Source: Succinivibrio sp.
GTDB lineage: Bacteria; Pseudomonadota; Gammaproteobacteria; Enterobacterales; Succinivibrionaceae
Assembly (NCBI GenBank): GCA_024693025.1
Contig: JAILLS010000068.1
Span: 1 to 64,000, forward strand
Direction of reading: 5' to 3'
Length of the DNA stretch: 64,000 nucleotides
The notes under the pieces are model-generated. The model was given only the letters and a program-made list of their open reading frames with translations. It ran no database searches and was not told the origin of the DNA. Shown here piece after piece: positions 1 through 64,000 of this stretch; position 1 is the stretch's first letter; every line of letters starts with the position of its first letter. The position numbers and the translations under genes are program-made.

Positions 1-196
1 CATCGTAACTAATGCAGTAGTGGTTGAAGCAGGAAGCTCCGACTTCTACAAGTCGGAGTAGTTCACAACTGATCTGATACGTTCTTCCTTCAAACTTAAT
101 CGTACAGTCTTTTAAAAGACCTTTACTACCTTTGAAGGAGGCATTGGCTAGAACATTATCGATCTGATGCAGAGTAGCGTCTGAGATCCGAGTCAT
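1..196 (-). CDS. Partial open reading frame running off the left window edge; hypothetical (MTRISDATLHQIDNVLANASFKGSKGLLKDCTIKFEGRTYQISCELLRLVEVGASCFNHYCISYD...)
   Basis: ATG at 196 on the minus strand, preceded by an AGAGGTGA ribosome-binding-like sequence; no stop through to position 1 (65 codons). Overlaps the hairpin and TnpB-like tail on the plus strand. Confidence 0.4.
   Translation of the reverse strand, partial: MTRISDATLHQIDNVLANASFKGSKGLLKDCTIKFEGRTYQISCELLRLVEVGASCFNHYCISYD
2..61 (+). mobile_element. Possible C-terminal tail of an IS200/IS605-family TnpB (…IVTNAVVVEAGSSDFYKSE*) with right-end hairpin
   Basis: Frame 2..61 ends in a stop inside a CTCCGACTT-CTAC-AAGTCGGAG hairpin followed by TAGTTCACAA, the style of IS605 tnpB right ends. 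Only about 19 codons are visible. Confidence 0.4.
37..58. repeat. Perfect 9-bp stem, 4-nt loop hairpin (CTCCGACTT-CTAC-AAGTCGGAG)
   Basis: Direct reading of inverted repeat. Confidence 0.8.
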
Positions 197-478
197 TTGA
201 TCACCTCTAACTTTAAACACCTAAGAATTTGGACGGGATATTGGTTTGGAATATTTATAGTATAGTTTTTGATTATCAGATTTAGAACTACATGTATAAA
301 TAAAAATCGATTTATGTGACTAGATTCAACTAATTTCTCAAAACACCCGTTGAATTCATGCTTCCTGTTGATTGAAAAATCAGGCAGGTAACTAACTGGA
401 CTAATTATTAATTAGTCATATTTATTAAGATCTGCCTGAAGCGCCACACCTCAGGTGCTGTGGCGGGGCTGCAGCCTT

Positions 479-2785
479 TTAGCGTGAAGGCTTACTGTGC
501 TTAGTCTTGCTCTGAGGCAGATTCTTAAAGATATTCTGCTCAAGTCTGTCAATCTCACTTTGAGTCTGCTTCAGCGGCAAGGCCTGCTGCGGCTTTAACT
601 CAGACGGTTTGGGGAAGATGGATTTCTCACCATACGGTAAAATCATCTTCAGCACCTCACTTTGCTGCCTTTGAATATTCAAGGCCTGTTCCCTGATCTG
701 TTCTAAGCGTGTGTAAAGCTCCTGCTGTGCAGCTTTAGCCTGCTGTTCCGCCGCGATGATAGTGCGGGTCTGTTCTTCGCTGAAGTATAGGCCTGGTCTT
801 ACTTCACTGCGGGTGAAGGCATTGAGCCTGAAGTGAGGATTAGTTAAGGCGCCATCTGCGCTAACCACTGTGACGGCATCCTTCTGGCTGCTGATGAAAT
901 AGGCCTTGCCAGAAAGATCAAGATCAGAAAGGCTCACCCTGCCAGTAACGCTGACCTGAGAAACCGGCAGCGTAAAGCTTGATGAAAAGTCTGCCTGTTC
1001 ACCATTCCAGTCACTTTTGAACTTGAGGCTTGATATCCCGCAGTCACCTAAAGACATAGCTTCAAGCAAATCCTGACCGCTTAGCTCATAGTTCTGTGTC
1101 GGTCCGCCATTGATGAGATCCAGTCCAAATCTGGAAATTAAAATATTCTGTCCTGACAGATTGAGCTGTCCTTTAAGACCGCGCGGCAGCTGCTTGAGAT
1201 CCTCTGTGCCGCGCAGTCCGATTTCAAACTGAACCTTGCCATCAAGCAGATGCGGAATCATGGAACAGTTAAGATCTCTTAACTCAAAGTTAGGCGACTT
1301 GGCAAACAGATAGAAGTTGTGGGTCAGAAACGAATAGGAGCTGTTCAGACTGAAGCTCCCCTGATTGAGAGTAACTTCGGGCAGAGTCAGGCTGTACAGA
1401 TCCTTGGAGATGTTAGCTAAAAGCTTGACCCTGCGCATGCCTAAATCCTGATACAAAAGACCTGTGAGCTCCAGATCCGCCACCCCTACCGGAGCGCCTG
1501 TGAGGTTCTCCGTGCTCTGGTAGTTAAAGCCTTTCAAGGAGCCGGAAATAGCTTTAATGGACAGAGGTAATTCCTTAAGCTTAGAGAGAAATTCAAGATT
1601 GTTAAGCTCAGCACTGATAAGGTTGAGCTCAAGGCCGTCAAGTTTGCTGTTCAGGCGTTTGAGGTTTTCATCGCTGACTTCAAGTTTCTGACCTTGTAAA
1701 TGCAGTTCATGGATTTTGACCTGATGGGCTCTTGCATCATAATCAAGATTGCAGTTAACGCTGCCCTCTAGAACTTTGCCAGCAAGTCGTAGACTTGAAA
1801 GATTTCCATAATGTGAAAACTTGACCTGATTGTCCTCAAAGGTTAATTCCTCCTGCGGTAAGGAGATTTCCTCAATACTGCCCTGCAGATCCCCTGAGAA
1901 TTCGGTGTTGAGGCGTTTAAAATCAGAGAGTTTGCCGCTGATCCCGGAGAGCAGCAGATCATTGTCAAAGACAAGCACCAGATTATAGAGCTGACTCTGC
2001 GGACTGACTATCTGATAGTCAGTCAAGAGCGGCTCTGCACATTTGATGACATTATTGGTTAAAACGAGTTTTTCAAAATTTAACGTTTTGTTTTTAGGTG
2101 AGATACTCAGATCTCCGCTGATACTCCCCGATAAGGTGTCAGCCTGCAGCTGTGACATATAGAGTTCATCTTCAAGATATTTGAACTCACAGGAGAGATT
2201 TTTGACCGGAAGATTGTCCAGTCTGCCTTCGCGCAAAGCCAGTGTTCCGCTCTGAATCTCAAGCGGCCTGCCCGGTTTGAAGTCAACATCCTGCAGGTTG
2301 AGGGAGAGCCCCTGGGCCTGCAGCTGAGGTGAGACAGTCAGACTGGCATCTGCAAGCCTGATCTTCTTGAAATTGATGCCTGCAAAGCCCAGAGTTTCTG
2401 AGCGCAGGTGCTCAAGAGTGCGTTCAGGCAGAGTGAGCCCCTGGGCAAAGAGCTCGTTGATAATGAGAATATGGCCGGATAATAAGGATTTAAGATCGTA
2501 TTCAAGATAAAGCTCATCGATATGCCCCCCTGTGTCGACGCTGACGTCATGGAGTTTTAACACATTAGGATAGAGCGGGGAGAATTCCACGTTTTCGGCG
2601 TTGAATTCCACCCTGGCGTGTTCATTGATGAGATCTAGCAGCGGGGCTTTAACATGCTGGCCGTTAAAGTACAGAATAAAGCCGCCGATAGCCAAAAGGA
2701 AAATGAGCATCACCAGTCCTAGGGCCTTCAGCACTCTGCCGCTGAGGGTGGGACTGTTATGTCGGATATTACGTCTTAAAGCCAT
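479..2785 (-). CDS. AsmA/DUF748-like membrane-anchored periplasmic protein
   Basis: 768 aa, single N-terminal TM segment (VLKALGLVMLIFLLAIGGFILYF) followed by beta-rich repetitive sequence typical of AsmA-like proteins. Confidence 0.6.
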   Translation of the reverse strand: MALRRNIRHNSPTLSGRVLKALGLVMLIFLLAIGGFILYFNGQHVKAPLLDLINEHARVEFNAENVEFSPLYPNVLKLHDVSVDTGGHIDELYLEYDLKSLLSGHILIINELFAQGLTLPERTLEHLRSETLGFAGINFKKIRLADASLTVSPQLQAQGLSLNLQDVDFKPGRPLEIQSGTLALREGRLDNLPVKNLSCEFKYLEDELYMSQLQADTLSGSISGDLSISPKNKTLNFEKLVLTNNVIKCAEPLLTDYQIVSPQSQLYNLVLVFDNDLLLSGISGKLSDFKRLNTEFSGDLQGSIEEISLPQEELTFEDNQVKFSHYGNLSSLRLAGKVLEGSVNCNLDYDARAHQVKIHELHLQGQKLEVSDENLKRLNSKLDGLELNLISAELNNLEFLSKLKELPLSIKAISGSLKGFNYQSTENLTGAPVGVADLELTGLLYQDLGMRRVKLLANISKDLYSLTLPEVTLNQGSFSLNSSYSFLTHNFYLFAKSPNFELRDLNCSMIPHLLDGKVQFEIGLRGTEDLKQLPRGLKGQLNLSGQNILISRFGLDLINGGPTQNYELSGQDLLEAMSLGDCGISSLKFKSDWNGEQADFSSSFTLPVSQVSVTGRVSLSDLDLSGKAYFISSQKDAVTVVSADGALTNPHFRLNAFTRSEVRPGLYFSEEQTRTIIAAEQQAKAAQQELYTRLEQIREQALNIQRQQSEVLKMILPYGEKSIFPKPSELKPQQALPLKQTQSEIDRLEQNIFKNLPQSKTKHSKPSR

Positions 2786-2796
2786 ATGTCTGAAAT

Positions 2797-4875
2797 CTAG
2801 CTGCTGATAAAATTAGGGAACCACCGTTCGATTAAGCGCTTACTGAGCACAGGATCCTTGCTGATAATCTGTTCTGCTGCCCTGCGGGCAGGCAGAATGA
2901 GGTCCTGATCGCGTACCACATCCGCAATTTTAAAGGTGTTAAAGCCGGTCTGACGTGTGCCAAACACCTCCCCGGGACCGCGCAGCTTAAGATCAGCCTC
3001 TGCAATCTTAAAACCGTCATTGGTACTTTTCATGACCTCCAGTCTCTGCAGAGCTATGTCATTGTTCTCCGTTGCATTTTCATTATAAATGAGCAGGCAG
3101 TAGGCCTGAGCCTGACCGCGGCCCACGCGCCCGCGCAGCTGATGAAGCTGAGCCAGACCCAGCTGCGTAGCATTCTCGATAATAATGATATTGGCATTGG
3201 GGACGTCCACGCCCACTTCCACAATGGTGGTGGCGACCAGGACATCGGTGTCATGCTCGAGGAATTTCTGCATGGCCAGCTCTTTCTGCTCTTTCTGCAG
3301 CTGCCCGTGCAGAATATCGACCCTATAGGGAGCAAGCTGTCTCGTTATTTCCTGATAGAGACTGAGGACGGAGGCGGTATCATCCTCTTCGTTATCTTCA
3401 ATCCGCGGGCAGATCCAGTAGACCTGAACTCCTGTACCCAGCACTTTTCTGACATGCTCAATTATTTCTGTCCGTCTTCTTGAGCGGTGAATGGAGGTGA
3501 TAATACTTTTGCGTCCTGCCGGCAGCTCATCGAGAGTTGAAACATCCAGGTCCGCAAACAGGGCCAGCTGCTGCGTACGCGGGATCGGGGTGGCGGTCAT
3601 GATCAGCTGATGCAGCGTGGTACCTTCGGGAGCTTTCTGCAGTAAAGCCACGCGCTGCTCAATGCCGAACCGATGCTGCTCATCAATTATCGCCAGAGCC
3701 AGATTCTGATAGGTGACCCCCTTTTGAAAGACACTGTGGGTGCCGATGATGATCTGTGCCTGCCCTGAGGCTATCTGCTCCAAGGTCTCAGTCCGCACCG
3801 CCTTATTCTGTGAGGAGTGCAGGACCACTACCCTGATCTTAAGAGGGGAGAGCAGACGGTTGAAATTCTGATAGTGCTGCAGCGCTAGGATTTCAGTAGG
3901 CGCCAGCAGTACACTCTGATAGCCATGCGCACAGGCCTGCAGACAGGCTAACATCGCCACGAGGGTTTTGCCTGAACCCACATCACCATGCAGGAGTCTG
4001 AGCATCGGGGTGCTGCGCTCCAAGTCTGCCGCAATCTCCTGACTGGCCCTAAGCTGCGCACCGGTAAGGCTGAAGCTTAAAGTGTGCAGAAACTGCTCGA
4101 TAAGCTGCGGTGCGGCGGCAAGTCTTGGACTCTGGCGCTGCAGATTCAGGCGCTTGAGCGCCAGCAGCGAGCACTGATAGGCCAGTAATTCCTCATAGAC
4201 CAGACGCAAAAAAGACGGTTTCTGACAGATTAGACTTACCCCTCCCTGAGGATCAGGCAGGGGATAGTGTACCTCTTGCAGGGCCTCAGACAGGCTTAAA
4301 GCATAGGGATTGAGCTCAGCCGGCAACAGCTCGAGCAGCGGCATGGTCCTGAGTTTAGAGAGGACCTGCTGGCTCATTTTACGCAGATTGGCCTGCTTCA
4401 TCTCACTGCCGCCGTGATAGATGGGGGTCAGGGTCTTATCGAGTTCTGCAGACCATCCATATTTGACTTCAGGATGCTGCAGGCACAGCACACCATTGCG
4501 ATCAGGTCTGGCTACCCCAAAGAGGGTTAGGTTTTGACCTGCCGCCATCTTTTTGACCATGCTGGGGTAGACGTTAAAAAATACCGCTCTGCCTCGTCCG
4601 GAACTGTCCTGTAATTCGACATTGAGAACAGCAAAGCGCGAAGTCTGATTGAGTTTGGTCTGGATTATCGTGGCCTGGACCAGCACTGGCTGACCGTCTC
4701 TGGGCAGTAAAGACAGAGGCGTAAGATGAGTTTTGTCTAAGTATCTGAAGGGTAGATAAAGTAAGAGGTCAAACAGAGAATTGACCCCCTTTTCAGCATA
4801 TTTCTGACCCAGACGCGCCCCTACCCCCTTGAGGGTAGTTACCGCGGTAGTGTGATAATATGAATCATCTGCCAT
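2797..4875 (-). CDS. recG: ATP-dependent DNA helicase RecG
   Basis: 692 aa; LHGDVGSGKTLVA Walker A, DEQHRFGIEQR, TATPIPRT, QLRGRVGRG motifs. Confidence 0.96.
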   Translation of the reverse strand: MADDSYYHTTAVTTLKGVGARLGQKYAEKGVNSLFDLLLYLPFRYLDKTHLTPLSLLPRDGQPVLVQATIIQTKLNQTSRFAVLNVELQDSSGRGRAVFFNVYPSMVKKMAAGQNLTLFGVARPDRNGVLCLQHPEVKYGWSAELDKTLTPIYHGGSEMKQANLRKMSQQVLSKLRTMPLLELLPAELNPYALSLSEALQEVHYPLPDPQGGVSLICQKPSFLRLVYEELLAYQCSLLALKRLNLQRQSPRLAAAPQLIEQFLHTLSFSLTGAQLRASQEIAADLERSTPMLRLLHGDVGSGKTLVAMLACLQACAHGYQSVLLAPTEILALQHYQNFNRLLSPLKIRVVVLHSSQNKAVRTETLEQIASGQAQIIIGTHSVFQKGVTYQNLALAIIDEQHRFGIEQRVALLQKAPEGTTLHQLIMTATPIPRTQQLALFADLDVSTLDELPAGRKSIITSIHRSRRRTEIIEHVRKVLGTGVQVYWICPRIEDNEEDDTASVLSLYQEITRQLAPYRVDILHGQLQKEQKELAMQKFLEHDTDVLVATTIVEVGVDVPNANIIIIENATQLGLAQLHQLRGRVGRGQAQAYCLLIYNENATENNDIALQRLEVMKSTNDGFKIAEADLKLRGPGEVFGTRQTGFNTFKIADVVRDQDLILPARRAAEQIISKDPVLSKRLIERWFPNFISS

Positions 4876-4877
4876 AG

Positions 4878-6248
4878 CTATAATAATTGCTTGATAAAGA
4901 TGGACGCCTTGAAGCGTTTAACTTTATTGAGCAGTTTTTTAACCTGTTCTGGATACTCCTCAAAAGACTGAATTTCATCAGCTGATTTAATCCTTTGCGT
5001 ATGCTTGAGAATGAACTGCTGTTCATGCATAAATTTTTCCTGCAGCAGATGATTTGGATCATGAATGATCAGGCCGTTTTCCAAATCCAGGCCCCAGGCG
5101 CGCGGATTGAGATTATTACCTGTAATCATGGCCAGATTATGATCCACAAAAATGCCTTTGACATGGTAGGTGTTGGTTCCATCCTGCCAGAGTCTTAAAT
5201 CCAGGTTGCCCTGCTTAAGGTAGGCATCATTGCGCGTGAGGAAGGTCTTTAAATTCTGTTCATAAATATAAGGCACTGCCCCCACTGTGGAAAATGGTTC
5301 ATCAGGAGGAATAAAGAAATCGTTGGCGCTTTTATCCCCGACCACCAGCGTCACGTGGATACCTTTGGAAAGGGCATCTTCAATGGCCTGAGTCACAGCC
5401 TTAGGCGGATTGAAATAAGGCGTACAGATAAACAGACTGTCGTGTGGCGCACCTAATAACCAGAGCAGGGCGCGGTTGAGCTGGTTCTGGCGTTTGCCAA
5501 GCCCGGCAATCGGGGTGATGCCGACTTCCTGCTTATGCAGCTTGTCGCCATGAAACTGATACTGCACCTTGGTCAGATGATGACGCAGCTCTTTGATTTC
5601 ATCGCGGATTTCCTTGGCTGATTTAACTTTAGACTGCGAGAAATCCTGCACTGCATAGTTAAGATGAAATGCTTCGGTCACATAGGTGCTCATTGCATCG
5701 GCAAGCTCTTTTGAATGGATTTCATGGTAGCGATCCAGCCGGTAGTGATTGTTATAGCCAAGATAGACATTGTTGACGCTGGCGCCCGAGTAGAGCACGG
5801 TATTGTCAAACACGCAGCCTTTGAGGTGCATCACTCCGAAGATTTCGCGGCGTTTGACCGGGACGCCATAGATGGCAGGAGGCGCATCGACACCTTCGGC
5901 TTTGTGATAATAAAGCTCGCTGTTGCCTAAGGAGGGGCCCTTGCCGATCAGACCGCGCTGGGCGCGGTGGAAATCTACATATACGCGGATATAGAGCTTA
6001 GGATTGCGCTGCTTGGCCGCATACAGAGCATCGAGGATCTCATTGCCTAATTCATCATCCTGCAGATACAGAAGAGTCATTAAAATGCGCTGCTGCGCGT
6101 GCTCGATGAGATCGAGCATTCTGCGATGAAAGTGAGGCGGAGTCTCGAGAATATTGTACTGATCTGCCGGCACAGCAATAGCAGGTAATTGCTGAAGTCT
6201 AGTCTGGCAATACAGTTGGCTAGGTAGATTTTTATTCCAAAAAAACAT
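4878..6248 (-). CDS. pssA: CDP-diacylglycerol--serine O-phosphatidyltransferase (PLD superfamily)
   Basis: 456 aa; two HxK-type motifs (MHLKGCVFDN, YHVKGIFVD), PssA-like length and layout. Confidence 0.9.
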   Translation of the reverse strand: MFFWNKNLPSQLYCQTRLQQLPAIAVPADQYNILETPPHFHRRMLDLIEHAQQRILMTLLYLQDDELGNEILDALYAAKQRNPKLYIRVYVDFHRAQRGLIGKGPSLGNSELYYHKAEGVDAPPAIYGVPVKRREIFGVMHLKGCVFDNTVLYSGASVNNVYLGYNNHYRLDRYHEIHSKELADAMSTYVTEAFHLNYAVQDFSQSKVKSAKEIRDEIKELRHHLTKVQYQFHGDKLHKQEVGITPIAGLGKRQNQLNRALLWLLGAPHDSLFICTPYFNPPKAVTQAIEDALSKGIHVTLVVGDKSANDFFIPPDEPFSTVGAVPYIYEQNLKTFLTRNDAYLKQGNLDLRLWQDGTNTYHVKGIFVDHNLAMITGNNLNPRAWGLDLENGLIIHDPNHLLQEKFMHEQQFILKHTQRIKSADEIQSFEEYPEQVKKLLNKVKRFKASIFIKQLL

Positions 6249-6257
6249 CGTCGCCTC

Positions 6258-8192
6258 CTAAATTTCAGCAGTAGCCCGTTTCAGCCAGGACATTTCGATG
6301 TCCGTGAGAGTGGTTGAAGCAGCCTCAATAATTTCAAAGACATTATGATGATAGCTGTTCAGCCAGGCCCGTTCGGTATCACTTAACAGGCTCAAATCAA
6401 TCAGTTTTAAATCAAATGGTACCATGGTTAAGGGCAGAAAGCATAGCATATGATTGAGTCCTGGCTGTGCGCATTTCTGAACCACCAACAGATTTTCGAG
6501 GCGAATGCCAAAATTTCCTTCACTATAGTAGCCAGGCTCGTCAGAAATAACCATGCCTTCCTGCAGCGGGATGGTGGAGCGATGCGAGGAGATGGCCTGA
6601 GGCCCTTCATGTACCGAGAGCAGATGACCGACGCCATGACCGGTACCATGGTCGTAATCCAGACCATAGTCCCACAGCGGACGTCTGGCCAGGGCATCGA
6701 GCTGCATGCCAGAGGTTCCGACCGGGAAGATGGCAGTAGCCAGAGCAATATGCGCTTTGAGCACCAGCGTGTACATCTGTTTGATTTCCTCGGTCACTCC
6801 GGCATAGTGTACCTGTACGGTTCTGGTAATATCAGTGGTACCGTCTAAATAATGTGCGCCGCTGTCAATCAGATAAAGGACATCACTGCCTAGCTTGCGA
6901 GGCTCAGCGAGGGTGGCATAGTTGTAGTGCGGCATGGCCGAATTGGGACCGAGAGCTGAAATCGTATCAAAAGACGGTTCAATATAATTGCCTTCAACCT
7001 TACGGAAAGCCTCGGCCCGGTTAGCGAGCACCGCCTCATCGGTATCTGACACCCGATGCTGAAAGACCTCAGGATCCTGCTGGGTTTCCGGTTTGACCAG
7101 ATCGTCAAGCCAGGCCAGGAAGCGGCACATGGCCACTCCATCCTTAACATGGGCATGATACTCTCCGGCTATTTCGTGAGAGTTCTTGCAGGCCTTAGAG
7201 AGCTGACACAGCCCGATGCCTTCCACGACTTTGGCGCCGCCGGCATAGAGTTTCTGCAGGGCATGAGCATTGACACTTTCTGGGTCTGCATAGACGTGCG
7301 AGGATGAGGTGCACAGACGCTCCAGAGCATCATCAAAACGCTGTTCGGTAAAGATATCCACGTGCCCGAAGTGGGCTTCCAGATCGCTTAAGTTCTCCTC
7401 GCTGATATGATCGGCCGAGATATACCATTCCAGCGCTTCGTTGGAATAGGCTACCATGCGGCAGTTGACAATCGGCAGGCAGGGACGATCCCGCCCTCGA
7501 ATATTCAGCAGCCAGCAGATACTTTCCGGATCGCAGATCACGGTGGCATCCAGGCCGCGTTGCCTTAAATCTTCAGCTAAATCATGACGCTTCTGTGGAC
7601 TTGGCTTACCATTGAACTCATCAGGATAAATTTCCACCAGACTATGCGGCTGCTGCGGTTTGTTCTCCCAAATCTCATCCACGAGATTGCTTTTGGTGGC
7701 GATTAGTTCAATGTCAGCCTTGGCCAGTTCATTTTTGATGGTTAAATACTGGTGATAGCTGATACAGTTCAGATCTATGCCGACTTTGGCTTTTTTAGGC
7801 AGTACCTGTTTTAACCAGTCCTGCGGTTTGACCTGGGTCAGGTTAAAAGGCTGGATTACCTCAGGATCAATCTGCTCTTTGACCTGTACTTCATAACGTC
7901 CGTCGACAAAAATAGCGGTGGGGAGGAGGGCCTCAATCTGCTCCTCACTTTCCCCTTTGCTGCTGCCTGACGTGCTCTGGGTGCTCTCAGCAAAATTTCT
8001 GGCGAGCAAAACCATACCCGCACTGCCGGTAAATCCCGTCAGGTAGGCGATGCGCTCACTATCCTCGGTTAACTCATAGGAAAGATATTCATCATCATGG
8101 GTTACGATGAGAGCATCCAGTTTCAGCGATGCCAGCAGATCATAAAGCGCGTAGATCCGCATTCTGTACGAAGATTTCTTAGCGTCAATCAT
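6258..8192 (-). CDS. pepP: Xaa-Pro aminopeptidase, M24B family
   Basis: 644 aa; metal-ligand motifs LIDSGAHYLDGTTDITRT, GTGHGVGH, SDEPGYY, GIRLENL. Gene symbol approximate. Confidence 0.85.
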   Translation of the reverse strand: MIDAKKSSYRMRIYALYDLLASLKLDALIVTHDDEYLSYELTEDSERIAYLTGFTGSAGMVLLARNFAESTQSTSGSSKGESEEQIEALLPTAIFVDGRYEVQVKEQIDPEVIQPFNLTQVKPQDWLKQVLPKKAKVGIDLNCISYHQYLTIKNELAKADIELIATKSNLVDEIWENKPQQPHSLVEIYPDEFNGKPSPQKRHDLAEDLRQRGLDATVICDPESICWLLNIRGRDRPCLPIVNCRMVAYSNEALEWYISADHISEENLSDLEAHFGHVDIFTEQRFDDALERLCTSSSHVYADPESVNAHALQKLYAGGAKVVEGIGLCQLSKACKNSHEIAGEYHAHVKDGVAMCRFLAWLDDLVKPETQQDPEVFQHRVSDTDEAVLANRAEAFRKVEGNYIEPSFDTISALGPNSAMPHYNYATLAEPRKLGSDVLYLIDSGAHYLDGTTDITRTVQVHYAGVTEEIKQMYTLVLKAHIALATAIFPVGTSGMQLDALARRPLWDYGLDYDHGTGHGVGHLLSVHEGPQAISSHRSTIPLQEGMVISDEPGYYSEGNFGIRLENLLVVQKCAQPGLNHMLCFLPLTMVPFDLKLIDLSLLSDTERAWLNSYHHNVFEIIEAASTTLTDIEMSWLKRATAEI

Positions 8193-8443
8193 GTTAATTC
8201 ACTAATGGTTTGGATAAGCTCTGTTTCTAGATCTTGCGATAAAAGAGCTTTAATTTAAGCTAAATATGTTGAAATTTATTGTATGAGAATGAGAAAAAGT
8301 GTACAACCTATCTAAACTAGAAAACCTTGAAAATGTTTAGTTAAGAGCATTTCAGAGATTAGATGCAGGATGCAAGTCTGATCTGATCTGACAGTTTTCG
8401 TGAATTATCGATTGTTTTTAGATAAAGCTGATGGAGAGTCTTC

Positions 8444-10498
8444 ATGTCTAAATCCCAGAATCCACTGCTAAATTTTGAGTGGCTGCCTGATTTTGCCCAA
8501 GTTAAGCCAGAACATCTCAAACCTGCCGTCAAAAAAAGCCTGCAGGACTGCAAAAAACTGATTGTAGAGCTATGTGCCAAGTATCAGGAGAACCCGACCT
8601 GGAACACCGTGATGCTGCCCATTGAGGAAGCAGATGATAAATTTACCAAGACCTGGTCAGTAATTTCCCATCTCAACAGCGTGCTGCAGACCCCGGCCTA
8701 CCGCGAAGCTTATGACGCCTGTCTACCCATGGTCTCCAAATTCAGTGCCTGGGCAGGACAGTACCGCCCCTTCTTTGAGGTAGTCAGCAAGATCAGACAG
8801 AGCGAGGACTTTGCTGAACTGACCGTGGCTCAGCAGCAGACCATTGAGCATTCCCTGCGCGATTTTAAGCTGAGCGGGGTAGATTTACCTGAAGAGCAGC
8901 AGAAGATCTATGTGAATTTATCGACCAAGCTCTCTCTGCTGGAATCACAGTTTGCCAATAACGTGCTCGATGCTACCCACGCCTATACCTTGGTGGTGGA
9001 GAAAGAGGAGGATCTGAAAGGGCTGCCGTCAGGTGTGATAAGACTGGCTAAGAGTGAGGCACAAAAGCGTCAGCTTGAGGGCTGGGTCTTTACCCTGGAT
9101 ATGCCATCCTATCTGCCTTTTCTGACTTATGCCGATAATCGGCAGCTGCGTGAGCAGATTTACACTGCCTATAATACCCGCGCCTCAGAATTAGGGCCTG
9201 ACGGCGGTAAATGGGATAATCAGCCGCTGATGGAGCAGATCCTCAAGCTGCGTTATGAGCTGGCTAAACTGCTGGGTTTTAAGAGTTATGCGCATTTGTC
9301 CTTAGCCACGAAGATGGCCAAGGAACCTGAAGAAGTGCTGGATTTTTTAAATGATCTGGCACGTAAATCTCATCCACAGGGAGAACGTGAGGTCGCTGAA
9401 CTGCGCAAGTTTGCCAGGGAGCAGGGGTTAGATGAGTTAAAACCCTGGGATGTGGCCTATTATTCTGAAAAACTACGTAAAAAGCTCTATGACTATGATG
9501 CTGAAGAGCTCAGAGCCTATTTCCCTGTGGATACTGTGACCAATGGGATTTTTGAATGTGCCCACCGCCTGTATGGGATCAGCTTTAAGCTGCTGCCTGA
9601 TTTTAAAGCCTGGCATGAGCTGGTCAGAGTCTATGGCATCTATGCCGAAAACGGCAGCCGCATCGGTACCCTGCTTATCGATCTCTATGCCCGGGAAGGT
9701 AAGCGCGGCGGAGCCTGGATGGATGAGTGTCTGACCCGCAGACTGCGTCAGGATGGAGCGCTGCAGCTGCCGGTAACCTATCTGTGCTGCAATTTTACCC
9801 GTCCGCTTGGCAATGCGCAGTCAGAGCTGACCCATGATGAGGTGGAGACTTTCTTCCATGAGTTCGGACATGCCTTAAACCATCTGCTCACCAAGGTTGA
9901 TGTGGCTGATGTGTCAGGAATCAACGGCGTGTGCTGGGATGTGGTGGAGCTGCCAAGTCAGTTTAATGAAAACTATGCCTGGCAGGAGGAGTGCCTCAAT
10001 TTCCTGTCGAGAAACACGCATACCGGTCAGCCTTTGCCTAAGGAAAAGCTTGAGGCGCTACTCAAGGCTAAAAACTTCCATTCTGCGATGGCGATGCTGC
10101 GTCAGCTGGAATTTGCGCTGTTCGACTTTAGAGTGCATCTTGAATATGATCCAAGTAAGGGGGCACGGATCTATGAAATCCTCGAGCAGGTGCGCGATCA
10201 GGTTACAGTGGTACCGCGTTTTCCGCTCAGCCGCTTCCCTAACAGCTTTACGCACATTTTCGCAGGTGGTTATGCTGCCGGCTATTATAGCTATAAATGG
10301 GCCGAGGTCTTAGCGGCCGATGCGTTCTCGCGCTTTAAGGAAGAGGGGATTTTCAATCGTCAGGTAGGCGCGGATTTTGAGCGCTATATTCTCTCGGTCG
10401 GCGGTGCAAGCGACCCAATGGAGAACTTTGTGGCCTTCAGAGGTCGCAAGCCTTCGGTGGATGCCCTGCTTTCACAGAGCGGGATCAGCCTCGAATAG
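8444..10498 (+). CDS. prlC: Oligopeptidase A, M3 family metallopeptidase
   Basis: 684 aa; HEFGHALNHLL zinc site; near-colinear with E. coli PrlC (YAGYYSYKWAEVLAADAFSRF..EEGIFNR). Confidence 0.95.
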   Translation: MSKSQNPLLNFEWLPDFAQVKPEHLKPAVKKSLQDCKKLIVELCAKYQENPTWNTVMLPIEEADDKFTKTWSVISHLNSVLQTPAYREAYDACLPMVSKFSAWAGQYRPFFEVVSKIRQSEDFAELTVAQQQTIEHSLRDFKLSGVDLPEEQQKIYVNLSTKLSLLESQFANNVLDATHAYTLVVEKEEDLKGLPSGVIRLAKSEAQKRQLEGWVFTLDMPSYLPFLTYADNRQLREQIYTAYNTRASELGPDGGKWDNQPLMEQILKLRYELAKLLGFKSYAHLSLATKMAKEPEEVLDFLNDLARKSHPQGEREVAELRKFAREQGLDELKPWDVAYYSEKLRKKLYDYDAEELRAYFPVDTVTNGIFECAHRLYGISFKLLPDFKAWHELVRVYGIYAENGSRIGTLLIDLYAREGKRGGAWMDECLTRRLRQDGALQLPVTYLCCNFTRPLGNAQSELTHDEVETFFHEFGHALNHLLTKVDVADVSGINGVCWDVVELPSQFNENYAWQEECLNFLSRNTHTGQPLPKEKLEALLKAKNFHSAMAMLRQLEFALFDFRVHLEYDPSKGARIYEILEQVRDQVTVVPRFPLSRFPNSFTHIFAGGYAAGYYSYKWAEVLAADAFSRFKEEGIFNRQVGADFERYILSVGGASDPMENFVAFRGRKPSVDALLSQSGISLE

Positions 10499-10530
10499 GC
10501 CGCAGGCACTAAAACCTGCGGCAGCAGATC

Positions 10531-12525
10531 CTAGCGGCGTGCCTGAGCGGCGCTGGGATACTCAGGCAGGAGCAGTCCCCCCACCGGTTCGGCGGCTGCT
10601 CCTGTAATCGAGCGATTCTTGATATCGACTTCGACAATTCTGATCTTAATGAGATCGGCAAGTCTGAGCTTCACTTCACCGTTGACCGACAGGGTGCCCT
10701 GATCACCGTCAAGGCTTAAGGCCTCACGGTTTGCGGTAATGAGACTCTGCGGCACAAAGACCATGGCGCCGTTTTCCTGCAGCAGAACCTTAAGACCGCT
10801 GCGGTTGATATCAAAGATTTCTGCCGTAAACACCGTTTTCTTCTCAATCTCAGGTCTTAAATATTCCACATAGAGCCAGTCTCTGACATCTCTCTCGCAC
10901 ATGCGATTGAGGCGTCTGGCGTTATTCATGGAGAGCAGGGTCTGCTCATCAGGCAGCGCAGGATGCTCCTCATTTAAAATCAGAGCCTTGATTAAACGAT
11001 GATTGATCATGTCACCGAATTTACGGATCGGAGAGGTCCAGGTCGCGTAATTTTCTACCCCGAGCGCATAATGAGGTTCAGGAGTGATGCTCATCTGTGA
11101 GTATTCCTGCAGGTGACGGATGCGGCTGTCGAGGTAGTTATTCTGCTGGCTGACTGCATAGCGTCTAATTTCGTTATACCCTTCAAGCGTGTTGAAAGTC
11201 TGCGGATCGTATGGTACATGTTCTTGATCAAGCAGGCTAAAAATCTCTTTCTTGCGGGATAGATCAAAACCCTTATGGGTGTTAAAGATACCATGATGCA
11301 GGTGGGTAGCCAGATATTCACCACAGGCAATGTTGGCTGCAACCATGGATTCTTCCACGATGCGATTGGCAATGCGCCGATAGTTGACCTCGATATGGTC
11401 AAGCGCGCCGGCCTCATTGAGCACGAATTCATAATCAGGGCGGTTCATAAAGGCTGCGGCATGGGTGCAGCGATAATTGTCACGCAGCTCGGCAAAACGC
11501 ACAAACAGCCGCAGCTGAGCTTCAAGTTCAGCCTCAGGATTCAGGGTCTGTTCGGCTTTGCCCTCCAGATAATCAGAAACGGTATTATAGGCAAGCTTGT
11601 ATTTGGATTTGATGGTCGCCAGCTTAAAAGTGGTGGCGCTGTGATCAAGACTGCCGTCTGCGTTGATGACAAATCTGCCAACTAAAGCCGGACGCTCTTC
11701 ATCAGGTCTTAGGGAGCACAGATTGCAGGACAGAATGCGCGGCAGCATCGGGATATCGCGGCCTGGCAGATAAATGGAGAAATCGCGTACCGCCGCCTCA
11801 TGATCAAGTTTAGATCCGGCTGCAATATACCCGGTCGGATCGGCAATGGCGGTGTAGAGGATATATTTATCGCCTTCCTGCTCGAGGTATAGAGCATCAT
11901 CCATATCCTGTGTGTGTTCACTGTCGATGGTCACAAAGTGCAGGGAAGTCAGATCCTCTCTTGGCAGACTGCTCTCAAGGAACGGCAGATCCTCATCAGC
12001 AGGTTCAGTCAGAGGCAGATCATAGCTGCGCAGCGTGACCGTCCAGGGGGTCTGAGGATCATCATAACTACAGATAAATTCAGTGATTTCACAGCGGAAA
12101 TTATGTTTGGCTAGAGCATGTTCAGTAAGCTTGCAGACCACCCAGTCCTTATTCTGCAGGGCAGCGCGCTGTCCCTTGCGATGATCGTCTGCTCTGATTT
12201 TAATTGAGATATTAGGGTGATCCGGAATCACAAACAGATTGCCCTTGATAAAGAGCACCCGTCCGACAAACCGGGTCAGAAAAGGTTCTATAAGCGTATC
12301 AGGTTTAGCCTTCTGTTTCCCCTTGCCGTCATCTTCGATCACGCAGCTGACGCGATCGCCATGGGTGACTCTCTGCATATCGTTTGGAGCAATAAAATAT
12401 GATTCACGGTCAACTTCGAGAAAGCCAAAGCCCCGATCCGTGGCTTTAACTACGCCTTCCTTTTTAATTTTTTGACTGTCAAAGTTTTGTTTTAGCTGCA
12501 TTAAAGCAGGATTATCAATTAGCAT
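10531..12525 (-). CDS. rnb: Exoribonuclease II
   Basis: 664 aa; N-terminus MLIDNPALMQLKQ..KKEGVVKATDRGFGFLEVD; RNB domain TIDSEHTQDMDDAL. Confidence 0.95.
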   Translation of the reverse strand: MLIDNPALMQLKQNFDSQKIKKEGVVKATDRGFGFLEVDRESYFIAPNDMQRVTHGDRVSCVIEDDGKGKQKAKPDTLIEPFLTRFVGRVLFIKGNLFVIPDHPNISIKIRADDHRKGQRAALQNKDWVVCKLTEHALAKHNFRCEITEFICSYDDPQTPWTVTLRSYDLPLTEPADEDLPFLESSLPREDLTSLHFVTIDSEHTQDMDDALYLEQEGDKYILYTAIADPTGYIAAGSKLDHEAAVRDFSIYLPGRDIPMLPRILSCNLCSLRPDEERPALVGRFVINADGSLDHSATTFKLATIKSKYKLAYNTVSDYLEGKAEQTLNPEAELEAQLRLFVRFAELRDNYRCTHAAAFMNRPDYEFVLNEAGALDHIEVNYRRIANRIVEESMVAANIACGEYLATHLHHGIFNTHKGFDLSRKKEIFSLLDQEHVPYDPQTFNTLEGYNEIRRYAVSQQNNYLDSRIRHLQEYSQMSITPEPHYALGVENYATWTSPIRKFGDMINHRLIKALILNEEHPALPDEQTLLSMNNARRLNRMCERDVRDWLYVEYLRPEIEKKTVFTAEIFDINRSGLKVLLQENGAMVFVPQSLITANREALSLDGDQGTLSVNGEVKLRLADLIKIRIVEVDIKNRSITGAAAEPVGGLLLPEYPSAAQARR

Positions 12526-12773
12526 AATTTATTCACTCCAAGCCGAAAATGGGCTTATTTTATCAGCTTTAAACTTAATTGAGCACAAATTCGTAGGCTG
12601 TTTGTCATTCTGCACCTGCTAAGACAGCTAGCTTTAAGATCTAGTTGCCAATAATACAGCTAAAAGCTAAGTTAAAAGCTGGCGCTGAACGGTAAAAATC
12701 CAGTCTTAATCCGTCACTTGGTCGCAGAGTTGCGTTGGTAGATCTAAATTAGGTGATGATGTATAATTATCAG

Positions 12774-12889
12774 ATTGACTGCAGTTTCGGGTACCAGACC
12801 GGGCTTTTCAGCCACAGGGAGCACTCAGAGCAAGAGCTTTAAGATAATAACTACACATTAAGCCTCCTTAGCAGTCAACTTTTTGTTTT
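12774..12889 (+). ncRNA. Candidate small structured RNA
   Basis: TATAAT at 12762-12767; TTGACTGC (12775-12782) pairs perfectly with GCAGTCAA (12871-12878), followed by CTTTTTGTTTT; no ORF in the interval. Confidence 0.4.
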
Positions 12890-12986
12890 AACATAATAAT
12901 TACTAGCGCTAATATCTGCGGATATGGGCATAATATGCGAGGACAGCGGGGAGCTGAAAGACTGTCGGCATTTTTAAGGAAGAGAC

Positions 12987-13931
12987 ATGGCTTTTCTCAA
13001 GGACTGGATATCAGAGGCTCGTCCAAAAACTTTACTTCTAGGCGCAACCAACTGTCTGCTGGGCTGTTCACTCGGTTTCTATTACGGTAATGTGACCTTC
13101 TACTCCCTGTTAACTGCAGTTTTAGTGGTGATTACCGGCGTTCTGCTGCAGATCCTAAGCAATTTTGCCAACGATTACGGGGATGCTTATAAAAAGGCAG
13201 ACGGGGATGGACGTCTTGGTCCAATCCGGGCTGTGATGACAGGCAATATTTCCCTGGCCCTGCTGCGCAAAGGTATGGCCATGGTCACCCTGATGGCCTC
13301 CATCAGCGGTTTTATGGCCTTAACTCTTGCCGTAGGCAACAATCTGCAGGTGCTCTCCTGGTTTATCTTCCTGGGCCTGATTTCCATTCTGGCAGCGCTC
13401 TTCTATACCGTAGGGCTTGCCTATGGCTATAAAGGTTTTGGCGACGTGGCCGTCTTTATTTTCTTCGGCATTGTCGCCGTGGTGGGCTCTCAGCTGCTGA
13501 TCACCGCAGCCTGCGACAGCGGTCTGGATATTTATCCTGACACCCTGCTGATTTCCTTCAGCGTGGGCGCCTCCTCAGTCATGCTGCTGCATGTGTCTGC
13601 CGTACGGGATATTCAGGAGGATATGGTCAATGGCAAGAGAACTCTGGCCACGAGGCTTGGTTATAAGATGTCAGCGGTTTATCTTATCGCTCTATTTGGT
13701 GCTACAGCCCTGTTCTCCGCCTGCGCCTGCTTCTTCTCCCATAAAGCCTGGGAGCTGGTCATTATTCTCTTAGCTCTGCTGCCGCTTCTGGCAAGTACCG
13801 TTCGTACCGTCAAGCATATTCGGGACGGTCAGCTGGTGGCCTTAGAGCGCAAATATACGGCTTTGGGCATCACCATCCATAATATAGCCTGGATGGTGGT
13901 TCTGGTTCTGGATTTCTGGGTTTACTATTAG
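12987..13931 (+). CDS. menA: 1,4-dihydroxy-2-naphthoate octaprenyltransferase
   Basis: 314 aa UbiA-type membrane prenyltransferase; SNFANDYGDAYKKADGDGRLGPIRAV motif. Confidence 0.93.
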   Translation: MAFLKDWISEARPKTLLLGATNCLLGCSLGFYYGNVTFYSLLTAVLVVITGVLLQILSNFANDYGDAYKKADGDGRLGPIRAVMTGNISLALLRKGMAMVTLMASISGFMALTLAVGNNLQVLSWFIFLGLISILAALFYTVGLAYGYKGFGDVAVFIFFGIVAVVGSQLLITAACDSGLDIYPDTLLISFSVGASSVMLLHVSAVRDIQEDMVNGKRTLATRLGYKMSAVYLIALFGATALFSACACFFSHKAWELVIILLALLPLLASTVRTVKHIRDGQLVALERKYTALGITIHNIAWMVVLVLDFWVYY

Positions 13932-13932
13932 C

Positions 13933-15387
13933 CTATCGGCTCCAGAACATTTTGGTTAAACAGAGCAGTACCGGCAGGATTTCCAGTCGCCCTAGAATCA
14001 TATCCAGGGCAAAAAGCAGATGTAAATTCGAGCTTAAATCCGAAAAATTCTCCGTTGGTCCGAGCAGAGGACCGATGGCAGGTCCAATATTAGACAGAGC
14101 GCTGACCGTAGCGGTCAGCGCATCGGTAATATCCAGTCCCAGACAGGTCGCAGCAATGGCTGAGGCCATAGTCAGCAGCAGATAAGCCACAAGATAGGTG
14201 ATCACCTGACGTAAGGTGTCTGAGTCAATATTCTTGCGGTTAAATCTTGGCTCGCACACCATGTGGGGGTGAATGCTCTTGACGATCTGGGTCTTGAACA
14301 TGGAAAAACAGATCTGCAGTCTGAAGAGCTTAATGCCGCCGGCAGTCGAGCCTGAACAGCCGCCAATGCCGAGGATCAGCAGAAAGATAATCGAAGAGAG
14401 AGAGTTCCAGGCGGTGAAATCCTCAAGATTAAAGCCGGTGGAGGAAAGTATGGCGATCACATTGAAAAAGCCGGTGCGAAACGCGCGTTCCACATCATAG
14501 TTATTCGAAAGCCAGAGGGACAGGGAGACAATGATGCCCAGGACCAGACAGACGAAGAAAAATCCCTGGACCTGCTGATCCCGAATCAGTGCCTTAGAAT
14601 TGCCCGCCAGAGCACCCAGGATTAAAAGAAAGGGAATACTGCCTAAGAGCATAAAGACGATGGCGACATACTGGATGAAAATGGGCGCGTTGTTCATTGA
14701 GTCGTCATAGGGCATCATGCCCCCTGTGGAGACGGTACAGAGGGCGGCATTGACCGCCACGAAGGGGGTAAATCCGCCTACGATATAAAAGGCGATACAG
14801 GCGATGAGGGTAAAGATATACCAGGCCAGCAGGGTAAAGGCCATGGTTTTGATATGCGGCGTGATCTTGGATTTACCGTCAAACGAAGTTGATTCAGTTT
14901 TAAACAGATTCATGCCGCCCATGGCGATATTCGGCAGCACGGCGACTGCGACCACCACGAACCCGATGCCCCCCAGGTACTGCAGAATAGAACGCCACAG
15001 CAGGATAGCCGGAGGCCTGTCGTCGAGGTTGTCAATCACGGTTGCACCCGTGGTGGACAGACCTGAAGCACTTTCAAAGATGGCCGCCGCGCCCTTGATG
15101 TCATCAAGAATCAGGTAGAAGGGTACTGCTGCAATTAAGGTCATGATAAACCATAATAAAGCTGTAAACAGAAAGAGTTCGCGCAGCAGGATAATCTTGC
15201 CGGCCTTCTTGCCCAGATAATGGAAGATCACGGAGATGACAATACTGATTACAGCGGTGGCGCTGAATTCAAGTACACCAGGAGTGTCGGTAAACTGGGC
15301 ATAGAGGGCAGGAATTACACCCAGTACGCCCAGGGCACAGATGGCTGGACTTAAGAGTTTGGAAACTAGCCTTAAATTAACTACCAT
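13933..15387 (-). CDS. trkH: Trk potassium uptake system membrane protein TrkH
   Basis: 484 aa; ASGLSTTGATV, STGGMMPYD, SSTGFNLEDF, IGGCSGSTAGGIKLFR selectivity-loop motifs; overlaps trkA by 7 nt. Confidence 0.95.
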   Translation of the reverse strand: MVVNLRLVSKLLSPAICALGVLGVIPALYAQFTDTPGVLEFSATAVISIVISVIFHYLGKKAGKIILLRELFLFTALLWFIMTLIAAVPFYLILDDIKGAAAIFESASGLSTTGATVIDNLDDRPPAILLWRSILQYLGGIGFVVVAVAVLPNIAMGGMNLFKTESTSFDGKSKITPHIKTMAFTLLAWYIFTLIACIAFYIVGGFTPFVAVNAALCTVSTGGMMPYDDSMNNAPIFIQYVAIVFMLLGSIPFLLILGALAGNSKALIRDQQVQGFFFVCLVLGIIVSLSLWLSNNYDVERAFRTGFFNVIAILSSTGFNLEDFTAWNSLSSIIFLLILGIGGCSGSTAGGIKLFRLQICFSMFKTQIVKSIHPHMVCEPRFNRKNIDSDTLRQVITYLVAYLLLTMASAIAATCLGLDITDALTATVSALSNIGPAIGPLLGPTENFSDLSSNLHLLFALDMILGRLEILPVLLCLTKMFWSR

Positions 15388-16778
15388 TTAGGGATCCAGA
15401 ATGAATGAGGTCTGAACAGTTTTACTAACGCGCGCATCTGCCTGTGATCATCAAGATAGGCTATCACATGATCACCTTCCTCAAAGATAAGTTCCTTGGT
15501 GATGCGAACTAGCTTGCGTCTGCGCCAGACCATCCCCAGGAAGACGCCTTCAGGCAGAGTCAGATTGGCAATGGTTCTGCCGATGATATTGCTGCTGCGC
15601 TTGGTGCCTTCGATCTTAAGTTCGAGCACCTCGGATTTGCCCTGACGGAACAGATGCATCGCCTCCACACCTTCCTGACGGATCTGTGAGAGCAGCGCTG
15701 AGATTAAGGAGTCTTTAGGAGAGACGATATTGTTAATGTCTCGGTGTGAGCCTGCCGCCAGCTCAAAATAACCGTCAGAACGGATGATGGCCAGGGTTTT
15801 GCCTTTACGCAGACGGCTTAGAACAAAGGAGGCCATAATGTTGGTGCCATCGGTCTGGGACGCGGCAATGAAGAGATCAGATTTGTTGATATACTCTTCC
15901 ATCATAAAGTCGACATTGGTCGGATCGGCATTGTAAACCTCTACAGAGGTATCGTGCAGACGGTTTGCCGAGCGGATGGAGCGCTCATGATCAGGCTCGA
16001 TGAGCTTGACGCGATAGCGCCCTGAAAGCCTGCGGGCAATTTCATCGGCTATATGCGTTCCTCCGGCGATGGTAATATTCCTGCCAATCCTTTCGATAGG
16101 CAGCAGCGCAGACAGCTGGCTTAAGGCGCGGTTCTGACCGCAGCAGAAAAACACCTCGTCTCCGGGTCTGAAGACCTCTTTGTTCTCTTCAATATTTTTG
16201 ACGAGCTTACCGTCGCGATAAATGGCCAGAATCTGCGAATTGCCTTCATATTCAGGGAAGCTCAGCACGCTCTTGCCGATGAGCTTGCCGCCCATCACGC
16301 ACTGCGCAGAGGCTACGGTAACCCGTCCGCCGCACAGCGAAGCTACCGCCGTAGTACCCGGCAGCTCGATGAGGTTTAAGACCTCATCTGTGATCACGTG
16401 CTCCGGGGCAATGACATGATCAATCGGAATATTGCCCTCGCCAAACAGCGTATCTGATTCACGCAGATATTCAGCGGAACGGATTCTGGCGATTTTACGC
16501 GGTACGTTGAAGAGGAAGGTTGCGATACAGCAGGCGGTAATATTGATTTCGTCGTTGCTGGTCGTGGCTACGAGCAGCTCAGTATTCTCCGCGCCTGCCA
16601 GTCTTAAAATTTCAGGCGAGGCAGGATTACCTTCAACCACACGCAGATCAAGGTGAGAGCCGATTTGAGATAATTCCTCAGAGGGTGTATCCACCAGGGT
16701 TATCGCATGACCTGCGGTCACCAGATAACGCGCCAGCTCAATACCTACGCTTTGGGCACCTAAGATAATAATCTTCAT
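15381..16778 (-). CDS. trkA: Trk system potassium uptake protein TrkA
   Basis: 465 aa; duplicated RCK_N/RCK_C architecture, MKIIILGAQSVGIELARYL. Confidence 0.95.
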   Translation of the reverse strand: MKIIILGAQSVGIELARYLVTAGHAITLVDTPSEELSQIGSHLDLRVVEGNPASPEILRLAGAENTELLVATTSNDEINITACCIATFLFNVPRKIARIRSAEYLRESDTLFGEGNIPIDHVIAPEHVITDEVLNLIELPGTTAVASLCGGRVTVASAQCVMGGKLIGKSVLSFPEYEGNSQILAIYRDGKLVKNIEENKEVFRPGDEVFFCCGQNRALSQLSALLPIERIGRNITIAGGTHIADEIARRLSGRYRVKLIEPDHERSIRSANRLHDTSVEVYNADPTNVDFMMEEYINKSDLFIAASQTDGTNIMASFVLSRLRKGKTLAIIRSDGYFELAAGSHRDINNIVSPKDSLISALLSQIRQEGVEAMHLFRQGKSEVLELKIEGTKRSSNIIGRTIANLTLPEGVFLGMVWRRRKLVRITKELIFEEGDHVIAYLDDHRQMRALVKLFRPHSFWIPKW

Positions 16779-16944
16779 AGTTTAATTGAAACCTGCCTTA
16801 AACTCAGATGATTCGTCATCTCTGCTTGAGCATCAGCAGATCCCAAGCATCTGTTCTTTTTGCGCTGCTTTTCTCTTGTTTATAGATTCTTGTGGCACAG
16901 ATTATAGCATTGCTTGGACGCTTCACCTAACCTGAGACAGTCTG

Positions 16945-18375
16945 CTATTTTTTGGTAAAACGGGCATAAAAGAACCCATCTCCCCCTGCCATGCCTGGCA
17001 GATTCTGATAGTAAGGCGCCTCTTGCTGCATGTGATTAAGCTTAAAGGGCAGCGGTAGAGCATCTGGCGTGCGCTCTAAAAAGGCTTTGACCTGCTCCGC
17101 ATTCTCTTCAGGGAGAATCGAACAGGTGGCATAAACCAGAATTCCGCCGGATTTAAGCTTGGCAAAACAATTATCTAGAATCTTGGCCTGACTTGCGCAT
17201 AAGGCGCCAAGATCCTTTTGGCGGCGCAGCCATTTGATGTCCGGGTGACGGCGGATCACGCCGGTTCCCGAACAGGGAGCATCAATTAGAATACGATCAA
17301 ATTCCTGTTCGAATGGCAGAGGATTTGAGGTGGCATCACAGACGCATACCTGAGGGGAACGTCTTAAACGTTCAAGATTCTGCTGCAGTCTCACAAGACG
17401 GGTCTCATCCACATCCGCACAGGTCAAGCTGACCTCGGCTAAATCCAGAATCTGAGCACTTTTGCCGCCAGGAGCGGCACAGATATCTAAAACCTCTAAA
17501 CCAGGTTTAAGTTCAAGCAGCGGAGCACAGAGCTGTGCTGAGACATCCTGGACACTGAGATAGCCTTCCGCAAATTTAGGCAGGGCAGTTACACTCTGCG
17601 GCTCAAGCAGTCTCAGAGCATAGGGTGACAGTGAGCTCTGTTCACTGGCAATGCCGGCATCGCTAAGCAGCTTCTGATAGTCAGATGGCGAGATTTTGCT
17701 GCTCTCCACTCTCAGCCACATAGGCGCATGGGCATTGCTCTCCTGCAGAATGGCGGTGCACTGCTCCGGATAACTGGTCTTAATCTTCTGATACAGCCAG
17801 TCTGGGAAGGACTGCTCAATCTGCTCGTCGGCCGAGTGCATAAGATGACCACCCTCGCGCAGAAAACGTCTCAGCACGGCATTCACCAGGGCGGTGAAGC
17901 TGCGGCAATGACATTTTTCGCAGGCTCCGACCGTCGCAGCGACCACGGCATGTGCCGGCATTCTGGTGAAGACGAGCTGATAAATGCCGCACAGAATCAG
18001 AGCTCTGACTACTGCGTACTGCTCTTTGATACTGTGAGCAAGCAAAGGCTTGAGGGTTTCGCCAATCAGTCTTCTATGTCTTAAAGTCCCATAGACAATT
18101 TCCTTGACGAGTGCCACATCGCGCTCATCAACCTGCTCCTGCTGCAGGGTTTTATCCAGGATTTCTGACAGGGAATGTCCTTCTTCAACGGCATGTACAA
18201 TCTGGGCTGCTACCGCACGAGGCAGCGCGCCGATGGTCTGTTTTTTCTCAGGCCTTGCCTTATGTACTTTGCCCTTTGGCCCAGAATGCGCCCTGGCCTG
18301 CCGGGCAGGCCCCTTCGCGGCAGGCTTGTCAGCCTGCCTGCGTTTTAGAGTTAAAAGTGGTTTAGAAGGAGTCAA
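16945..18375 (-). CDS. rsmB: 16S rRNA (cytosine(967)-C(5))-methyltransferase
   Basis: 476 aa; NusB-like N-domain, DICAAPGGKSAQIL, DAPCSGTGVIRRHPDIKW, YATCSILPEEN. Confidence 0.95.
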   Translation of the reverse strand: MTPSKPLLTLKRRQADKPAAKGPARQARAHSGPKGKVHKARPEKKQTIGALPRAVAAQIVHAVEEGHSLSEILDKTLQQEQVDERDVALVKEIVYGTLRHRRLIGETLKPLLAHSIKEQYAVVRALILCGIYQLVFTRMPAHAVVAATVGACEKCHCRSFTALVNAVLRRFLREGGHLMHSADEQIEQSFPDWLYQKIKTSYPEQCTAILQESNAHAPMWLRVESSKISPSDYQKLLSDAGIASEQSSLSPYALRLLEPQSVTALPKFAEGYLSVQDVSAQLCAPLLELKPGLEVLDICAAPGGKSAQILDLAEVSLTCADVDETRLVRLQQNLERLRRSPQVCVCDATSNPLPFEQEFDRILIDAPCSGTGVIRRHPDIKWLRRQKDLGALCASQAKILDNCFAKLKSGGILVYATCSILPEENAEQVKAFLERTPDALPLPFKLNHMQQEAPYYQNLPGMAGGDGFFYARFTKK

Positions 18376-19303
18376 GATGAGTACCTACACAAAAAAGCTT
18401 GGGGAGGGAGCGGGCATAGTCACCGGCTTTAACCGGTCCTTTGCCGGGGGCCTGCAGGGTTTCTATAAGCAGAGAGCCCTGGGCACAGGCTATCCTGATG
18501 CCTGCCCTGGAAACTTCGCTGATTACCCCGTAAGCGGCGTGCTCGCCATCCTCAAGGCAGGAGACCTTAAAGATTTTATATTTTACTGACTGCAGGCTGG
18601 TATATGCCACCGGCCAGGGCTGCATGCCGCGGACGAGCAGGTCAAGCTCCCTGGCACTTTTACTAAAGTCAAGGCAGGCTTCACTTTTATCCAGCTTACT
18701 GGCATAGCTTACCTGAGTCTCATCCTGAGGGATGGCTTTTAGCGAGCCGTCTAAAATCTGAGGCAGGACCTCAAGCAGGGTTTTAGCCCCCAGTGCGGCC
18801 AGCTTATCGAACAGCGAGCCTGAGGTATCAGCGGCGGTAATAGGCAGTGCAGCAGTCCTAAAGACGGCACCGGCATCCAGCTTTTCAGTAAGCTGCATGA
18901 TAGAGACACCGGTCTCCTGATTACCGTCCAGCAGGGCGCGCTGAATAGGCGCTGCTCCGCGATATTTAGGCAGCAGCGAGCCATGGACATTGATGCAGCC
19001 AAGCCTGGGGGCGTGTACAATTTCACTGGGCAGAATCAGCCCATAAGCCACGACGATACAGAGATCGGCCTGCAGTTCTGCAAAATCCTGAATATCTTCT
19101 GCGTTTTTGAAATTAAGCGGCGTCCTGACCGTCAGGTTATGTTCAAGCGCCAGAGCCTTGACCGCAGAAGAAGTCAGTTTATGGCCCCGTCCGGCGGGGC
19201 GATCTGGCTGGGTATAGACGCAAACTGGGGTAATTCCGTTATCTAACAGACATTTGAGATGAACTGCCGCAAAATCTGGAGTTCCCGCAAAAATAATGCG
19301 CAT
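18362..19303 (-). CDS. fmt: Methionyl-tRNA formyltransferase
   Basis: 313 aa; MRIIFAGTPDFAAVHL, NVHGSLLPKYRGAAPIQRAL; overlaps rsmB start. Confidence 0.96.
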   Translation of the reverse strand: MRIIFAGTPDFAAVHLKCLLDNGITPVCVYTQPDRPAGRGHKLTSSAVKALALEHNLTVRTPLNFKNAEDIQDFAELQADLCIVVAYGLILPSEIVHAPRLGCINVHGSLLPKYRGAAPIQRALLDGNQETGVSIMQLTEKLDAGAVFRTAALPITAADTSGSLFDKLAALGAKTLLEVLPQILDGSLKAIPQDETQVSYASKLDKSEACLDFSKSARELDLLVRGMQPWPVAYTSLQSVKYKIFKVSCLEDGEHAAYGVISEVSRAGIRIACAQGSLLIETLQAPGKGPVKAGDYARSLPKLFCVGTHLDSF

Positions 19304-19825
19304 CTAATCGCCTCGTTTGGTTAGCTTGCTGTATTTTTTGGCTAAGCGCTCGCGTTTAAGCCTGGAGAGGTAATCGACAAAGAGTTTGCCCGAGAGATGA
19401 TCAAGCTCATGCTGCACGCAGATGGCCAGCAGGCCCTCGAGGTTATCAAGGTTCTGCTCTTTGCCGTCGACGTCGACAGCATGTACAGAACAGTGCGGAT
19501 AGCGCATGACTTTGTCCTGATAACCAGGAACAGAAAGACAGCCTTCCTCGGATTCGATAAGTTCACCTTCTTTCTGCACAATCACAGGATTGATAAGAGC
19601 CAGCTGATGCTGCCCCTGAGTTCCGTTTTCGTCAGGTATATCGATCACCACCAGATTCTTGTTAACCCCGATCTGCGGAGCAGCAAGACCAATGCCATCG
19701 TGTTTGTACATAGTTTCAAACATGTCAGCGACCAGAGTTTTTAGCTCCTCATCAAAAACCGTAACATCTGTATTCTTATTACGTAATCTAGGATCAGGAA
19801 AAACCAGTACGTTTCTTAAAGCCAT
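19304..19825 (-). CDS. def: Peptide deformylase
   Basis: DGIGLAAPQIG, EEGCLSVPG, QHELDHLSGKLFVD. Start set at internal MALRNVLVFPDPRLR rather than the ORF-track M at 19858. Confidence 0.95.
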   Translation of the reverse strand: MALRNVLVFPDPRLRNKNTDVTVFDEELKTLVADMFETMYKHDGIGLAAPQIGVNKNLVVIDIPDENGTQGQHQLALINPVIVQKEGELIESEEGCLSVPGYQDKVMRYPHCSVHAVDVDGKEQNLDNLEGLLAICVQHELDHLSGKLFVDYLSRLKRERLAKKYSKLTKRGD

Positions 19826-20003
19826 AACAGTTATAACGTCCCAAGTCAGTCTGAACACCTCAGGCTGAACAGGACGCCTTATCCTCTTTATCTGTAAAAT
19901 ACCAATTAAATAAACTAACCTCTAAGCTTAACATGATTTTAGCTAGTTTGACACGCTCTGTGCGTGAGGGCAGTTCTGCATAGACTGCGCTAAAGGATCT
20001 GCT

Positions 20004-20669
20004 TTGACTAGAAAGAAGGTGCAGTTCATAATAGGCAGGCAAAAGCAGCAGAAGGAGAGCGAGGTGGAACAAGAGGAGCATGATTATCAGGAAGGTGATC
20101 CCTGCCCGCGCTGCGGCCTGGGAAAACTCCGGCTGCGCCAGACCAGGCGCGGTTCCTTCTGGGGCTGTTCCAATTATCCTGACTGCGATTTTATTGTGCC
20201 GGTCGCTGTGCATCAGCAGGTGGTGATTGTCAGAGAACTTGAGCTACCCTGTCCGCAGTGCGGTGCACCGCTGGCAGTGAAAAACGGACGTTACGGACTG
20301 TTCATCGGCTGTACGAACTACCCTAGCTGCAGCTACGTAAGCACCAAGACAGAGCCTGAAACCGTCAGCTGCCCGGTGTGCAAGGTGGGTAAACTTGCCG
20401 AGCGCGTTTCCAAGAGCGGACAGGTTTTCTACAGCTGCACCAACTATCCTGAGTGCAGATTTATCTTACCCGGCAGACCGCTTACGCAAAGCTGCCCACG
20501 CTGCAGCTTCCCTCTGATGTTTGAGAAAAAAACTGCAAAAGGGGTAGCAATTCTGTGTGGAAACAGTCTGTGTCCGAGCCGTAGGAAGCATCGCCGTAAG
20601 GTAGCAGCAAAACGTACCCTGACCGAGGCCGAAGCGCAGTTTCTACAGCGCCTCGATGATCTGAATTAG
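20004..20669 (+). CDS. Topoisomerase-type zinc-finger protein (YrdD-like), four tandem C4 modules
   Basis: 221 aa, TTG start; CPRCGLGKL…CSNYPDC, CPQCGAPL…CTNYPSC, CPVCKVGKL…CTNYPEC, CPRCSFPL…CGNSLC. Confidence 0.85.
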   Translation: MTRKKVQFIIGRQKQQKESEVEQEEHDYQEGDPCPRCGLGKLRLRQTRRGSFWGCSNYPDCDFIVPVAVHQQVVIVRELELPCPQCGAPLAVKNGRYGLFIGCTNYPSCSYVSTKTEPETVSCPVCKVGKLAERVSKSGQVFYSCTNYPECRFILPGRPLTQSCPRCSFPLMFEKKTAKGVAILCGNSLCPSRRKHRRKVAAKRTLTEAEAQFLQRLDDLN

Positions 20670-20789
20670 CTCTCTTTTATTGGTTTTATCTGCTGATCAG
20701 AGCTTGTACAATGATAGGCAGGCTGTCCTGAGCAGTAACATAAGTTTTTAAGTGACCTAAACCCTGAGGCTTAGGTGAGGAGCATAGAT

Positions 20790-21302
20790 ATGAGCAAAGC
20801 ATTTGTTGCAATCATTATGGGGTCAGATTCGGATCTGCCCACCATGGAAAAAACCCTGGAGGTTTTAAAACAGTTTGAGATCCCTTATGAGGTCAGGGTG
20901 GCTTCGGCCCATCGTACTCCTGATCTGGTGGCCTCCTATGTCACAGATGCTGAACAGCGCGGCTGCGCGGTATTTATCGGCGCTGCCGGTATGGCGGCGC
21001 ATCTTGCCGGCGCCATTGCGGCCAGAACCACGCGCCCGGTCATCGGTGTACCGTGCAAGGGCGGTATCGTGGACGGTGTAGATGCTCTTTATTCTACCGT
21101 ACAGATGCCTGGCGGCATTCCGGTGGCTACTGTCGCAGTAGGCAGTGCCGGGGCGAAAAATGCCGCCTACCTCGCAGCCCAGATCCTCTCTTTAAGTGAT
21201 CCGGAGCTTGATAAGAGAGTTAAAGCCGACCGCCAAAAGGCCAGTGAAGCAATTCTCAAGAAGAATGAGGCCTTACAGGAAAGGTTAGGCAAGCTTGATT
21301 AA
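20790..21302 (+). CDS. purE: N5-carboxyaminoimidazole ribonucleotide mutase
   Basis: MSKAFVAIIMGSDSDLPTMEKT; start chosen at ATG 20790 downstream of an AGGAG. Confidence 0.95.
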   Translation: MSKAFVAIIMGSDSDLPTMEKTLEVLKQFEIPYEVRVASAHRTPDLVASYVTDAEQRGCAVFIGAAGMAAHLAGAIAARTTRPVIGVPCKGGIVDGVDALYSTVQMPGGIPVATVAVGSAGAKNAAYLAAQILSLSDPELDKRVKADRQKASEAILKKNEALQERLGKLD

Positions 21303-21900
21303 ACTTACTGATTCTATAGCCATGCTCAGTCAGAGCATCCGCTCTGGCGGAGTGGTGGTCTGTCCTACCGAGGGGGTCTACGGACTGAGCTGCGACCCGC
21401 GCTCTCCTGAGGCCGTAGAGCGGCTTATTGCCTTAAAAAAGCGCTCTTTGAGCAAGGGCCTCATTCTGGTCGGACAGAGCCTCGAGCAGCTTAGCTCCTA
21501 TGTGGATTTTGAGAGGCTCACCGCTGCAGATCATTTGCTGTTCAGACAGCACTGGCCAGGTCCTGTCACCTTTATTCTGCCTCTGCAGCAGGGCTGTTCC
21601 AAACTTATCTCAGGTGAACATAATTCAGCTGCCATCAGAATCACCGCCTTCCCTACGCTGCGTGAAATCTGCAGACAGGTAGGAGGACCTATAATTTCGA
21701 CCTCGGCAAATTTTTCAGGCGAAGAGGCCGTGAGTGAGTTTGCCAAGCTTAATCAGGAGCTGCTGGGCAGGGTCGATCTCTGCCTGCAGCTGCCCTGCGG
21801 AGGCTTATGCGAGCCTACTGCCATCTACGATACCCTCAGGCAGAAGCTGTTAAGACCTTCTGCACACTGGAATTCTTTGAACCAACAGGAGCCATTATGA
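21295..21900 (+). CDS. tsaC: L-threonylcarbamoyladenylate synthase, Sua5/YciO/YrdC family
   Basis: 201 aa; TEGVYGLSCDP, KKRSLSKGLILV, WPGPVTFILP, ISTSANFSGE; TTG start overlapping purE stop. Confidence 0.92.
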   Translation: MIKLTDSIAMLSQSIRSGGVVVCPTEGVYGLSCDPRSPEAVERLIALKKRSLSKGLILVGQSLEQLSSYVDFERLTAADHLLFRQHWPGPVTFILPLQQGCSKLISGEHNSAAIRITAFPTLREICRQVGGPIISTSANFSGEEAVSEFAKLNQELLGRVDLCLQLPCGGLCEPTAIYDTLRQKLLRPSAHWNSLNQQEPL

Positions 21901-22709
21901 GTGATAAATACGCAGTCTGCGGCAATCCCATTGCCCATTCCCGATCCCCGCAAATCCACAGTTTCTTTGCCAAGACTCTCAAGGATGATCTGACCTATAC
22001 CACCCTTCTGGTTCCTCCCGGGAAATTTAAAGAGACGGTGGATGACTTTGTCTCCAAAGGAGGCAAGGGGCTGAATATTACCGTGCCGTGCAAGCTTGAA
22101 GCCTGCGCCTACGCTGATGAACTAAGTCCCTATGCCAAGGCGGCAGGAGCTGTAAACGTCCTCAAATTCAATCAGGATGGCTCAGTGTTTGGTGATAATA
22201 CGGATGGACGAGGGTTTATCTATGATCTCAAGCGTCTAAACCTGCCTATCCGGGGGCAGAAAGTACTGCTGCTGGGTGCAGGAGGAGCTGCGCAGGGACT
22301 GATTAAGCCTGTTTTTGAAGAACAGCCACTGGAGGTTACCATCGTCAATCGTACCCCACAGAAGGCAGAAAAAATCGCTGCAGAGTGCGGATATCCTTTA
22401 CAGGTGACAGGCTATGAGCAGTTAACGGCAGGGTATGATCTGGTGGTTAACTGTACCTCAACCAGCCTCAGACATGAACTGCCGCCGGTTCCGCAGGAGG
22501 TACTGCGTCACTGCAAGGTAGCATATGATCTGATGTATGCAACAGACGAGGAGACCAGCTTTGTCGCCGAGGCCCGTTCCCTGGGAGTGCCACACTGCAT
22601 TGACGGTCTGGGTATGCTGATTGCGCAGGCAGCTCTGACTTATGCCCTGTGGCGGGGAAAGACTCCGGATGTAAACTTAAGCATCGAGCATTTCCGCTCT
22701 CATGCTTAA
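21897..22709 (+). CDS. aroE: Shikimate dehydrogenase (NADP+)
   Basis: MSDKYAVCGNPIAHSRSPQIHSFFA, LNITVPCK, LLLGAGGAAQG; ATG at 21897 overlaps tsaC stop. Confidence 0.95.
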   Translation: MSDKYAVCGNPIAHSRSPQIHSFFAKTLKDDLTYTTLLVPPGKFKETVDDFVSKGGKGLNITVPCKLEACAYADELSPYAKAAGAVNVLKFNQDGSVFGDNTDGRGFIYDLKRLNLPIRGQKVLLLGAGGAAQGLIKPVFEEQPLEVTIVNRTPQKAEKIAAECGYPLQVTGYEQLTAGYDLVVNCTSTSLRHELPPVPQEVLRHCKVAYDLMYATDEETSFVAEARSLGVPHCIDGLGMLIAQAALTYALWRGKTPDVNLSIEHFRSHA

Positions 22710-23460
22710 GGTTAAACTTGAGCGTCAGCTCTGTACTGAGGAAGAGCAGGCTCTGGCCTGTCTAAAACCCGAGCTTGGCGGTGAAGCCTGCTTCTGTCTG
22801 CAGCTTAGTGCCGAGAAAACTATTATAAGCTGTGAGTCCTGCGAGCTTAACTTCAAGCCCTGGTGGATAGATCTGCTGCAGCCTAAACTGCTCACCCGCT
22901 CGAGGCTCTCAAGCCGTAAAACCGAGGCGGTTGCACATGCGGTTTTAGGTTCGCTCCCGGAGCCTTTAGTCTATGATGCCACCGCAGGTTTAGGCCGCGA
23001 TGCGCTGATCCTGCAGTCTGCCGGGGCCAGAGTCTGGATGTTTGAACGCAATCCTGTAATTTACTTATTGTTATATGATGCTTTAATTAGAGCACAGCAC
23101 TCTTCTTTAGCCTCTCAGCTCAAACATGGTCTGCCGCGCCTGATGCCTTTTGGCACCCTGGTGGAGCAGGCAAAGCTGCTGCCAGCACCTGATGCAATCT
23201 ATTATGATCCCATGTTTCCAAGCCGCACCAAAAGCGCTCTGGTAAAAAAGGAGATGCAGCTGTTTCATTATTTAGCCGGAGCAGATCCTGATACGCAGGA
23301 CTATCTAAAACAGCTGGGCACTTTAGGGAGCAGACGGCTGGTGCTCAAGCGGCCGCAGCATGCCTCGCGTGAGATGCTTAGCGGTTTTTCGCAGTTCAGT
23401 ATCGATGGCAAGGCCTGCCGTTATGACTGCTATCAGCCAGTAACTGCTGACAGGACCTAG
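22702..23460 (+). CDS. rsmJ: 16S rRNA (guanine(1516)-N(2))-methyltransferase
   Basis: 252 aa; VYDATAGLGRDALILQSAGARVWMFERNPV, DAIYYDPMFP. Confidence 0.9.
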   Translation: MLKVKLERQLCTEEEQALACLKPELGGEACFCLQLSAEKTIISCESCELNFKPWWIDLLQPKLLTRSRLSSRKTEAVAHAVLGSLPEPLVYDATAGLGRDALILQSAGARVWMFERNPVIYLLLYDALIRAQHSSLASQLKHGLPRLMPFGTLVEQAKLLPAPDAIYYDPMFPSRTKSALVKKEMQLFHYLAGADPDTQDYLKQLGTLGSRRLVLKRPQHASREMLSGFSQFSIDGKACRYDCYQPVTADRT

Positions 23461-24219
23461 CTAGTCAGCATCGAGCGGCGCAAAGCCCGAGTCGATCAGC
23501 AGCGGATTGAGGTTGGCGCTGTCGAGCAGGAGCTGATAAAAAGTCTCGGCTGCCTCAGGCTCCTGCGGGGCTTTAGCCTTGATGATGTAGTAGAGCAGAT
23601 CAGGGGCACTGCTTCTTGGAACTTCCCAGTAGGAGCCTTCAAGCCTTCCACTGGCACTGAGCGCTAGAGGCTTAGAGATCAGGCCGCACTGCACCAGGCC
23701 TTCTTTGACCATGGAGTACACCAGATATTCATGCTCGCTTGTATAGACCCTGCTCTGAATGTGCCGTTTAACTGCAGCAAGATCCCGATTGAAGACCTTA
23801 TGCGAAGCAAAGCCTACCGGAGTAAGACGGGGATCGGCAAGTGCCAGAGATGAGATCTTAGCCTCGGTCGGTGCGTTATACGAGCTTTGAATCAGATCCG
23901 GATCCGGTGACCAGAGGATCAGCGGGGCGCGGAAAAGCGCCTTGAAACTGTAGGGATCTGTGAGATCGGCGCGGGTGAGCAGAATGGGTAGCTTTTCCTC
24001 ATCACTAAGCAGGAGATCGCAGGTGAGATGCTTATTGACCAGCTTAGAGTAGAGATCGGCTGAGGTAGCATAATTAACCTGATATTCAAGCGCTGTGTGA
24101 TCATGCAGACCCTCGAGCACAGCATAGAGCTGCGGTACAGCGCAGACCGCAAGCTCTGCCTGAGCCAGGGTGCTCAGAGCGGCAACAGCACAGGCTACCC
24201 CAAATCTTATACTCAGCAT
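23461..24219 (-). CDS. ModA-like periplasmic substrate-binding protein, orphan
   Basis: 252 aa, signal peptide (…ALSTLAQA), ModA-like layout (CDLLLSDEEKLPILL, YSFKALFRAPLILWS, PVGFASHKVF). Confidence 0.55.
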   Translation of the reverse strand: MLSIRFGVACAVAALSTLAQAELAVCAVPQLYAVLEGLHDHTALEYQVNYATSADLYSKLVNKHLTCDLLLSDEEKLPILLTRADLTDPYSFKALFRAPLILWSPDPDLIQSSYNAPTEAKISSLALADPRLTPVGFASHKVFNRDLAAVKRHIQSRVYTSEHEYLVYSMVKEGLVQCGLISKPLALSASGRLEGSYWEVPRSSAPDLLYYIIKAKAPQEPEAAETFYQLLLDSANLNPLLIDSGFAPLDAD

Positions 24220-24220
24220 C

Positions 24221-26053
24221 CTATTCTACCGTGACCGATTTGGCTAAATTACGCGGCTGATCCACATCCGTACCGTTGATGAGGGCACAGTGGTAGGCCA
24301 GAAGCTGCAGCGGGATAGTATAGAGGATCGGCTGCAGTACCTCTGGGGCATTGATGATACTGACAAATTTGGTCTGTTCATCATGCTGGAATACTTCCTG
24401 GGGAGTACCGAAAATATACAGTCTGCCGCCGCGGGCGCGTACTTCCTCGATATTGGAGACCAGCTTGCCGATCAGCGCATTATCCGGGGCTACCACGACC
24501 ACCGGCATATCCTGGTCGATAAGGGCGATAGGTCCATGCTTGAGTTCGCCAGCAGCATAACCTTCAGCATGAATATAGCTGATTTCCTTAAGCTTGAGGG
24601 CACCTTCGAGCGCAATCGGATACATAATGCCGCGGCCGAGGAACAGACAGTGATGCTTGCCGGCAAACTGTTCGGCAAGAGCACTGACCTGCTCATCGCA
24701 GGTTAAGACCTGTTTGGTCAGCTCCGGCAGCGTAGCGATTTCCTTGAGCAGCGCGCTGACGGTACTCTCCTTAAGATACTGCCGCTGTTTGCCGATGAGA
24801 ATGGCCAGGAGCAGAAGACAGAGCAGCTGGGTGGTAAAGGCCTTGGTTGAAGCTACCCCAATTTCACTGCCGGCTCTGGTGAAGAAGACATAGTCAGACT
24901 CTCTGACCAGCGATGAACCGTTGACGTTGCAGATACACAGGGTTTTGCTGTAGCCCTGTGCCTTGGCCAGCCGCAGAGAGGCCAGCGTATCGGCAGTCTC
25001 GCCTGACTGCGAGATGGTAATAAATAAGGAATGCGGTCTGACCACAGCCTTGCGGTAACGGTATTCTGAGGCAATCTCCACGGAGGTTGTAATGCCGGTC
25101 AGCTCTTCAAGCCAGTATTTGCCGACCAGTCCTGCATGATAGGAAGTTCCGCAGGCCACAATTTTTATCTGTTCAAGCTGATTGAGGAAAGCGGCATCCA
25201 GTCCCTGGATGGCCTCAGGATTCAGACCTGCGTCACTCAGCCGTCCCATCAGGGTATTGGCCAGAGCCTGAGGCTGTTCAAAGATCTCCTTCTGCATAAA
25301 GTGCCGGTACTGGCCTTTGGAGATACTCTCAAGATCAAGCGGTGATTCCACACTGTCCTTATGGACAGGCTGACCCTGAGCATCAAAGATCTCAATCCTT
25401 GAGGCGCCAAGACAGACTACCTCACCATCATCAAGATAGATGAAGCGATGGGTGACAGGCAAAAGCGCCAGCACGTCCGAGGCGATGAAATTCTCTTCTA
25501 TGCCTACCCCAACCACTAAAGGAGCACCCTGCCGTGCCGCATAGAGGCGGTCAGGATGGTTTCTGTCAATTAAGGCAATGGCATAGGAGCCGCGTACCTG
25601 AGCTAAGGCCTTGAATAAAGCCGCCTGCAAATCCCCGGCTGTTTCCTGCTGACATTTATGGATCAGGCAGAGCAGCACCTCGGTATCGGTCTGGGACTTA
25701 AAGCTGTAGCCTACCTTGATCAGCTCGGCTTTGAGGGTATCAAAATTTTCGATGATGCCGTTATGCACCAGCGCAAGATTTTCATGCAGGTGCGGATGAG
25801 CGTTGACGAGGGTGGCGCCGCCATGGGTAGCCCAGCGGGTGTGAGCAATGCCCAGAGTTCCAGGGCAATGATGGGTGGCTACCTGCTCCTTGAGACTTTC
25901 AACCTTGGCAATGGTCTTTTCCACATAAAACTGACCTTCAGCTAAGGTACATACCCCGGCACTGTCATAGCCACGATATTCCAGTCTGCTCAAACCTTCA
26001 AGCAGGATCGGCGCGACCTGGCGCTGGGCAATCGCCCCTACAATTCCGCACAT
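24221..26053 (-). CDS. glmS: Glutamine--fructose-6-phosphate aminotransferase
   Basis: 610 aa; MCGIVGAIAQR, SGETADTLASLR, C-terminal PRNLAKSVTVE. Confidence 0.98.
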   Translation of the reverse strand: MCGIVGAIAQRQVAPILLEGLSRLEYRGYDSAGVCTLAEGQFYVEKTIAKVESLKEQVATHHCPGTLGIAHTRWATHGGATLVNAHPHLHENLALVHNGIIENFDTLKAELIKVGYSFKSQTDTEVLLCLIHKCQQETAGDLQAALFKALAQVRGSYAIALIDRNHPDRLYAARQGAPLVVGVGIEENFIASDVLALLPVTHRFIYLDDGEVVCLGASRIEIFDAQGQPVHKDSVESPLDLESISKGQYRHFMQKEIFEQPQALANTLMGRLSDAGLNPEAIQGLDAAFLNQLEQIKIVACGTSYHAGLVGKYWLEELTGITTSVEIASEYRYRKAVVRPHSLFITISQSGETADTLASLRLAKAQGYSKTLCICNVNGSSLVRESDYVFFTRAGSEIGVASTKAFTTQLLCLLLLAILIGKQRQYLKESTVSALLKEIATLPELTKQVLTCDEQVSALAEQFAGKHHCLFLGRGIMYPIALEGALKLKEISYIHAEGYAAGELKHGPIALIDQDMPVVVVAPDNALIGKLVSNIEEVRARGGRLYIFGTPQEVFQHDEQTKFVSIINAPEVLQPILYTIPLQLLAYHCALINGTDVDQPRNLAKSVTVE

Positions 26054-26149
26054 GTTTTATCCCTCTAACAGCTGTTCGTTATACATTTTTAATATACCAA
26101 GGTTTTTTGAGCCTGCCTATCAAACCAGCAATTTTTTTGCAGGTCGTCC

Positions 26150-27538
26150 TTAGGATTTCTTCTTGGTGGGTCTTGGAAAATTGGGAATAATGGTATCCTT
26201 AGCTCTGGTGACCACCAGGGCATTTTCCGGGATCCTAAGCCTATGAGTCACAGTTGTTCCGGCTCCGATCGTCACTCCCTTGGGAATTGTAACGGGGGCG
26301 ACCAGCTGGGTATCTGAACCGACAAAAACCTCATCTCCGATTTCAGTACGGAATTTATTGGCGCCGTCATAATTACAGGTGATGGTACCAGCTCCGATAT
26401 TGACATTGACCCCGATGGTGGCATCGCCAAGATAGCTTAAATGTCCGGCCTTGGTATCAGCCTTGAGGGTGGATTTCTTCACCTCGACAAAGTTGCCCAC
26501 ATGTACTCTGTCCTCGAGCACTGAGCCTGGTCTGATTCTGGCAAACGGACCTACGGTGGTGGCCTGCTTAAGCTCGGAGCCCTCGATAACCGTATAAGGG
26601 GAGAGTACCGTCTTATCGCCGATGACACAGTCCCTGAGCACGCAGCCAGGTCCGATGCTGACCTCATTACCGAGCTTTACCTCGCCTTCAAAAACGCAGT
26701 TTATATCGATAAAACAATCTGTTCCACAGCTTAGCGAGCCGCGCAGATCAAAGCGCTTCGGATCTGCAAACATCACCCCGGCCTCCATCAGCCTGAGCGC
26801 CTGCATCTGCTGGTAGAGGCGTTCTACCTGGCTGAGCTGAACCTTGGAGTTAACCCCCTGGAAGAAATCAAAATTATCACAGACCTCGAGGCTGACCTGC
26901 TTGTGCTCCTGCACCAGCATGCCGGCCAGATCGGTCAGATAATATTCGCCCTGGGCATTGTTATTGCCAAGTTTAGGCAGATAAGTCTTAAGAATCTCAC
27001 AGGGAGCGGCGATGATGCCGGTATTGACTTCTCTGATCTGCTTTTCCTCGGCTGAGGCATCCTTTTCTTCAACGATCTTCTCAAGCTGATCCTGACGGCG
27101 GACAATACGTCCATAGCCAAAGGGATTAGGCGCAAGAGAGGTCAGAACGATCAGCGCCTGATCCGTAAGTTTACAGGTGAGATCCTTTAAGGTCTGTGCC
27201 GGGGTAAGCGGCGTATCGCCATAGAGCACAAGCACTTTTGCGTCAGCTGCGATCAGGGGCAGTGCCTGTAAAACGGCATGTCCCGTGCCGAGCTGCTCGT
27301 GCTGAATCACGGTGTCGGTAAGATTCTGCAGCTCAGGTGGCAGGGTATGGAGCATCTCTTCGACCTTCGCGGCGCCATGTCCGAGCACCACATGAATTTT
27401 ACGTGGTTCAAGTTGGGCGGCAGTCTCGATCACATGCTGTAACAATGGTTTACCTGCAAGCTTATGCAGGACTTTAGGTAAGCTGCTGTGCATACGTTTA
27501 CCCATACCCGCAGCTAAAATAACAACTTCAAGACCCAT
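26150..27538 (-). CDS. glmU: Bifunctional UDP-GlcNAc pyrophosphorylase / glucosamine-1-phosphate N-acetyltransferase
   Basis: VILAAGMGKRMHSSLPKVLHKLAGKP; left-handed beta-helix repeats at C-terminus. Start set at MGLEVVIL (ORF track begins 15 codons upstream). Confidence 0.97.
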   Translation of the reverse strand: MGLEVVILAAGMGKRMHSSLPKVLHKLAGKPLLQHVIETAAQLEPRKIHVVLGHGAAKVEEMLHTLPPELQNLTDTVIQHEQLGTGHAVLQALPLIAADAKVLVLYGDTPLTPAQTLKDLTCKLTDQALIVLTSLAPNPFGYGRIVRRQDQLEKIVEEKDASAEEKQIREVNTGIIAAPCEILKTYLPKLGNNNAQGEYYLTDLAGMLVQEHKQVSLEVCDNFDFFQGVNSKVQLSQVERLYQQMQALRLMEAGVMFADPKRFDLRGSLSCGTDCFIDINCVFEGEVKLGNEVSIGPGCVLRDCVIGDKTVLSPYTVIEGSELKQATTVGPFARIRPGSVLEDRVHVGNFVEVKKSTLKADTKAGHLSYLGDATIGVNVNIGAGTITCNYDGANKFRTEIGDEVFVGSDTQLVAPVTIPKGVTIGAGTTVTHRLRIPENALVVTRAKDTIIPNFPRPTKKKS

Positions 27539-27616
27539 CTTAATTTCAGCATCACTATTCTTTAGTAAACGCTGCCTCCTCATTAAAAATCGTTAGTAGG
27601 TTCTCATGCAGCCGGT

Positions 27617-28399
27617 TTAGGCAGGCTGCCGTTTAAAACTTCTATACATTAAATATAAACCTAAAAGCACAAATGGAATACTTAAAAGCGCACCTAAATT
27701 AAGACCTAAGCCCAGATCATAATCAGCCTGCTCAAGCTTATAAGGTTCAATCAGCATGCGCGCCAGGAACACCAGCACCAGCAGTTCTCCGGTAATAAAG
27801 CCGCTGCCGCGAGTTTTTATCTTTAGATAACAGCACAATAGTATCATAAAGGTGCCTAAATAGGCCGCCGCCTCATAGAGCTGTACAGGATGACGCGGGA
27901 AGTCTTCGCCTAAGGAGGCGAAGATCACCCCATAATCACCCGCGCTTGGGATCCCTAAAATTTCGGCATTGCAGAAATTGCCCAGTCTTATCATGACGCA
28001 GACGAGGGCAATCGGGATGCTCAGCATGTCTGCAAGCTCTAGAAAACCATATTTCTTTTTGCGTACAAAGAGATAAATTGACAGCATGACCCCGATGGTG
28101 CCGCCATGGCTGGCAAGACCGCCTTTCCAGATCTTGAGGATCTCCAGCGGATGGCTTAGATAGAAGTCCGGTTCATAAAAGAAGCAGTGACCAAGTCTGG
28201 CACCAATCACCGTACCGATAAACAGGTAGACGAGCAGCTGATCAAGATCGGCTGTCGCATAATGCTTACGCCTGAAAAAATACTGCATCATAAAGTAGCC
28301 GATAATAAAGCCGCCTGAAAACAGGACGCCATACCAGCGCACTTCAAGAGGACCAAGGGCAAAGGCGAGAGGGGAAATAGTGGAAACAAACATATGCAA
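27617..28399 (-). CDS. lgt: Prolipoprotein diacylglyceryl transferase
   Basis: 260 aa; EVRWYGVLFSGGFIIGY, GARLGHCFFYEPDFYL, GGLASHGGTIGV, RLGNFCNAEI. Confidence 0.96.
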   Translation of the reverse strand: MHMFVSTISPLAFALGPLEVRWYGVLFSGGFIIGYFMMQYFFRRKHYATADLDQLLVYLFIGTVIGARLGHCFFYEPDFYLSHPLEILKIWKGGLASHGGTIGVMLSIYLFVRKKKYGFLELADMLSIPIALVCVMIRLGNFCNAEILGIPSAGDYGVIFASLGEDFPRHPVQLYEAAAYLGTFMILLCCYLKIKTRGSGFITGELLVLVFLARMLIEPYKLEQADYDLGLGLNLGALLSIPFVLLGLYLMYRSFKRQPA

Positions 28400-28694
28400 A
28401 GTTTAACTGATATCTGTAAAAAATCTAATAAAAAATAACCGGTTAATTTTACCCGATTCAGCTTGGGGATCCATGTTTTCTCATGCTCCCCAGCGCCTGA
28501 AGTCCTGTCTCACTTGAAGATAAAGGCTTATGCCAAGACAGCTTACACGGCAAATTTGCAAGGGCGGTGCAGACTTGAAGTTAAAATCACGAATGCGTGC
28601 CTAAAAGCGCGGTGAAGATCAGAAAACAATTATAATTTTTTGCTAAAATTAACCTGAATATGTCTAGAAACAATTGTAACATTTAGGAATCAAG

Positions 28695-29228
28695 ATGCTA
28701 GTTGCCAGCGAATCTTTATGTGCTGCCTGCGGAATTGTCCTGTTCGGATTAGGCCTGCTGTGCATCTTTATCCCGCGGCATTTTAAATTCGGGGTGCTGA
28801 CTCTGCTCCTCGGAGATTTTTTCTTTGTCCTCGCCATTGCCTATCCGCGCCGCATTTATGATTTTCTGACCTGGTGGGGCTTTGATCATAGTTATTTAGA
28901 GCAGCCCAAGCTGGTGGCAGGAGGGCTCTGCGGCCTTATCATCTTTGCTCTCTGGTATGCGCTGTTCAGGCTGTTCACCAGGGTGCTGTTCCGCAGGGTC
29001 GATGTGGCCAACACGGCGCAGCATAATATTCCGCCTGAGGAACTGCCGATCAATCGTCAGGAAAATGATGATCGCAGATTTGCCCTGGATATTATCGATA
29101 AACATTTCTTTAAAAAAAGTATGCGCGTCAAAAACTCCCGCAAACTGTTAAGAAAATATGATGAATTTGGCGATGCAACCTCTCCTTCTAGTCAGGACAC
29201 CGAGCACTCTGAATCGGCCAAGCCTTAG
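28695..29228 (+). CDS. Hypothetical membrane protein
   Basis: 177 aa; three hydrophobic segments then a charged cytoplasmic-type tail; no family recognised. Confidence 0.6.
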   Translation: MLVASESLCAACGIVLFGLGLLCIFIPRHFKFGVLTLLLGDFFFVLAIAYPRRIYDFLTWWGFDHSYLEQPKLVAGGLCGLIIFALWYALFRLFTRVLFRRVDVANTAQHNIPPEELPINRQENDDRRFALDIIDKHFFKKSMRVKNSRKLLRKYDEFGDATSPSSQDTEHSESAKP

Positions 29229-30029
29229 GTGAGAAGCTTCATGTTCAGCGAACTTGCAGTGGGGAGAATTGCCGATCTGATGGCGCTTGAATCCATAGAT
29301 CAGAGGCTTTTTGACTATGCGGCTAGGTTTAAGGGCAAAAGACGTGAAAGTTTTCTTGCAAGCCGCATCTTGCTGTTATTACTTCTAAAAAAAGTCTATC
29401 CTCAGCTAGAACAGCTGCCTAAAATGCTGCTTATGCAGTATGGCAAACCTTATTTTTCTGATTTTAAATGCTATTTTAATCTTACCCATTCAGCGAGCAG
29501 TGCCATTGCCTATATTTCAGATGTGAGCCCCTGTGCGGTGGATCTCGAGTTCTTAAAGCCGCGCTATAATTTTGATGGCCTGAAAAACAAAGTGTTAGGG
29601 CCTGGAGAATGGCCCTATTTCAACGCCGTGGCTGAGAACGTGCAGCTTGAGACTTTTACTGCGCTGTGGACCATTCGTGAATGTGTCTTAAAACTCTCCG
29701 GGCGCGGCTTAGGCGGCTTAAGTCAGATTGAAATAGATCTGGCGCAAAAGAGCATGCGCTGTCCGGATAATCAGTCCGCTCTCATTCACTGTGTGAGATT
29801 TGATGACTATCTTGAGGGCAAGCCTAGCTTCTGCTCCTATTCTGAACCGCTTGGCGAGAGTACCCACAGTCCTGAGGAAGAGCTGGTAGGTCAGGAGAGC
29901 GGCTCTGCCTGTCTCCCGCAGGAGCCCTTCAGTCAGGGACATCGGGGCTTCTGGCAGTTTAAAGCAGGAGAGCTTGAGGCCTTTGAGCAGCCGCGAGCCG
30001 TGATGTGCTTAAGGCTTAATGCTGATTAG
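29229..30029 (+). CDS. 4'-phosphopantetheinyl transferase superfamily protein
   Basis: 266 aa; CAVDLEFLKPR, FTALWTIRECVLKLSGRGLGG (WxxKE-like) motifs. Confidence 0.8.
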   Translation: MRSFMFSELAVGRIADLMALESIDQRLFDYAARFKGKRRESFLASRILLLLLLKKVYPQLEQLPKMLLMQYGKPYFSDFKCYFNLTHSASSAIAYISDVSPCAVDLEFLKPRYNFDGLKNKVLGPGEWPYFNAVAENVQLETFTALWTIRECVLKLSGRGLGGLSQIEIDLAQKSMRCPDNQSALIHCVRFDDYLEGKPSFCSYSEPLGESTHSPEEELVGQESGSACLPQEPFSQGHRGFWQFKAGELEAFEQPRAVMCLRLNAD

Positions 30030-30933
30030 GCTGAGGCTTCTGCAGTTTTTCAGCCTGACTGCAGGCTTTGGCATTGCCTAGGGTACAGGCCTTCTCATAA
30101 TATTCGAGTGCCTGTTCTGTCTCTCTGTTGCTTTCATAGAGACTGGCTGCGTTAAAGCAGCCCTGCATATTCAGACCGGCGCAGGCCTGCTCAAAACATT
30201 GTTTTGCCTGCTTTTCATCCTTACTGACCAGCTTGCCCATTAAGTAGACTGCGCCCTGATTGTTGCAGCCCTGTGCATAGTTAAGTTCACAGGAGCGTTT
30301 GACATAGTGCAGGGCGAGGTCCTGATTAGCCTTAACCTGCTTGCCCTCAGTATACAGGGTAAATAACAGATTGCAGCTCTCACCGTCGCCAAGCTGGCAG
30401 GCTTTGGTATAGGCATCAATTGCCTCTGTCCAGTTATTCTGACTGGCCCAGATTCCGCCAAGATAGAGACAGCCCGGAGCATCATCGCCCTGACAGGCAA
30501 GCTCCAGCAGCTTTGCACCATGTTCTGTATTAAGGAGTACCCCGTTGCCCGAGGCATAAAGATAGCCTGCCGCCGAGCAGCCCCTGAGCTCTCCTAGGGT
30601 GCAGGCCTTCTCATATAACTGGGCGGCCTGCGCAAGATTCTGAGAGCAACCAAGACCATTGGCATTCAGCGTGGCCTGATTCATACAGCCTAAGCCAAGA
30701 TTAAGGGCACAGGCGCGCTGAAAATAGGTATAAGCGGTATCGTCCTCCTCAGCAAAGCCTGCCTGTCCGGTCAGATAGTAAGAGCCTAATTCATTGCAGG
30801 CAGAAGCCTGACCTTTGACACAGTGATCTTTAAGCAGACCGGGGTCCTGCTCACTATCCTGCGTCTTGGCGAATGTCGCAGTGCCAAGCATGAGCAGCAG
30901 CGCACTGAGGAGCGCTAACTGATAATGATGCAT
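30016..30933 (-). CDS. Secreted cysteine-rich Sel1-like repeat protein (Hcp-like)
   Basis: 305 aa; signal peptide (…LGTATFA), repeated AC-x7-8-GC pairs such as KACTLGELRGC, RACALNLGLGC, KACQLGDGESC. Confidence 0.8.
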   Translation of the reverse strand: MHHYQLALLSALLLMLGTATFAKTQDSEQDPGLLKDHCVKGQASACNELGSYYLTGQAGFAEEDDTAYTYFQRACALNLGLGCMNQATLNANGLGCSQNLAQAAQLYEKACTLGELRGCSAAGYLYASGNGVLLNTEHGAKLLELACQGDDAPGCLYLGGIWASQNNWTEAIDAYTKACQLGDGESCNLLFTLYTEGKQVKANQDLALHYVKRSCELNYAQGCNNQGAVYLMGKLVSKDEKQAKQCFEQACAGLNMQGCFNAASLYESNRETEQALEYYEKACTLGNAKACSQAEKLQKPQPNQH

Positions 30934-33900
30934 TGCTGACCTCCAATATCATGGAAGTTTTCAACCAGCTGCTCAGTTGGGATATAACAGTAATCGCTCT
31001 GACCAAATGTGATCAGCTGATTGTCTATACAGAGGGCAAGATTACAGCCCCGAATGAGATTCTCCTCCTGGGTGCTGTTATAGGTATCAAGCTCCTGTCT
31101 TGTGCGCCTAGCCGCAGTCAGGGTGTGTTTAATCTGCTGCAGATTCTGATTAAAGACTTGTTGTTTAAGACAAATCGTGATCTGCGAGGCCTGACTTGAA
31201 CGCACCTGTTCGAGTGACTGCAGGCGTTTAATCGAGAAGCGGGTTTTATTCTCCTTGGTAATATAGTAACGTCCCTCGACAATCAGCACCAAAGGCGGAG
31301 GGAAAGACTGGACTTTGCTTTTGCCGCGGGTTTTCTCGCCCTGTTTAAAGCTTTGATTGTAGCTGTTCAGGATGGCTTCAAAGACCTCTACATTGCGTCC
31401 ATAGAGGGCCAGTTCAAAGGTAGAGGTACTGTCATCAAGATTGAGGATATAGAACTTGCTGTTATCCCGCTTGGAATAGCCTGAATGGTAATCTACGACC
31501 ACGCCGGCAAAGCTGACCATGATCGGCCGGTCATAACTGCCCGGCAGCAGATTTTTAAGCGGCATCACATTGCAGAAGGTATCAAGCTCTGTCTGATACG
31601 CATCAATAGGATGACCGGAGAGATAGAGTCCTAAGAGTGACTTTTCATAGTAGAGGCGCTGATTGTCACTCCAGGGCTGGCATTCCGTCAGGGCCGGTCT
31701 TACCAGATCATCGTCAAGACTGGCAAAGATATCAATCTGCTGGCTCTGCTGGTTTTTATAATTCTGCTGAGCATGGAGCAGCGCCTGATTGATATTGTTC
31801 ACCATACTCGCGCGGTTTGAATGCAGACAGTCAAGCGCACCGGCTTCAATGAGTTTCTCTAGGTTGTTGGCAGAGAGCAGCTTGCGGCCATCCGGGGTAA
31901 CATAGGTTCTGTTGGCAAAGTCAAAGAGATCCTTATAAGGCCCATGCTTATCGCGTTCCTGTTTGATAAAATTGACAAAATCCTCGCCGATCCCCTTGAT
32001 GGCGGCAAAACCATAGATTACCGCGCCCTGATCGTCTACCCCGAAATTAAACTCACCCACATTCACATTCGGCGGATTGACTTTGATGTTCAGTCTCCGG
32101 CACTCAGCAATATAGGTGATGAGTTTTTCGGTCTTCATGGCATCAGCGGTCATCATGGCTGCCAGAAATTCAGCAGGGTAGTGTACCTTCAGCCATAATG
32201 TCCACCAGGCTACCAGGGCATAGGCTGCAGAATGGGACTTGTTAAAGCCGTATTCAGCAAACTTCTGGACCTGATCGAAAATCTGCATATCGATGTCAGG
32301 ATTACGGCCCTTGGCGATACAGCCTTCCTTAAAGACTCCTTTCTGAGCCGCCATCACCGCAGGGTCCTTCTTACCCATGGCACGCCGCAGGATATCAGCT
32401 TGACCCAGCGAGTAGCCGGCCAGGATCTGCGCCAGCTGCATGACCTGCTCCTGATAGACGATGACGCCATAGGTAGAGTCAAGCACCGGCTTCAGGTCGA
32501 GCTCCTCAAATTCCGGCTGAGGGTAGGAAACCTGCTCGGTACCATGCTTGCGCTTGACAAAGTGCTCCACCATGCCGCATTGAATCGGGCCCGGACGATA
32601 GAGGGCCACCAGGGCCACTAAATCTTCAAAGCGGTCTGGTTTCATATCGCCAATCAGATTGCGCATACCCTGTGATTCAAGCTGAAAGACTGCGGTAGTC
32701 TCGCATTCCTGCAGGGTTTTAAAGGAGGCCGCATCCTCGTAGGGGATCTGGGCGACTTCAAAGACGGGTTTTTTCTCACGTTTAAGCTTTCTTCTTATCA
32801 TTACCATGGCATCTTCAATGATGGTAAGGGTAGTGAGTCCTAAAAAGTCAAACTTAACAAGGCCAGCATGTTCGACATCTTTTTTGTCATACTGGGTGAT
32901 AGGCTTACCGTCGGCATCCAGCATCAGGGGCGAGAATTCGGTCAGACGCGTAGGTGAGATCACCACGCCTGCAGCATGTTTGCCGATACTGCGGATCACG
33001 CCTTCAAGACGCATGGAGATATTGATGAGATTGAGGATTTCCTGATCGTCATTGAGCTTGGCCCGTTCATACAGCCTGCCAAATTCCGGCAGACCATCCG
33101 GAGAATCCTTTTTTCCCAGGGCCTTCTCAAAGGTGGTACCCGGGGCGTCTGGGATAAGCTTGGCGATGTTATCCACCTGTCCGTAAGGCATACCTAAGGC
33201 CTTGCCGGTACCTTTGATGGCCGCTTTGGCGGCAAGGGTACCATAGGCGGCAATCTGGCAGACTGAAATTTCGTTATAGTGTTTGAAAGAAATCTCATCG
33301 TAGTGAGAGCGCACATAGTTGATGGTTTTTTCACGGTTTCTCTGACAGAAGTCCACGTCAAAGTCAGGCATGGAAATGCGGTCAGGATTTAAGAAGCGCT
33401 CAAAGAGCAGATCAAAGCGCAGCGGATCAAAATCGGTGATTCTCAGCGCATAGGCGACCAGGCTGCCTCCGCCTGAGCCGCGTCCGGGACCTACCGGCAC
33501 ACCGTGATTTTTAGACCAGTTAATAAAGTCCTGCACGATGAGAAAATAGCCAGGAAAGCCCATCTTGATAATGACTTCAAGTTCAGTTTCCAGGCGCTTC
33601 TCATAAATCGGCCGTTTGCTTTCGCGCTCCTTAGGATCCGGAAACAGGAAATCCAGGCGCTTTTTGAGGCCTTCACGGGCAAAATCACAGAGCGCTTCGT
33701 CAGTGGATTTTGCTCCGGTATCAAAGTGGGGTAGGCGCGGTTTATCCAGCTCGACAATGCGGGGATCCTTGATATTGCAGCGCATCGCGATCAGGCGCGT
33801 GTTCTCCAGGGCCTCAGGCAGATCTGAGAACAACTCGCGCATTTCAGCCTGTGAGCGCAGATACTGCTGAGGGGAATATCGCTCCGCCATGGTCTGGCTG

Positions 33901-34685
33901 CCGCGCGGGATACCCTCCTGGATTGAGACGCGCACATCGTGCACCTCATAGTCGGAGAAGCCATCCTCACCGCGTGCGGCATCTGAGTAAAGAAAGCGGG
34001 TATCGTTGCTGGCAACCGGCGCGATATTATATTGTTCACATAAGCTTAGAGCAAAGTTTTCAAAGGCTTTTTCGCCATTGCGTCCGGTTCTGGTGATCTC
34101 AAGGCAGAAGCGGTCCCCAAAATGCTGCTGATAAAAAGCTACCCTATCCAGGATGGCTTTGGTGTTGTGGGCCTGATTATAGGCCGCCAGATCTCCTCTG
34201 AAGCCGTCAAGAATAATGAGACCATCTGAAAACTTGGCTAAATGTTCAAGCCTGCAGCAGGCTTCATTGATATCGGGACTGTTTTCAAGTTCGGTGGCAC
34301 TGTTCTTTTTTTCTGGCGCGTTAAGCCCCACCTTCAGCCAGGCATGCGAGAGCAGTTCATAGAGTGAATTCTTGCCGGCCCAGTCCGTAGCCAGCACGGT
34401 CAGCATGAATTTGCGCGGTTTTTCTCCCTGCTCGGTATTTTCATAGACCTGCAGATCTGCTCCCATGATCGGCTTGACGCCAGCGTCCAGACAGGCATTA
34501 TAAAAGCGCACAAAGCCTGCCATATTGTTAAAGTCCGTGACGGCCAGGGCCGGGAAGCCCATTTTGGCTGCGCATTTGACGATCTCTCCCACGTTCTGCA
34601 GACCATCATTGATTGAATAACAAGATCTTAAGTGCAGTGGAATATAGTCTAGCGCATTGGGGATGGTTGAAAATTCAGCTGTCAT
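30915..34685 (-). CDS. dnaE: DNA polymerase III subunit alpha
   Basis: 1256 aa; PHP N-terminus, GPGRGSGGGSLVAYALRITDFDPLRFDLLFERFLNPDRISMPDFDVDF, clamp-binding-like QQIDIF. Confidence 0.97.
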   Translation of the reverse strand: MTAEFSTIPNALDYIPLHLRSCYSINDGLQNVGEIVKCAAKMGFPALAVTDFNNMAGFVRFYNACLDAGVKPIMGADLQVYENTEQGEKPRKFMLTVLATDWAGKNSLYELLSHAWLKVGLNAPEKKNSATELENSPDINEACCRLEHLAKFSDGLIILDGFRGDLAAYNQAHNTKAILDRVAFYQQHFGDRFCLEITRTGRNGEKAFENFALSLCEQYNIAPVASNDTRFLYSDAARGEDGFSDYEVHDVRVSIQEGIPRGSQTMAERYSPQQYLRSQAEMRELFSDLPEALENTRLIAMRCNIKDPRIVELDKPRLPHFDTGAKSTDEALCDFAREGLKKRLDFLFPDPKERESKRPIYEKRLETELEVIIKMGFPGYFLIVQDFINWSKNHGVPVGPGRGSGGGSLVAYALRITDFDPLRFDLLFERFLNPDRISMPDFDVDFCQRNREKTINYVRSHYDEISFKHYNEISVCQIAAYGTLAAKAAIKGTGKALGMPYGQVDNIAKLIPDAPGTTFEKALGKKDSPDGLPEFGRLYERAKLNDDQEILNLINISMRLEGVIRSIGKHAAGVVISPTRLTEFSPLMLDADGKPITQYDKKDVEHAGLVKFDFLGLTTLTIIEDAMVMIRRKLKREKKPVFEVAQIPYEDAASFKTLQECETTAVFQLESQGMRNLIGDMKPDRFEDLVALVALYRPGPIQCGMVEHFVKRKHGTEQVSYPQPEFEELDLKPVLDSTYGVIVYQEQVMQLAQILAGYSLGQADILRRAMGKKDPAVMAAQKGVFKEGCIAKGRNPDIDMQIFDQVQKFAEYGFNKSHSAAYALVAWWTLWLKVHYPAEFLAAMMTADAMKTEKLITYIAECRRLNIKVNPPNVNVGEFNFGVDDQGAVIYGFAAIKGIGEDFVNFIKQERDKHGPYKDLFDFANRTYVTPDGRKLLSANNLEKLIEAGALDCLHSNRASMVNNINQALLHAQQNYKNQQSQQIDIFASLDDDLVRPALTECQPWSDNQRLYYEKSLLGLYLSGHPIDAYQTELDTFCNVMPLKNLLPGSYDRPIMVSFAGVVVDYHSGYSKRDNSKFYILNLDDSTSTFELALYGRNVEVFEAILNSYNQSFKQGEKTRGKSKVQSFPPPLVLIVEGRYYITKENKTRFSIKRLQSLEQVRSSQASQITICLKQQVFNQNLQQIKHTLTAARRTRQELDTYNSTQEENLIRGCNLALCIDNQLITFGQSDYCYIPTEQLVENFHDIGGQQCIIIS

Positions 34686-34813
34686 AATTTCTACCTTTGG
34701 TTCGGTAAAATTTTAACAAAAGAACTGCGTAAGCGGTAGAGCACTTGACCGCATCTCCTGCAGGCATCTCAAATCTTAATCAAAAATAAAATTTTATGCA
34801 GATTCTGGAATGA

Positions 34814-35746
34814 TTAGCTGTCCTGACGTCTGCGGTTGAGGTCGGGTTCAAAGCTGCCTGCAAAACGGGAGGCCATTTCATTGACGACCTTAATTCTCGG
34901 TTTATGCGCATTTTCTTCAAGGGAGCACAGTGCCAGCCTGAAATTGCTCCAGGGCAGAGCCTTAAGCACGTAAACATCATTCTTAAATGGAGAGATATCG
35001 TAGACCAGACGCGGCACTACCGAGAGGCCAAAGCCAAGTCCGGTTAGGGAGACAATCGCCTCATGGCCAGCTACCTCAGAATATATCATAGGCGTAATCT
35101 CCAGCGAGGAGAACCATTTTTCTACCTCATGGCGCAGCTGCCCGTGTTCAGGCATGATAAAAGGGGTAGTCTGCAGATTATAGGATTCTACATCGGCTGC
35201 CTGTCCATTCAGTTCAAAGAGGGGAGTACGGGGTGCAATCAGCAGCAGCGGGAAGGAGACCAGATCGACAATGTGATATTTCTCCGAAATATCCACAGGC
35301 AGAGCGGCAATCACAAAGTCAGTCTGCGGATCGCTGAGCTTGTCGAGCGCATCAGCAGGATCTCCGGTCTCTATTCTGATCTCAAGATTAGGCTCAGAGA
35401 GTCTCAGCTCATTGAGCAGCCGCGGAATAAAGAAATAACAGGCAGTTACTGAGCAGAAAATTTTAATGCTGCCATGCAGCCTGCCTGCGGAGCTGTCAAA
35501 ATTGGCCTGTAAATTGGTATAGGCATGCAGCGTATTGCGGGCAAACTGTTCGAATTTACGGCCCTGCTCGGTGATCGTTACGCCTTTTTTATCCCGCAGA
35601 CAGAGTTTGGTATTAAGTTCAGTCTCAAGCTTGTTAAGCGTACGGCTTAAGGTCGAAGGACTCACATTGCACAAAGAGGCCGTCCTGGTCAAATTGGAAG
35701 TCTCGCATAAGCGCAAAAAAGTGGCGGCATCCTTCAGATCAATCAC
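34814..35746 (-). CDS. ilvY: LysR-family transcriptional activator IlvY
   Basis: 310 aa LysR HTH (LTRTASLCNVSPSTLSRTLNKLE), divergent from ilvC. Confidence 0.88.
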   Translation of the reverse strand: MIDLKDAATFLRLCETSNLTRTASLCNVSPSTLSRTLNKLETELNTKLCLRDKKGVTITEQGRKFEQFARNTLHAYTNLQANFDSSAGRLHGSIKIFCSVTACYFFIPRLLNELRLSEPNLEIRIETGDPADALDKLSDPQTDFVIAALPVDISEKYHIVDLVSFPLLLIAPRTPLFELNGQAADVESYNLQTTPFIMPEHGQLRHEVEKWFSSLEITPMIYSEVAGHEAIVSLTGLGFGLSVVPRLVYDISPFKNDVYVLKALPWSNFRLALCSLEENAHKPRIKVVNEMASRFAGSFEPDLNRRRQDS

Positions 35747-35791
35747 AACAGGGTCCTCGTTGACAGTTTAGACGGCTTGAACTAGCTTTTG

Positions 35792-35806
35792 TTGCAAAAT
35801 TTGCAA
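35792..35806. promoter_or_regulatory. Candidate IlvY operator TTGCAAAATTTGCAA
   Basis: 15-bp dyad in the ilvY/ilvC divergent intergenic region. Confidence 0.6.
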
Positions 35807-35922
35807 TATAAAATAAATTATATGCCATTTTTTAAAAAATGTGCTATATTTTTCTCAGGCCCTCAATAAGTGGACTTATCAAAAACAATTTTTAACCAAC
35901 TCGGTTTGTATAGAGGTCATAA

Positions 35923-37404
35923 ATGGCAAATTATTTTAATACATTAAATTTACGTCAGAAGCTTGCCCAGCTCGGCTGCTGTGAGCTGATGGAGCGCAGT
36001 GAATTTGCAGACGGCTGCAATTTCCTCAAAGGTAAAAAGGTTGTAATCGTAGGCTGCGGTGCTCAGGGTCTCAATCAGGGCTTAAACCTGCGTGATTCAG
36101 GTCTGGATGTCAGCTATGCCCTGCGTCAGGCTGCAATCGATGAAAAGCGTGCCTCTTTCAAGCGCGCAACCGAGAATGGTTTTAAGGTTGGTACCTATGA
36201 AGAGGTGATCCCAACTGCTGATTTAGTTATTAACCTGACTCCTGACAAGCAGCACGAGAACGTGGTAAATGCCGTACAGCCTCTGATGAAGCCGGGTGCA
36301 GCTTTAGGTTATTCTCACGGTTTCAACATCGTTGAGCTGGGCATGCAGGTGCGTAAGGACCTGACCGTAGTGATGGTTGCTCCAAAGGCTCCAGGTACTG
36401 AGGTGCGTGAAGAGTATCGTCGCGGCTTTGGTACTCCAACCCTGCTGGCAGTTCACCCAGAAAATGATCCTAATGGTGAAGGCTGGGCTTATGCCAAGGC
36501 CTGGGCTGCAGGTTTAGGCGGTCACCGTGCCGGCTGTCTGCGTTCTTCCTTCGTGGCTGAAGTTAAATCAGATTTAATGGGCGAGCAGACCATTCTGTGC
36601 GGTGTGCTGCAGGCTGCTTCAATTCTGGTCTATGACCGTGCCTTAGAATTAGGTTTAGATAAGGCTTATGCCGCCAAACTCATTCAGTTTGGCTGGGAAA
36701 CAGTCTGTGAAGCCTTAAAGCAGGGCGGTATTACCAATATGATGGATCGTCTCTCCAATCCTGCCAAACTCAAGGCTTTTGAGCTTGCTCAGGAACTGAA
36801 GACCATTATGAAAGACCTCTATCTCAAGCATATGGATGACATTGAGAGCGGCGAATTCTCCAGAATCATGATGGAAGACTGGGCCAACGGCGACGTCAAT
36901 CTGCTGACCTGGCGCAAGAACTTCGCTGCCTGCGCCTTTGAGAATGCTCCTGCCTGCGATACCAAGATCACCGAGCAGGAATACTTTGACAAGTGCGTGC
37001 TGTTAGTCGCCTTTGCCAAAGCCGGTATCGAACTTGCTTTTGAAACCATGACTCAGTCAGGTATCTATCCTGAATCAGCCTACTATGAATCTCTGCATGA
37101 GCTGCCGCTGATTGCCAATCTGATCGCCAGACGCAGATTATATGAAATGAATGTGGTGATTTCTGATACTGCAGAATATGGTGACTATCTGTTCGCCAAT
37201 GCAGCCATTCCTCTCCTGCATGATTTCATGCAGAAGGTTGGGACTGATGTATTCGGTAAGGGCATGGACAACAGCGCCAGCGTAGATAATGTGGAGCTGA
37301 TCAAGGTCAATGCTGCTATCCGCAACCACCCGATCGAGGTGGTGGGTCGCAAGCTCCGCGCCTATATGTCCGATATGAAGGAAATCAGTGTCGGTAATAA
37401 ATAA
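35923..37404 (+). CDS. ilvC: Ketol-acid reductoisomerase, long class II form
   Basis: 493 aa; [43 protein letters not shown]. Confidence 0.98.
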
Positions 37405-37444
37405 TTATATAACAATAAAATAATGTAAACATTATTCCTTGCAC

Positions 37445-37482
37445 ACTCCAGTTCTGCCTCAGGCGGGACTGGAGTTTTTTTT
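37445..37482 (+). terminator. Rho-independent terminator downstream of ilvC
   Basis: ACTCCAGT…ACTGGAGT stem followed by a T run. Confidence 0.88.
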
Positions 37483-37771
37483 GCAGTTTCTGCTGCGGTG
37501 TGGTTTTTTTCTAATTCACATTCAGACTTGTTTACAGGTCATGTGCAACCATGGATTCAAGCCAAAAAATTTATCTGAGAGTTAAAGGAATGTTAATAAA
37601 CTCAAAAAAATAGCATATAAAGCTAAATTTTTCTTGTAAAACAGCTAAAATTTAGCTATGAAATAATTTACGATCGAATTTTTGTCTAGGTTTAGGACTG
37701 CTCTATACTAAATTCATCAAGAAGCAGTGTTTTGATGCGCCTCAGGTGAGGTGACTCTTTAGGTACAATAA

Positions 37772-39256
37772 ATGGAAAGTAGCGATTTGATTCTGTCTAC
37801 CATTGGACTTACCAAATCTTTTGGCAAAACCAAAGTATTAGATGATCTTTCCCTGAGTCTGAAAAAGGGTGAGATTATGGCTTTGTGCGGAGCTAATGGA
37901 GCAGGCAAATCCATGCTCATCAGCCTCCTGTCCGGGGCGGAGTCCATAACTGCAGGATCCTTTGATTTTGATGGTCAGCAGTATCGTGAAATGAATCCTC
38001 AGCTAGCAAGAGAGATCGGTATAGGTACCGTTTATCAGAACCTGTCTTTAATCCCGGATCTGTCCATTGCTGAAAATATTTTCTTTGCAGAGCCAAAGCA
38101 GCTTTTCTTTAAAAACAGCCTGGTAAGGCAGGCTAGGATGCTGTTTGAGGATCTGGGGCTGAGTGTCGATGTCACGCAGCGCATCTGTGATGTGGACAGA
38201 AGTGTCAGACAGCTTACTGAAATTCTCAAGGCTATTGTCTGCAAACCCAAGCTGCTCCTGCTTGATGAACCTACCGCCTCTCTTACCCCGGATCAGGCTA
38301 AAATCTTTTTCAAGCTGCTTTTGACCCTTAAAGAGCAGCAGGTCAGCATTCTGTTTGTACCTCATACTCCTGAAGAGGTTTTTGCAGTATGCGACAGTGT
38401 GGCAGTGTTCCGTGACGGGATGCTCTATAACATCATACCTATTCATGATCTCACCCTCAAGCAGCTGTTTATACTCGTCAATAATCAGGAGCAGAATCTT
38501 GAGTACCCCGAAGTAAAATTACCTGAGGATAACGTGGTGCTTGAATGCAGTAATCTGAATTCAAGACAGGTGCATGATGTCAGCTTTAATCTGCGTAAAG
38601 GAGAGATTTTAGGCTTTGCCGGTCTGGTAGGTTCAGGCCGCAGTGAACTGATGCGTGCAATTTATGGAGTGGACAAGCTCTCAAGAGGAGATCTGGTCCT
38701 GAAAAATTCTCCCTATGTCCCGGCTAATCCCCGTCGGGCCCTGCGGGAGGGGATCGGGCTGGTTCCTGAACATAGGGCGGTGCTCGGACTGTTTCTCACC
38801 AGAAATGTGCGTGACAATATCGTGATCTCTGCGCTTAAGAAGTTTAAATTCCTGGGTTTTGTACGCAGCGGGGCAGAAAAAAATGCAGCTTCACGCTATA
38901 TTGCTGAGCTTAAGATCAAAACTGCCAATCAGGAGCGTATTCTGCGGGCTCTGTCAGTGGGGGCACATTTTAAAGTGGCTTTGGCTAAGCTATTATGCGC
39001 AGATTGTGATATTTTGATCCTGGATGAACCCACGCGAGGGGTGGATATTGCCCAGCGCCAGGAAATTTATGCGCTGCTTGGCAAACTTGTGGAGAAGGGC
39101 AAAAGTATTATTCTCGTTTCATCGGATTTTACTGAGCTGATGGGGATGTCTCATCGAATCTATGTAATGTCGCAGGGCTATATCACTGCAGAACTGACAC
39201 GCTCTGAGTTCTCGCTGGATAAGATTATGGAAAAAGCAGCAGAAAAAATGAGTTAA
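37772..39256 (+). CDS. Ribose/galactose-type ABC transporter ATP-binding protein (tandem ATPase)
   Basis: 494 aa; two ABC cassettes (GANGAGKSMLISLLSG; GLVGSGRSELMRAIYG; LLLDEPTASLTPDQ; LILDEPTRGVDIAQR). Confidence 0.9.
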   Translation: MESSDLILSTIGLTKSFGKTKVLDDLSLSLKKGEIMALCGANGAGKSMLISLLSGAESITAGSFDFDGQQYREMNPQLAREIGIGTVYQNLSLIPDLSIAENIFFAEPKQLFFKNSLVRQARMLFEDLGLSVDVTQRICDVDRSVRQLTEILKAIVCKPKLLLLDEPTASLTPDQAKIFFKLLLTLKEQQVSILFVPHTPEEVFAVCDSVAVFRDGMLYNIIPIHDLTLKQLFILVNNQEQNLEYPEVKLPEDNVVLECSNLNSRQVHDVSFNLRKGEILGFAGLVGSGRSELMRAIYGVDKLSRGDLVLKNSPYVPANPRRALREGIGLVPEHRAVLGLFLTRNVRDNIVISALKKFKFLGFVRSGAEKNAASRYIAELKIKTANQERILRALSVGAHFKVALAKLLCADCDILILDEPTRGVDIAQRQEIYALLGKLVEKGKSIILVSSDFTELMGMSHRIYVMSQGYITAELTRSEFSLDKIMEKAAEKMS

Positions 39257-39267
39257 GGACCAATAAT

Positions 39268-40236
39268 ATGAAAGCTAAATTTACTATATTTATGTTCAAT
39301 TACGGCATATTATTGTTGCTCATCGGTATACTGACGGGACTCTGTTTTGTACTTGTACCTAGTGTCTTTTCGCTGAATAATATCACGGTGATGCTGCAGC
39401 AGGCAGTGGTATTAGGCTTATTTGTATATGGCCTCTCCTTTGTTGTCACTAGTGGAGGGCTGGATCTGTCGCTATATGGCATAGCAGGTCTCTGTACTGT
39501 CATACTGCCTTTATGCATGACCATGGGGCAGCCCTTAACCGTTGCGATTGCCTTTACCTTAGCAGTGGCTCTGGTGTGCGGCCTGTTCAACGGGCTGCTC
39601 ATTGCCTTATTTTCTGCACCTTCATATCTGATCACCCTGGGTACTTTGTTTCTGTTCCGCGGGGTTGCTGAATTACTGTGTAATGGCAAGACCTTAAGCG
39701 TAGAAAATGTGTGGCTGCAGGTGTTTGGCCGCGGCAGCATGTCAGTATTCCCCTATGCGATATTTGTCCTCCTGGGGGTCATGGTATTTGCTCTGTTTGT
39801 CTTTAATCTGACCGCGTTTGGCCGCTATGCCATCGGAGTGGGCAGCAACCCTGAGGCCGCCAGATTAAGCGGGGTGATGGTGCGTACCGTCAAGGTAACC
39901 TGTTTTTCTTTGTCTGCACTGTGTGCCGGTTCGGCTGGCATTATACTTGATGCATATACGGTAAAGAGTCAGGCTAATTATAATATGGGCTTTGAGCTTG
40001 AAACTCTCATCGCCCTGCTCTTAGGCGGCTTAAGTCTTAAAGGCGGTCAGGCACGGGTTTTATCTCTGTTCTTCAGCATCCTCTTTATCGTACTGTTTGC
40101 TTCGCTGCTCAATAAGCTATATGTCGGGGCTGCGGTTAAACAGGTGTCTTTCGGGCTGCTGTTTATTCTTGCCCTCGCTTATAATCTTTACGCTAATAAG
40201 GTTCAGGATAATCAGCTAAGAGCAAGCGGCAGCTAG
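39268..40236 (+). CDS. RbsC-type ABC transporter permease
   Basis: 322 aa multi-TM; FVVTSGGLDLSLYGIAGL, LGTLFLFRGVAELL, GRYAIGVGSNPEAARLSG. Confidence 0.88.
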   Translation: MKAKFTIFMFNYGILLLLIGILTGLCFVLVPSVFSLNNITVMLQQAVVLGLFVYGLSFVVTSGGLDLSLYGIAGLCTVILPLCMTMGQPLTVAIAFTLAVALVCGLFNGLLIALFSAPSYLITLGTLFLFRGVAELLCNGKTLSVENVWLQVFGRGSMSVFPYAIFVLLGVMVFALFVFNLTAFGRYAIGVGSNPEAARLSGVMVRTVKVTCFSLSALCAGSAGIILDAYTVKSQANYNMGFELETLIALLLGGLSLKGGQARVLSLFFSILFIVLFASLLNKLYVGAAVKQVSFGLLFILALAYNLYANKVQDNQLRASGS

Positions 40237-40335
40237 CTTTGGGTTTTAGAAGCAGCACTCTGAGCTTAGGATAGTTACAGAGTGTCCTGATAAGTTAAGT
40301 CTGCAGCTAAAAGTATGCACAGGCATCCGAATACC

Positions 40336-40491
40336 ATGAGCAACAGCGTGGTACTTCCTAAAGTTTATTGCTCTGAATCTAAGCCCATAAGCCACCTCAG
40401 AGTAATAACTCCAAAAAACTCATCTGGTTTCTATGATGGTATCAAGCCTATCCAGCACCACCGGCTCACTCTAGAGGAGCGACCTTTCTGA
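40336..40491 (+). pseudogene. Decayed N-terminal fragment related to the IS4/IS1634-like transposase at 41469
   Basis: MSNSVVLPKVYCSESKPISHLRV… resembles MSKIAPLPKVYCCKSKNRTYIRT… of the intact copy; stops after 51 codons. Confidence 0.55.
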
Positions 40492-40762
40492 GCATTCCAG
40501 GCATTTCTCTAGGTGTACAGAGAATGAGACTTGGTGCCCTTCATTAAGAGCAGACAAGGTAAATCTGAAGTGCTAACCAGCATAAATGGCCTATCAGAAA
40601 CGCAAGTGCTAAACCCGCATTCCTATGGGATTATTAAGCGTTATTTATTATCCTAAGAAATTTTCTCTATCTAGATTCGCAAAGTCTCGGTAGATTTGTG
40701 CTTCACAGAATCCTCAAATGCATAATAGTGTTTTGAGTGGTTTATGATTTCTGATCAATATG

Positions 40763-41194
40763 TTATCTGGATATGACAGGGATCGTTTTTCGTTTTATAT
40801 TTTTGGTGATTCGAAACCGGCAATGCTCTGCTCCACGCAAAACAGTTTCCAGAATCTCGACTTCAAATATACTATTCGGTTCAAGACAGCTGAGAATATA
40901 CAAAATACTTTGTCTGCTGCATTCGCATTGCTCTGGATTTGTAACCTTGCCAGAACGTACTTTAGGACACGTACAGGTCTCGTAGCCAAGCTCATAGATA
41001 TGGCCAGACTCGATAACTTTTCCAAAATATCCGTTTCCATTCATAGCCTCGCCATAAACTTTATCAAGATTTCCATCACAGGATTGATAGAGTTCGATTT
41101 GTGTTGGAAGAACATGATTCTTCACACAGGCAACAGCTTGTTCATAATAGTTTTCTTTCATTGTATCTATCATGATTTGATAACCTACAGCCAT
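40763..41194 (-). CDS. Cys-rich hypothetical protein with V4R-like C-terminus, possibly truncated
   Basis: 143 aa; CTCPKVRSGKVTNPEQCECSRQSILYIL…ETVLRGAEHCRFRI; in-frame stop shortly upstream of the start. Confidence 0.5.
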   Translation of the reverse strand: MAVGYQIMIDTMKENYYEQAVACVKNHVLPTQIELYQSCDGNLDKVYGEAMNGNGYFGKVIESGHIYELGYETCTCPKVRSGKVTNPEQCECSRQSILYILSCLEPNSIFEVEILETVLRGAEHCRFRITKNIKRKTIPVISR

Positions 41195-41345
41195 CGTATA
41201 ATTACAAACATTTCATGTTTCGTTTACTGCAATCCAGATTTCTTCGTAAGAATTCGCAGAATTCGCATAACTTCAGTATAGCTTGTCGCTTTAACTTCGG
41301 TATAGGAATTTGTTTTACTTCGATACACTAATTCTCTTTACCGGT

Positions 41346-43284
41346 ACTTTGCAGAGTAGGTACAACACACTTCACTTAGGTTCCATTTTTTTAAACAATC
41401 AATTAAATAGCATATTTGGTGATATAATGTAGGTATCATATAGATGTACCTATATTAAGATTTAATCTATGAGTAAAATTGCTCCTTTACCTAAGGTTTA
41501 TTGCTGTAAATCAAAGAACAGAACCTATATTCGTACCTATAAGAACACTCGAGTAAAAGGCAAAACCTATCCGGTTAAGACTGAGATCCGCAATATTGCT
41601 GAGATCGCCAATGGTGACGGTGTGGGCAGACTCATTTTCAGAGAAGACTTTCTAAAAGAAAATCCTAAGTTTATCGACCGTCCGATAGTCAGAGTATTTG
41701 ATGAAAAGTCAAATAAGTACCTGTTTAGATATGCCAATATTCATGATGAAAAGATTGCTGAATTTTCAGAACATCAGAAGGTCTCAGGCGTAAAGTCAGT
41801 TGGCTTTTACTACGTCCTAAAAGAACAGTTACATGCCGATCCGCTGGTAAAAACTCTGCAGTCAGTCTTTCCTGACTGTTGGGAGAAACTGCTGTCCCTG
41901 GGGATGTTCTGTGCCGACAGCGGAGATTTCAGAGCAGATCATTACCCCCGATATGTTCAGGAACACAGGCTGCCGTGTGATGAGGAGTTAAGCTCAAGTC
42001 AGATAACCAGGCTCTTTCAGAGCGTTACAGAGACAGAGGTTTTAAACTTCTTTTCAGAATATACAGCGAACCTGTATGAGAGCAAAACGCTTTCAAGACG
42101 CAGATTCTGGGCCTTAGACTCAACCTCCATCTCCACCTACTCAAGATATCTAGATGCCAGATATGGACACTCTAAACAGGAAGAGAACCTGCCGCAGGTT
42201 AACGTCCTGATGCTCACAGATGAGCGCAGTCATAGACCCCTGTTCTATGAAAAGTTCAATGGGTCAATTCCTGATGTTTCAACTGTAGCGGCAACCTTTA
42301 ATCTGCTTCTGCATCTGGATACCAGAGCTTTTGTGGCAGTCATGGACAGAGGCTACTACAGTAAATCCAACCTTGTAGAAATCCTGTCTACTGGCTTTCA
42401 CTTTGTGGTCTGTGTGCCGATTAGGAAGGTTGGTGAGTTTGATGAGGTGATAGAGAATGCGCTCAGAGCCTTTATCAGCGGCAGCTGTTATGACAGCAGC
42501 GTTGGTCAGAATATCTATACCGAGGCACAGACCATAGAGGTTAAAGATAAACAGACTAAAAAAATGCATAAACATAAAGTTTATGTGCATGTACTTCATT
42601 CTCCTGAAGCAGCAGGAGCACAGACTGAACTCCTGCTAAAAAGGCGCAGCGATGTACTCAAGATGCTTGAGGACGGGAAGGAACTGGACGGCTCTAATCT
42701 CGATTTTGCCCGAGAATATATTGTGAAAAAGGATGATGGCAGCTTTGAGTTTAATAATGCAGCCTTTCAGAATGCCAATAACCATGCCGGCGTGTTTGTC
42801 ATCCTCTCTGATGCTATTGCGGAAGGTAAAACCGCCTATCTGGCCTATAGGGACAGAGAGAGCGTAGAAGACTGTTTTAGAGACTTAAAAGTTAAGATGA
42901 ACTGCAATAGGTTTGGTGTCTCCACTGAGCAGGCACTCACCGGCAAATGCTTTGTAGAGTTTCTGGCGCTGTCGATAAGGATGCTTATGCAGTATAGAAT
43001 TGAGAACTGTAAAAACAATGGTACTCAGCCGCCATATAACTCGTTTAAGAAAATTATCGCAGAGTTGAATGGAGTTAAGGAGATAGAGTTTACCTCAGGC
43101 TTTGTATCAGTAAAGATGGTCTCTAAGGTACAGCAGGAATGCCTTAAGCTGTTCAAGGCCAGGGTTCCAGCAGACAGATATGACAATGAGCTTGCTTATG
43201 CCAACCGGCTAAAACAGGCTGGAAAGCCACATTAAAAGAAACTCAAAGGGCAAAATGCGGAGTAGGTACAACTTGCTGCAAAGT
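41346..43284 (+). mobile_element. IS4/IS1634-like insertion sequence (approximate ends)
   Basis: Transposase ORF bracketed by ACTTTGCAG (41346-41354) and inverted CTGCAAAGT (43276-43284), plus direct GC(A/G)GAGTAGGTACAAC copies at 41351-41366 and 43257-43272. Confidence 0.6.
41469..43235 (+). CDS. IS4/IS1634-like DDE transposase
   Basis: 588 aa; ALDSTSIS, VMDRGYYSKSN, YRDRESVEDCFRDLK matching DDE/Y2R3E-type motifs. Confidence 0.88.
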   Translation: MSKIAPLPKVYCCKSKNRTYIRTYKNTRVKGKTYPVKTEIRNIAEIANGDGVGRLIFREDFLKENPKFIDRPIVRVFDEKSNKYLFRYANIHDEKIAEFSEHQKVSGVKSVGFYYVLKEQLHADPLVKTLQSVFPDCWEKLLSLGMFCADSGDFRADHYPRYVQEHRLPCDEELSSSQITRLFQSVTETEVLNFFSEYTANLYESKTLSRRRFWALDSTSISTYSRYLDARYGHSKQEENLPQVNVLMLTDERSHRPLFYEKFNGSIPDVSTVAATFNLLLHLDTRAFVAVMDRGYYSKSNLVEILSTGFHFVVCVPIRKVGEFDEVIENALRAFISGSCYDSSVGQNIYTEAQTIEVKDKQTKKMHKHKVYVHVLHSPEAAGAQTELLLKRRSDVLKMLEDGKELDGSNLDFAREYIVKKDDGSFEFNNAAFQNANNHAGVFVILSDAIAEGKTAYLAYRDRESVEDCFRDLKVKMNCNRFGVSTEQALTGKCFVEFLALSIRMLMQYRIENCKNNGTQPPYNSFKKIIAELNGVKEIEFTSGFVSVKMVSKVQQECLKLFKARVPADRYDNELAYANRLKQAGKPH

Positions 43285-43308
43285 GCAGGGGTTAAACTTG
43301 GGGATAAG

Positions 43309-43385
43309 TGGCGCACTTGGAGAGATTCGAACTCCCGACCGACCGGTTCGTAGCCGATTGCTCTATCCAGCTGAGCTACAAGTGC
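43309..43385 (-). tRNA. tRNA-Arg(ACG)
   Basis: GCACTTG/CAAGTGC acceptor stem, TAGCTCAGCTGGATAGAGC D-arm, loop CTACGAA, encoded CCA. Confidence 0.95.
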
Positions 43386-43395
43386 GTGTCAAAGA

Positions 43396-43480
43396 TGGTG
43401 CGAAAGAAGGGACTCGAACCCTTACGCCTTGCGGTACTAGCACCTGAAGCTAGCGCGTCTACCAATTCCGCCACTTTCGC
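43396..43480 (-). tRNA. tRNA-Leu(CAG)
   Basis: GCGAAAG/CTTTCGC acceptor, long variable arm, loop TTCAGGT, encoded CCA; 85 nt. Confidence 0.95.
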
Positions 43481-43483
43481 ATG

Positions 43484-43560
43484 TGGTGATCCCGATGAGA
43501 GTCGAACTCATGACCACCGGCTTCGGAAACCGATACTCTATCCAACTGAGCTACGGGATC
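43484..43560 (-). tRNA. tRNA-Arg(CCG)
   Basis: GATCCCG/CGGGATC acceptor, loop TTCCGAA, encoded CCA. Confidence 0.93.
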
Positions 43561-43658
43561 ATGATTGAGCCAAATCTCAAAGATTCTGTGCGCTTATTAT
43601 ACACAACAAGATGGAAGTTGCAAGAAAAAATCATTAAAATTAATTAAGGTATGAAAAT

Positions 43659-44396
43659 ATGATTGATTTAAAGCAAGCATTTCGTGGAATTAGGGCTCTT
43701 TACGGAGAGTCTGGTTTTGATTCTCTACAGCGCTCACATGTCATGGTAGTGGGGCTTGGGGGCGTTGGCTCCTGGCTTGCTGAGGCTTTGTGCCGCAGCG
43801 CTGTAGGTGAATTGAGTCTGATTGATTTTGACAATATTGAGCTTTCCAATTTAAACCGGCAGCTTCACACCACCTGTGAAAGCTTAGGCAGGGTAAAAGT
43901 TGAAGAATTAGCACAAAGATTCAAACTTATTAATCCTGAGATCAAATTAAATCTTTATAATGAAAAGATTACGCAGGATAATTTACGGGATATTCTTCAG
44001 ACCTGTCCGCAGTATGTGGCCGAGGCGATCGATGACCTTGAGGTTAAACCTGCGTTAATCGACTATTTATATAAGGCTAAGAAGACCTTTATCACCTTAG
44101 GCGGAGCAGGCGGCAGAATGGATCCTGGTGCACTTAGTCTAGGTGATCTGGCGTCTGCGCATGGAGATGCATTACTTAGCCGAGTTCGCAGTATTTTACG
44201 CAAGGAATACCATTATCCTGCCGGAGGGGTTAAGATGCATATAATGTGCACCTATTCGTGCGAAAAGCCCGTATATTCATCTAAAGAAGGCTATCAGTCA
44301 GGAGATCTTCCCGCCTTTGGGGCGGCGATGCCTGTGACGGCCACTGCTGGATTAATGGCGGCATCCTGGATCATAAGTCAGATAGTTAAAGCCTAG
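43659..44396 (+). CDS. tcdA: tRNA threonylcarbamoyladenosine dehydratase (ThiF/E1-like)
   Basis: 245 aa; VVGLGGVGSWLAEALCRSAVGELSLIDFDNIELSNLNRQLH. Confidence 0.92.
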   Translation: MIDLKQAFRGIRALYGESGFDSLQRSHVMVVGLGGVGSWLAEALCRSAVGELSLIDFDNIELSNLNRQLHTTCESLGRVKVEELAQRFKLINPEIKLNLYNEKITQDNLRDILQTCPQYVAEAIDDLEVKPALIDYLYKAKKTFITLGGAGGRMDPGALSLGDLASAHGDALLSRVRSILRKEYHYPAGGVKMHIMCTYSCEKPVYSSKEGYQSGDLPAFGAAMPVTATAGLMAASWIISQIVKA

Positions 44397-44455
44397 TCTG
44401 AGAGTACAGTCTTTCAAGATTTAAGCAAAGAACCAAGGCGGTTTGGAAGGTAATA

Positions 44456-46357
44456 ATGAGCACCATGATTGAAAGTGAATTTGAAAAGGTTAAGGAATAC
44501 CTCAGGCATAAATTACCAGACTATTTGCATAACAAAGGGATAAACCCGAATGCCAAGTTTGCCTGTCTTAATCCTGAGCATCATGAGAATCTGCCTTCCA
44601 TGAGCTATAACCCGCAGGACTGCACCGTCAAATGCTTTAGCTGTCAGGCCAGCTATGATATTTTTGATCTAATCGGCATAGATTATGGTTTTTCTGACTT
44701 TAAACCTTGTTTTATAAAGGCTCATGAGCTGTTTATCGGTCCGGTGCCGCAGGTATTCAATGAACTTCTGAGTCAGGAAGACAGTGCCACGGAGTACGAT
44801 AACAGCAGCTATATCCATAATCATTATGCTAAAGAAGTGCCAGAGTTTGAAATAGCTCAGGATTTTACTCCTCAGCCCAGTGCTCAGAGCTATCCTGCGC
44901 GCGAGAATGGCAATGCAGGCTTTTCCTTTGTACCAAATCCTGCCAACAATGCGCCTAATTCCTACAGCGGCAGTTCGAACAGTTATTCTCATCCGCGCCA
45001 GTCAGGTGTGGTGTTTGGCGGTGAAAACTTCAATTTTGTGGCTCCCTCCCGCAATAATCAGCGTCTCAACCTGAACAACGGCTTCACAGGTACAGGTGAG
45101 CATAGTGCCTATGAGGGACCGCGCCCTGAGGAAAACCGGCCCAATTTCAGTGAATATTTTAAGAATTGCAGCAGCCAGCTGAATAAGACTGACTATTATG
45201 CCTTACGCGGGATCAGCCAAGAGGTAGTTGAGCGCTTCCATCTCGGCTATGACGATCATTTTATCGCAGGGGTGGATCAGATGGGGGTACAGCAGCTCTG
45301 GAGAGCAGCTATCGTACCGTTATCAGAATATTCCTATCTGGTGAGAAATACCGATCGGAATGCGCAGGATCGTATGCGCAAGAAAGGTCAGTTTGAAATT
45401 TTCAATCGCGAGGCTCTCAATCATAACGGGATCGTCTTTGTAACCGAAGGGGAGTTTGACGCTTTAAGTCTTGAGACTTTAGGCTATCGGGCGATCTCTA
45501 TAGGCGGAGCTGCTAATGCGCGGCGCCTGCTGGAAATCATTAAAGAACAGTATCATGGGGTTGAAGAGCGCTGCTTCTATCTCTGTCTTGACAATGATGA
45601 GCAGGGACAGGAAGCTGAAAAGGTGATAGCGACAGGGCTATATCAGTACCGGATTGCCTACAAGCGTCTCAATCTGGCCTTCCCTTATAAGGATATCAAC
45701 GAAGCGCTGGTGAAAAACAAGGATGGCCTTGCCTATAAGCTTACTCATCTTGAGCAGATGCTCAGCTATAAACTGGGTAGTCTGACCGAGCCTAAGAGAT
45801 CGCTGAAGCTCTCTAAGTGGGAAGATTTCAATCGCCTGATGTCTGGTGAAGCTGCGCTCTATACGATCTGCGGCAGACCTAATGTACTCAGGCATCTGCT
45901 GTCAAGACTGATTACCGAACGTATGGGTAGTGTGGTCTATGCCGGTCAGGTCAATCAGTGGCAATACATTTCAAATCTCGTGGAAAGACCACAGGGCGCG
46001 GAATATACGCAGGGTTATTTTACTGCGCAGTTCCTGGAAGTGAATAGTTCTGACATTATCGGTGATGTGGATCGGGCCTTAAATGCCTTAAGACTTAGAG
46101 GGCGCGGTAATTTTGTCACCTATGTGGATTTATCAGGCAAATCACTGGAAAACTGTCTTGAATATGTGGAGCAGCTGGGTAGACTCAGCGAACAGGCCGG
46201 TCTGCCGATTGTGGCTATGTGCAATCAGGAGCCGAGTGAATACGTGGAAGCCGTTGCTCTGCAGAACCTTGAGCTAGCCTTTAATGATAAGGGAGATCTG
46301 GTCTTCTATACCGTAGATGATCAGGGCAAGCCATTTAAATTTTATCGCTATCAATAA
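44456..46357 (+). CDS. Phage-type DNA primase-like protein (CHC2-like Zn finger + TOPRIM) with degenerate helicase-like C-terminus
   Basis: 633 aa; CLNPEHHENLPSMSYNPQDCTVKCFSCQASYDIFDLIGIDYG; VFVTEGEFDALSLETLGYRAISIGG…CLDNDEQGQEA; no GxxxxGK[ST] in the C-terminal half. Confidence 0.75.
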   Translation: MSTMIESEFEKVKEYLRHKLPDYLHNKGINPNAKFACLNPEHHENLPSMSYNPQDCTVKCFSCQASYDIFDLIGIDYGFSDFKPCFIKAHELFIGPVPQVFNELLSQEDSATEYDNSSYIHNHYAKEVPEFEIAQDFTPQPSAQSYPARENGNAGFSFVPNPANNAPNSYSGSSNSYSHPRQSGVVFGGENFNFVAPSRNNQRLNLNNGFTGTGEHSAYEGPRPEENRPNFSEYFKNCSSQLNKTDYYALRGISQEVVERFHLGYDDHFIAGVDQMGVQQLWRAAIVPLSEYSYLVRNTDRNAQDRMRKKGQFEIFNREALNHNGIVFVTEGEFDALSLETLGYRAISIGGAANARRLLEIIKEQYHGVEERCFYLCLDNDEQGQEAEKVIATGLYQYRIAYKRLNLAFPYKDINEALVKNKDGLAYKLTHLEQMLSYKLGSLTEPKRSLKLSKWEDFNRLMSGEAALYTICGRPNVLRHLLSRLITERMGSVVYAGQVNQWQYISNLVERPQGAEYTQGYFTAQFLEVNSSDIIGDVDRALNALRLRGRGNFVTYVDLSGKSLENCLEYVEQLGRLSEQAGLPIVAMCNQEPSEYVEAVALQNLELAFNDKGDLVFYTVDDQGKPFKFYRYQ

Positions 46358-46371
46358 GTTAGAGTATTGGC

Positions 46372-48414
46372 GTGAAACTTAATGCAGCTCAGCAGCAGGC
46401 CGTAGAAGCCGTCAGTGGCCCTTGCCTGGTCCTGGCCGGAGCAGGCTCGGGTAAAACCAGAGTTATTACCGCAAAGATTGATTATCTGATCTCGGTACAG
46501 CATCTTGATCCGGCGCGTATCTGCGCAGTAACCTTTACGAATAAGGCCGCGGCCGAAATGAGCGAGCGCGTGGCAGATCTGGTGGGCAAGGAGTGCGCCA
46601 AGCAGATCCGTATTTCTACCTTCCATTCTCTGGGCTTAGATATACTCAAACGCGAGCATCGCTGTCTGGGGCTAGGCCGCAATTTCTCCTTATTTAATGA
46701 ATCAGATTCAAGAAAGATTGTGGGTGATATTCTGCGTGAGGAATTGCCGACTCTGCTCACGGCGGGCTCAGAATATGCTGATATTGACAGCTTTACGCAG
46801 AAAATTGCCGCTTTTAAATCCCAGCTGTTAAAGCCTGATGAGATTGCCGACGCGAAGCTTGCTGAAGTCTATGCGCGCTATGAAACCTATCTGCATTCCT
46901 GCAATGCTCTGGATTTTGAAGATTTAATTTTTAAAACCACCCTGCTGTTATCTGAGAATCAGGAGGTTGCCAAACGCTGGCTGCCCTGGTTTCAGTATGT
47001 GCTGGTGGATGAGTATCAGGACACCAATGATACCCAGTACAGTCTGCTCAAGCTCCTGACTTCGGTGTGTCAGAGATTTACCGTAGTCGGGGATGATGAT
47101 CAGTCTATCTATGCGTGGCGCGGCGCCAGTCCTCAGAATATTGAAAAGCTGGCTGAAGACTATCCTGATCTGGTGGTCATTAAGCTTGAGGAGAATTATC
47201 GCTGCACCCAGCATATTCTTAATTGCGCCAACCAGCTGATTAGTCATAACAGTCATCTATATAACAAGACGTTATATACAAAACAGGCCGAAGGCGCCAA
47301 AATCGGCGTGTGGGAGTGCAGCGATGAACAGGATGAATGCAGGATGGTGGTTGCGGATATTATGGCCAAGCATCAGCAGCGCCATAATGCCTATTCGGAT
47401 TATGCGGTGCTTTACCGCAGCAACGCGCAGTCACGTAATTTTGAGCGCGAATTTCATGCCGCACGCATTCCCATCAAGATTTCAGGCGGTACCAGCTTCT
47501 TTGAATTACAGGAAGTTAAGGATATGCTCGCGTGGAGCCGGGTGATCTGCAATCCTCATGATAATGTGGCACTGCTCAGGATCATCAATGTGCCCAGACG
47601 CGGGATCGGTACAGAACTGCTGAATCTGCTGTCAGAATCATCCAAATTAACCGGTCAGTCTCTCTATGCAACTGCTTTAGATAAGAGTGTGGTAGCCAGT
47701 CTTACCAGCACCCAGAAGTCATCTTTAGGCGAGTTTCTAAGACTGGTCGTACAGCTGCGCAAAATGCTGGTGGATTATAAGGACAGGGAGCTTGCCCGGG
47801 ATCTCATTGGTCTCATCGGCTATGAACGTTATCTTATCGCCAGTCAACCCAACAAGCCTGAGCTCAAAAATGCCAAGCTGAACAATGCCAGGGTGTTTAT
47901 GAGCTGGATTGAAGATCTGATTGAAGGTAAGAAGGACGGGCTGGAGCTGAGTTTTGAAGAAGCGGTAGAGAAGCTTTATCTGCGTGAATTTCTGGAAAGA
48001 CAGAATAAGCAGGGGGAAACGGATGCAGTACAGCTGTTAACCCTGCATGCTGCCAAAGGTCTTGAATTCCCTTATGTCTATTTAGTCGGGGTGGAGGAAG
48101 ATCTCCTGCCGCATCGAAATTCCCAGCAAAGTCCGCAGGGAGAAGCAGAAGAGCGCAGACTGTGCTATGTCGGGATTACGAGGGCTCAGCAGGAACTCAA
48201 CCTGAGCTGGTGTAAAAAAAGAGGTATAGGTGAACGTCAGAAGGACAGCCGTAAAAGTCGCTTTTTAAATGAACTGCCCGAGGCCGATTTAGAACTGCAT
48301 CGTACCGATGAGCCTTTATCTGCAGAACAGCAGCAGTCTGCACAGGACTCGATGGCCATGCTGCGTGATTTTTTAAGTGAGCAGCTTGAGCGCACCAGGC
48401 ATCATGCTGAATAA
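46372..48414 (+). CDS. rep: ATP-dependent DNA helicase Rep (UvrD/Rep superfamily 1)
   Basis: 680 aa; GTG start; VLAGAGSGKTRVIT, TFTNKAAAEMSERV, VDEYQDTNDTQY, GDDDQSIYAWRGA. Confidence 0.93.
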   Translation: MKLNAAQQQAVEAVSGPCLVLAGAGSGKTRVITAKIDYLISVQHLDPARICAVTFTNKAAAEMSERVADLVGKECAKQIRISTFHSLGLDILKREHRCLGLGRNFSLFNESDSRKIVGDILREELPTLLTAGSEYADIDSFTQKIAAFKSQLLKPDEIADAKLAEVYARYETYLHSCNALDFEDLIFKTTLLLSENQEVAKRWLPWFQYVLVDEYQDTNDTQYSLLKLLTSVCQRFTVVGDDDQSIYAWRGASPQNIEKLAEDYPDLVVIKLEENYRCTQHILNCANQLISHNSHLYNKTLYTKQAEGAKIGVWECSDEQDECRMVVADIMAKHQQRHNAYSDYAVLYRSNAQSRNFEREFHAARIPIKISGGTSFFELQEVKDMLAWSRVICNPHDNVALLRIINVPRRGIGTELLNLLSESSKLTGQSLYATALDKSVVASLTSTQKSSLGEFLRLVVQLRKMLVDYKDRELARDLIGLIGYERYLIASQPNKPELKNAKLNNARVFMSWIEDLIEGKKDGLELSFEEAVEKLYLREFLERQNKQGETDAVQLLTLHAAKGLEFPYVYLVGVEEDLLPHRNSQQSPQGEAEERRLCYVGITRAQQELNLSWCKKRGIGERQKDSRKSRFLNELPEADLELHRTDEPLSAEQQQSAQDSMAMLRDFLSEQLERTRHHAE

Positions 48415-48434
48415 GCCTTAAAGCGCAGGCGCAA

Positions 48435-48468
48435 AAAAGGCCTTGTTTCATAAGAAGCAAGGCCTTTT
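48435..48468. terminator. Bidirectional rho-independent terminator
   Basis: AAAAGGCCTTG…CAAGGCCTTTT between convergent rep and the symporter gene. Confidence 0.88.
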
Positions 48469-48482
48469 ATTATGACGTCTGA

Positions 48483-49865
48483 CTAGACGGTGCCCATCAG
48501 CTGAGCAACCATGATGGCTACGATGATCGCCGGGATCACCACCTTCATATCGATCAGGAAGAGCTGCAGCCAGCTGCACTTAAACAGACCATTTGAGGTA
48601 AGTTCGTTCTGCAGGGTCTTCTGATTGAGTTTCCAGCCCACAAACAGAGCGATAAAGAAGCCTGAAATCGGCAGCATCAGTTTGGCGGTGACATAGTCAA
48701 AGAGATCGAACAGATTCATGTCAAACAGGGTGAAATCACTCCAAGGGCCCATGGACAGGGAGCAGCAGATACCGATGGCGATGGCCAGTACGCTTACCAC
48801 CAAAGCAGAGCGGTGGCGGGTTAAATTAGTGTTTTCTGCCACAAATGCGGTTGCCACCTCGTGCAGGAAAATGCAGGAGGTGATGGTTGCAACCATCAGG
48901 AGGAAGAAGAACATCACCGGAATAATCCAGGCCAGCAATGGAGAAGCGCTGAGGGCTGAATTAAAGACATTCGGCAGCGCGATAAACACCAGGGAAGCAC
49001 CTGCGGTTGGCTCCACACCCTCTACCGAGAAAACGGCAGGGAAGATCACCACACCGGCGGCAATAGCTACCAGGGTATCCATGATGGCGATACTTACTGC
49101 AGAACGTGACAGATTGGCGTCACGTTTGAAGTAAGAAGCATAGGTGACAAGACCCATACCCAGACTCATGGAATAGAAGCACTGGGCAAGGGCAGACAGC
49201 ACCACACTTGGTGTAATGGCATCAAAATTCGGCTTGAATAAGAACTCTAAACCCTGACTGGCGCCTGGCATATTGAGAGCAAAGATTACCAGCAGGACCA
49301 ATAGCAGGAATAATAAAGGCATCAGCATTTTGGAGAAGCGCTCAATACCCTTGTCTACACCGCGGGTTACCACATAATGAGTGGCAGCCATAAAGAGAAT
49401 GAGGCAGACTACCGGCTTCCAGGGATTTGAAATAAAGGACACAAACAGGTCAGCGTAGACATTACCGCCTTCAGCTGTCGTGGCAGAGGCAACCTGGAAG
49501 GTACCGATGATGGCATCATAGGTGTAGCACAGCACCCAGCCAGCCACCACGTTATAGTAGCAGAGAATTAAAAAGGCGATGATCACGGCTAATGGTCCGA
49601 CGAAGCGCCATGGTGAATCAGGGGATAAAACCTTAAAGGCATTACCCACGTTGGCACGGGTCTTACGTCCTACCGCAAATTCTGCGATCATCAGAGGAAT
49701 ACCGAAGACCAGAATACAGAGCAGATAGACAATGATAAAAGCACTGCCGCCATTCTGGCCTGCCTGCATCGGGAAACGCCAGATGTTTCCAAGACCGATG
49801 GCTGAGCCTGCTGAGGCCAAAATACCACCTAAGGTGGTGGCAAAGCCCACACGTGAAGCGTTCAT
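48483..49865 (-). CDS. Sodium:neurotransmitter symporter family (SNF/LeuT-like) transporter
   Basis: 460 aa; GFATTLGGILASAGSAIGLGNIWRFPMQAGQNGGSAF. Confidence 0.92.
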   Translation of the reverse strand: MNASRVGFATTLGGILASAGSAIGLGNIWRFPMQAGQNGGSAFIIVYLLCILVFGIPLMIAEFAVGRKTRANVGNAFKVLSPDSPWRFVGPLAVIIAFLILCYYNVVAGWVLCYTYDAIIGTFQVASATTAEGGNVYADLFVSFISNPWKPVVCLILFMAATHYVVTRGVDKGIERFSKMLMPLLFLLLVLLVIFALNMPGASQGLEFLFKPNFDAITPSVVLSALAQCFYSMSLGMGLVTYASYFKRDANLSRSAVSIAIMDTLVAIAAGVVIFPAVFSVEGVEPTAGASLVFIALPNVFNSALSASPLLAWIIPVMFFFLLMVATITSCIFLHEVATAFVAENTNLTRHRSALVVSVLAIAIGICCSLSMGPWSDFTLFDMNLFDLFDYVTAKLMLPISGFFIALFVGWKLNQKTLQNELTSNGLFKCSWLQLFLIDMKVVIPAIIVAIMVAQLMGTV

Positions 49866-49894
49866 AATGAACTCCTAGAAAGTTTTGAGTAGAT

Positions 49895-50404
49895 TTAAAG
49901 TCCGAAAGCTGGACGAATTAAGGCACACCACTGCTTGATTCGCTCATCCGTGAGGTCAGACTGATTGTCTTCATCAATCGCCAGACCCACAAAATGGTCA
50001 TGATCAAACAACGGCAGAGGGGAAGTAAAATCATAGCCGGTAGTTGGCCAGAATCCTACAAACTGAGCTCCGCGAAACTGGAAGGTTTCATAGAGCATTC
50101 CCATGCCATCCAAAAAGGTATCAGGATAACCTACCTGATCTCCTGTACCGAAAAGAGCAACGGTTTTACCCTGAAAAGACATATTTTGCAATTTAGGCAT
50201 GAAGGCATCCCAGTCTTCCTGTAGCTCGCCAATGCTCCAAGTGGAGGTACCCACGATTAAGAATTCATAGTCTTCCATCTGCTCGCCGCCTTCACTGATA
50301 TTGTGTAGGTCAACGTGCTCTGTACCTAATTCCTGGGCGATTTTTTCAGCAACAGTTCCTGTAACGCCAGTATAGGTACCATAGAAAAGGCCAATTTTCT
50401 TCAT
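49895..50404 (-). CDS. Long-chain flavodoxin
   Basis: 169 aa; MKKIGLFYGTYTGVTGTVAEKIAQEL; FGTGDQVGYPDTFLDGMGMLYE. Confidence 0.92.
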   Translation of the reverse strand: MKKIGLFYGTYTGVTGTVAEKIAQELGTEHVDLHNISEGGEQMEDYEFLIVGTSTWSIGELQEDWDAFMPKLQNMSFQGKTVALFGTGDQVGYPDTFLDGMGMLYETFQFRGAQFVGFWPTTGYDFTSPLPLFDHDHFVGLAIDEDNQSDLTDERIKQWCALIRPAFGL

Positions 50405-50693
50405 ATAGTTATCCTTATAAAATCGGAAAAAGAATGTTAGTCCTAAATTCCAAAAGCAAGTCTTTTAGTATCAGCGTAAATTATAAATGTATCGTAGGTA
50501 GATGTGAAGTGAGAACTTTTCTCATATTGATGCCAGCTCCTGCTCGTACAGGGCTTGCAGCGATCGTGAGAGAGGGATTGCCCGTTTTTGGACAAAAAAT
50601 GCCGCATTTTTACGCATAATACATATTAAAGAAAGGACTACCCATGTTAAGGTATAGTTAGTTATTTCACTTTAATTAAGCTGCAGAGGTTCT

Positions 50694-51845
50694 ATGGCGG
50701 ATTTTATTGTAGATGAGAGTCGTTTTATTATTGATGACGGTGAGCTTGATGAATGGTTTGTGCCGCGCGGGTTTGAACTTCCCGACGGCCTGATTATAGA
50801 TGAGAAGCTCGATGAGGCTGATAGCTGGCAGCTGTATGTCTCAGATAATGCAGCATGCTATATTCTGGCCTGCAAAACCGAACTTGCGGCCCAATGGGTG
50901 GAACGCGGTTATCTTAAAGCAAGTCAGCTGTATCATCTTGTTTTGGAGAATGCTGATTATGAATTGCTTATATCTCCTTGTTCGTTAAGACTTTTACGTA
51001 TGACGCAGGTTAGATTTAAAGGCTCACTGCGCTATGCCTTAAGTGTCTTTGCTGCTCTCTGGCACCTGCGCAGTCTGGATACTGAGGTTAATCTGCGGGA
51101 CGCTCTGTATGTCGAAAAACTTGGGATTTTGCTGCCTACATTCAGTTTAGTGCCAAAGATTACCGATCGGGCACTCTATGAGAATGCCTTCCGTGAAGAT
51201 AAGGATCCTGAAAACCTGACGGTGCCGAGTACCTCAGGCAATGGTGGTCTGTCATTCTTTACGGTCAAGAAGATTCTTGCAGAACATGGAGTTACTCCTC
51301 CTGAGGGCGCGCTGTGGCTTGAACAGGGTGAGCCTTTGGATGACTTTATGGAAGTGAGCAAGAGCGGTGCCTATATTACAGGACCGTTGGTCGTACAGAA
51401 GCATTACCAGATTTATGATACCAATGCCGGCGTTTATGTCCTGCTTATGGATAAGCTGTGGTCAGAAGCTCTGCTGCAGACGAATCTGCTCAATAAAATC
51501 AGTTTAAATAACATAAGTATAGACCATCAGTCCTTTGCGGTTCTGACTTTTGATAAACGCACTGCTCTAGAGCCGCTGAATGATCGCTTCTTCGGTTTAA
51601 CCGAGGTCGGTGCAGTTAAGCTTGCGCAGAGCATCAGACGCTTTAGAGCCCAGCTTGAGAAAGCCGATCTTAAAGATGCGCTGTACATTGAGTGCTTAGG
51701 TGCTTTGCTGCCAACCACCTTTAGCAGTGAAACTATTGATGATGTGATGGTGTTCCGCAAGATCTTAAGAGAGGGGCCGTTTGCCTTAGCCCCGCTGCTT
51801 GATGACGTCAAGGTTGACTGCATGATGATAGCAACCACCAAATAG
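50694..51845 (+). CDS. Hypothetical protein with internal duplication
   Basis: 383 aa; LRDALYVEKLGILLPTFS and LKDALYIECLGALLPTTFS repeat about 200 aa apart; no family recognised. Confidence 0.7.
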   Translation: MADFIVDESRFIIDDGELDEWFVPRGFELPDGLIIDEKLDEADSWQLYVSDNAACYILACKTELAAQWVERGYLKASQLYHLVLENADYELLISPCSLRLLRMTQVRFKGSLRYALSVFAALWHLRSLDTEVNLRDALYVEKLGILLPTFSLVPKITDRALYENAFREDKDPENLTVPSTSGNGGLSFFTVKKILAEHGVTPPEGALWLEQGEPLDDFMEVSKSGAYITGPLVVQKHYQIYDTNAGVYVLLMDKLWSEALLQTNLLNKISLNNISIDHQSFAVLTFDKRTALEPLNDRFFGLTEVGAVKLAQSIRRFRAQLEKADLKDALYIECLGALLPTTFSSETIDDVMVFRKILREGPFALAPLLDDVKVDCMMIATTK

Positions 51846-51877
51846 ACTCAGACTACCGTGGCAGTCACGGGCACAAA

Positions 51878-51909
51878 AAAGCCGATGTTCAGGTTCTGAC
51901 ATCGGCTTT
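51878..51909. terminator. Bidirectional terminator hairpin
   Basis: AAAGCCGATGT…ACATCGGCTTT between convergent genes. Confidence 0.85.
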
Positions 51910-51916
51910 GTTATCT

Positions 51917-54900
51917 TTAGTCTTCGATAGCTGCAGCTACCTCTTTTTCAAGCTTCTTCTGCTTGTGCTCCTGCTTCTTCATTTTCTCCTCAGGCGGAAT
52001 GTACTTAGTGAAGTAACGCATGATCAGGACGAAGAATACCGGCACAAAGAAGATAGCCAGCAGCGTAGCCGAGAGCATGCCGCCGATCACGCAGATACCG
52101 ATTTCATTACGGCCTGCCGCACCTGCACCAGAACTGATGGCCAGAGGCAGCACACCTAAAATGAAGGCCATGGAGGTCATGAGAATCGGGCGGAATCTGA
52201 TTCTGGCGGCCTTTACTACCGCTTCAGTCAGATGCTCACCATGGTCATAGAGTTCCTTGGCAAACTCTACGATCAGAATCGCGTTCTTGGCTGACAGACC
52301 CACCGTAGTCAGCAGACCTACCTGGAAATAGACGTCATTGCGCAGGGAGGTGGCAACCGGCAGATACTGCGTGAGCAGTGCGGCAAGAACCGCACCGATA
52401 ATGCCTAATGGCACCACGAGCATGACGGCAAACGGAATCGACCAGGACTCGTAAAGGGCTGCTAAGGAGAGGAACACGATTAACAGTGACACGGTATAGA
52501 GCATTGGCGCCTGATCACCAGACAGCTTTTCCTGGAAGGACACACCATTCCAGGCAATACCGTAGCCTAGAGGCAGAACCTCATCAGCTATGCGCTGCAT
52601 TTCAGCCATGGCCTCACCAGTGGAGATGCCTGGAGCCGGAGCACCTTGAATATTGATGGCAGACACACCGTTAAAGCGTTCAAGACGCGGTGAGCCATAG
52701 GTCCATTCAATGGTGGCAAAGGCTGAGAAAGGCACCATTTCGCCATGGCTGTTCTTCACGTACCATTTGTTGAGATCATTCTCAGTCATACGGTATGGGG
52801 CATCAGCCTGCAGGAAGATCTTCTTGACGCGGTTGCGATCCATGAAGTTTGCCAGATAATGCGAACCCCAGGCAACAGACAGCGTATGGTTGATATTGTT
52901 GACTGACAGACCATAGGACATGGCTTTTTCGTAGTCAAGCTTAAGACGCAGCTGCGGGGTATCATCCTGACCGTTGGCACGTACCTGCACCAGCTTTGGT
53001 GAAGCCTGTGCTGCCCGCAGATAGTCAGTTCTCACCTTCATCAGTGCGTCATGACCTAATCTGGCGTTATCCTGCAGATACAGATCAAAGCCTGAAGCGG
53101 TACCTAATTCAGGAATAGCCGGAATATTGAAGGCAAAGACCAGACCGTTGCGGATGCCCAGCAAAGGCATGATGGCACGCTGCGCAATCGCGTCAGCATG
53201 CTGCGTTCGTGATTTACGCAGTGACCAGTCTTTAAGCTGGATAAAAGCCATACCGGTATTCTGGCCCTGTCCAGCAAAGGAGAAGCCCACGATGGAGTTC
53301 AAGGCGTTGACATTGTCTTTTTCCACATCGGTGAAGTAATTAATGGCCTGCTGCAGTACACCCTTGGTTTTTTCTATGGTGGAGCCAGCCGGCAGGGTTG
53401 CCATACACATCAGCACGCCCTGATCTTCATTGGGCAGGAAGGCTGAAGGAATGCGGTTAAAGCAGAACACCAGGGCAGCGCAGATACCGGCATAGATGAG
53501 CAGCTGCAGTTTAAGGGTTTTGATAACCTTGTAGACACTCTTCTGATAGGCTTCATTAGACCAGCTGAAGACCTTGTTGAAGACATCAAGTCCCTTATGG
53601 ATTGGGATCAGGATGATATTCAGCAGGTGTTCAGCATATGCGAGCAGCTTATTCGGAGATTTCTCTTTGAGCTCTGCCGGAGTCTTCAGGAAGGTGGCGC
53701 ACAAAGCCGGGGTCAGAATGATGGCGATCAGTACCGAGAGCACCATGGCTGACACGATGGTAATGGAGAACTGGCGGTAAATCACACCGGTGGAACCGCC
53801 AAAGAAGGCCATTGGCACAAACACTGCCGAGAGCACCAGGGCAATGCCTACCAGAGCGCCTGTAATCTGCTCCATGGATTTGACCGTCGCCTGTTTAGGC
53901 GTGAGATTGGGCTCCTCATGCAGAATACGTTCGACGTTTTCTACCACCACAATGGCGTCGTCCACGAGCAGACCGATGGCCAGCACCAGACCGAACATGG
54001 TGAGCGTATTGATAGAGAAGTTGAGGGCCGCCATGATCGCAAAGGTACCTAAGAGCACAACCGGCACCGTAATAGACGGGATCAGGGTGGCTCTGAAATT
54101 CTGCATGAACACATACATGATGATGACCACGAGAATAATCGCTTCGATCAGGGTATGGAATACCTCATTGATGGATACTTCAATAAACTCAGTGGTGTCA
54201 TAAGGATAGACGATTTCACACCATTCAGGGAAATATGGACGCAGACTTTCAATTAGGGCCTTGACACGCTTGGCAGTATCGAGCGCGTTGGCACCTGAGG
54301 AGAGACGTACGGCCACACCGGAGGCAACATGTCCGTTATAGCGGCCGTCATAGTTATAGGATTTCTCACCCAGTTCAATTCTGGCCACATCCTTTAAGTG
54401 TACCTTGGTACCATCAGGGTTGACGCGCAGCAGAATGTTTTCAAATTCCTGCGTGGTTTCAAGATATTTCTGTCCCGTGATGGTGTAGGCATACATCTGA
54501 CCTGGCATAGCCGGTGTGCCGCCTAGGGAACCATAGGTAACCTGAGCATTCTGCGCCTGAATGGCATCCTCAATTTCTCCGATGGAGAGGGCAAATTTCT
54601 GCAGTTTTTCAGGATCAAGCCAGATACGCATAGCGTACTCTGCACCAAAGAGGATGGAGGAACCTACGCCTTCGACACGAGCTAATGGCTCAAGCACATT
54701 GGCGGCCAGAAAGTCTGAGATATCTCCGTTGTTATGATCATTATCTTTGGAATAGACACCTAAAATCAGCAGGAAGGCATCGGTAGACTTGGAGACATCC
54801 ACACCGTTCTGCTGCACAGTGGATGGCAGCGAGGACTGTGTCTGCTGCATCTTGTTCTGCACCTGCACCTGTGCAATATCCGCATCGGTTCCAGGCTCAA

Positions 54901-55180
54901 AGGTAATGGTGATGGAGGAGTTGCCATAGGAGTCAGAGCTTGCCGACATGTACATATAGCCGTCAAGGCCGGTCATGTTCTGCTCAATAATCTGAGTTAC
55001 CGCTCTCTCTACCGTGGCGGCATCTGCACCAGGATAATTGGATCGGATAGACACTGAAGGCGGTGCAATGGTCGGATACTGCGAGATTGGCAGGGTTGCC
55101 ACAGAAAGGGCACCTGCCAGCATGATTACGATTGCAATCACCCATGCAAAAATAGGACGATCAATAAAAAAACGTGCCAT
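51917..55180 (-). CDS. acrB: RND multidrug efflux pump inner-membrane subunit (AcrB/HAE1)
   Basis: 1087 aa; MARFFIDRPIFAWVIAIVIMLAGALS, GLLVDDAIVVVENVER. Confidence 0.95.
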   Translation of the reverse strand: MARFFIDRPIFAWVIAIVIMLAGALSVATLPISQYPTIAPPSVSIRSNYPGADAATVERAVTQIIEQNMTGLDGYMYMSASSDSYGNSSITITFEPGTDADIAQVQVQNKMQQTQSSLPSTVQQNGVDVSKSTDAFLLILGVYSKDNDHNNGDISDFLAANVLEPLARVEGVGSSILFGAEYAMRIWLDPEKLQKFALSIGEIEDAIQAQNAQVTYGSLGGTPAMPGQMYAYTITGQKYLETTQEFENILLRVNPDGTKVHLKDVARIELGEKSYNYDGRYNGHVASGVAVRLSSGANALDTAKRVKALIESLRPYFPEWCEIVYPYDTTEFIEVSINEVFHTLIEAIILVVIIMYVFMQNFRATLIPSITVPVVLLGTFAIMAALNFSINTLTMFGLVLAIGLLVDDAIVVVENVERILHEEPNLTPKQATVKSMEQITGALVGIALVLSAVFVPMAFFGGSTGVIYRQFSITIVSAMVLSVLIAIILTPALCATFLKTPAELKEKSPNKLLAYAEHLLNIILIPIHKGLDVFNKVFSWSNEAYQKSVYKVIKTLKLQLLIYAGICAALVFCFNRIPSAFLPNEDQGVLMCMATLPAGSTIEKTKGVLQQAINYFTDVEKDNVNALNSIVGFSFAGQGQNTGMAFIQLKDWSLRKSRTQHADAIAQRAIMPLLGIRNGLVFAFNIPAIPELGTASGFDLYLQDNARLGHDALMKVRTDYLRAAQASPKLVQVRANGQDDTPQLRLKLDYEKAMSYGLSVNNINHTLSVAWGSHYLANFMDRNRVKKIFLQADAPYRMTENDLNKWYVKNSHGEMVPFSAFATIEWTYGSPRLERFNGVSAINIQGAPAPGISTGEAMAEMQRIADEVLPLGYGIAWNGVSFQEKLSGDQAPMLYTVSLLIVFLSLAALYESWSIPFAVMLVVPLGIIGAVLAALLTQYLPVATSLRNDVYFQVGLLTTVGLSAKNAILIVEFAKELYDHGEHLTEAVVKAARIRFRPILMTSMAFILGVLPLAISSGAGAAGRNEIGICVIGGMLSATLLAIFFVPVFFVLIMRYFTKYIPPEEKMKKQEHKQKKLEKEVAAAIED

Positions 55181-55187
55181 AGTTCAC

Positions 55188-56387
55188 CTAGCCTTGCTTG
55201 CCCTGTGCATTTGGAGCTGCGGCAGGAGCAGAATTGCCCGGAGCAGCATTGAGAGGTTTACCGTTTTCCAGCGGAGTTACAGGCATGCCAGGGTGAATTT
55301 TCTGAGTGTTGGAATAGATCACGCGATCCCCAGGATTTAAGCCTTCGGTAACCATATAGTATTTGTCAAAAGGAACAGAAACCTTGATATTGACGCGTTT
55401 GACCATATTCTTCTCATCCAGCACGTAAGCATAGGTTGTACCGCCGGCTTCACGCTGGACTCCGTCAGCATAGACCACCACGGCATCCGGGGTAATACCC
55501 TGATTGATATCGCCGCGCAGGAACTGTGAAGGCAGGATCTGATGGTCAGGGTTTGGCAGCAGTACACGCAGATTGACCATGCCGGTAGATTCGTCCACGG
55601 TAACCTCGGCAAATTCTACGGTGCCCTGATGCGGGTATTTCTGGCCGTTGTTGAAGAAAATGTCCACACTGGCCTTGCCGTCAGCATTCTGACGCAGTTT
55701 GCCCTTGCTCATGTTCTGACGCAGCTGCATATGCTCTTCCACGGTCTGACCCAGGTCAACATAGATAGGGTTTAACTGCTGAATCGTAGTCAGAGGATTA
55801 GCCTGCTGCGCGGAGACCAGAGCACCTTCAGTGACAGTGGAACGGCTGATGGTACCTGAAATAGGCGCATACACCTTGGTGTAATTCAAGTTAATCTTGG
55901 CCTGACGTACCGCAGCCTCACTGGCCTGGACACTTGCCTTGGCGGCTAAATATGCAGCCTCAGCATCGTCATAATCCTGTTTTGAAACCGCTTTCTGCTG
56001 AAGCAGGGAGGCATAGCGCTGAGCCTTGAGCTGATTGGTATGTAGGGTTGCCTTAGCGCTGGCTAGGGAAGCTTCAGCCGAGGCAAGATTAGCTTCATAA
56101 ACTGAAGGATCAATCTGGTAGAGCTGATCACCCTGCTGTACTGTAGAACCTTCGATGAACAGACGTTTCTGAATAATGCCGCCTACCTGTGGTCGTACCT
56201 CTGCCTTGCGGGTAGGGTTGGCACGGCCGGTCAGATGTGAGATGACCGGAACATCCATGGTAGTGACCGTAAAGATATCTACAGGGAGAGCCATACGCTG
56301 CTGCGGAGCGTTTTCTTGACCACAGCCGACTAATAAGGCACTGCAAACCAGCACATAGGGGGCTTTTTTTAAGAGAGATGTGAACAT
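55188..56387 (-). CDS. acrA: RND efflux periplasmic adaptor (AcrA/MFP), lipoprotein
   Basis: 399 aa; lipobox LLVGCGQ, VRPQVGGIIQKRLFIEGSTVQQGDQLYQIDP. Confidence 0.94.
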   Translation of the reverse strand: MFTSLLKKAPYVLVCSALLVGCGQENAPQQRMALPVDIFTVTTMDVPVISHLTGRANPTRKAEVRPQVGGIIQKRLFIEGSTVQQGDQLYQIDPSVYEANLASAEASLASAKATLHTNQLKAQRYASLLQQKAVSKQDYDDAEAAYLAAKASVQASEAAVRQAKINLNYTKVYAPISGTISRSTVTEGALVSAQQANPLTTIQQLNPIYVDLGQTVEEHMQLRQNMSKGKLRQNADGKASVDIFFNNGQKYPHQGTVEFAEVTVDESTGMVNLRVLLPNPDHQILPSQFLRGDINQGITPDAVVVYADGVQREAGGTTYAYVLDEKNMVKRVNIKVSVPFDKYYMVTEGLNPGDRVIYSNTQKIHPGMPVTPLENGKPLNAAPGNSAPAAAPNAQGKQG

Positions 56388-56483
56388 ATACCATGAATCC
56401 TAAAAGAGAACGGGTAAAATCTACAGCGGTTAAATTGTTTGAAATTTAACGAAAAACTTTTCTTATTATAACATAAAAACAAA

Positions 56484-56533
56484 AAAACATACAGGTGTGT
56501 ATTTATATGAGATAAATAATATCTGTATGTTTT
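56484..56533. promoter_or_regulatory. Dyad upstream of acrAB: candidate repressor operator and/or yciA terminator
   Basis: AAAACATACAG (56484-56494) and CTGTATGTTTT (56523-56533); nested ATACA-N4-TGTAT (56489-56502); minus-strand TATAAT at 56465-56470. Confidence 0.55.
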
Positions 56534-56585
56534 CTTAATTAAAAAATAAGCAGCATATAGCTCGTCAGAAAAAGAGCTTCAGGCA

Positions 56586-57095
56586 TTAGAATTCAGGATT
56601 TTCGCGCAGCTTGCCATCCTCGGTAAGTCCCACTGAAGCGGCATCGATGCCGTATTTAGCGATAAATTCAGCGTTTTCAGGAAGAGGGCGCGGACGGCCG
56701 TTATGATCTACCGCCACATAGGTGACGGTGGCCTCGGTGACCTTATGGCGCTCTGAGCGTTCCTCTTCAGGATCCGGGATAAATTTCTTAACCCAGATTT
56801 CGATTTTAACCTTGAGCGAGGTGTGTCCCAGATGGACACAGCGTCCGTAACAGCACACCACATCACCTACCGCAACCGGCTTGAGAAAGGACATGCCGTC
56901 AACCGCCACGGTTACCACACGGCCATTGGCAACTTCTCTGGCTAAAATGGCACCTGAAATGTCAATCTGCGACATAATCCATCCGCCGAAGATATCACCT
57001 GCAGGGTTGGTATCTCCCGGCATAGCCAGCGTTCTCAAGAGCAGGTTGCCGACAGGAGGTCTGGAATCAGGATCTACACAGGCTGAGTTAGTCAT
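56586..57095 (-). CDS. yciA: Acyl-CoA thioesterase, hotdog fold (YciA-like)
   Basis: 169 aa; TLAMPGDTNPAGDIFGGWIMSQIDISGAILA. Confidence 0.9.
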   Translation of the reverse strand: MTNSACVDPDSRPPVGNLLLRTLAMPGDTNPAGDIFGGWIMSQIDISGAILAREVANGRVVTVAVDGMSFLKPVAVGDVVCCYGRCVHLGHTSLKVKIEIWVKKFIPDPEEERSERHKVTEATVTYVAVDHNGRPRPLPENAEFIAKYGIDAASVGLTEDGKLRENPEF

Positions 57096-57118
57096 ATTCT
57101 TATTCCTCAGAATCTAAA

Positions 57119-57787
57119 TTAAGGTTGGGTTAGCAGAAAGCTGATGATGTCGATCAGATCCTGCACGGTGTCAAGCTTTTCCATATGAATATAGTACTTG
57201 CCGTTGACCATGAGCTCTGGCACCGCTTCAAGCTTATATTTTTCGCAGAGCTTTTCATATTCACTCTGCTGTCCCTGCACCGGGAAGGAGTTGAATTCCT
57301 GATTGAATTTACTCTCTTCGATGCCGAGGCTTTCGAACATTTTGACTAAGTCCTCATGTTCCTGGGGGATGGCATCATCGAGGTGAATTCTTTTCATGAG
57401 CTCGTTATAGAACTCCTGCTCAAGTCCATGATTTTTGGCAATTACATAGGCGCGCTGAGATTCTGCTCCCATTTCTCCGCCTAAGATTCCGACCGGATTG
57501 CGGATGAATTCAGCCTGATCTGCAAAGTGTCTGGCGACCATGTCAAACGGCTCTGACAGACTGAAACAGTGACCGCACCAGAATGAGAAAAATTCTCGAA
57601 TCTCAGGTTTGGCGGTTTTCTCTTCAGCGCGGATTTCATAATCAGTGCCTAAGACATAGTTCTTCGCTTTCTGGGCAACCTCAGGTGAGCCAGAGGCCAC
57701 CTCGGCAGCATTTGTAAGGTTGGAGGACAGGCACATGCACAGGATGGCAATCAGACTGCCCAAAATTTTAAATTTTCTATATTTCAT
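57119..57787 (-). CDS. dsbA: DsbA-like thiol:disulfide interchange protein with CGHC active site
   Basis: 222 aa; signal peptide, EFFSFWCGHCFSLSEPFD, cis-Pro region LEAVPELMVNGKYY. Confidence 0.88.
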   Translation of the reverse strand: MKYRKFKILGSLIAILCMCLSSNLTNAAEVASGSPEVAQKAKNYVLGTDYEIRAEEKTAKPEIREFFSFWCGHCFSLSEPFDMVARHFADQAEFIRNPVGILGGEMGAESQRAYVIAKNHGLEQEFYNELMKRIHLDDAIPQEHEDLVKMFESLGIEESKFNQEFNSFPVQGQQSEYEKLCEKYKLEAVPELMVNGKYYIHMEKLDTVQDLIDIISFLLTQP

Positions 57788-57804
57788 AATGCGTTAATAC
57801 CAAT

Positions 57805-58842
57805 CTAGCTAGACTGTGTCAGACTTTGGATTAAGGCCTTAAGATCACAGTCCCAGTGCGAGACCTTAGCACGTAAGGCTTTAGGGTCACGCTGCTCATG
57901 CGGCAGACCTTGGCTGACTGAGCGAAACAGCCAGGTTGTCAGCCAGTTTGACCAAGCACATAGCTTACACAAAATATACAACTTTTTGACCTGCTGATGA
58001 GTGATTTTTGCCTGCTGCTCCTGTGGATTTTTCAGGATAACCTGCAGGGTGGCACTGGCCATGACGATATTGAGCAGGCAGAACTGTCTGATTCCGGCAT
58101 CCCGTTGCGGAATGGTCTTGATATAAGAGAGAGAATCCTCAAGATGTCCCTGAGTCAGTGCAAGGTAGTGCAGAAGCTCCTGTTCATCGCTGAAGCATTC
58201 CTTAGGCAGAAAATAGGCATTGCGGGTCTGGTCGGTAAAGCGGTCCTTTAGGATATTGGTTAACTGCAAACCTTCACCAAAGCTTACTGACAGGGTAATA
58301 TGCTCTGTCTTGTTAATCTTCCTGTCATAGGCGGCAAAGAGACAGGCCAGGGTTTCTCCCACAACTCCTGCCACGGAATAGCAGTAATGATCGACATCAT
58401 CAAGCGTACTGATGGCACGTCCCGCTACTGATTCAGCCATACCGAGGCACAGGATGGCCACGCCCCGCGCGATGATCTGCGTATAGACCTCAGGAAAACT
58501 GAGGGTGCGTGCCACCACGGCAGGCAGTTCTTCAAACAGCTCAAGCTCTGCAGGCTTGGCGCCCTTGCGTACCAGATCACAGCCCTGCTGATGTAAAGAC
58601 TTAAGCTGCTGCTCATCCCTGAAATTATCGGCACAGTAACTGCCAAAGGCGGTCAGCCAGGCTACCTTCTGCTCCTTGGTGCAGAGCGGATCATCCTCAA
58701 CCGTATCAGCAATGCGGCAGAGCAGATAGGCATTGGCCACACAGTCAGTCAGAAAGTGCGGGAACATCGGAATAGTGAGAGCAAAGGTTCTGGACACCTT
58801 CTGCAGATGTGCATCCTGCTCGGCAAAACTTAACATATTCAT
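57805..58842 (-). CDS. Squalene/phytoene synthase family protein
   Basis: 345 aa; SRTFALTIPMFP, YLLCRIADTVEDD, FGEGLQLTNILKDRFTDQTRNAYFLP. Confidence 0.82.
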   Translation of the reverse strand: MNMLSFAEQDAHLQKVSRTFALTIPMFPHFLTDCVANAYLLCRIADTVEDDPLCTKEQKVAWLTAFGSYCADNFRDEQQLKSLHQQGCDLVRKGAKPAELELFEELPAVVARTLSFPEVYTQIIARGVAILCLGMAESVAGRAISTLDDVDHYCYSVAGVVGETLACLFAAYDRKINKTEHITLSVSFGEGLQLTNILKDRFTDQTRNAYFLPKECFSDEQELLHYLALTQGHLEDSLSYIKTIPQRDAGIRQFCLLNIVMASATLQVILKNPQEQQAKITHQQVKKLYILCKLCAWSNWLTTWLFRSVSQGLPHEQRDPKALRAKVSHWDCDLKALIQSLTQSS

Positions 58843-58844
58843 AT

Positions 58845-59756
58845 TTATTTTTTTTCGGTGGTCTGATGTAACTTTTCGATAAGCTCGTCCTTTTCGGTCC
58901 AGAGCTTGCGCATATAAAGAGTAAAGTCATGCTTGTAGACTTTATCTTCAAGATAATCCCCCTGAGTTTCTGCAGATGGTTTGATAATCTGAATATCAGC
59001 ATAAATATCAGACAGTCTGCCGCACATTAAATCAATAAACGGTTTGTGCGGATACTGATTGTTGGGGTAGTAAAGGGTGGTGTTTAAAATGACATCAATC
59101 TCTTTGCCGATTTGCGAGAGGGCAATGGCCAGAGAGGCAACCTTTGGCGGCATCAGGTGCTTATAAGGAGAACGGGCCAGCTTGGCCTTGTCCGGAGTAT
59201 ATCTCGTGCCCTCGACGAAGTTTATAAGTGAAGTCGGGGCGAAGGCAAGACGGCGGCAGGCAGCCTTGGTAGTTTCAATATCCTTGAGGCGCAGTTCAGG
59301 ATTCTTGAGCAGCTTCTCCTTAGGGTAGCGGCGCAGAAAAGGCATGCCCAGAGCATAGCAGGCAAGTCCGACCAAAGGAATATAGATCAGTGAATGCTTC
59401 ATAAAGAACTTGGTGGTCGGAATATGGCCGCGATAGATCGTACTTAAAATCAGAATATCTGCCCAGCTTAAATGGTTTGAGATAACGACACAGGAGTTTT
59501 TGACCTCGGGAATGGGATCTCCTGAGATATGCCATTTTAGGGGATTGGTCAGATGCATAATCAGAGTATTGTTAAAGACCCAGTATCTATAGAGCAGCAG
59601 ATTGGTTTGTTCAATCAGGGCGGTCACTGCATGAACCGGAATTAAAAAACGCAGAATGCCGAGCAGCATAATCGGCAGTGACAGGATGATAGAATTGCCG
59701 GGGATCAGAATGATATTGATAATGAACAGAATCGGAGCAGGTAAAAAAGAAAGCAT
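58845..59756 (-). CDS. 1-acyl-glycerol-3-phosphate acyltransferase-like protein (YihG-like)
   Basis: 303 aa; VVISNHLSWADILIL (HX4D-like) and NFVEGTRYTPDKA. Confidence 0.85.
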   Translation of the reverse strand: MLSFLPAPILFIINIILIPGNSIILSLPIMLLGILRFLIPVHAVTALIEQTNLLLYRYWVFNNTLIMHLTNPLKWHISGDPIPEVKNSCVVISNHLSWADILILSTIYRGHIPTTKFFMKHSLIYIPLVGLACYALGMPFLRRYPKEKLLKNPELRLKDIETTKAACRRLAFAPTSLINFVEGTRYTPDKAKLARSPYKHLMPPKVASLAIALSQIGKEIDVILNTTLYYPNNQYPHKPFIDLMCGRLSDIYADIQIIKPSAETQGDYLEDKVYKHDFTLYMRKLWTEKDELIEKLHQTTEKK

Positions 59757-59992
59757 AGACTAAGGTCTCACCATAATATAGAAGTTAAACTGAAAATATA
59801 GGCAAAAATGAGGGATCTGTAAAGCAGTAAGTAAGGCAGCTGTTAAATTTTGCAAAAAATGGAACATAACTTAGATTGCATTCCGAAATATGATATATAA
59901 TGCAAATAACTTAGGGGAATGTGCAATCTCCTGCTTAGATTGTCACTGCACAGATTTTTGCTTTTACAGCAGTTGTTAATGAGGGAGCTTAA

Positions 59993-60925
59993 ATGGCTAA
60001 CGCAAATCAGACTAAATATATATGGTTTAACGGAAAAATGGTGCCTTGGGAGAGTGCTACAGTTCACGTAACATCTCATGCACTGCACTATGGTTCTTCT
60101 GTTTTCGAGGGTATTCGCTGCTATAAGACCAATCAGGGACCACAGATTTTCCGTCTGCGTGAGCATATTGATCGCTTATTCAACAGTGCTAAGATTTATC
60201 GCTTCCCGGTCGCACAAACTAAAGAAGAGATTATGGATGCCTGCAAAAAGGTTATCAGTGAAAATGAATTGGAGTTTGGTTATATCCGTCCTCTGATCTT
60301 CATGGGTGAGGTTGGTCTGGGCGTTAAGTTTGCCAAAGACAGCAAGGCCGATGCCATGGTCTGCGCTATGCCTTGGGGTGCCTATCTCGGTGAGGAAGGT
60401 CTGAAGAAAGGCGTTAAGGTCTGCGTGTCTTCCTGGAGACGTTTAGCTCCGGATACCATTCCAACAGAAGCTAAGGCTGGCGGTAATTACCTCTCCTCCA
60501 TCCTGATTGCCAATGAGGCTACCAATAACGGTTATACCGAGGCTATTGCCCTGGATGTTAACGGTTATATTTCTGAGGGTTCAGGTGAGAATGTCTTCTT
60601 TGTGAAGGACGGCGAGCTGTATACCGCTCCATTCACCTGTGGCCTGCTGCCAGGTATTACCCGTGACTCCATTGTTCATCTGGCAGAGGATGTCTTAGGC
60701 CTTAAAGTTCATCAGCAGCCAATTCCAAGAGAGATGGTTTATCTTGCTGACGAAATCTTCTTCTCCGGTACAGCCGCAGAAATTACCCCGATTGCCAGCG
60801 TGGATGGCATTGATGTGGGTCCTGGCTATCGCGGTCCGATTACTGAGAAACTGCAGAACACCTTCTTTGATCTCGTAGGCGGCAAGCTTGCAGACAAGTG
60901 GGGCTGGCTGACTCCAGTTAAATAA
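59993..60925 (+). CDS. ilvE: Branched-chain-amino-acid transaminase
   Basis: 310 aa; HALHYGSSVFEGIRCYKT, EAKAGGNYLSSILIANEA, GSGENVFFVKDG. Confidence 0.97.
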   Translation: MANANQTKYIWFNGKMVPWESATVHVTSHALHYGSSVFEGIRCYKTNQGPQIFRLREHIDRLFNSAKIYRFPVAQTKEEIMDACKKVISENELEFGYIRPLIFMGEVGLGVKFAKDSKADAMVCAMPWGAYLGEEGLKKGVKVCVSSWRRLAPDTIPTEAKAGGNYLSSILIANEATNNGYTEAIALDVNGYISEGSGENVFFVKDGELYTAPFTCGLLPGITRDSIVHLAEDVLGLKVHQQPIPREMVYLADEIFFSGTAAEITPIASVDGIDVGPGYRGPITEKLQNTFFDLVGGKLADKWGWLTPVK

Positions 60926-60960
60926 TCACGGTTCACCGCCTGGTGAAATGTTGTAATTAA

Positions 60961-60989
60961 AAACCCACTGCCTGCAAGGTTGTGGGTTT
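60961..60989 (+). terminator. Intercistronic hairpin between ilvE and ilvD
   Basis: AAACCCAC…GTGGGTTT followed by a short T-rich stretch (CTTTGT). Confidence 0.5.
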
Positions 60990-61027
60990 CTTTGTATAAG
61001 TTAATCATTTGTTATTAAAGGTTTTAT

Positions 61028-62875
61028 ATGGCTAATAATTATCGTTCCAAGATTACCTATGAAGGCCAGATCATGGCTGGTGCCAGAGCACTCTGGGAAG
61101 CTACAGGTATGAAGAAATCAGACTTCGGCAAGCCGATTATTGCGGTGGCCAATTCCTTTACGCAGTTTGTCCCAGGGCATGTGCATCTAGGTGAAATCGG
61201 ACAGCTGGTCTGCCGCGAAATCGAGAAGGCCGGCGGTGTTGCCAAGGAATTTAATACCATTGCCGTAGATGACGGCATTGCAATGGGCCATGACGGCATG
61301 CTCTATTCATTGCCAAGCCGTGACATCATTGCGGACAGTGTTGAGTATATGACCAATGCCCATAAGGCAGATGCCCTGGTGTGCATCTCCAACTGTGACA
61401 AGGTGACCCCAGGCATGCTGATGGCTGCTATGCGTCTGAATATTCCAACTATTTTCGTGTCAGGCGGTCCAATGGAAGCCGGCAGATCCAAGCGTTATGA
61501 CTATAAGCTCGATTTAATCGATGCCATGGTGGTGTCAGCTGAGCCTAATATCACTCAGGAAGAGGTCGACGAGGTTGAATATGCCAGCTGCCCAACCTGC
61601 GGCTCGTGCTCAGGCATGTTTACCGCCAACTCCATGAACTCACTCAATGAGGCTTTAGGTTTTGCTCTGCCGGGCAACGGCTCGCTGGTGGCTACCCACA
61701 AGCTGCGCAGAACCCTCTTTGAAAAGGCGGCCAAACGCATTGTCGCCATGGCCAAGGCTTATTATGAGCAGGGTGATGATTCGGTGCTGCCGCGTAATAT
61801 TGCTACACGTGAGTCTTTTGAAAATGCCATGTCCCTGGATATCGCCATGGGTGGCTCTACCAATACCGTGCTGCATCTTCTGGCCATTGCCCAGGAAGGC
61901 GGTGTGGATTTCACCATGAAGGATATCGATGCGCTGTCCCGTAAACTGCCGCATATCTGCAAGGTCTCCCCATCTACGCACAAATACCATATGGAAGATG
62001 TGCATAACGCCGGCGGCATTATGAACATCTTAGCCCAGCTCAAGCAGCATCAGCTGCTGCACACTGAAGCCAAGACCGTGTCAGGCCTGACTTTGGGTGA
62101 GGAAATCGATCAGTATGATCTGAGCAAGACTCAGGATGAGGAGATCAAGAAATTTTATCTGGCTACCTCAGGCGGCGAACATACTACCGAAGCTTTCTCT
62201 CAGGACTGCTACAGCAGCAAGCTCGACTTGGATCATGCCGATGGATGCATCAGAGACTTTGAGCATGCCTATTCACAGGATGGCGGACTGGCCGTGCTCT
62301 ATGGCAACCTCGCTCAGCATGGCTGCATTGTCAAGACTGCAGGTGTGGATGAGTCGATTCTGAAATTTGTGGGCAAGGCTGTGATCTTTGAAAGCCAGGA
62401 AGATGCAGTCAAAGGCATTCTGGGCGGCAAGGTCAAGGCAGGTGACGTGGTGGTGATCCGCTATGAGGGACCACGCGGCGGCCCTGGTATGCAGGAGATG
62501 CTCTATCCTACCTCCTATCTAAAATCCGTGGGACTTGGCAAGCAGTGCGCTTTGGTTACCGATGGCCGTTTCTCGGGCGGTTCATCCGGACTGTCCATTG
62601 GTCACGTCTCTCCGGAAGCTGCCAATGGCGGTAACATAGGTCTGCTCAAGGAAGGCGATCTGATTGCGATTGATATTCCGAACCGGAGCATCAACGTTAA
62701 CATTTCCGATGAGGAGTTAGCTTCACGCAGACAGGCTATGGAAGCTTTAGGCAGCAAAGCCTGGCAGCCTGCTGCACGTGATCGTCAGGTCTCCTTTGCC
62801 CTTAAAGCTTATGCCTATATGGCATCAAGTGCAGATAAGGGCGGTGTGCGTGACAGAAGCAAACTGGGCAATTAA
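61028..62875 (+). CDS. ilvD: Dihydroxy-acid dehydratase
   Basis: 615 aa; [51 protein letters not shown]. Confidence 0.98.
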
Positions 62876-62890
62876 CCATAAGGTAAAGTC

Positions 62891-64000
62891 ATGGCTGAAA
62901 AATTATTTGAAGCACAAGAATATTTACAGAAAATCCTGCTGGCTCGGATCTATGAGGTAGTCAAATTTACTCCTCTGCAGAAGCTTGACCGTCTGTCAGA
63001 GCGCTTAGGCGTCAATATCATGTTAAAGCGTGAGGACCGTCAGCCGATCCATTCGTTTAAGCTGCGTGGCGCCTACAATAAAATCAAGGGTTTATCCCCG
63101 GCTCAGATTAAGGCTGGTGTGATTACGGCATCAGCCGGCAATCATGCTCAGGGTGTGGCACTTTCAGCTCAGAAGCTGGGGATCAAGGCTGTCATTGTCA
63201 TGCCTACCACTACGCCGGATCTCAAGGTGGATGCGGTGCGGCATTTTGGGGCTGAAGTGGTGCTCTATGGTGACAGCTTCAATGAATCCTATGATTATGC
63301 CCAGCAGCTGTCTAAGAAAAAGGGGCTGACCATGATCCCGCCTTACGATGATCCTGAGGTGATCACCGGACAGGGTACCATTGCGCATGAACTTATAGGA
63401 CAGTGTGATGATATTGACACCATCTTTGTGCAGATTGGCGGCGGCGGACTGGCGGCCGGCATTGCAGTCTATATCAAGTCGCTGGTACCTGAGATTAAGG
63501 TTATCGGTGTCGAAGCTGAAGGCAGTGCGTGCATGAAAGCTGCTCTGCAGGCAGGCAAGCCTGTGGATATCGGCTATGTTTCCCATTTTGCTGATGGCGT
63601 AGCGGTCTCCAAGGCAGGTACTGAAACCTTCAGACTGCTGAGCAAATATCTCGATGACATTGTGACCTGCTCAAATGATGAGATCTGTGCCGCGATGAAG
63701 GATATTTTTGACGATACCCGTGCCATCGCCGAGCCTTCAGGAGCTCTGTCGCTGGCTGGTCTTAAAAAATATGTCAGAGAACATAATATTAAGGCCTCAA
63801 GCAATATGGTGGCTATTCTGTCAGGGGCCAATGTCAAATTTCATACTTTGCGTATGGTCGCTGAGCGCTGTGACGTGGGTGAAATGCAGGAAGGCATTCT
63901 CTCGGTGGAGATTCCGGAAATTAAAGGCTCCTTCCTTAATTTCTGCAAGGCTATCGGAGATCGCCCGGTGACTGAGTTCAGCTATCGCCTGAGCAATGAG
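62891..64000 (+). CDS. ilvA: Threonine ammonia-lyase, biosynthetic; truncated by window end
   Basis: ATG at 62891; KREDRQPIHSFKLRGAYNKI, ASAGNHAQGVALSA; open to the window end. Confidence 0.95.
   Translation, partial: MAEKLFEAQEYLQKILLARIYEVVKFTPLQKLDRLSERLGVNIMLKREDRQPIHSFKLRGAYNKIKGLSPAQIKAGVITASAGNHAQGVALSAQKLGIKAVIVMPTTTPDLKVDAVRHFGAEVVLYGDSFNESYDYAQQLSKKKGLTMIPPYDDPEVITGQGTIAHELIGQCDDIDTIFVQIGGGGLAAGIAVYIKSLVPEIKVIGVEAEGSACMKAALQAGKPVDIGYVSHFADGVAVSKAGTETFRLLSKYLDDIVTCSNDEICAAMKDIFDDTRAIAEPSGALSLAGLKKYVREHNIKASSNMVAILSGANVKFHTLRMVAERCDVGEMQEGILSVEIPEIKGSFLNFCKAIGDRPVTEFSYRLSNE

Follow-up and report, generated by a model that had tools for sequence, protein, structure and literature searches.

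The window analysed here (the whole stretch of 64,000 nucleotides from contig JAILLS010000068.1 of a Succinivibrio sp., GenBank assembly GCA_024693025.1) carries, between tcdA and a rep-like helicase gene, an open reading frame for a protein derived from a primase-helicase, which lies on the strand, at the coordinates and with the length given in the original prediction. The gene, its neighbours and the parts of its product are as follows:

43659..44396, + strand: tcdA (ThiF family), upstream neighbour; Pfam ThiF, E = 2e-35
44456..46357, + strand: open reading frame of the primase-helicase-derived protein, 633 aa
44564..44644, + strand: CHC2-type zinc finger, with C37, H42/H43, C60 and C63 present
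44789..45127, + strand: low-complexity linker, aa 112–224, predicted to be disordered (pLDDT about 30)
45149..45760, + strand: DnaG-like RNA polymerase core (N-terminal subdomain plus TOPRIM)
45437..45709, + strand: Toprim_2, aa 328–418; Pfam E = 1e-12
45446..45448, + strand: TOPRIM catalytic Glu331 (EGEFD)
45590..45598, + strand: TOPRIM Asp379 and Asp381 (DND)
45818..46354, + strand: C-terminal pseudo-RecA/DnaB-like domain, aa 455–633, predicted from an AlphaFold2 model (pLDDT 89, pTM 0.85) and fold matches
45857..45916, + strand: collapsed P-loop site LYTICGRPNVLRHLLSRLIT, aligned with the relatives’ LYIIGAISSLGKTTFALQ
46127..46129, + strand: remnant Walker B-position Asp558 (YVDLS), invariant in A1 and lost in the g6/g7/g8/g11 clade
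46372..48414, + strand: rep-like UvrD/REP helicase gene, downstream neighbour; Pfam UvrD-helicase, E = 6e-83

The gap to rep measures 14 nt rather than the 15 nt first reported. Family members begin at the equivalent of Met4 (44465); an RBS-like GGAAGG is better suited to the first ATG. A DDE_Tnp_1 transposase gene, part of an IS element (41469–43235), sits just upstream of a tRNA cluster and tcdA, and a forward-strand open reading frame within that cluster (43308–43568) is spurious, as it reads the opposite strand of three tRNA genes (Arg-acg, Leu-cag and Arg-ccg). On the other side of rep, a 383-aa protein encoded at 50694–51845 has two similar-looking halves and gave no Pfam match.

The zinc finger and the intact TOPRIM that had been read from the sequence are both there, with every tested TOPRIM/primase catalytic residue present in the window copy. 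Two further Pfam models of DnaG type matched below threshold (Zn_ribbon_DnaG, 0.002; DNAG_N, 0.04). The linker, first placed at about aa 130–220, nearly coincides with the stretch predicted to be disordered; across the family, its length ranges from very short in genera g6, g7, g8 and g11 to about 900 aa in g2. Long low-complexity expansions occur in g2 proteins more widely (loci L037–L041, L046, L047, L054, L055 and others), with the primase-helicase-derived protein reaching 1400–1800 aa, TcdA 335–487 aa, and open frames of up to 1015 aa for DnaG and 1034 aa for PriA.

The whole window protein was modelled with AlphaFold2 using 22 family sequences, giving a pLDDT of 79, well-ordered N-terminal, core and C-terminal parts and the one long disordered stretch at aa 112–224. 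Foldseek searches of the PDB with this model returned a chain of the T7 gp4 replisome at the top (E = 4.8e-15), with Twinkle (3e-12) and T7 gp4 chains next and, after these, RNA polymerase domains of DnaG and members of the RecA family; whole-model TM-scores were low (about 0.24), as expected where domains are connected through a disordered linker. When the C-terminal 204 residues were folded alone (the model listed above), the isolated domain matched RecA, Rad51/RadA-family and Twinkle folds, with TMq of 0.5–0.6. The RecA/DnaB-like fold on which the original prediction had staked its reading of the C-terminus is thus seen in the model and in its structural matches. At the sequence level, a Pfam scan of this domain of about 200 aa gave no match, DnaB_C included, and hhalign aligned its profile only weakly with the relatives’ DnaB domains (probability 49.5, E = 1.7e-4), so that the case for homology to DnaB depends chiefly on the predicted fold and on the order of the domains. 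In a class-level sample of 274 genomes, the pseudo-RecA domain was found only in the window’s own genome.

The motor site itself is eroded. The relatives’ Walker A position, typically LYIIGAISSLGKTTFALQ, is occupied in the window protein by LYTICGRPNVLRHLLSRLI, with ICGRPNVLRHLL standing where relatives have GAISSLGKT; the site is about four residues shorter than in the relatives, and in the model strand 468–473 passes into helix 475–487 through a one-residue turn, with the P-loop absent. No GxxxxGK[ST] was found at the motor site in any of the 50 family members, window protein included, which extends to the whole family the earlier remark that this C-terminus has no GK[ST]. The possibility that the long g2 forms carry a P-loop elsewhere was rejected (their GK[ST] triplets are scattered and lie outside the motor site), as was a recent loss limited to the window species, since the P-loop is missing in all members. 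The KNRNG arginine-finger motif found near the C-terminus of relatives is likewise absent from the window protein. Judged from alignment and predicted structure, the RecA motor is a pseudo-ATPase in all members seen, with the fold retained and both the P-loop and the arginine-finger motif gone.

The best matches outside the family are primase-helicases of plasmids, phages and other mobile elements, many of them from rumen and gut bacteria; most have a Walker A motif, and four representatives combine DnaB_C (E = 2e-28 to 3e-33) with Toprim and CHC2 domains. In a tree of the polymerase/TOPRIM core, the Succinivibrionaceae proteins form one clade (support 99/87) nested among these mobile primase-helicases and apart from DnaG, on whose side the window genome’s own DnaG falls. 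This tree agrees with the phage or mobile-element type first suggested for the N-terminus and rejects duplication of the host dnaG as the origin. The evidence supports a chromosomally domesticated descendant of a plasmid- or phage-type primase-helicase, a real and unusual family of which our literature searches found no description.

The gene is present in 49 of the 56 other Succinivibrionaceae genomes searched—named carriers include Succinivibrio dextrinosolvens, S. faecicola and Succinatimonas hippei—and in none of 40 genomes from the same order outside the family. The seven genomes that lack it are the five of genus g5 and the two of g10. At 40 of the 50 loci, tcdA, the gene and rep follow one another on one strand; six loci are truncated by contig ends, one (G030) has tcdA inverted, and three, all from genus g8, retain the gene beside tcdA with rep at another place, which in G025 is about 1.5 Mb off. 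The distance between the gene and rep reaches about 1.8 kb in g2. The description of a gene fixed between tcdA and rep accordingly stands at the level of the family but not for g8, G030 or the gene-less g5 and g10. In g5, tcdA directly abuts rep, forming an empty site, and in g10 the two lie on separate contigs; in the three order-mates examined, about 4–7 kb of unrelated genes separate them.

Distances between copies of the gene track those of the tcdA+rep tree (Spearman 0.84; none of 200 permutations was as high), which supports vertical inheritance. Synteny and this congruence reject a prophage gene, in keeping with the non-prophage location originally proposed, and in place of the variable context that prophage primases would have offered the family shows a single chromosomal copy, passed on vertically and kept in synteny. 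The gene’s establishment between tcdA and rep within Succinivibrionaceae, and its vertical inheritance since, are supported; the tree, which is not resolved at its base, allows either ancestral absence or loss in g5 and g10.

The fate of the primase site divides the family in two. In 25 members (the window copy and 24 others) E331, G332, D379, D381, R251, R297, R306 and K412 are invariant and K309 is present in 24; in the other 25 of the 50, belonging to g2, g4, the g6/g7/g8/g11 clade and G017, the TOPRIM catalytic residues are gone, and in these dead lineages they decay together in a near all-or-nothing pattern. Mapped onto the tcdA+rep tree under Dollo parsimony, which assumes that the site cannot be regained, this amounts to four independent losses, three of them solid and one, in G017, less certain: the G017 assembly reaches 59% completeness, and its copy of the gene, which lacks its N-terminus and has an in-frame TAG, is cut at a contig end. 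The zinc finger is kept in most dead lineages and is missing from six long g2 forms; a separately encoded upstream finger in these was sought with tblastn and rejected, none being found.

Loss of the site has not released the protein from constraint. Pairwise Nei-Gojobori dN/dS ran at 0.05–0.15 in dead g8 and g11, with about 0.06–0.10 over the whole gene, and at 0.19–0.25 over the whole gene in dead g2, where the pseudo-RecA domain was the most constrained part (0.06, against 0.12–0.18 for the TOPRIM core of the same proteins); several dS values were saturated, so that those ratios are rough and some pairs unusable. Among live S. dextrinosolvens pairs, the gene’s dN/dS of 0.08 exceeded the values for Rep (0.02) and TcdA (0.04), and dN was 0.11 against 0.02–0.05 for the two neighbours, the protein evolving faster than either. 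Purifying selection clearly persists in dead lineages (dN/dS about 0.05–0.25), including those in which both active sites are gone.

We therefore favour, at a probability of about 0.5, the view that a domesticated primase-helicase is maintained here neither for helicase activity nor, across the family, for primase activity, and would have a scaffold or docking role. With the motor dead in all members, the primer-synthesis site lost four times and selection persisting, the protein probably works not as an enzyme but as a scaffold that binds DNA or the replisome: four branches lost the primase site under purifying selection, so the function common to all is most likely non-catalytic, and since the enzymatic residues are dispensable, it is most likely binding. 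The idea of a domesticated primase or TOPRIM nuclease thus holds for domestication but not for primase or nuclease as the shared function, given the repeated loss of the site in relatives.

The host background bears on what such a scaffold might do. The window genome carries separate, canonical DnaG and PriA, and PriA is present in the family, so its loss was rejected as a reason for the gene. PriC and PriB, in contrast to PriA, are essentially undetected: the single Pfam model used for PriC (PF07445), a small and fast-evolving protein, gave one weak match among 42 family genomes (G000–G041) and none in the window protein or anywhere in the window’s genome, and all family matches to gamma-type PriB fell below the cut-off, with 15 order-mates above it. 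This correlation with the gene holds at the family level only and takes in the gene-less genera; as PriC and PriB are also undetected in g5 and g10, their absence does not track the gene. One gene-less g10 locus (L230; G027:C52:20000-26000) has, on the + strand from 1215, an open frame of 1254 aa with two tandem DnaG copies, the first with an intact CHC2 finger and degenerate TOPRIM motifs and the second canonical.

In E. coli, PriC is an interaction partner of Rep and helps to reload DnaB (PMC12122000), which makes a restart adaptor beside rep an attractive guess; the parallel with PriC would be functional only, the two proteins being unrelated in sequence. On this model, the zinc finger and polymerase/TOPRIM fold would bind single-stranded DNA, as expected by analogy with human Twinkle, whose inactive primase half does so (PMC9860392), and the pseudo-RecA domain would dock onto a RecA-type ring or a neighbouring replication protein, either DnaB or Rep. 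Where forks stall or restart, the protein would then serve as an adaptor, PriC and PriB being essentially undetected in the family, and in lineages with an intact TOPRIM site it could prime as well. Restart or repair next to Rep may be its role; coupling to Rep is not obligatory, given that g5 and g10 manage without the gene and that rep of g8 has been relocated. A stricter version, which we hold only tentatively, would have the captured mobile primase-helicase turned into a pseudo-primase and pseudo-helicase, a purely structural adaptor joining single-stranded DNA, DnaB and Rep in place of the undetected PriC and PriB; a selected job of that kind, if true, would explain four losses of enzymatic residues without loss of the gene.

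The strongest competitor, possible though doubtful as an account of the whole family, is an accessory primase: an active second primase at restart sites or gaps, using its dead RecA domain as a docking module, with the dead-TOPRIM lineages as secondary simplifications. The complete active site suggests that the window copy may still make primers, and half of the family, the window species included, keeps that site, so that priming could be the main job there. The same residues have stayed intact in 24 further members and erode jointly in the rest, which argues that activity was maintained for long periods, and the conserved zinc finger and the fold matches to DnaG RNA polymerase domains are also in its favour. 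Against it, at least three well-sampled clades have lost the site yet kept the gene, the slot and purifying selection, which makes priming dispensable for whatever keeps the gene.

We consider it improbable that the protein is a decoy against mobile elements, a captured subunit with a dead motor that would poison the hexamers of incoming plasmids or phages with related primase-helicases. Its nearest outside relatives are indeed such enzymes, many of them from rumen and gut, loss of the P-loop is universal and the protein evolves faster than its neighbours; yet it occurs as one core-like copy at a fixed housekeeping position with no defence-island context, its low dN/dS is not that of diversifying selection, and PADLOC gave only TOPRIM-region similarity to DRT models and no match to a full defence profile. 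Nothing links the protein to the defence role that had been suggested. Least credible by far is a fossil mobile-element gene retained in the operon by chance, for although the motor motifs are lost, the primase motifs are lost in places and G017 has its in-frame TAG and missing N-terminus, frames are open in nearly all of about 50 genomes, the slot is fixed and dN/dS stays low even in dead lineages.

The family differs from each of the known systems closest to it. T7 gp4-type proteins share its order of zinc finger, DnaG-like/TOPRIM core and RecA fold and are its best structural match, and plasmid and phage Zn-TOPRIM-DnaB_C proteins (for example that of S. thermophilus pSMQ308) fall in one clade with the window protein; unlike the T7 gp4 type, the latter has no P-loop, KNRNG motif or DnaB_C match, has a long disordered linker and is chromosomal and vertically inherited. 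Bacterial DnaG has in common with it the zinc ribbon and the RPD/TOPRIM core with its catalytic residues, but the window protein scores 56.3 bits against TIGR01391 (cut-off 283.6) and its C-terminus matches RecA folds. Metazoan Twinkle, also a primase-helicase that became domesticated, has likewise lost one of its catalytic halves and kept the fold: animal Twinkle has lost primase activity (PMC9860392, PMC3610141), yet the N-terminal domain of the human protein binds DNA and stabilises oligomers (PMC9860392). The family is thus a variant of the T7 gp4/Twinkle kind and not, enzymatically, a member of it.

Succinivibrionaceae show the situation of Twinkle in natural mirror image: in this host-captured primase-helicase it is the motor, not the primase, that no member has kept alive, and the primase site is still complete in some members and lost from others. 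With orthologues of both sorts occupying the same syntenic position, roles beyond catalysis can readily be compared, and the gene may reveal how stalled forks are restarted in a family where PriC and PriB are not detectable.
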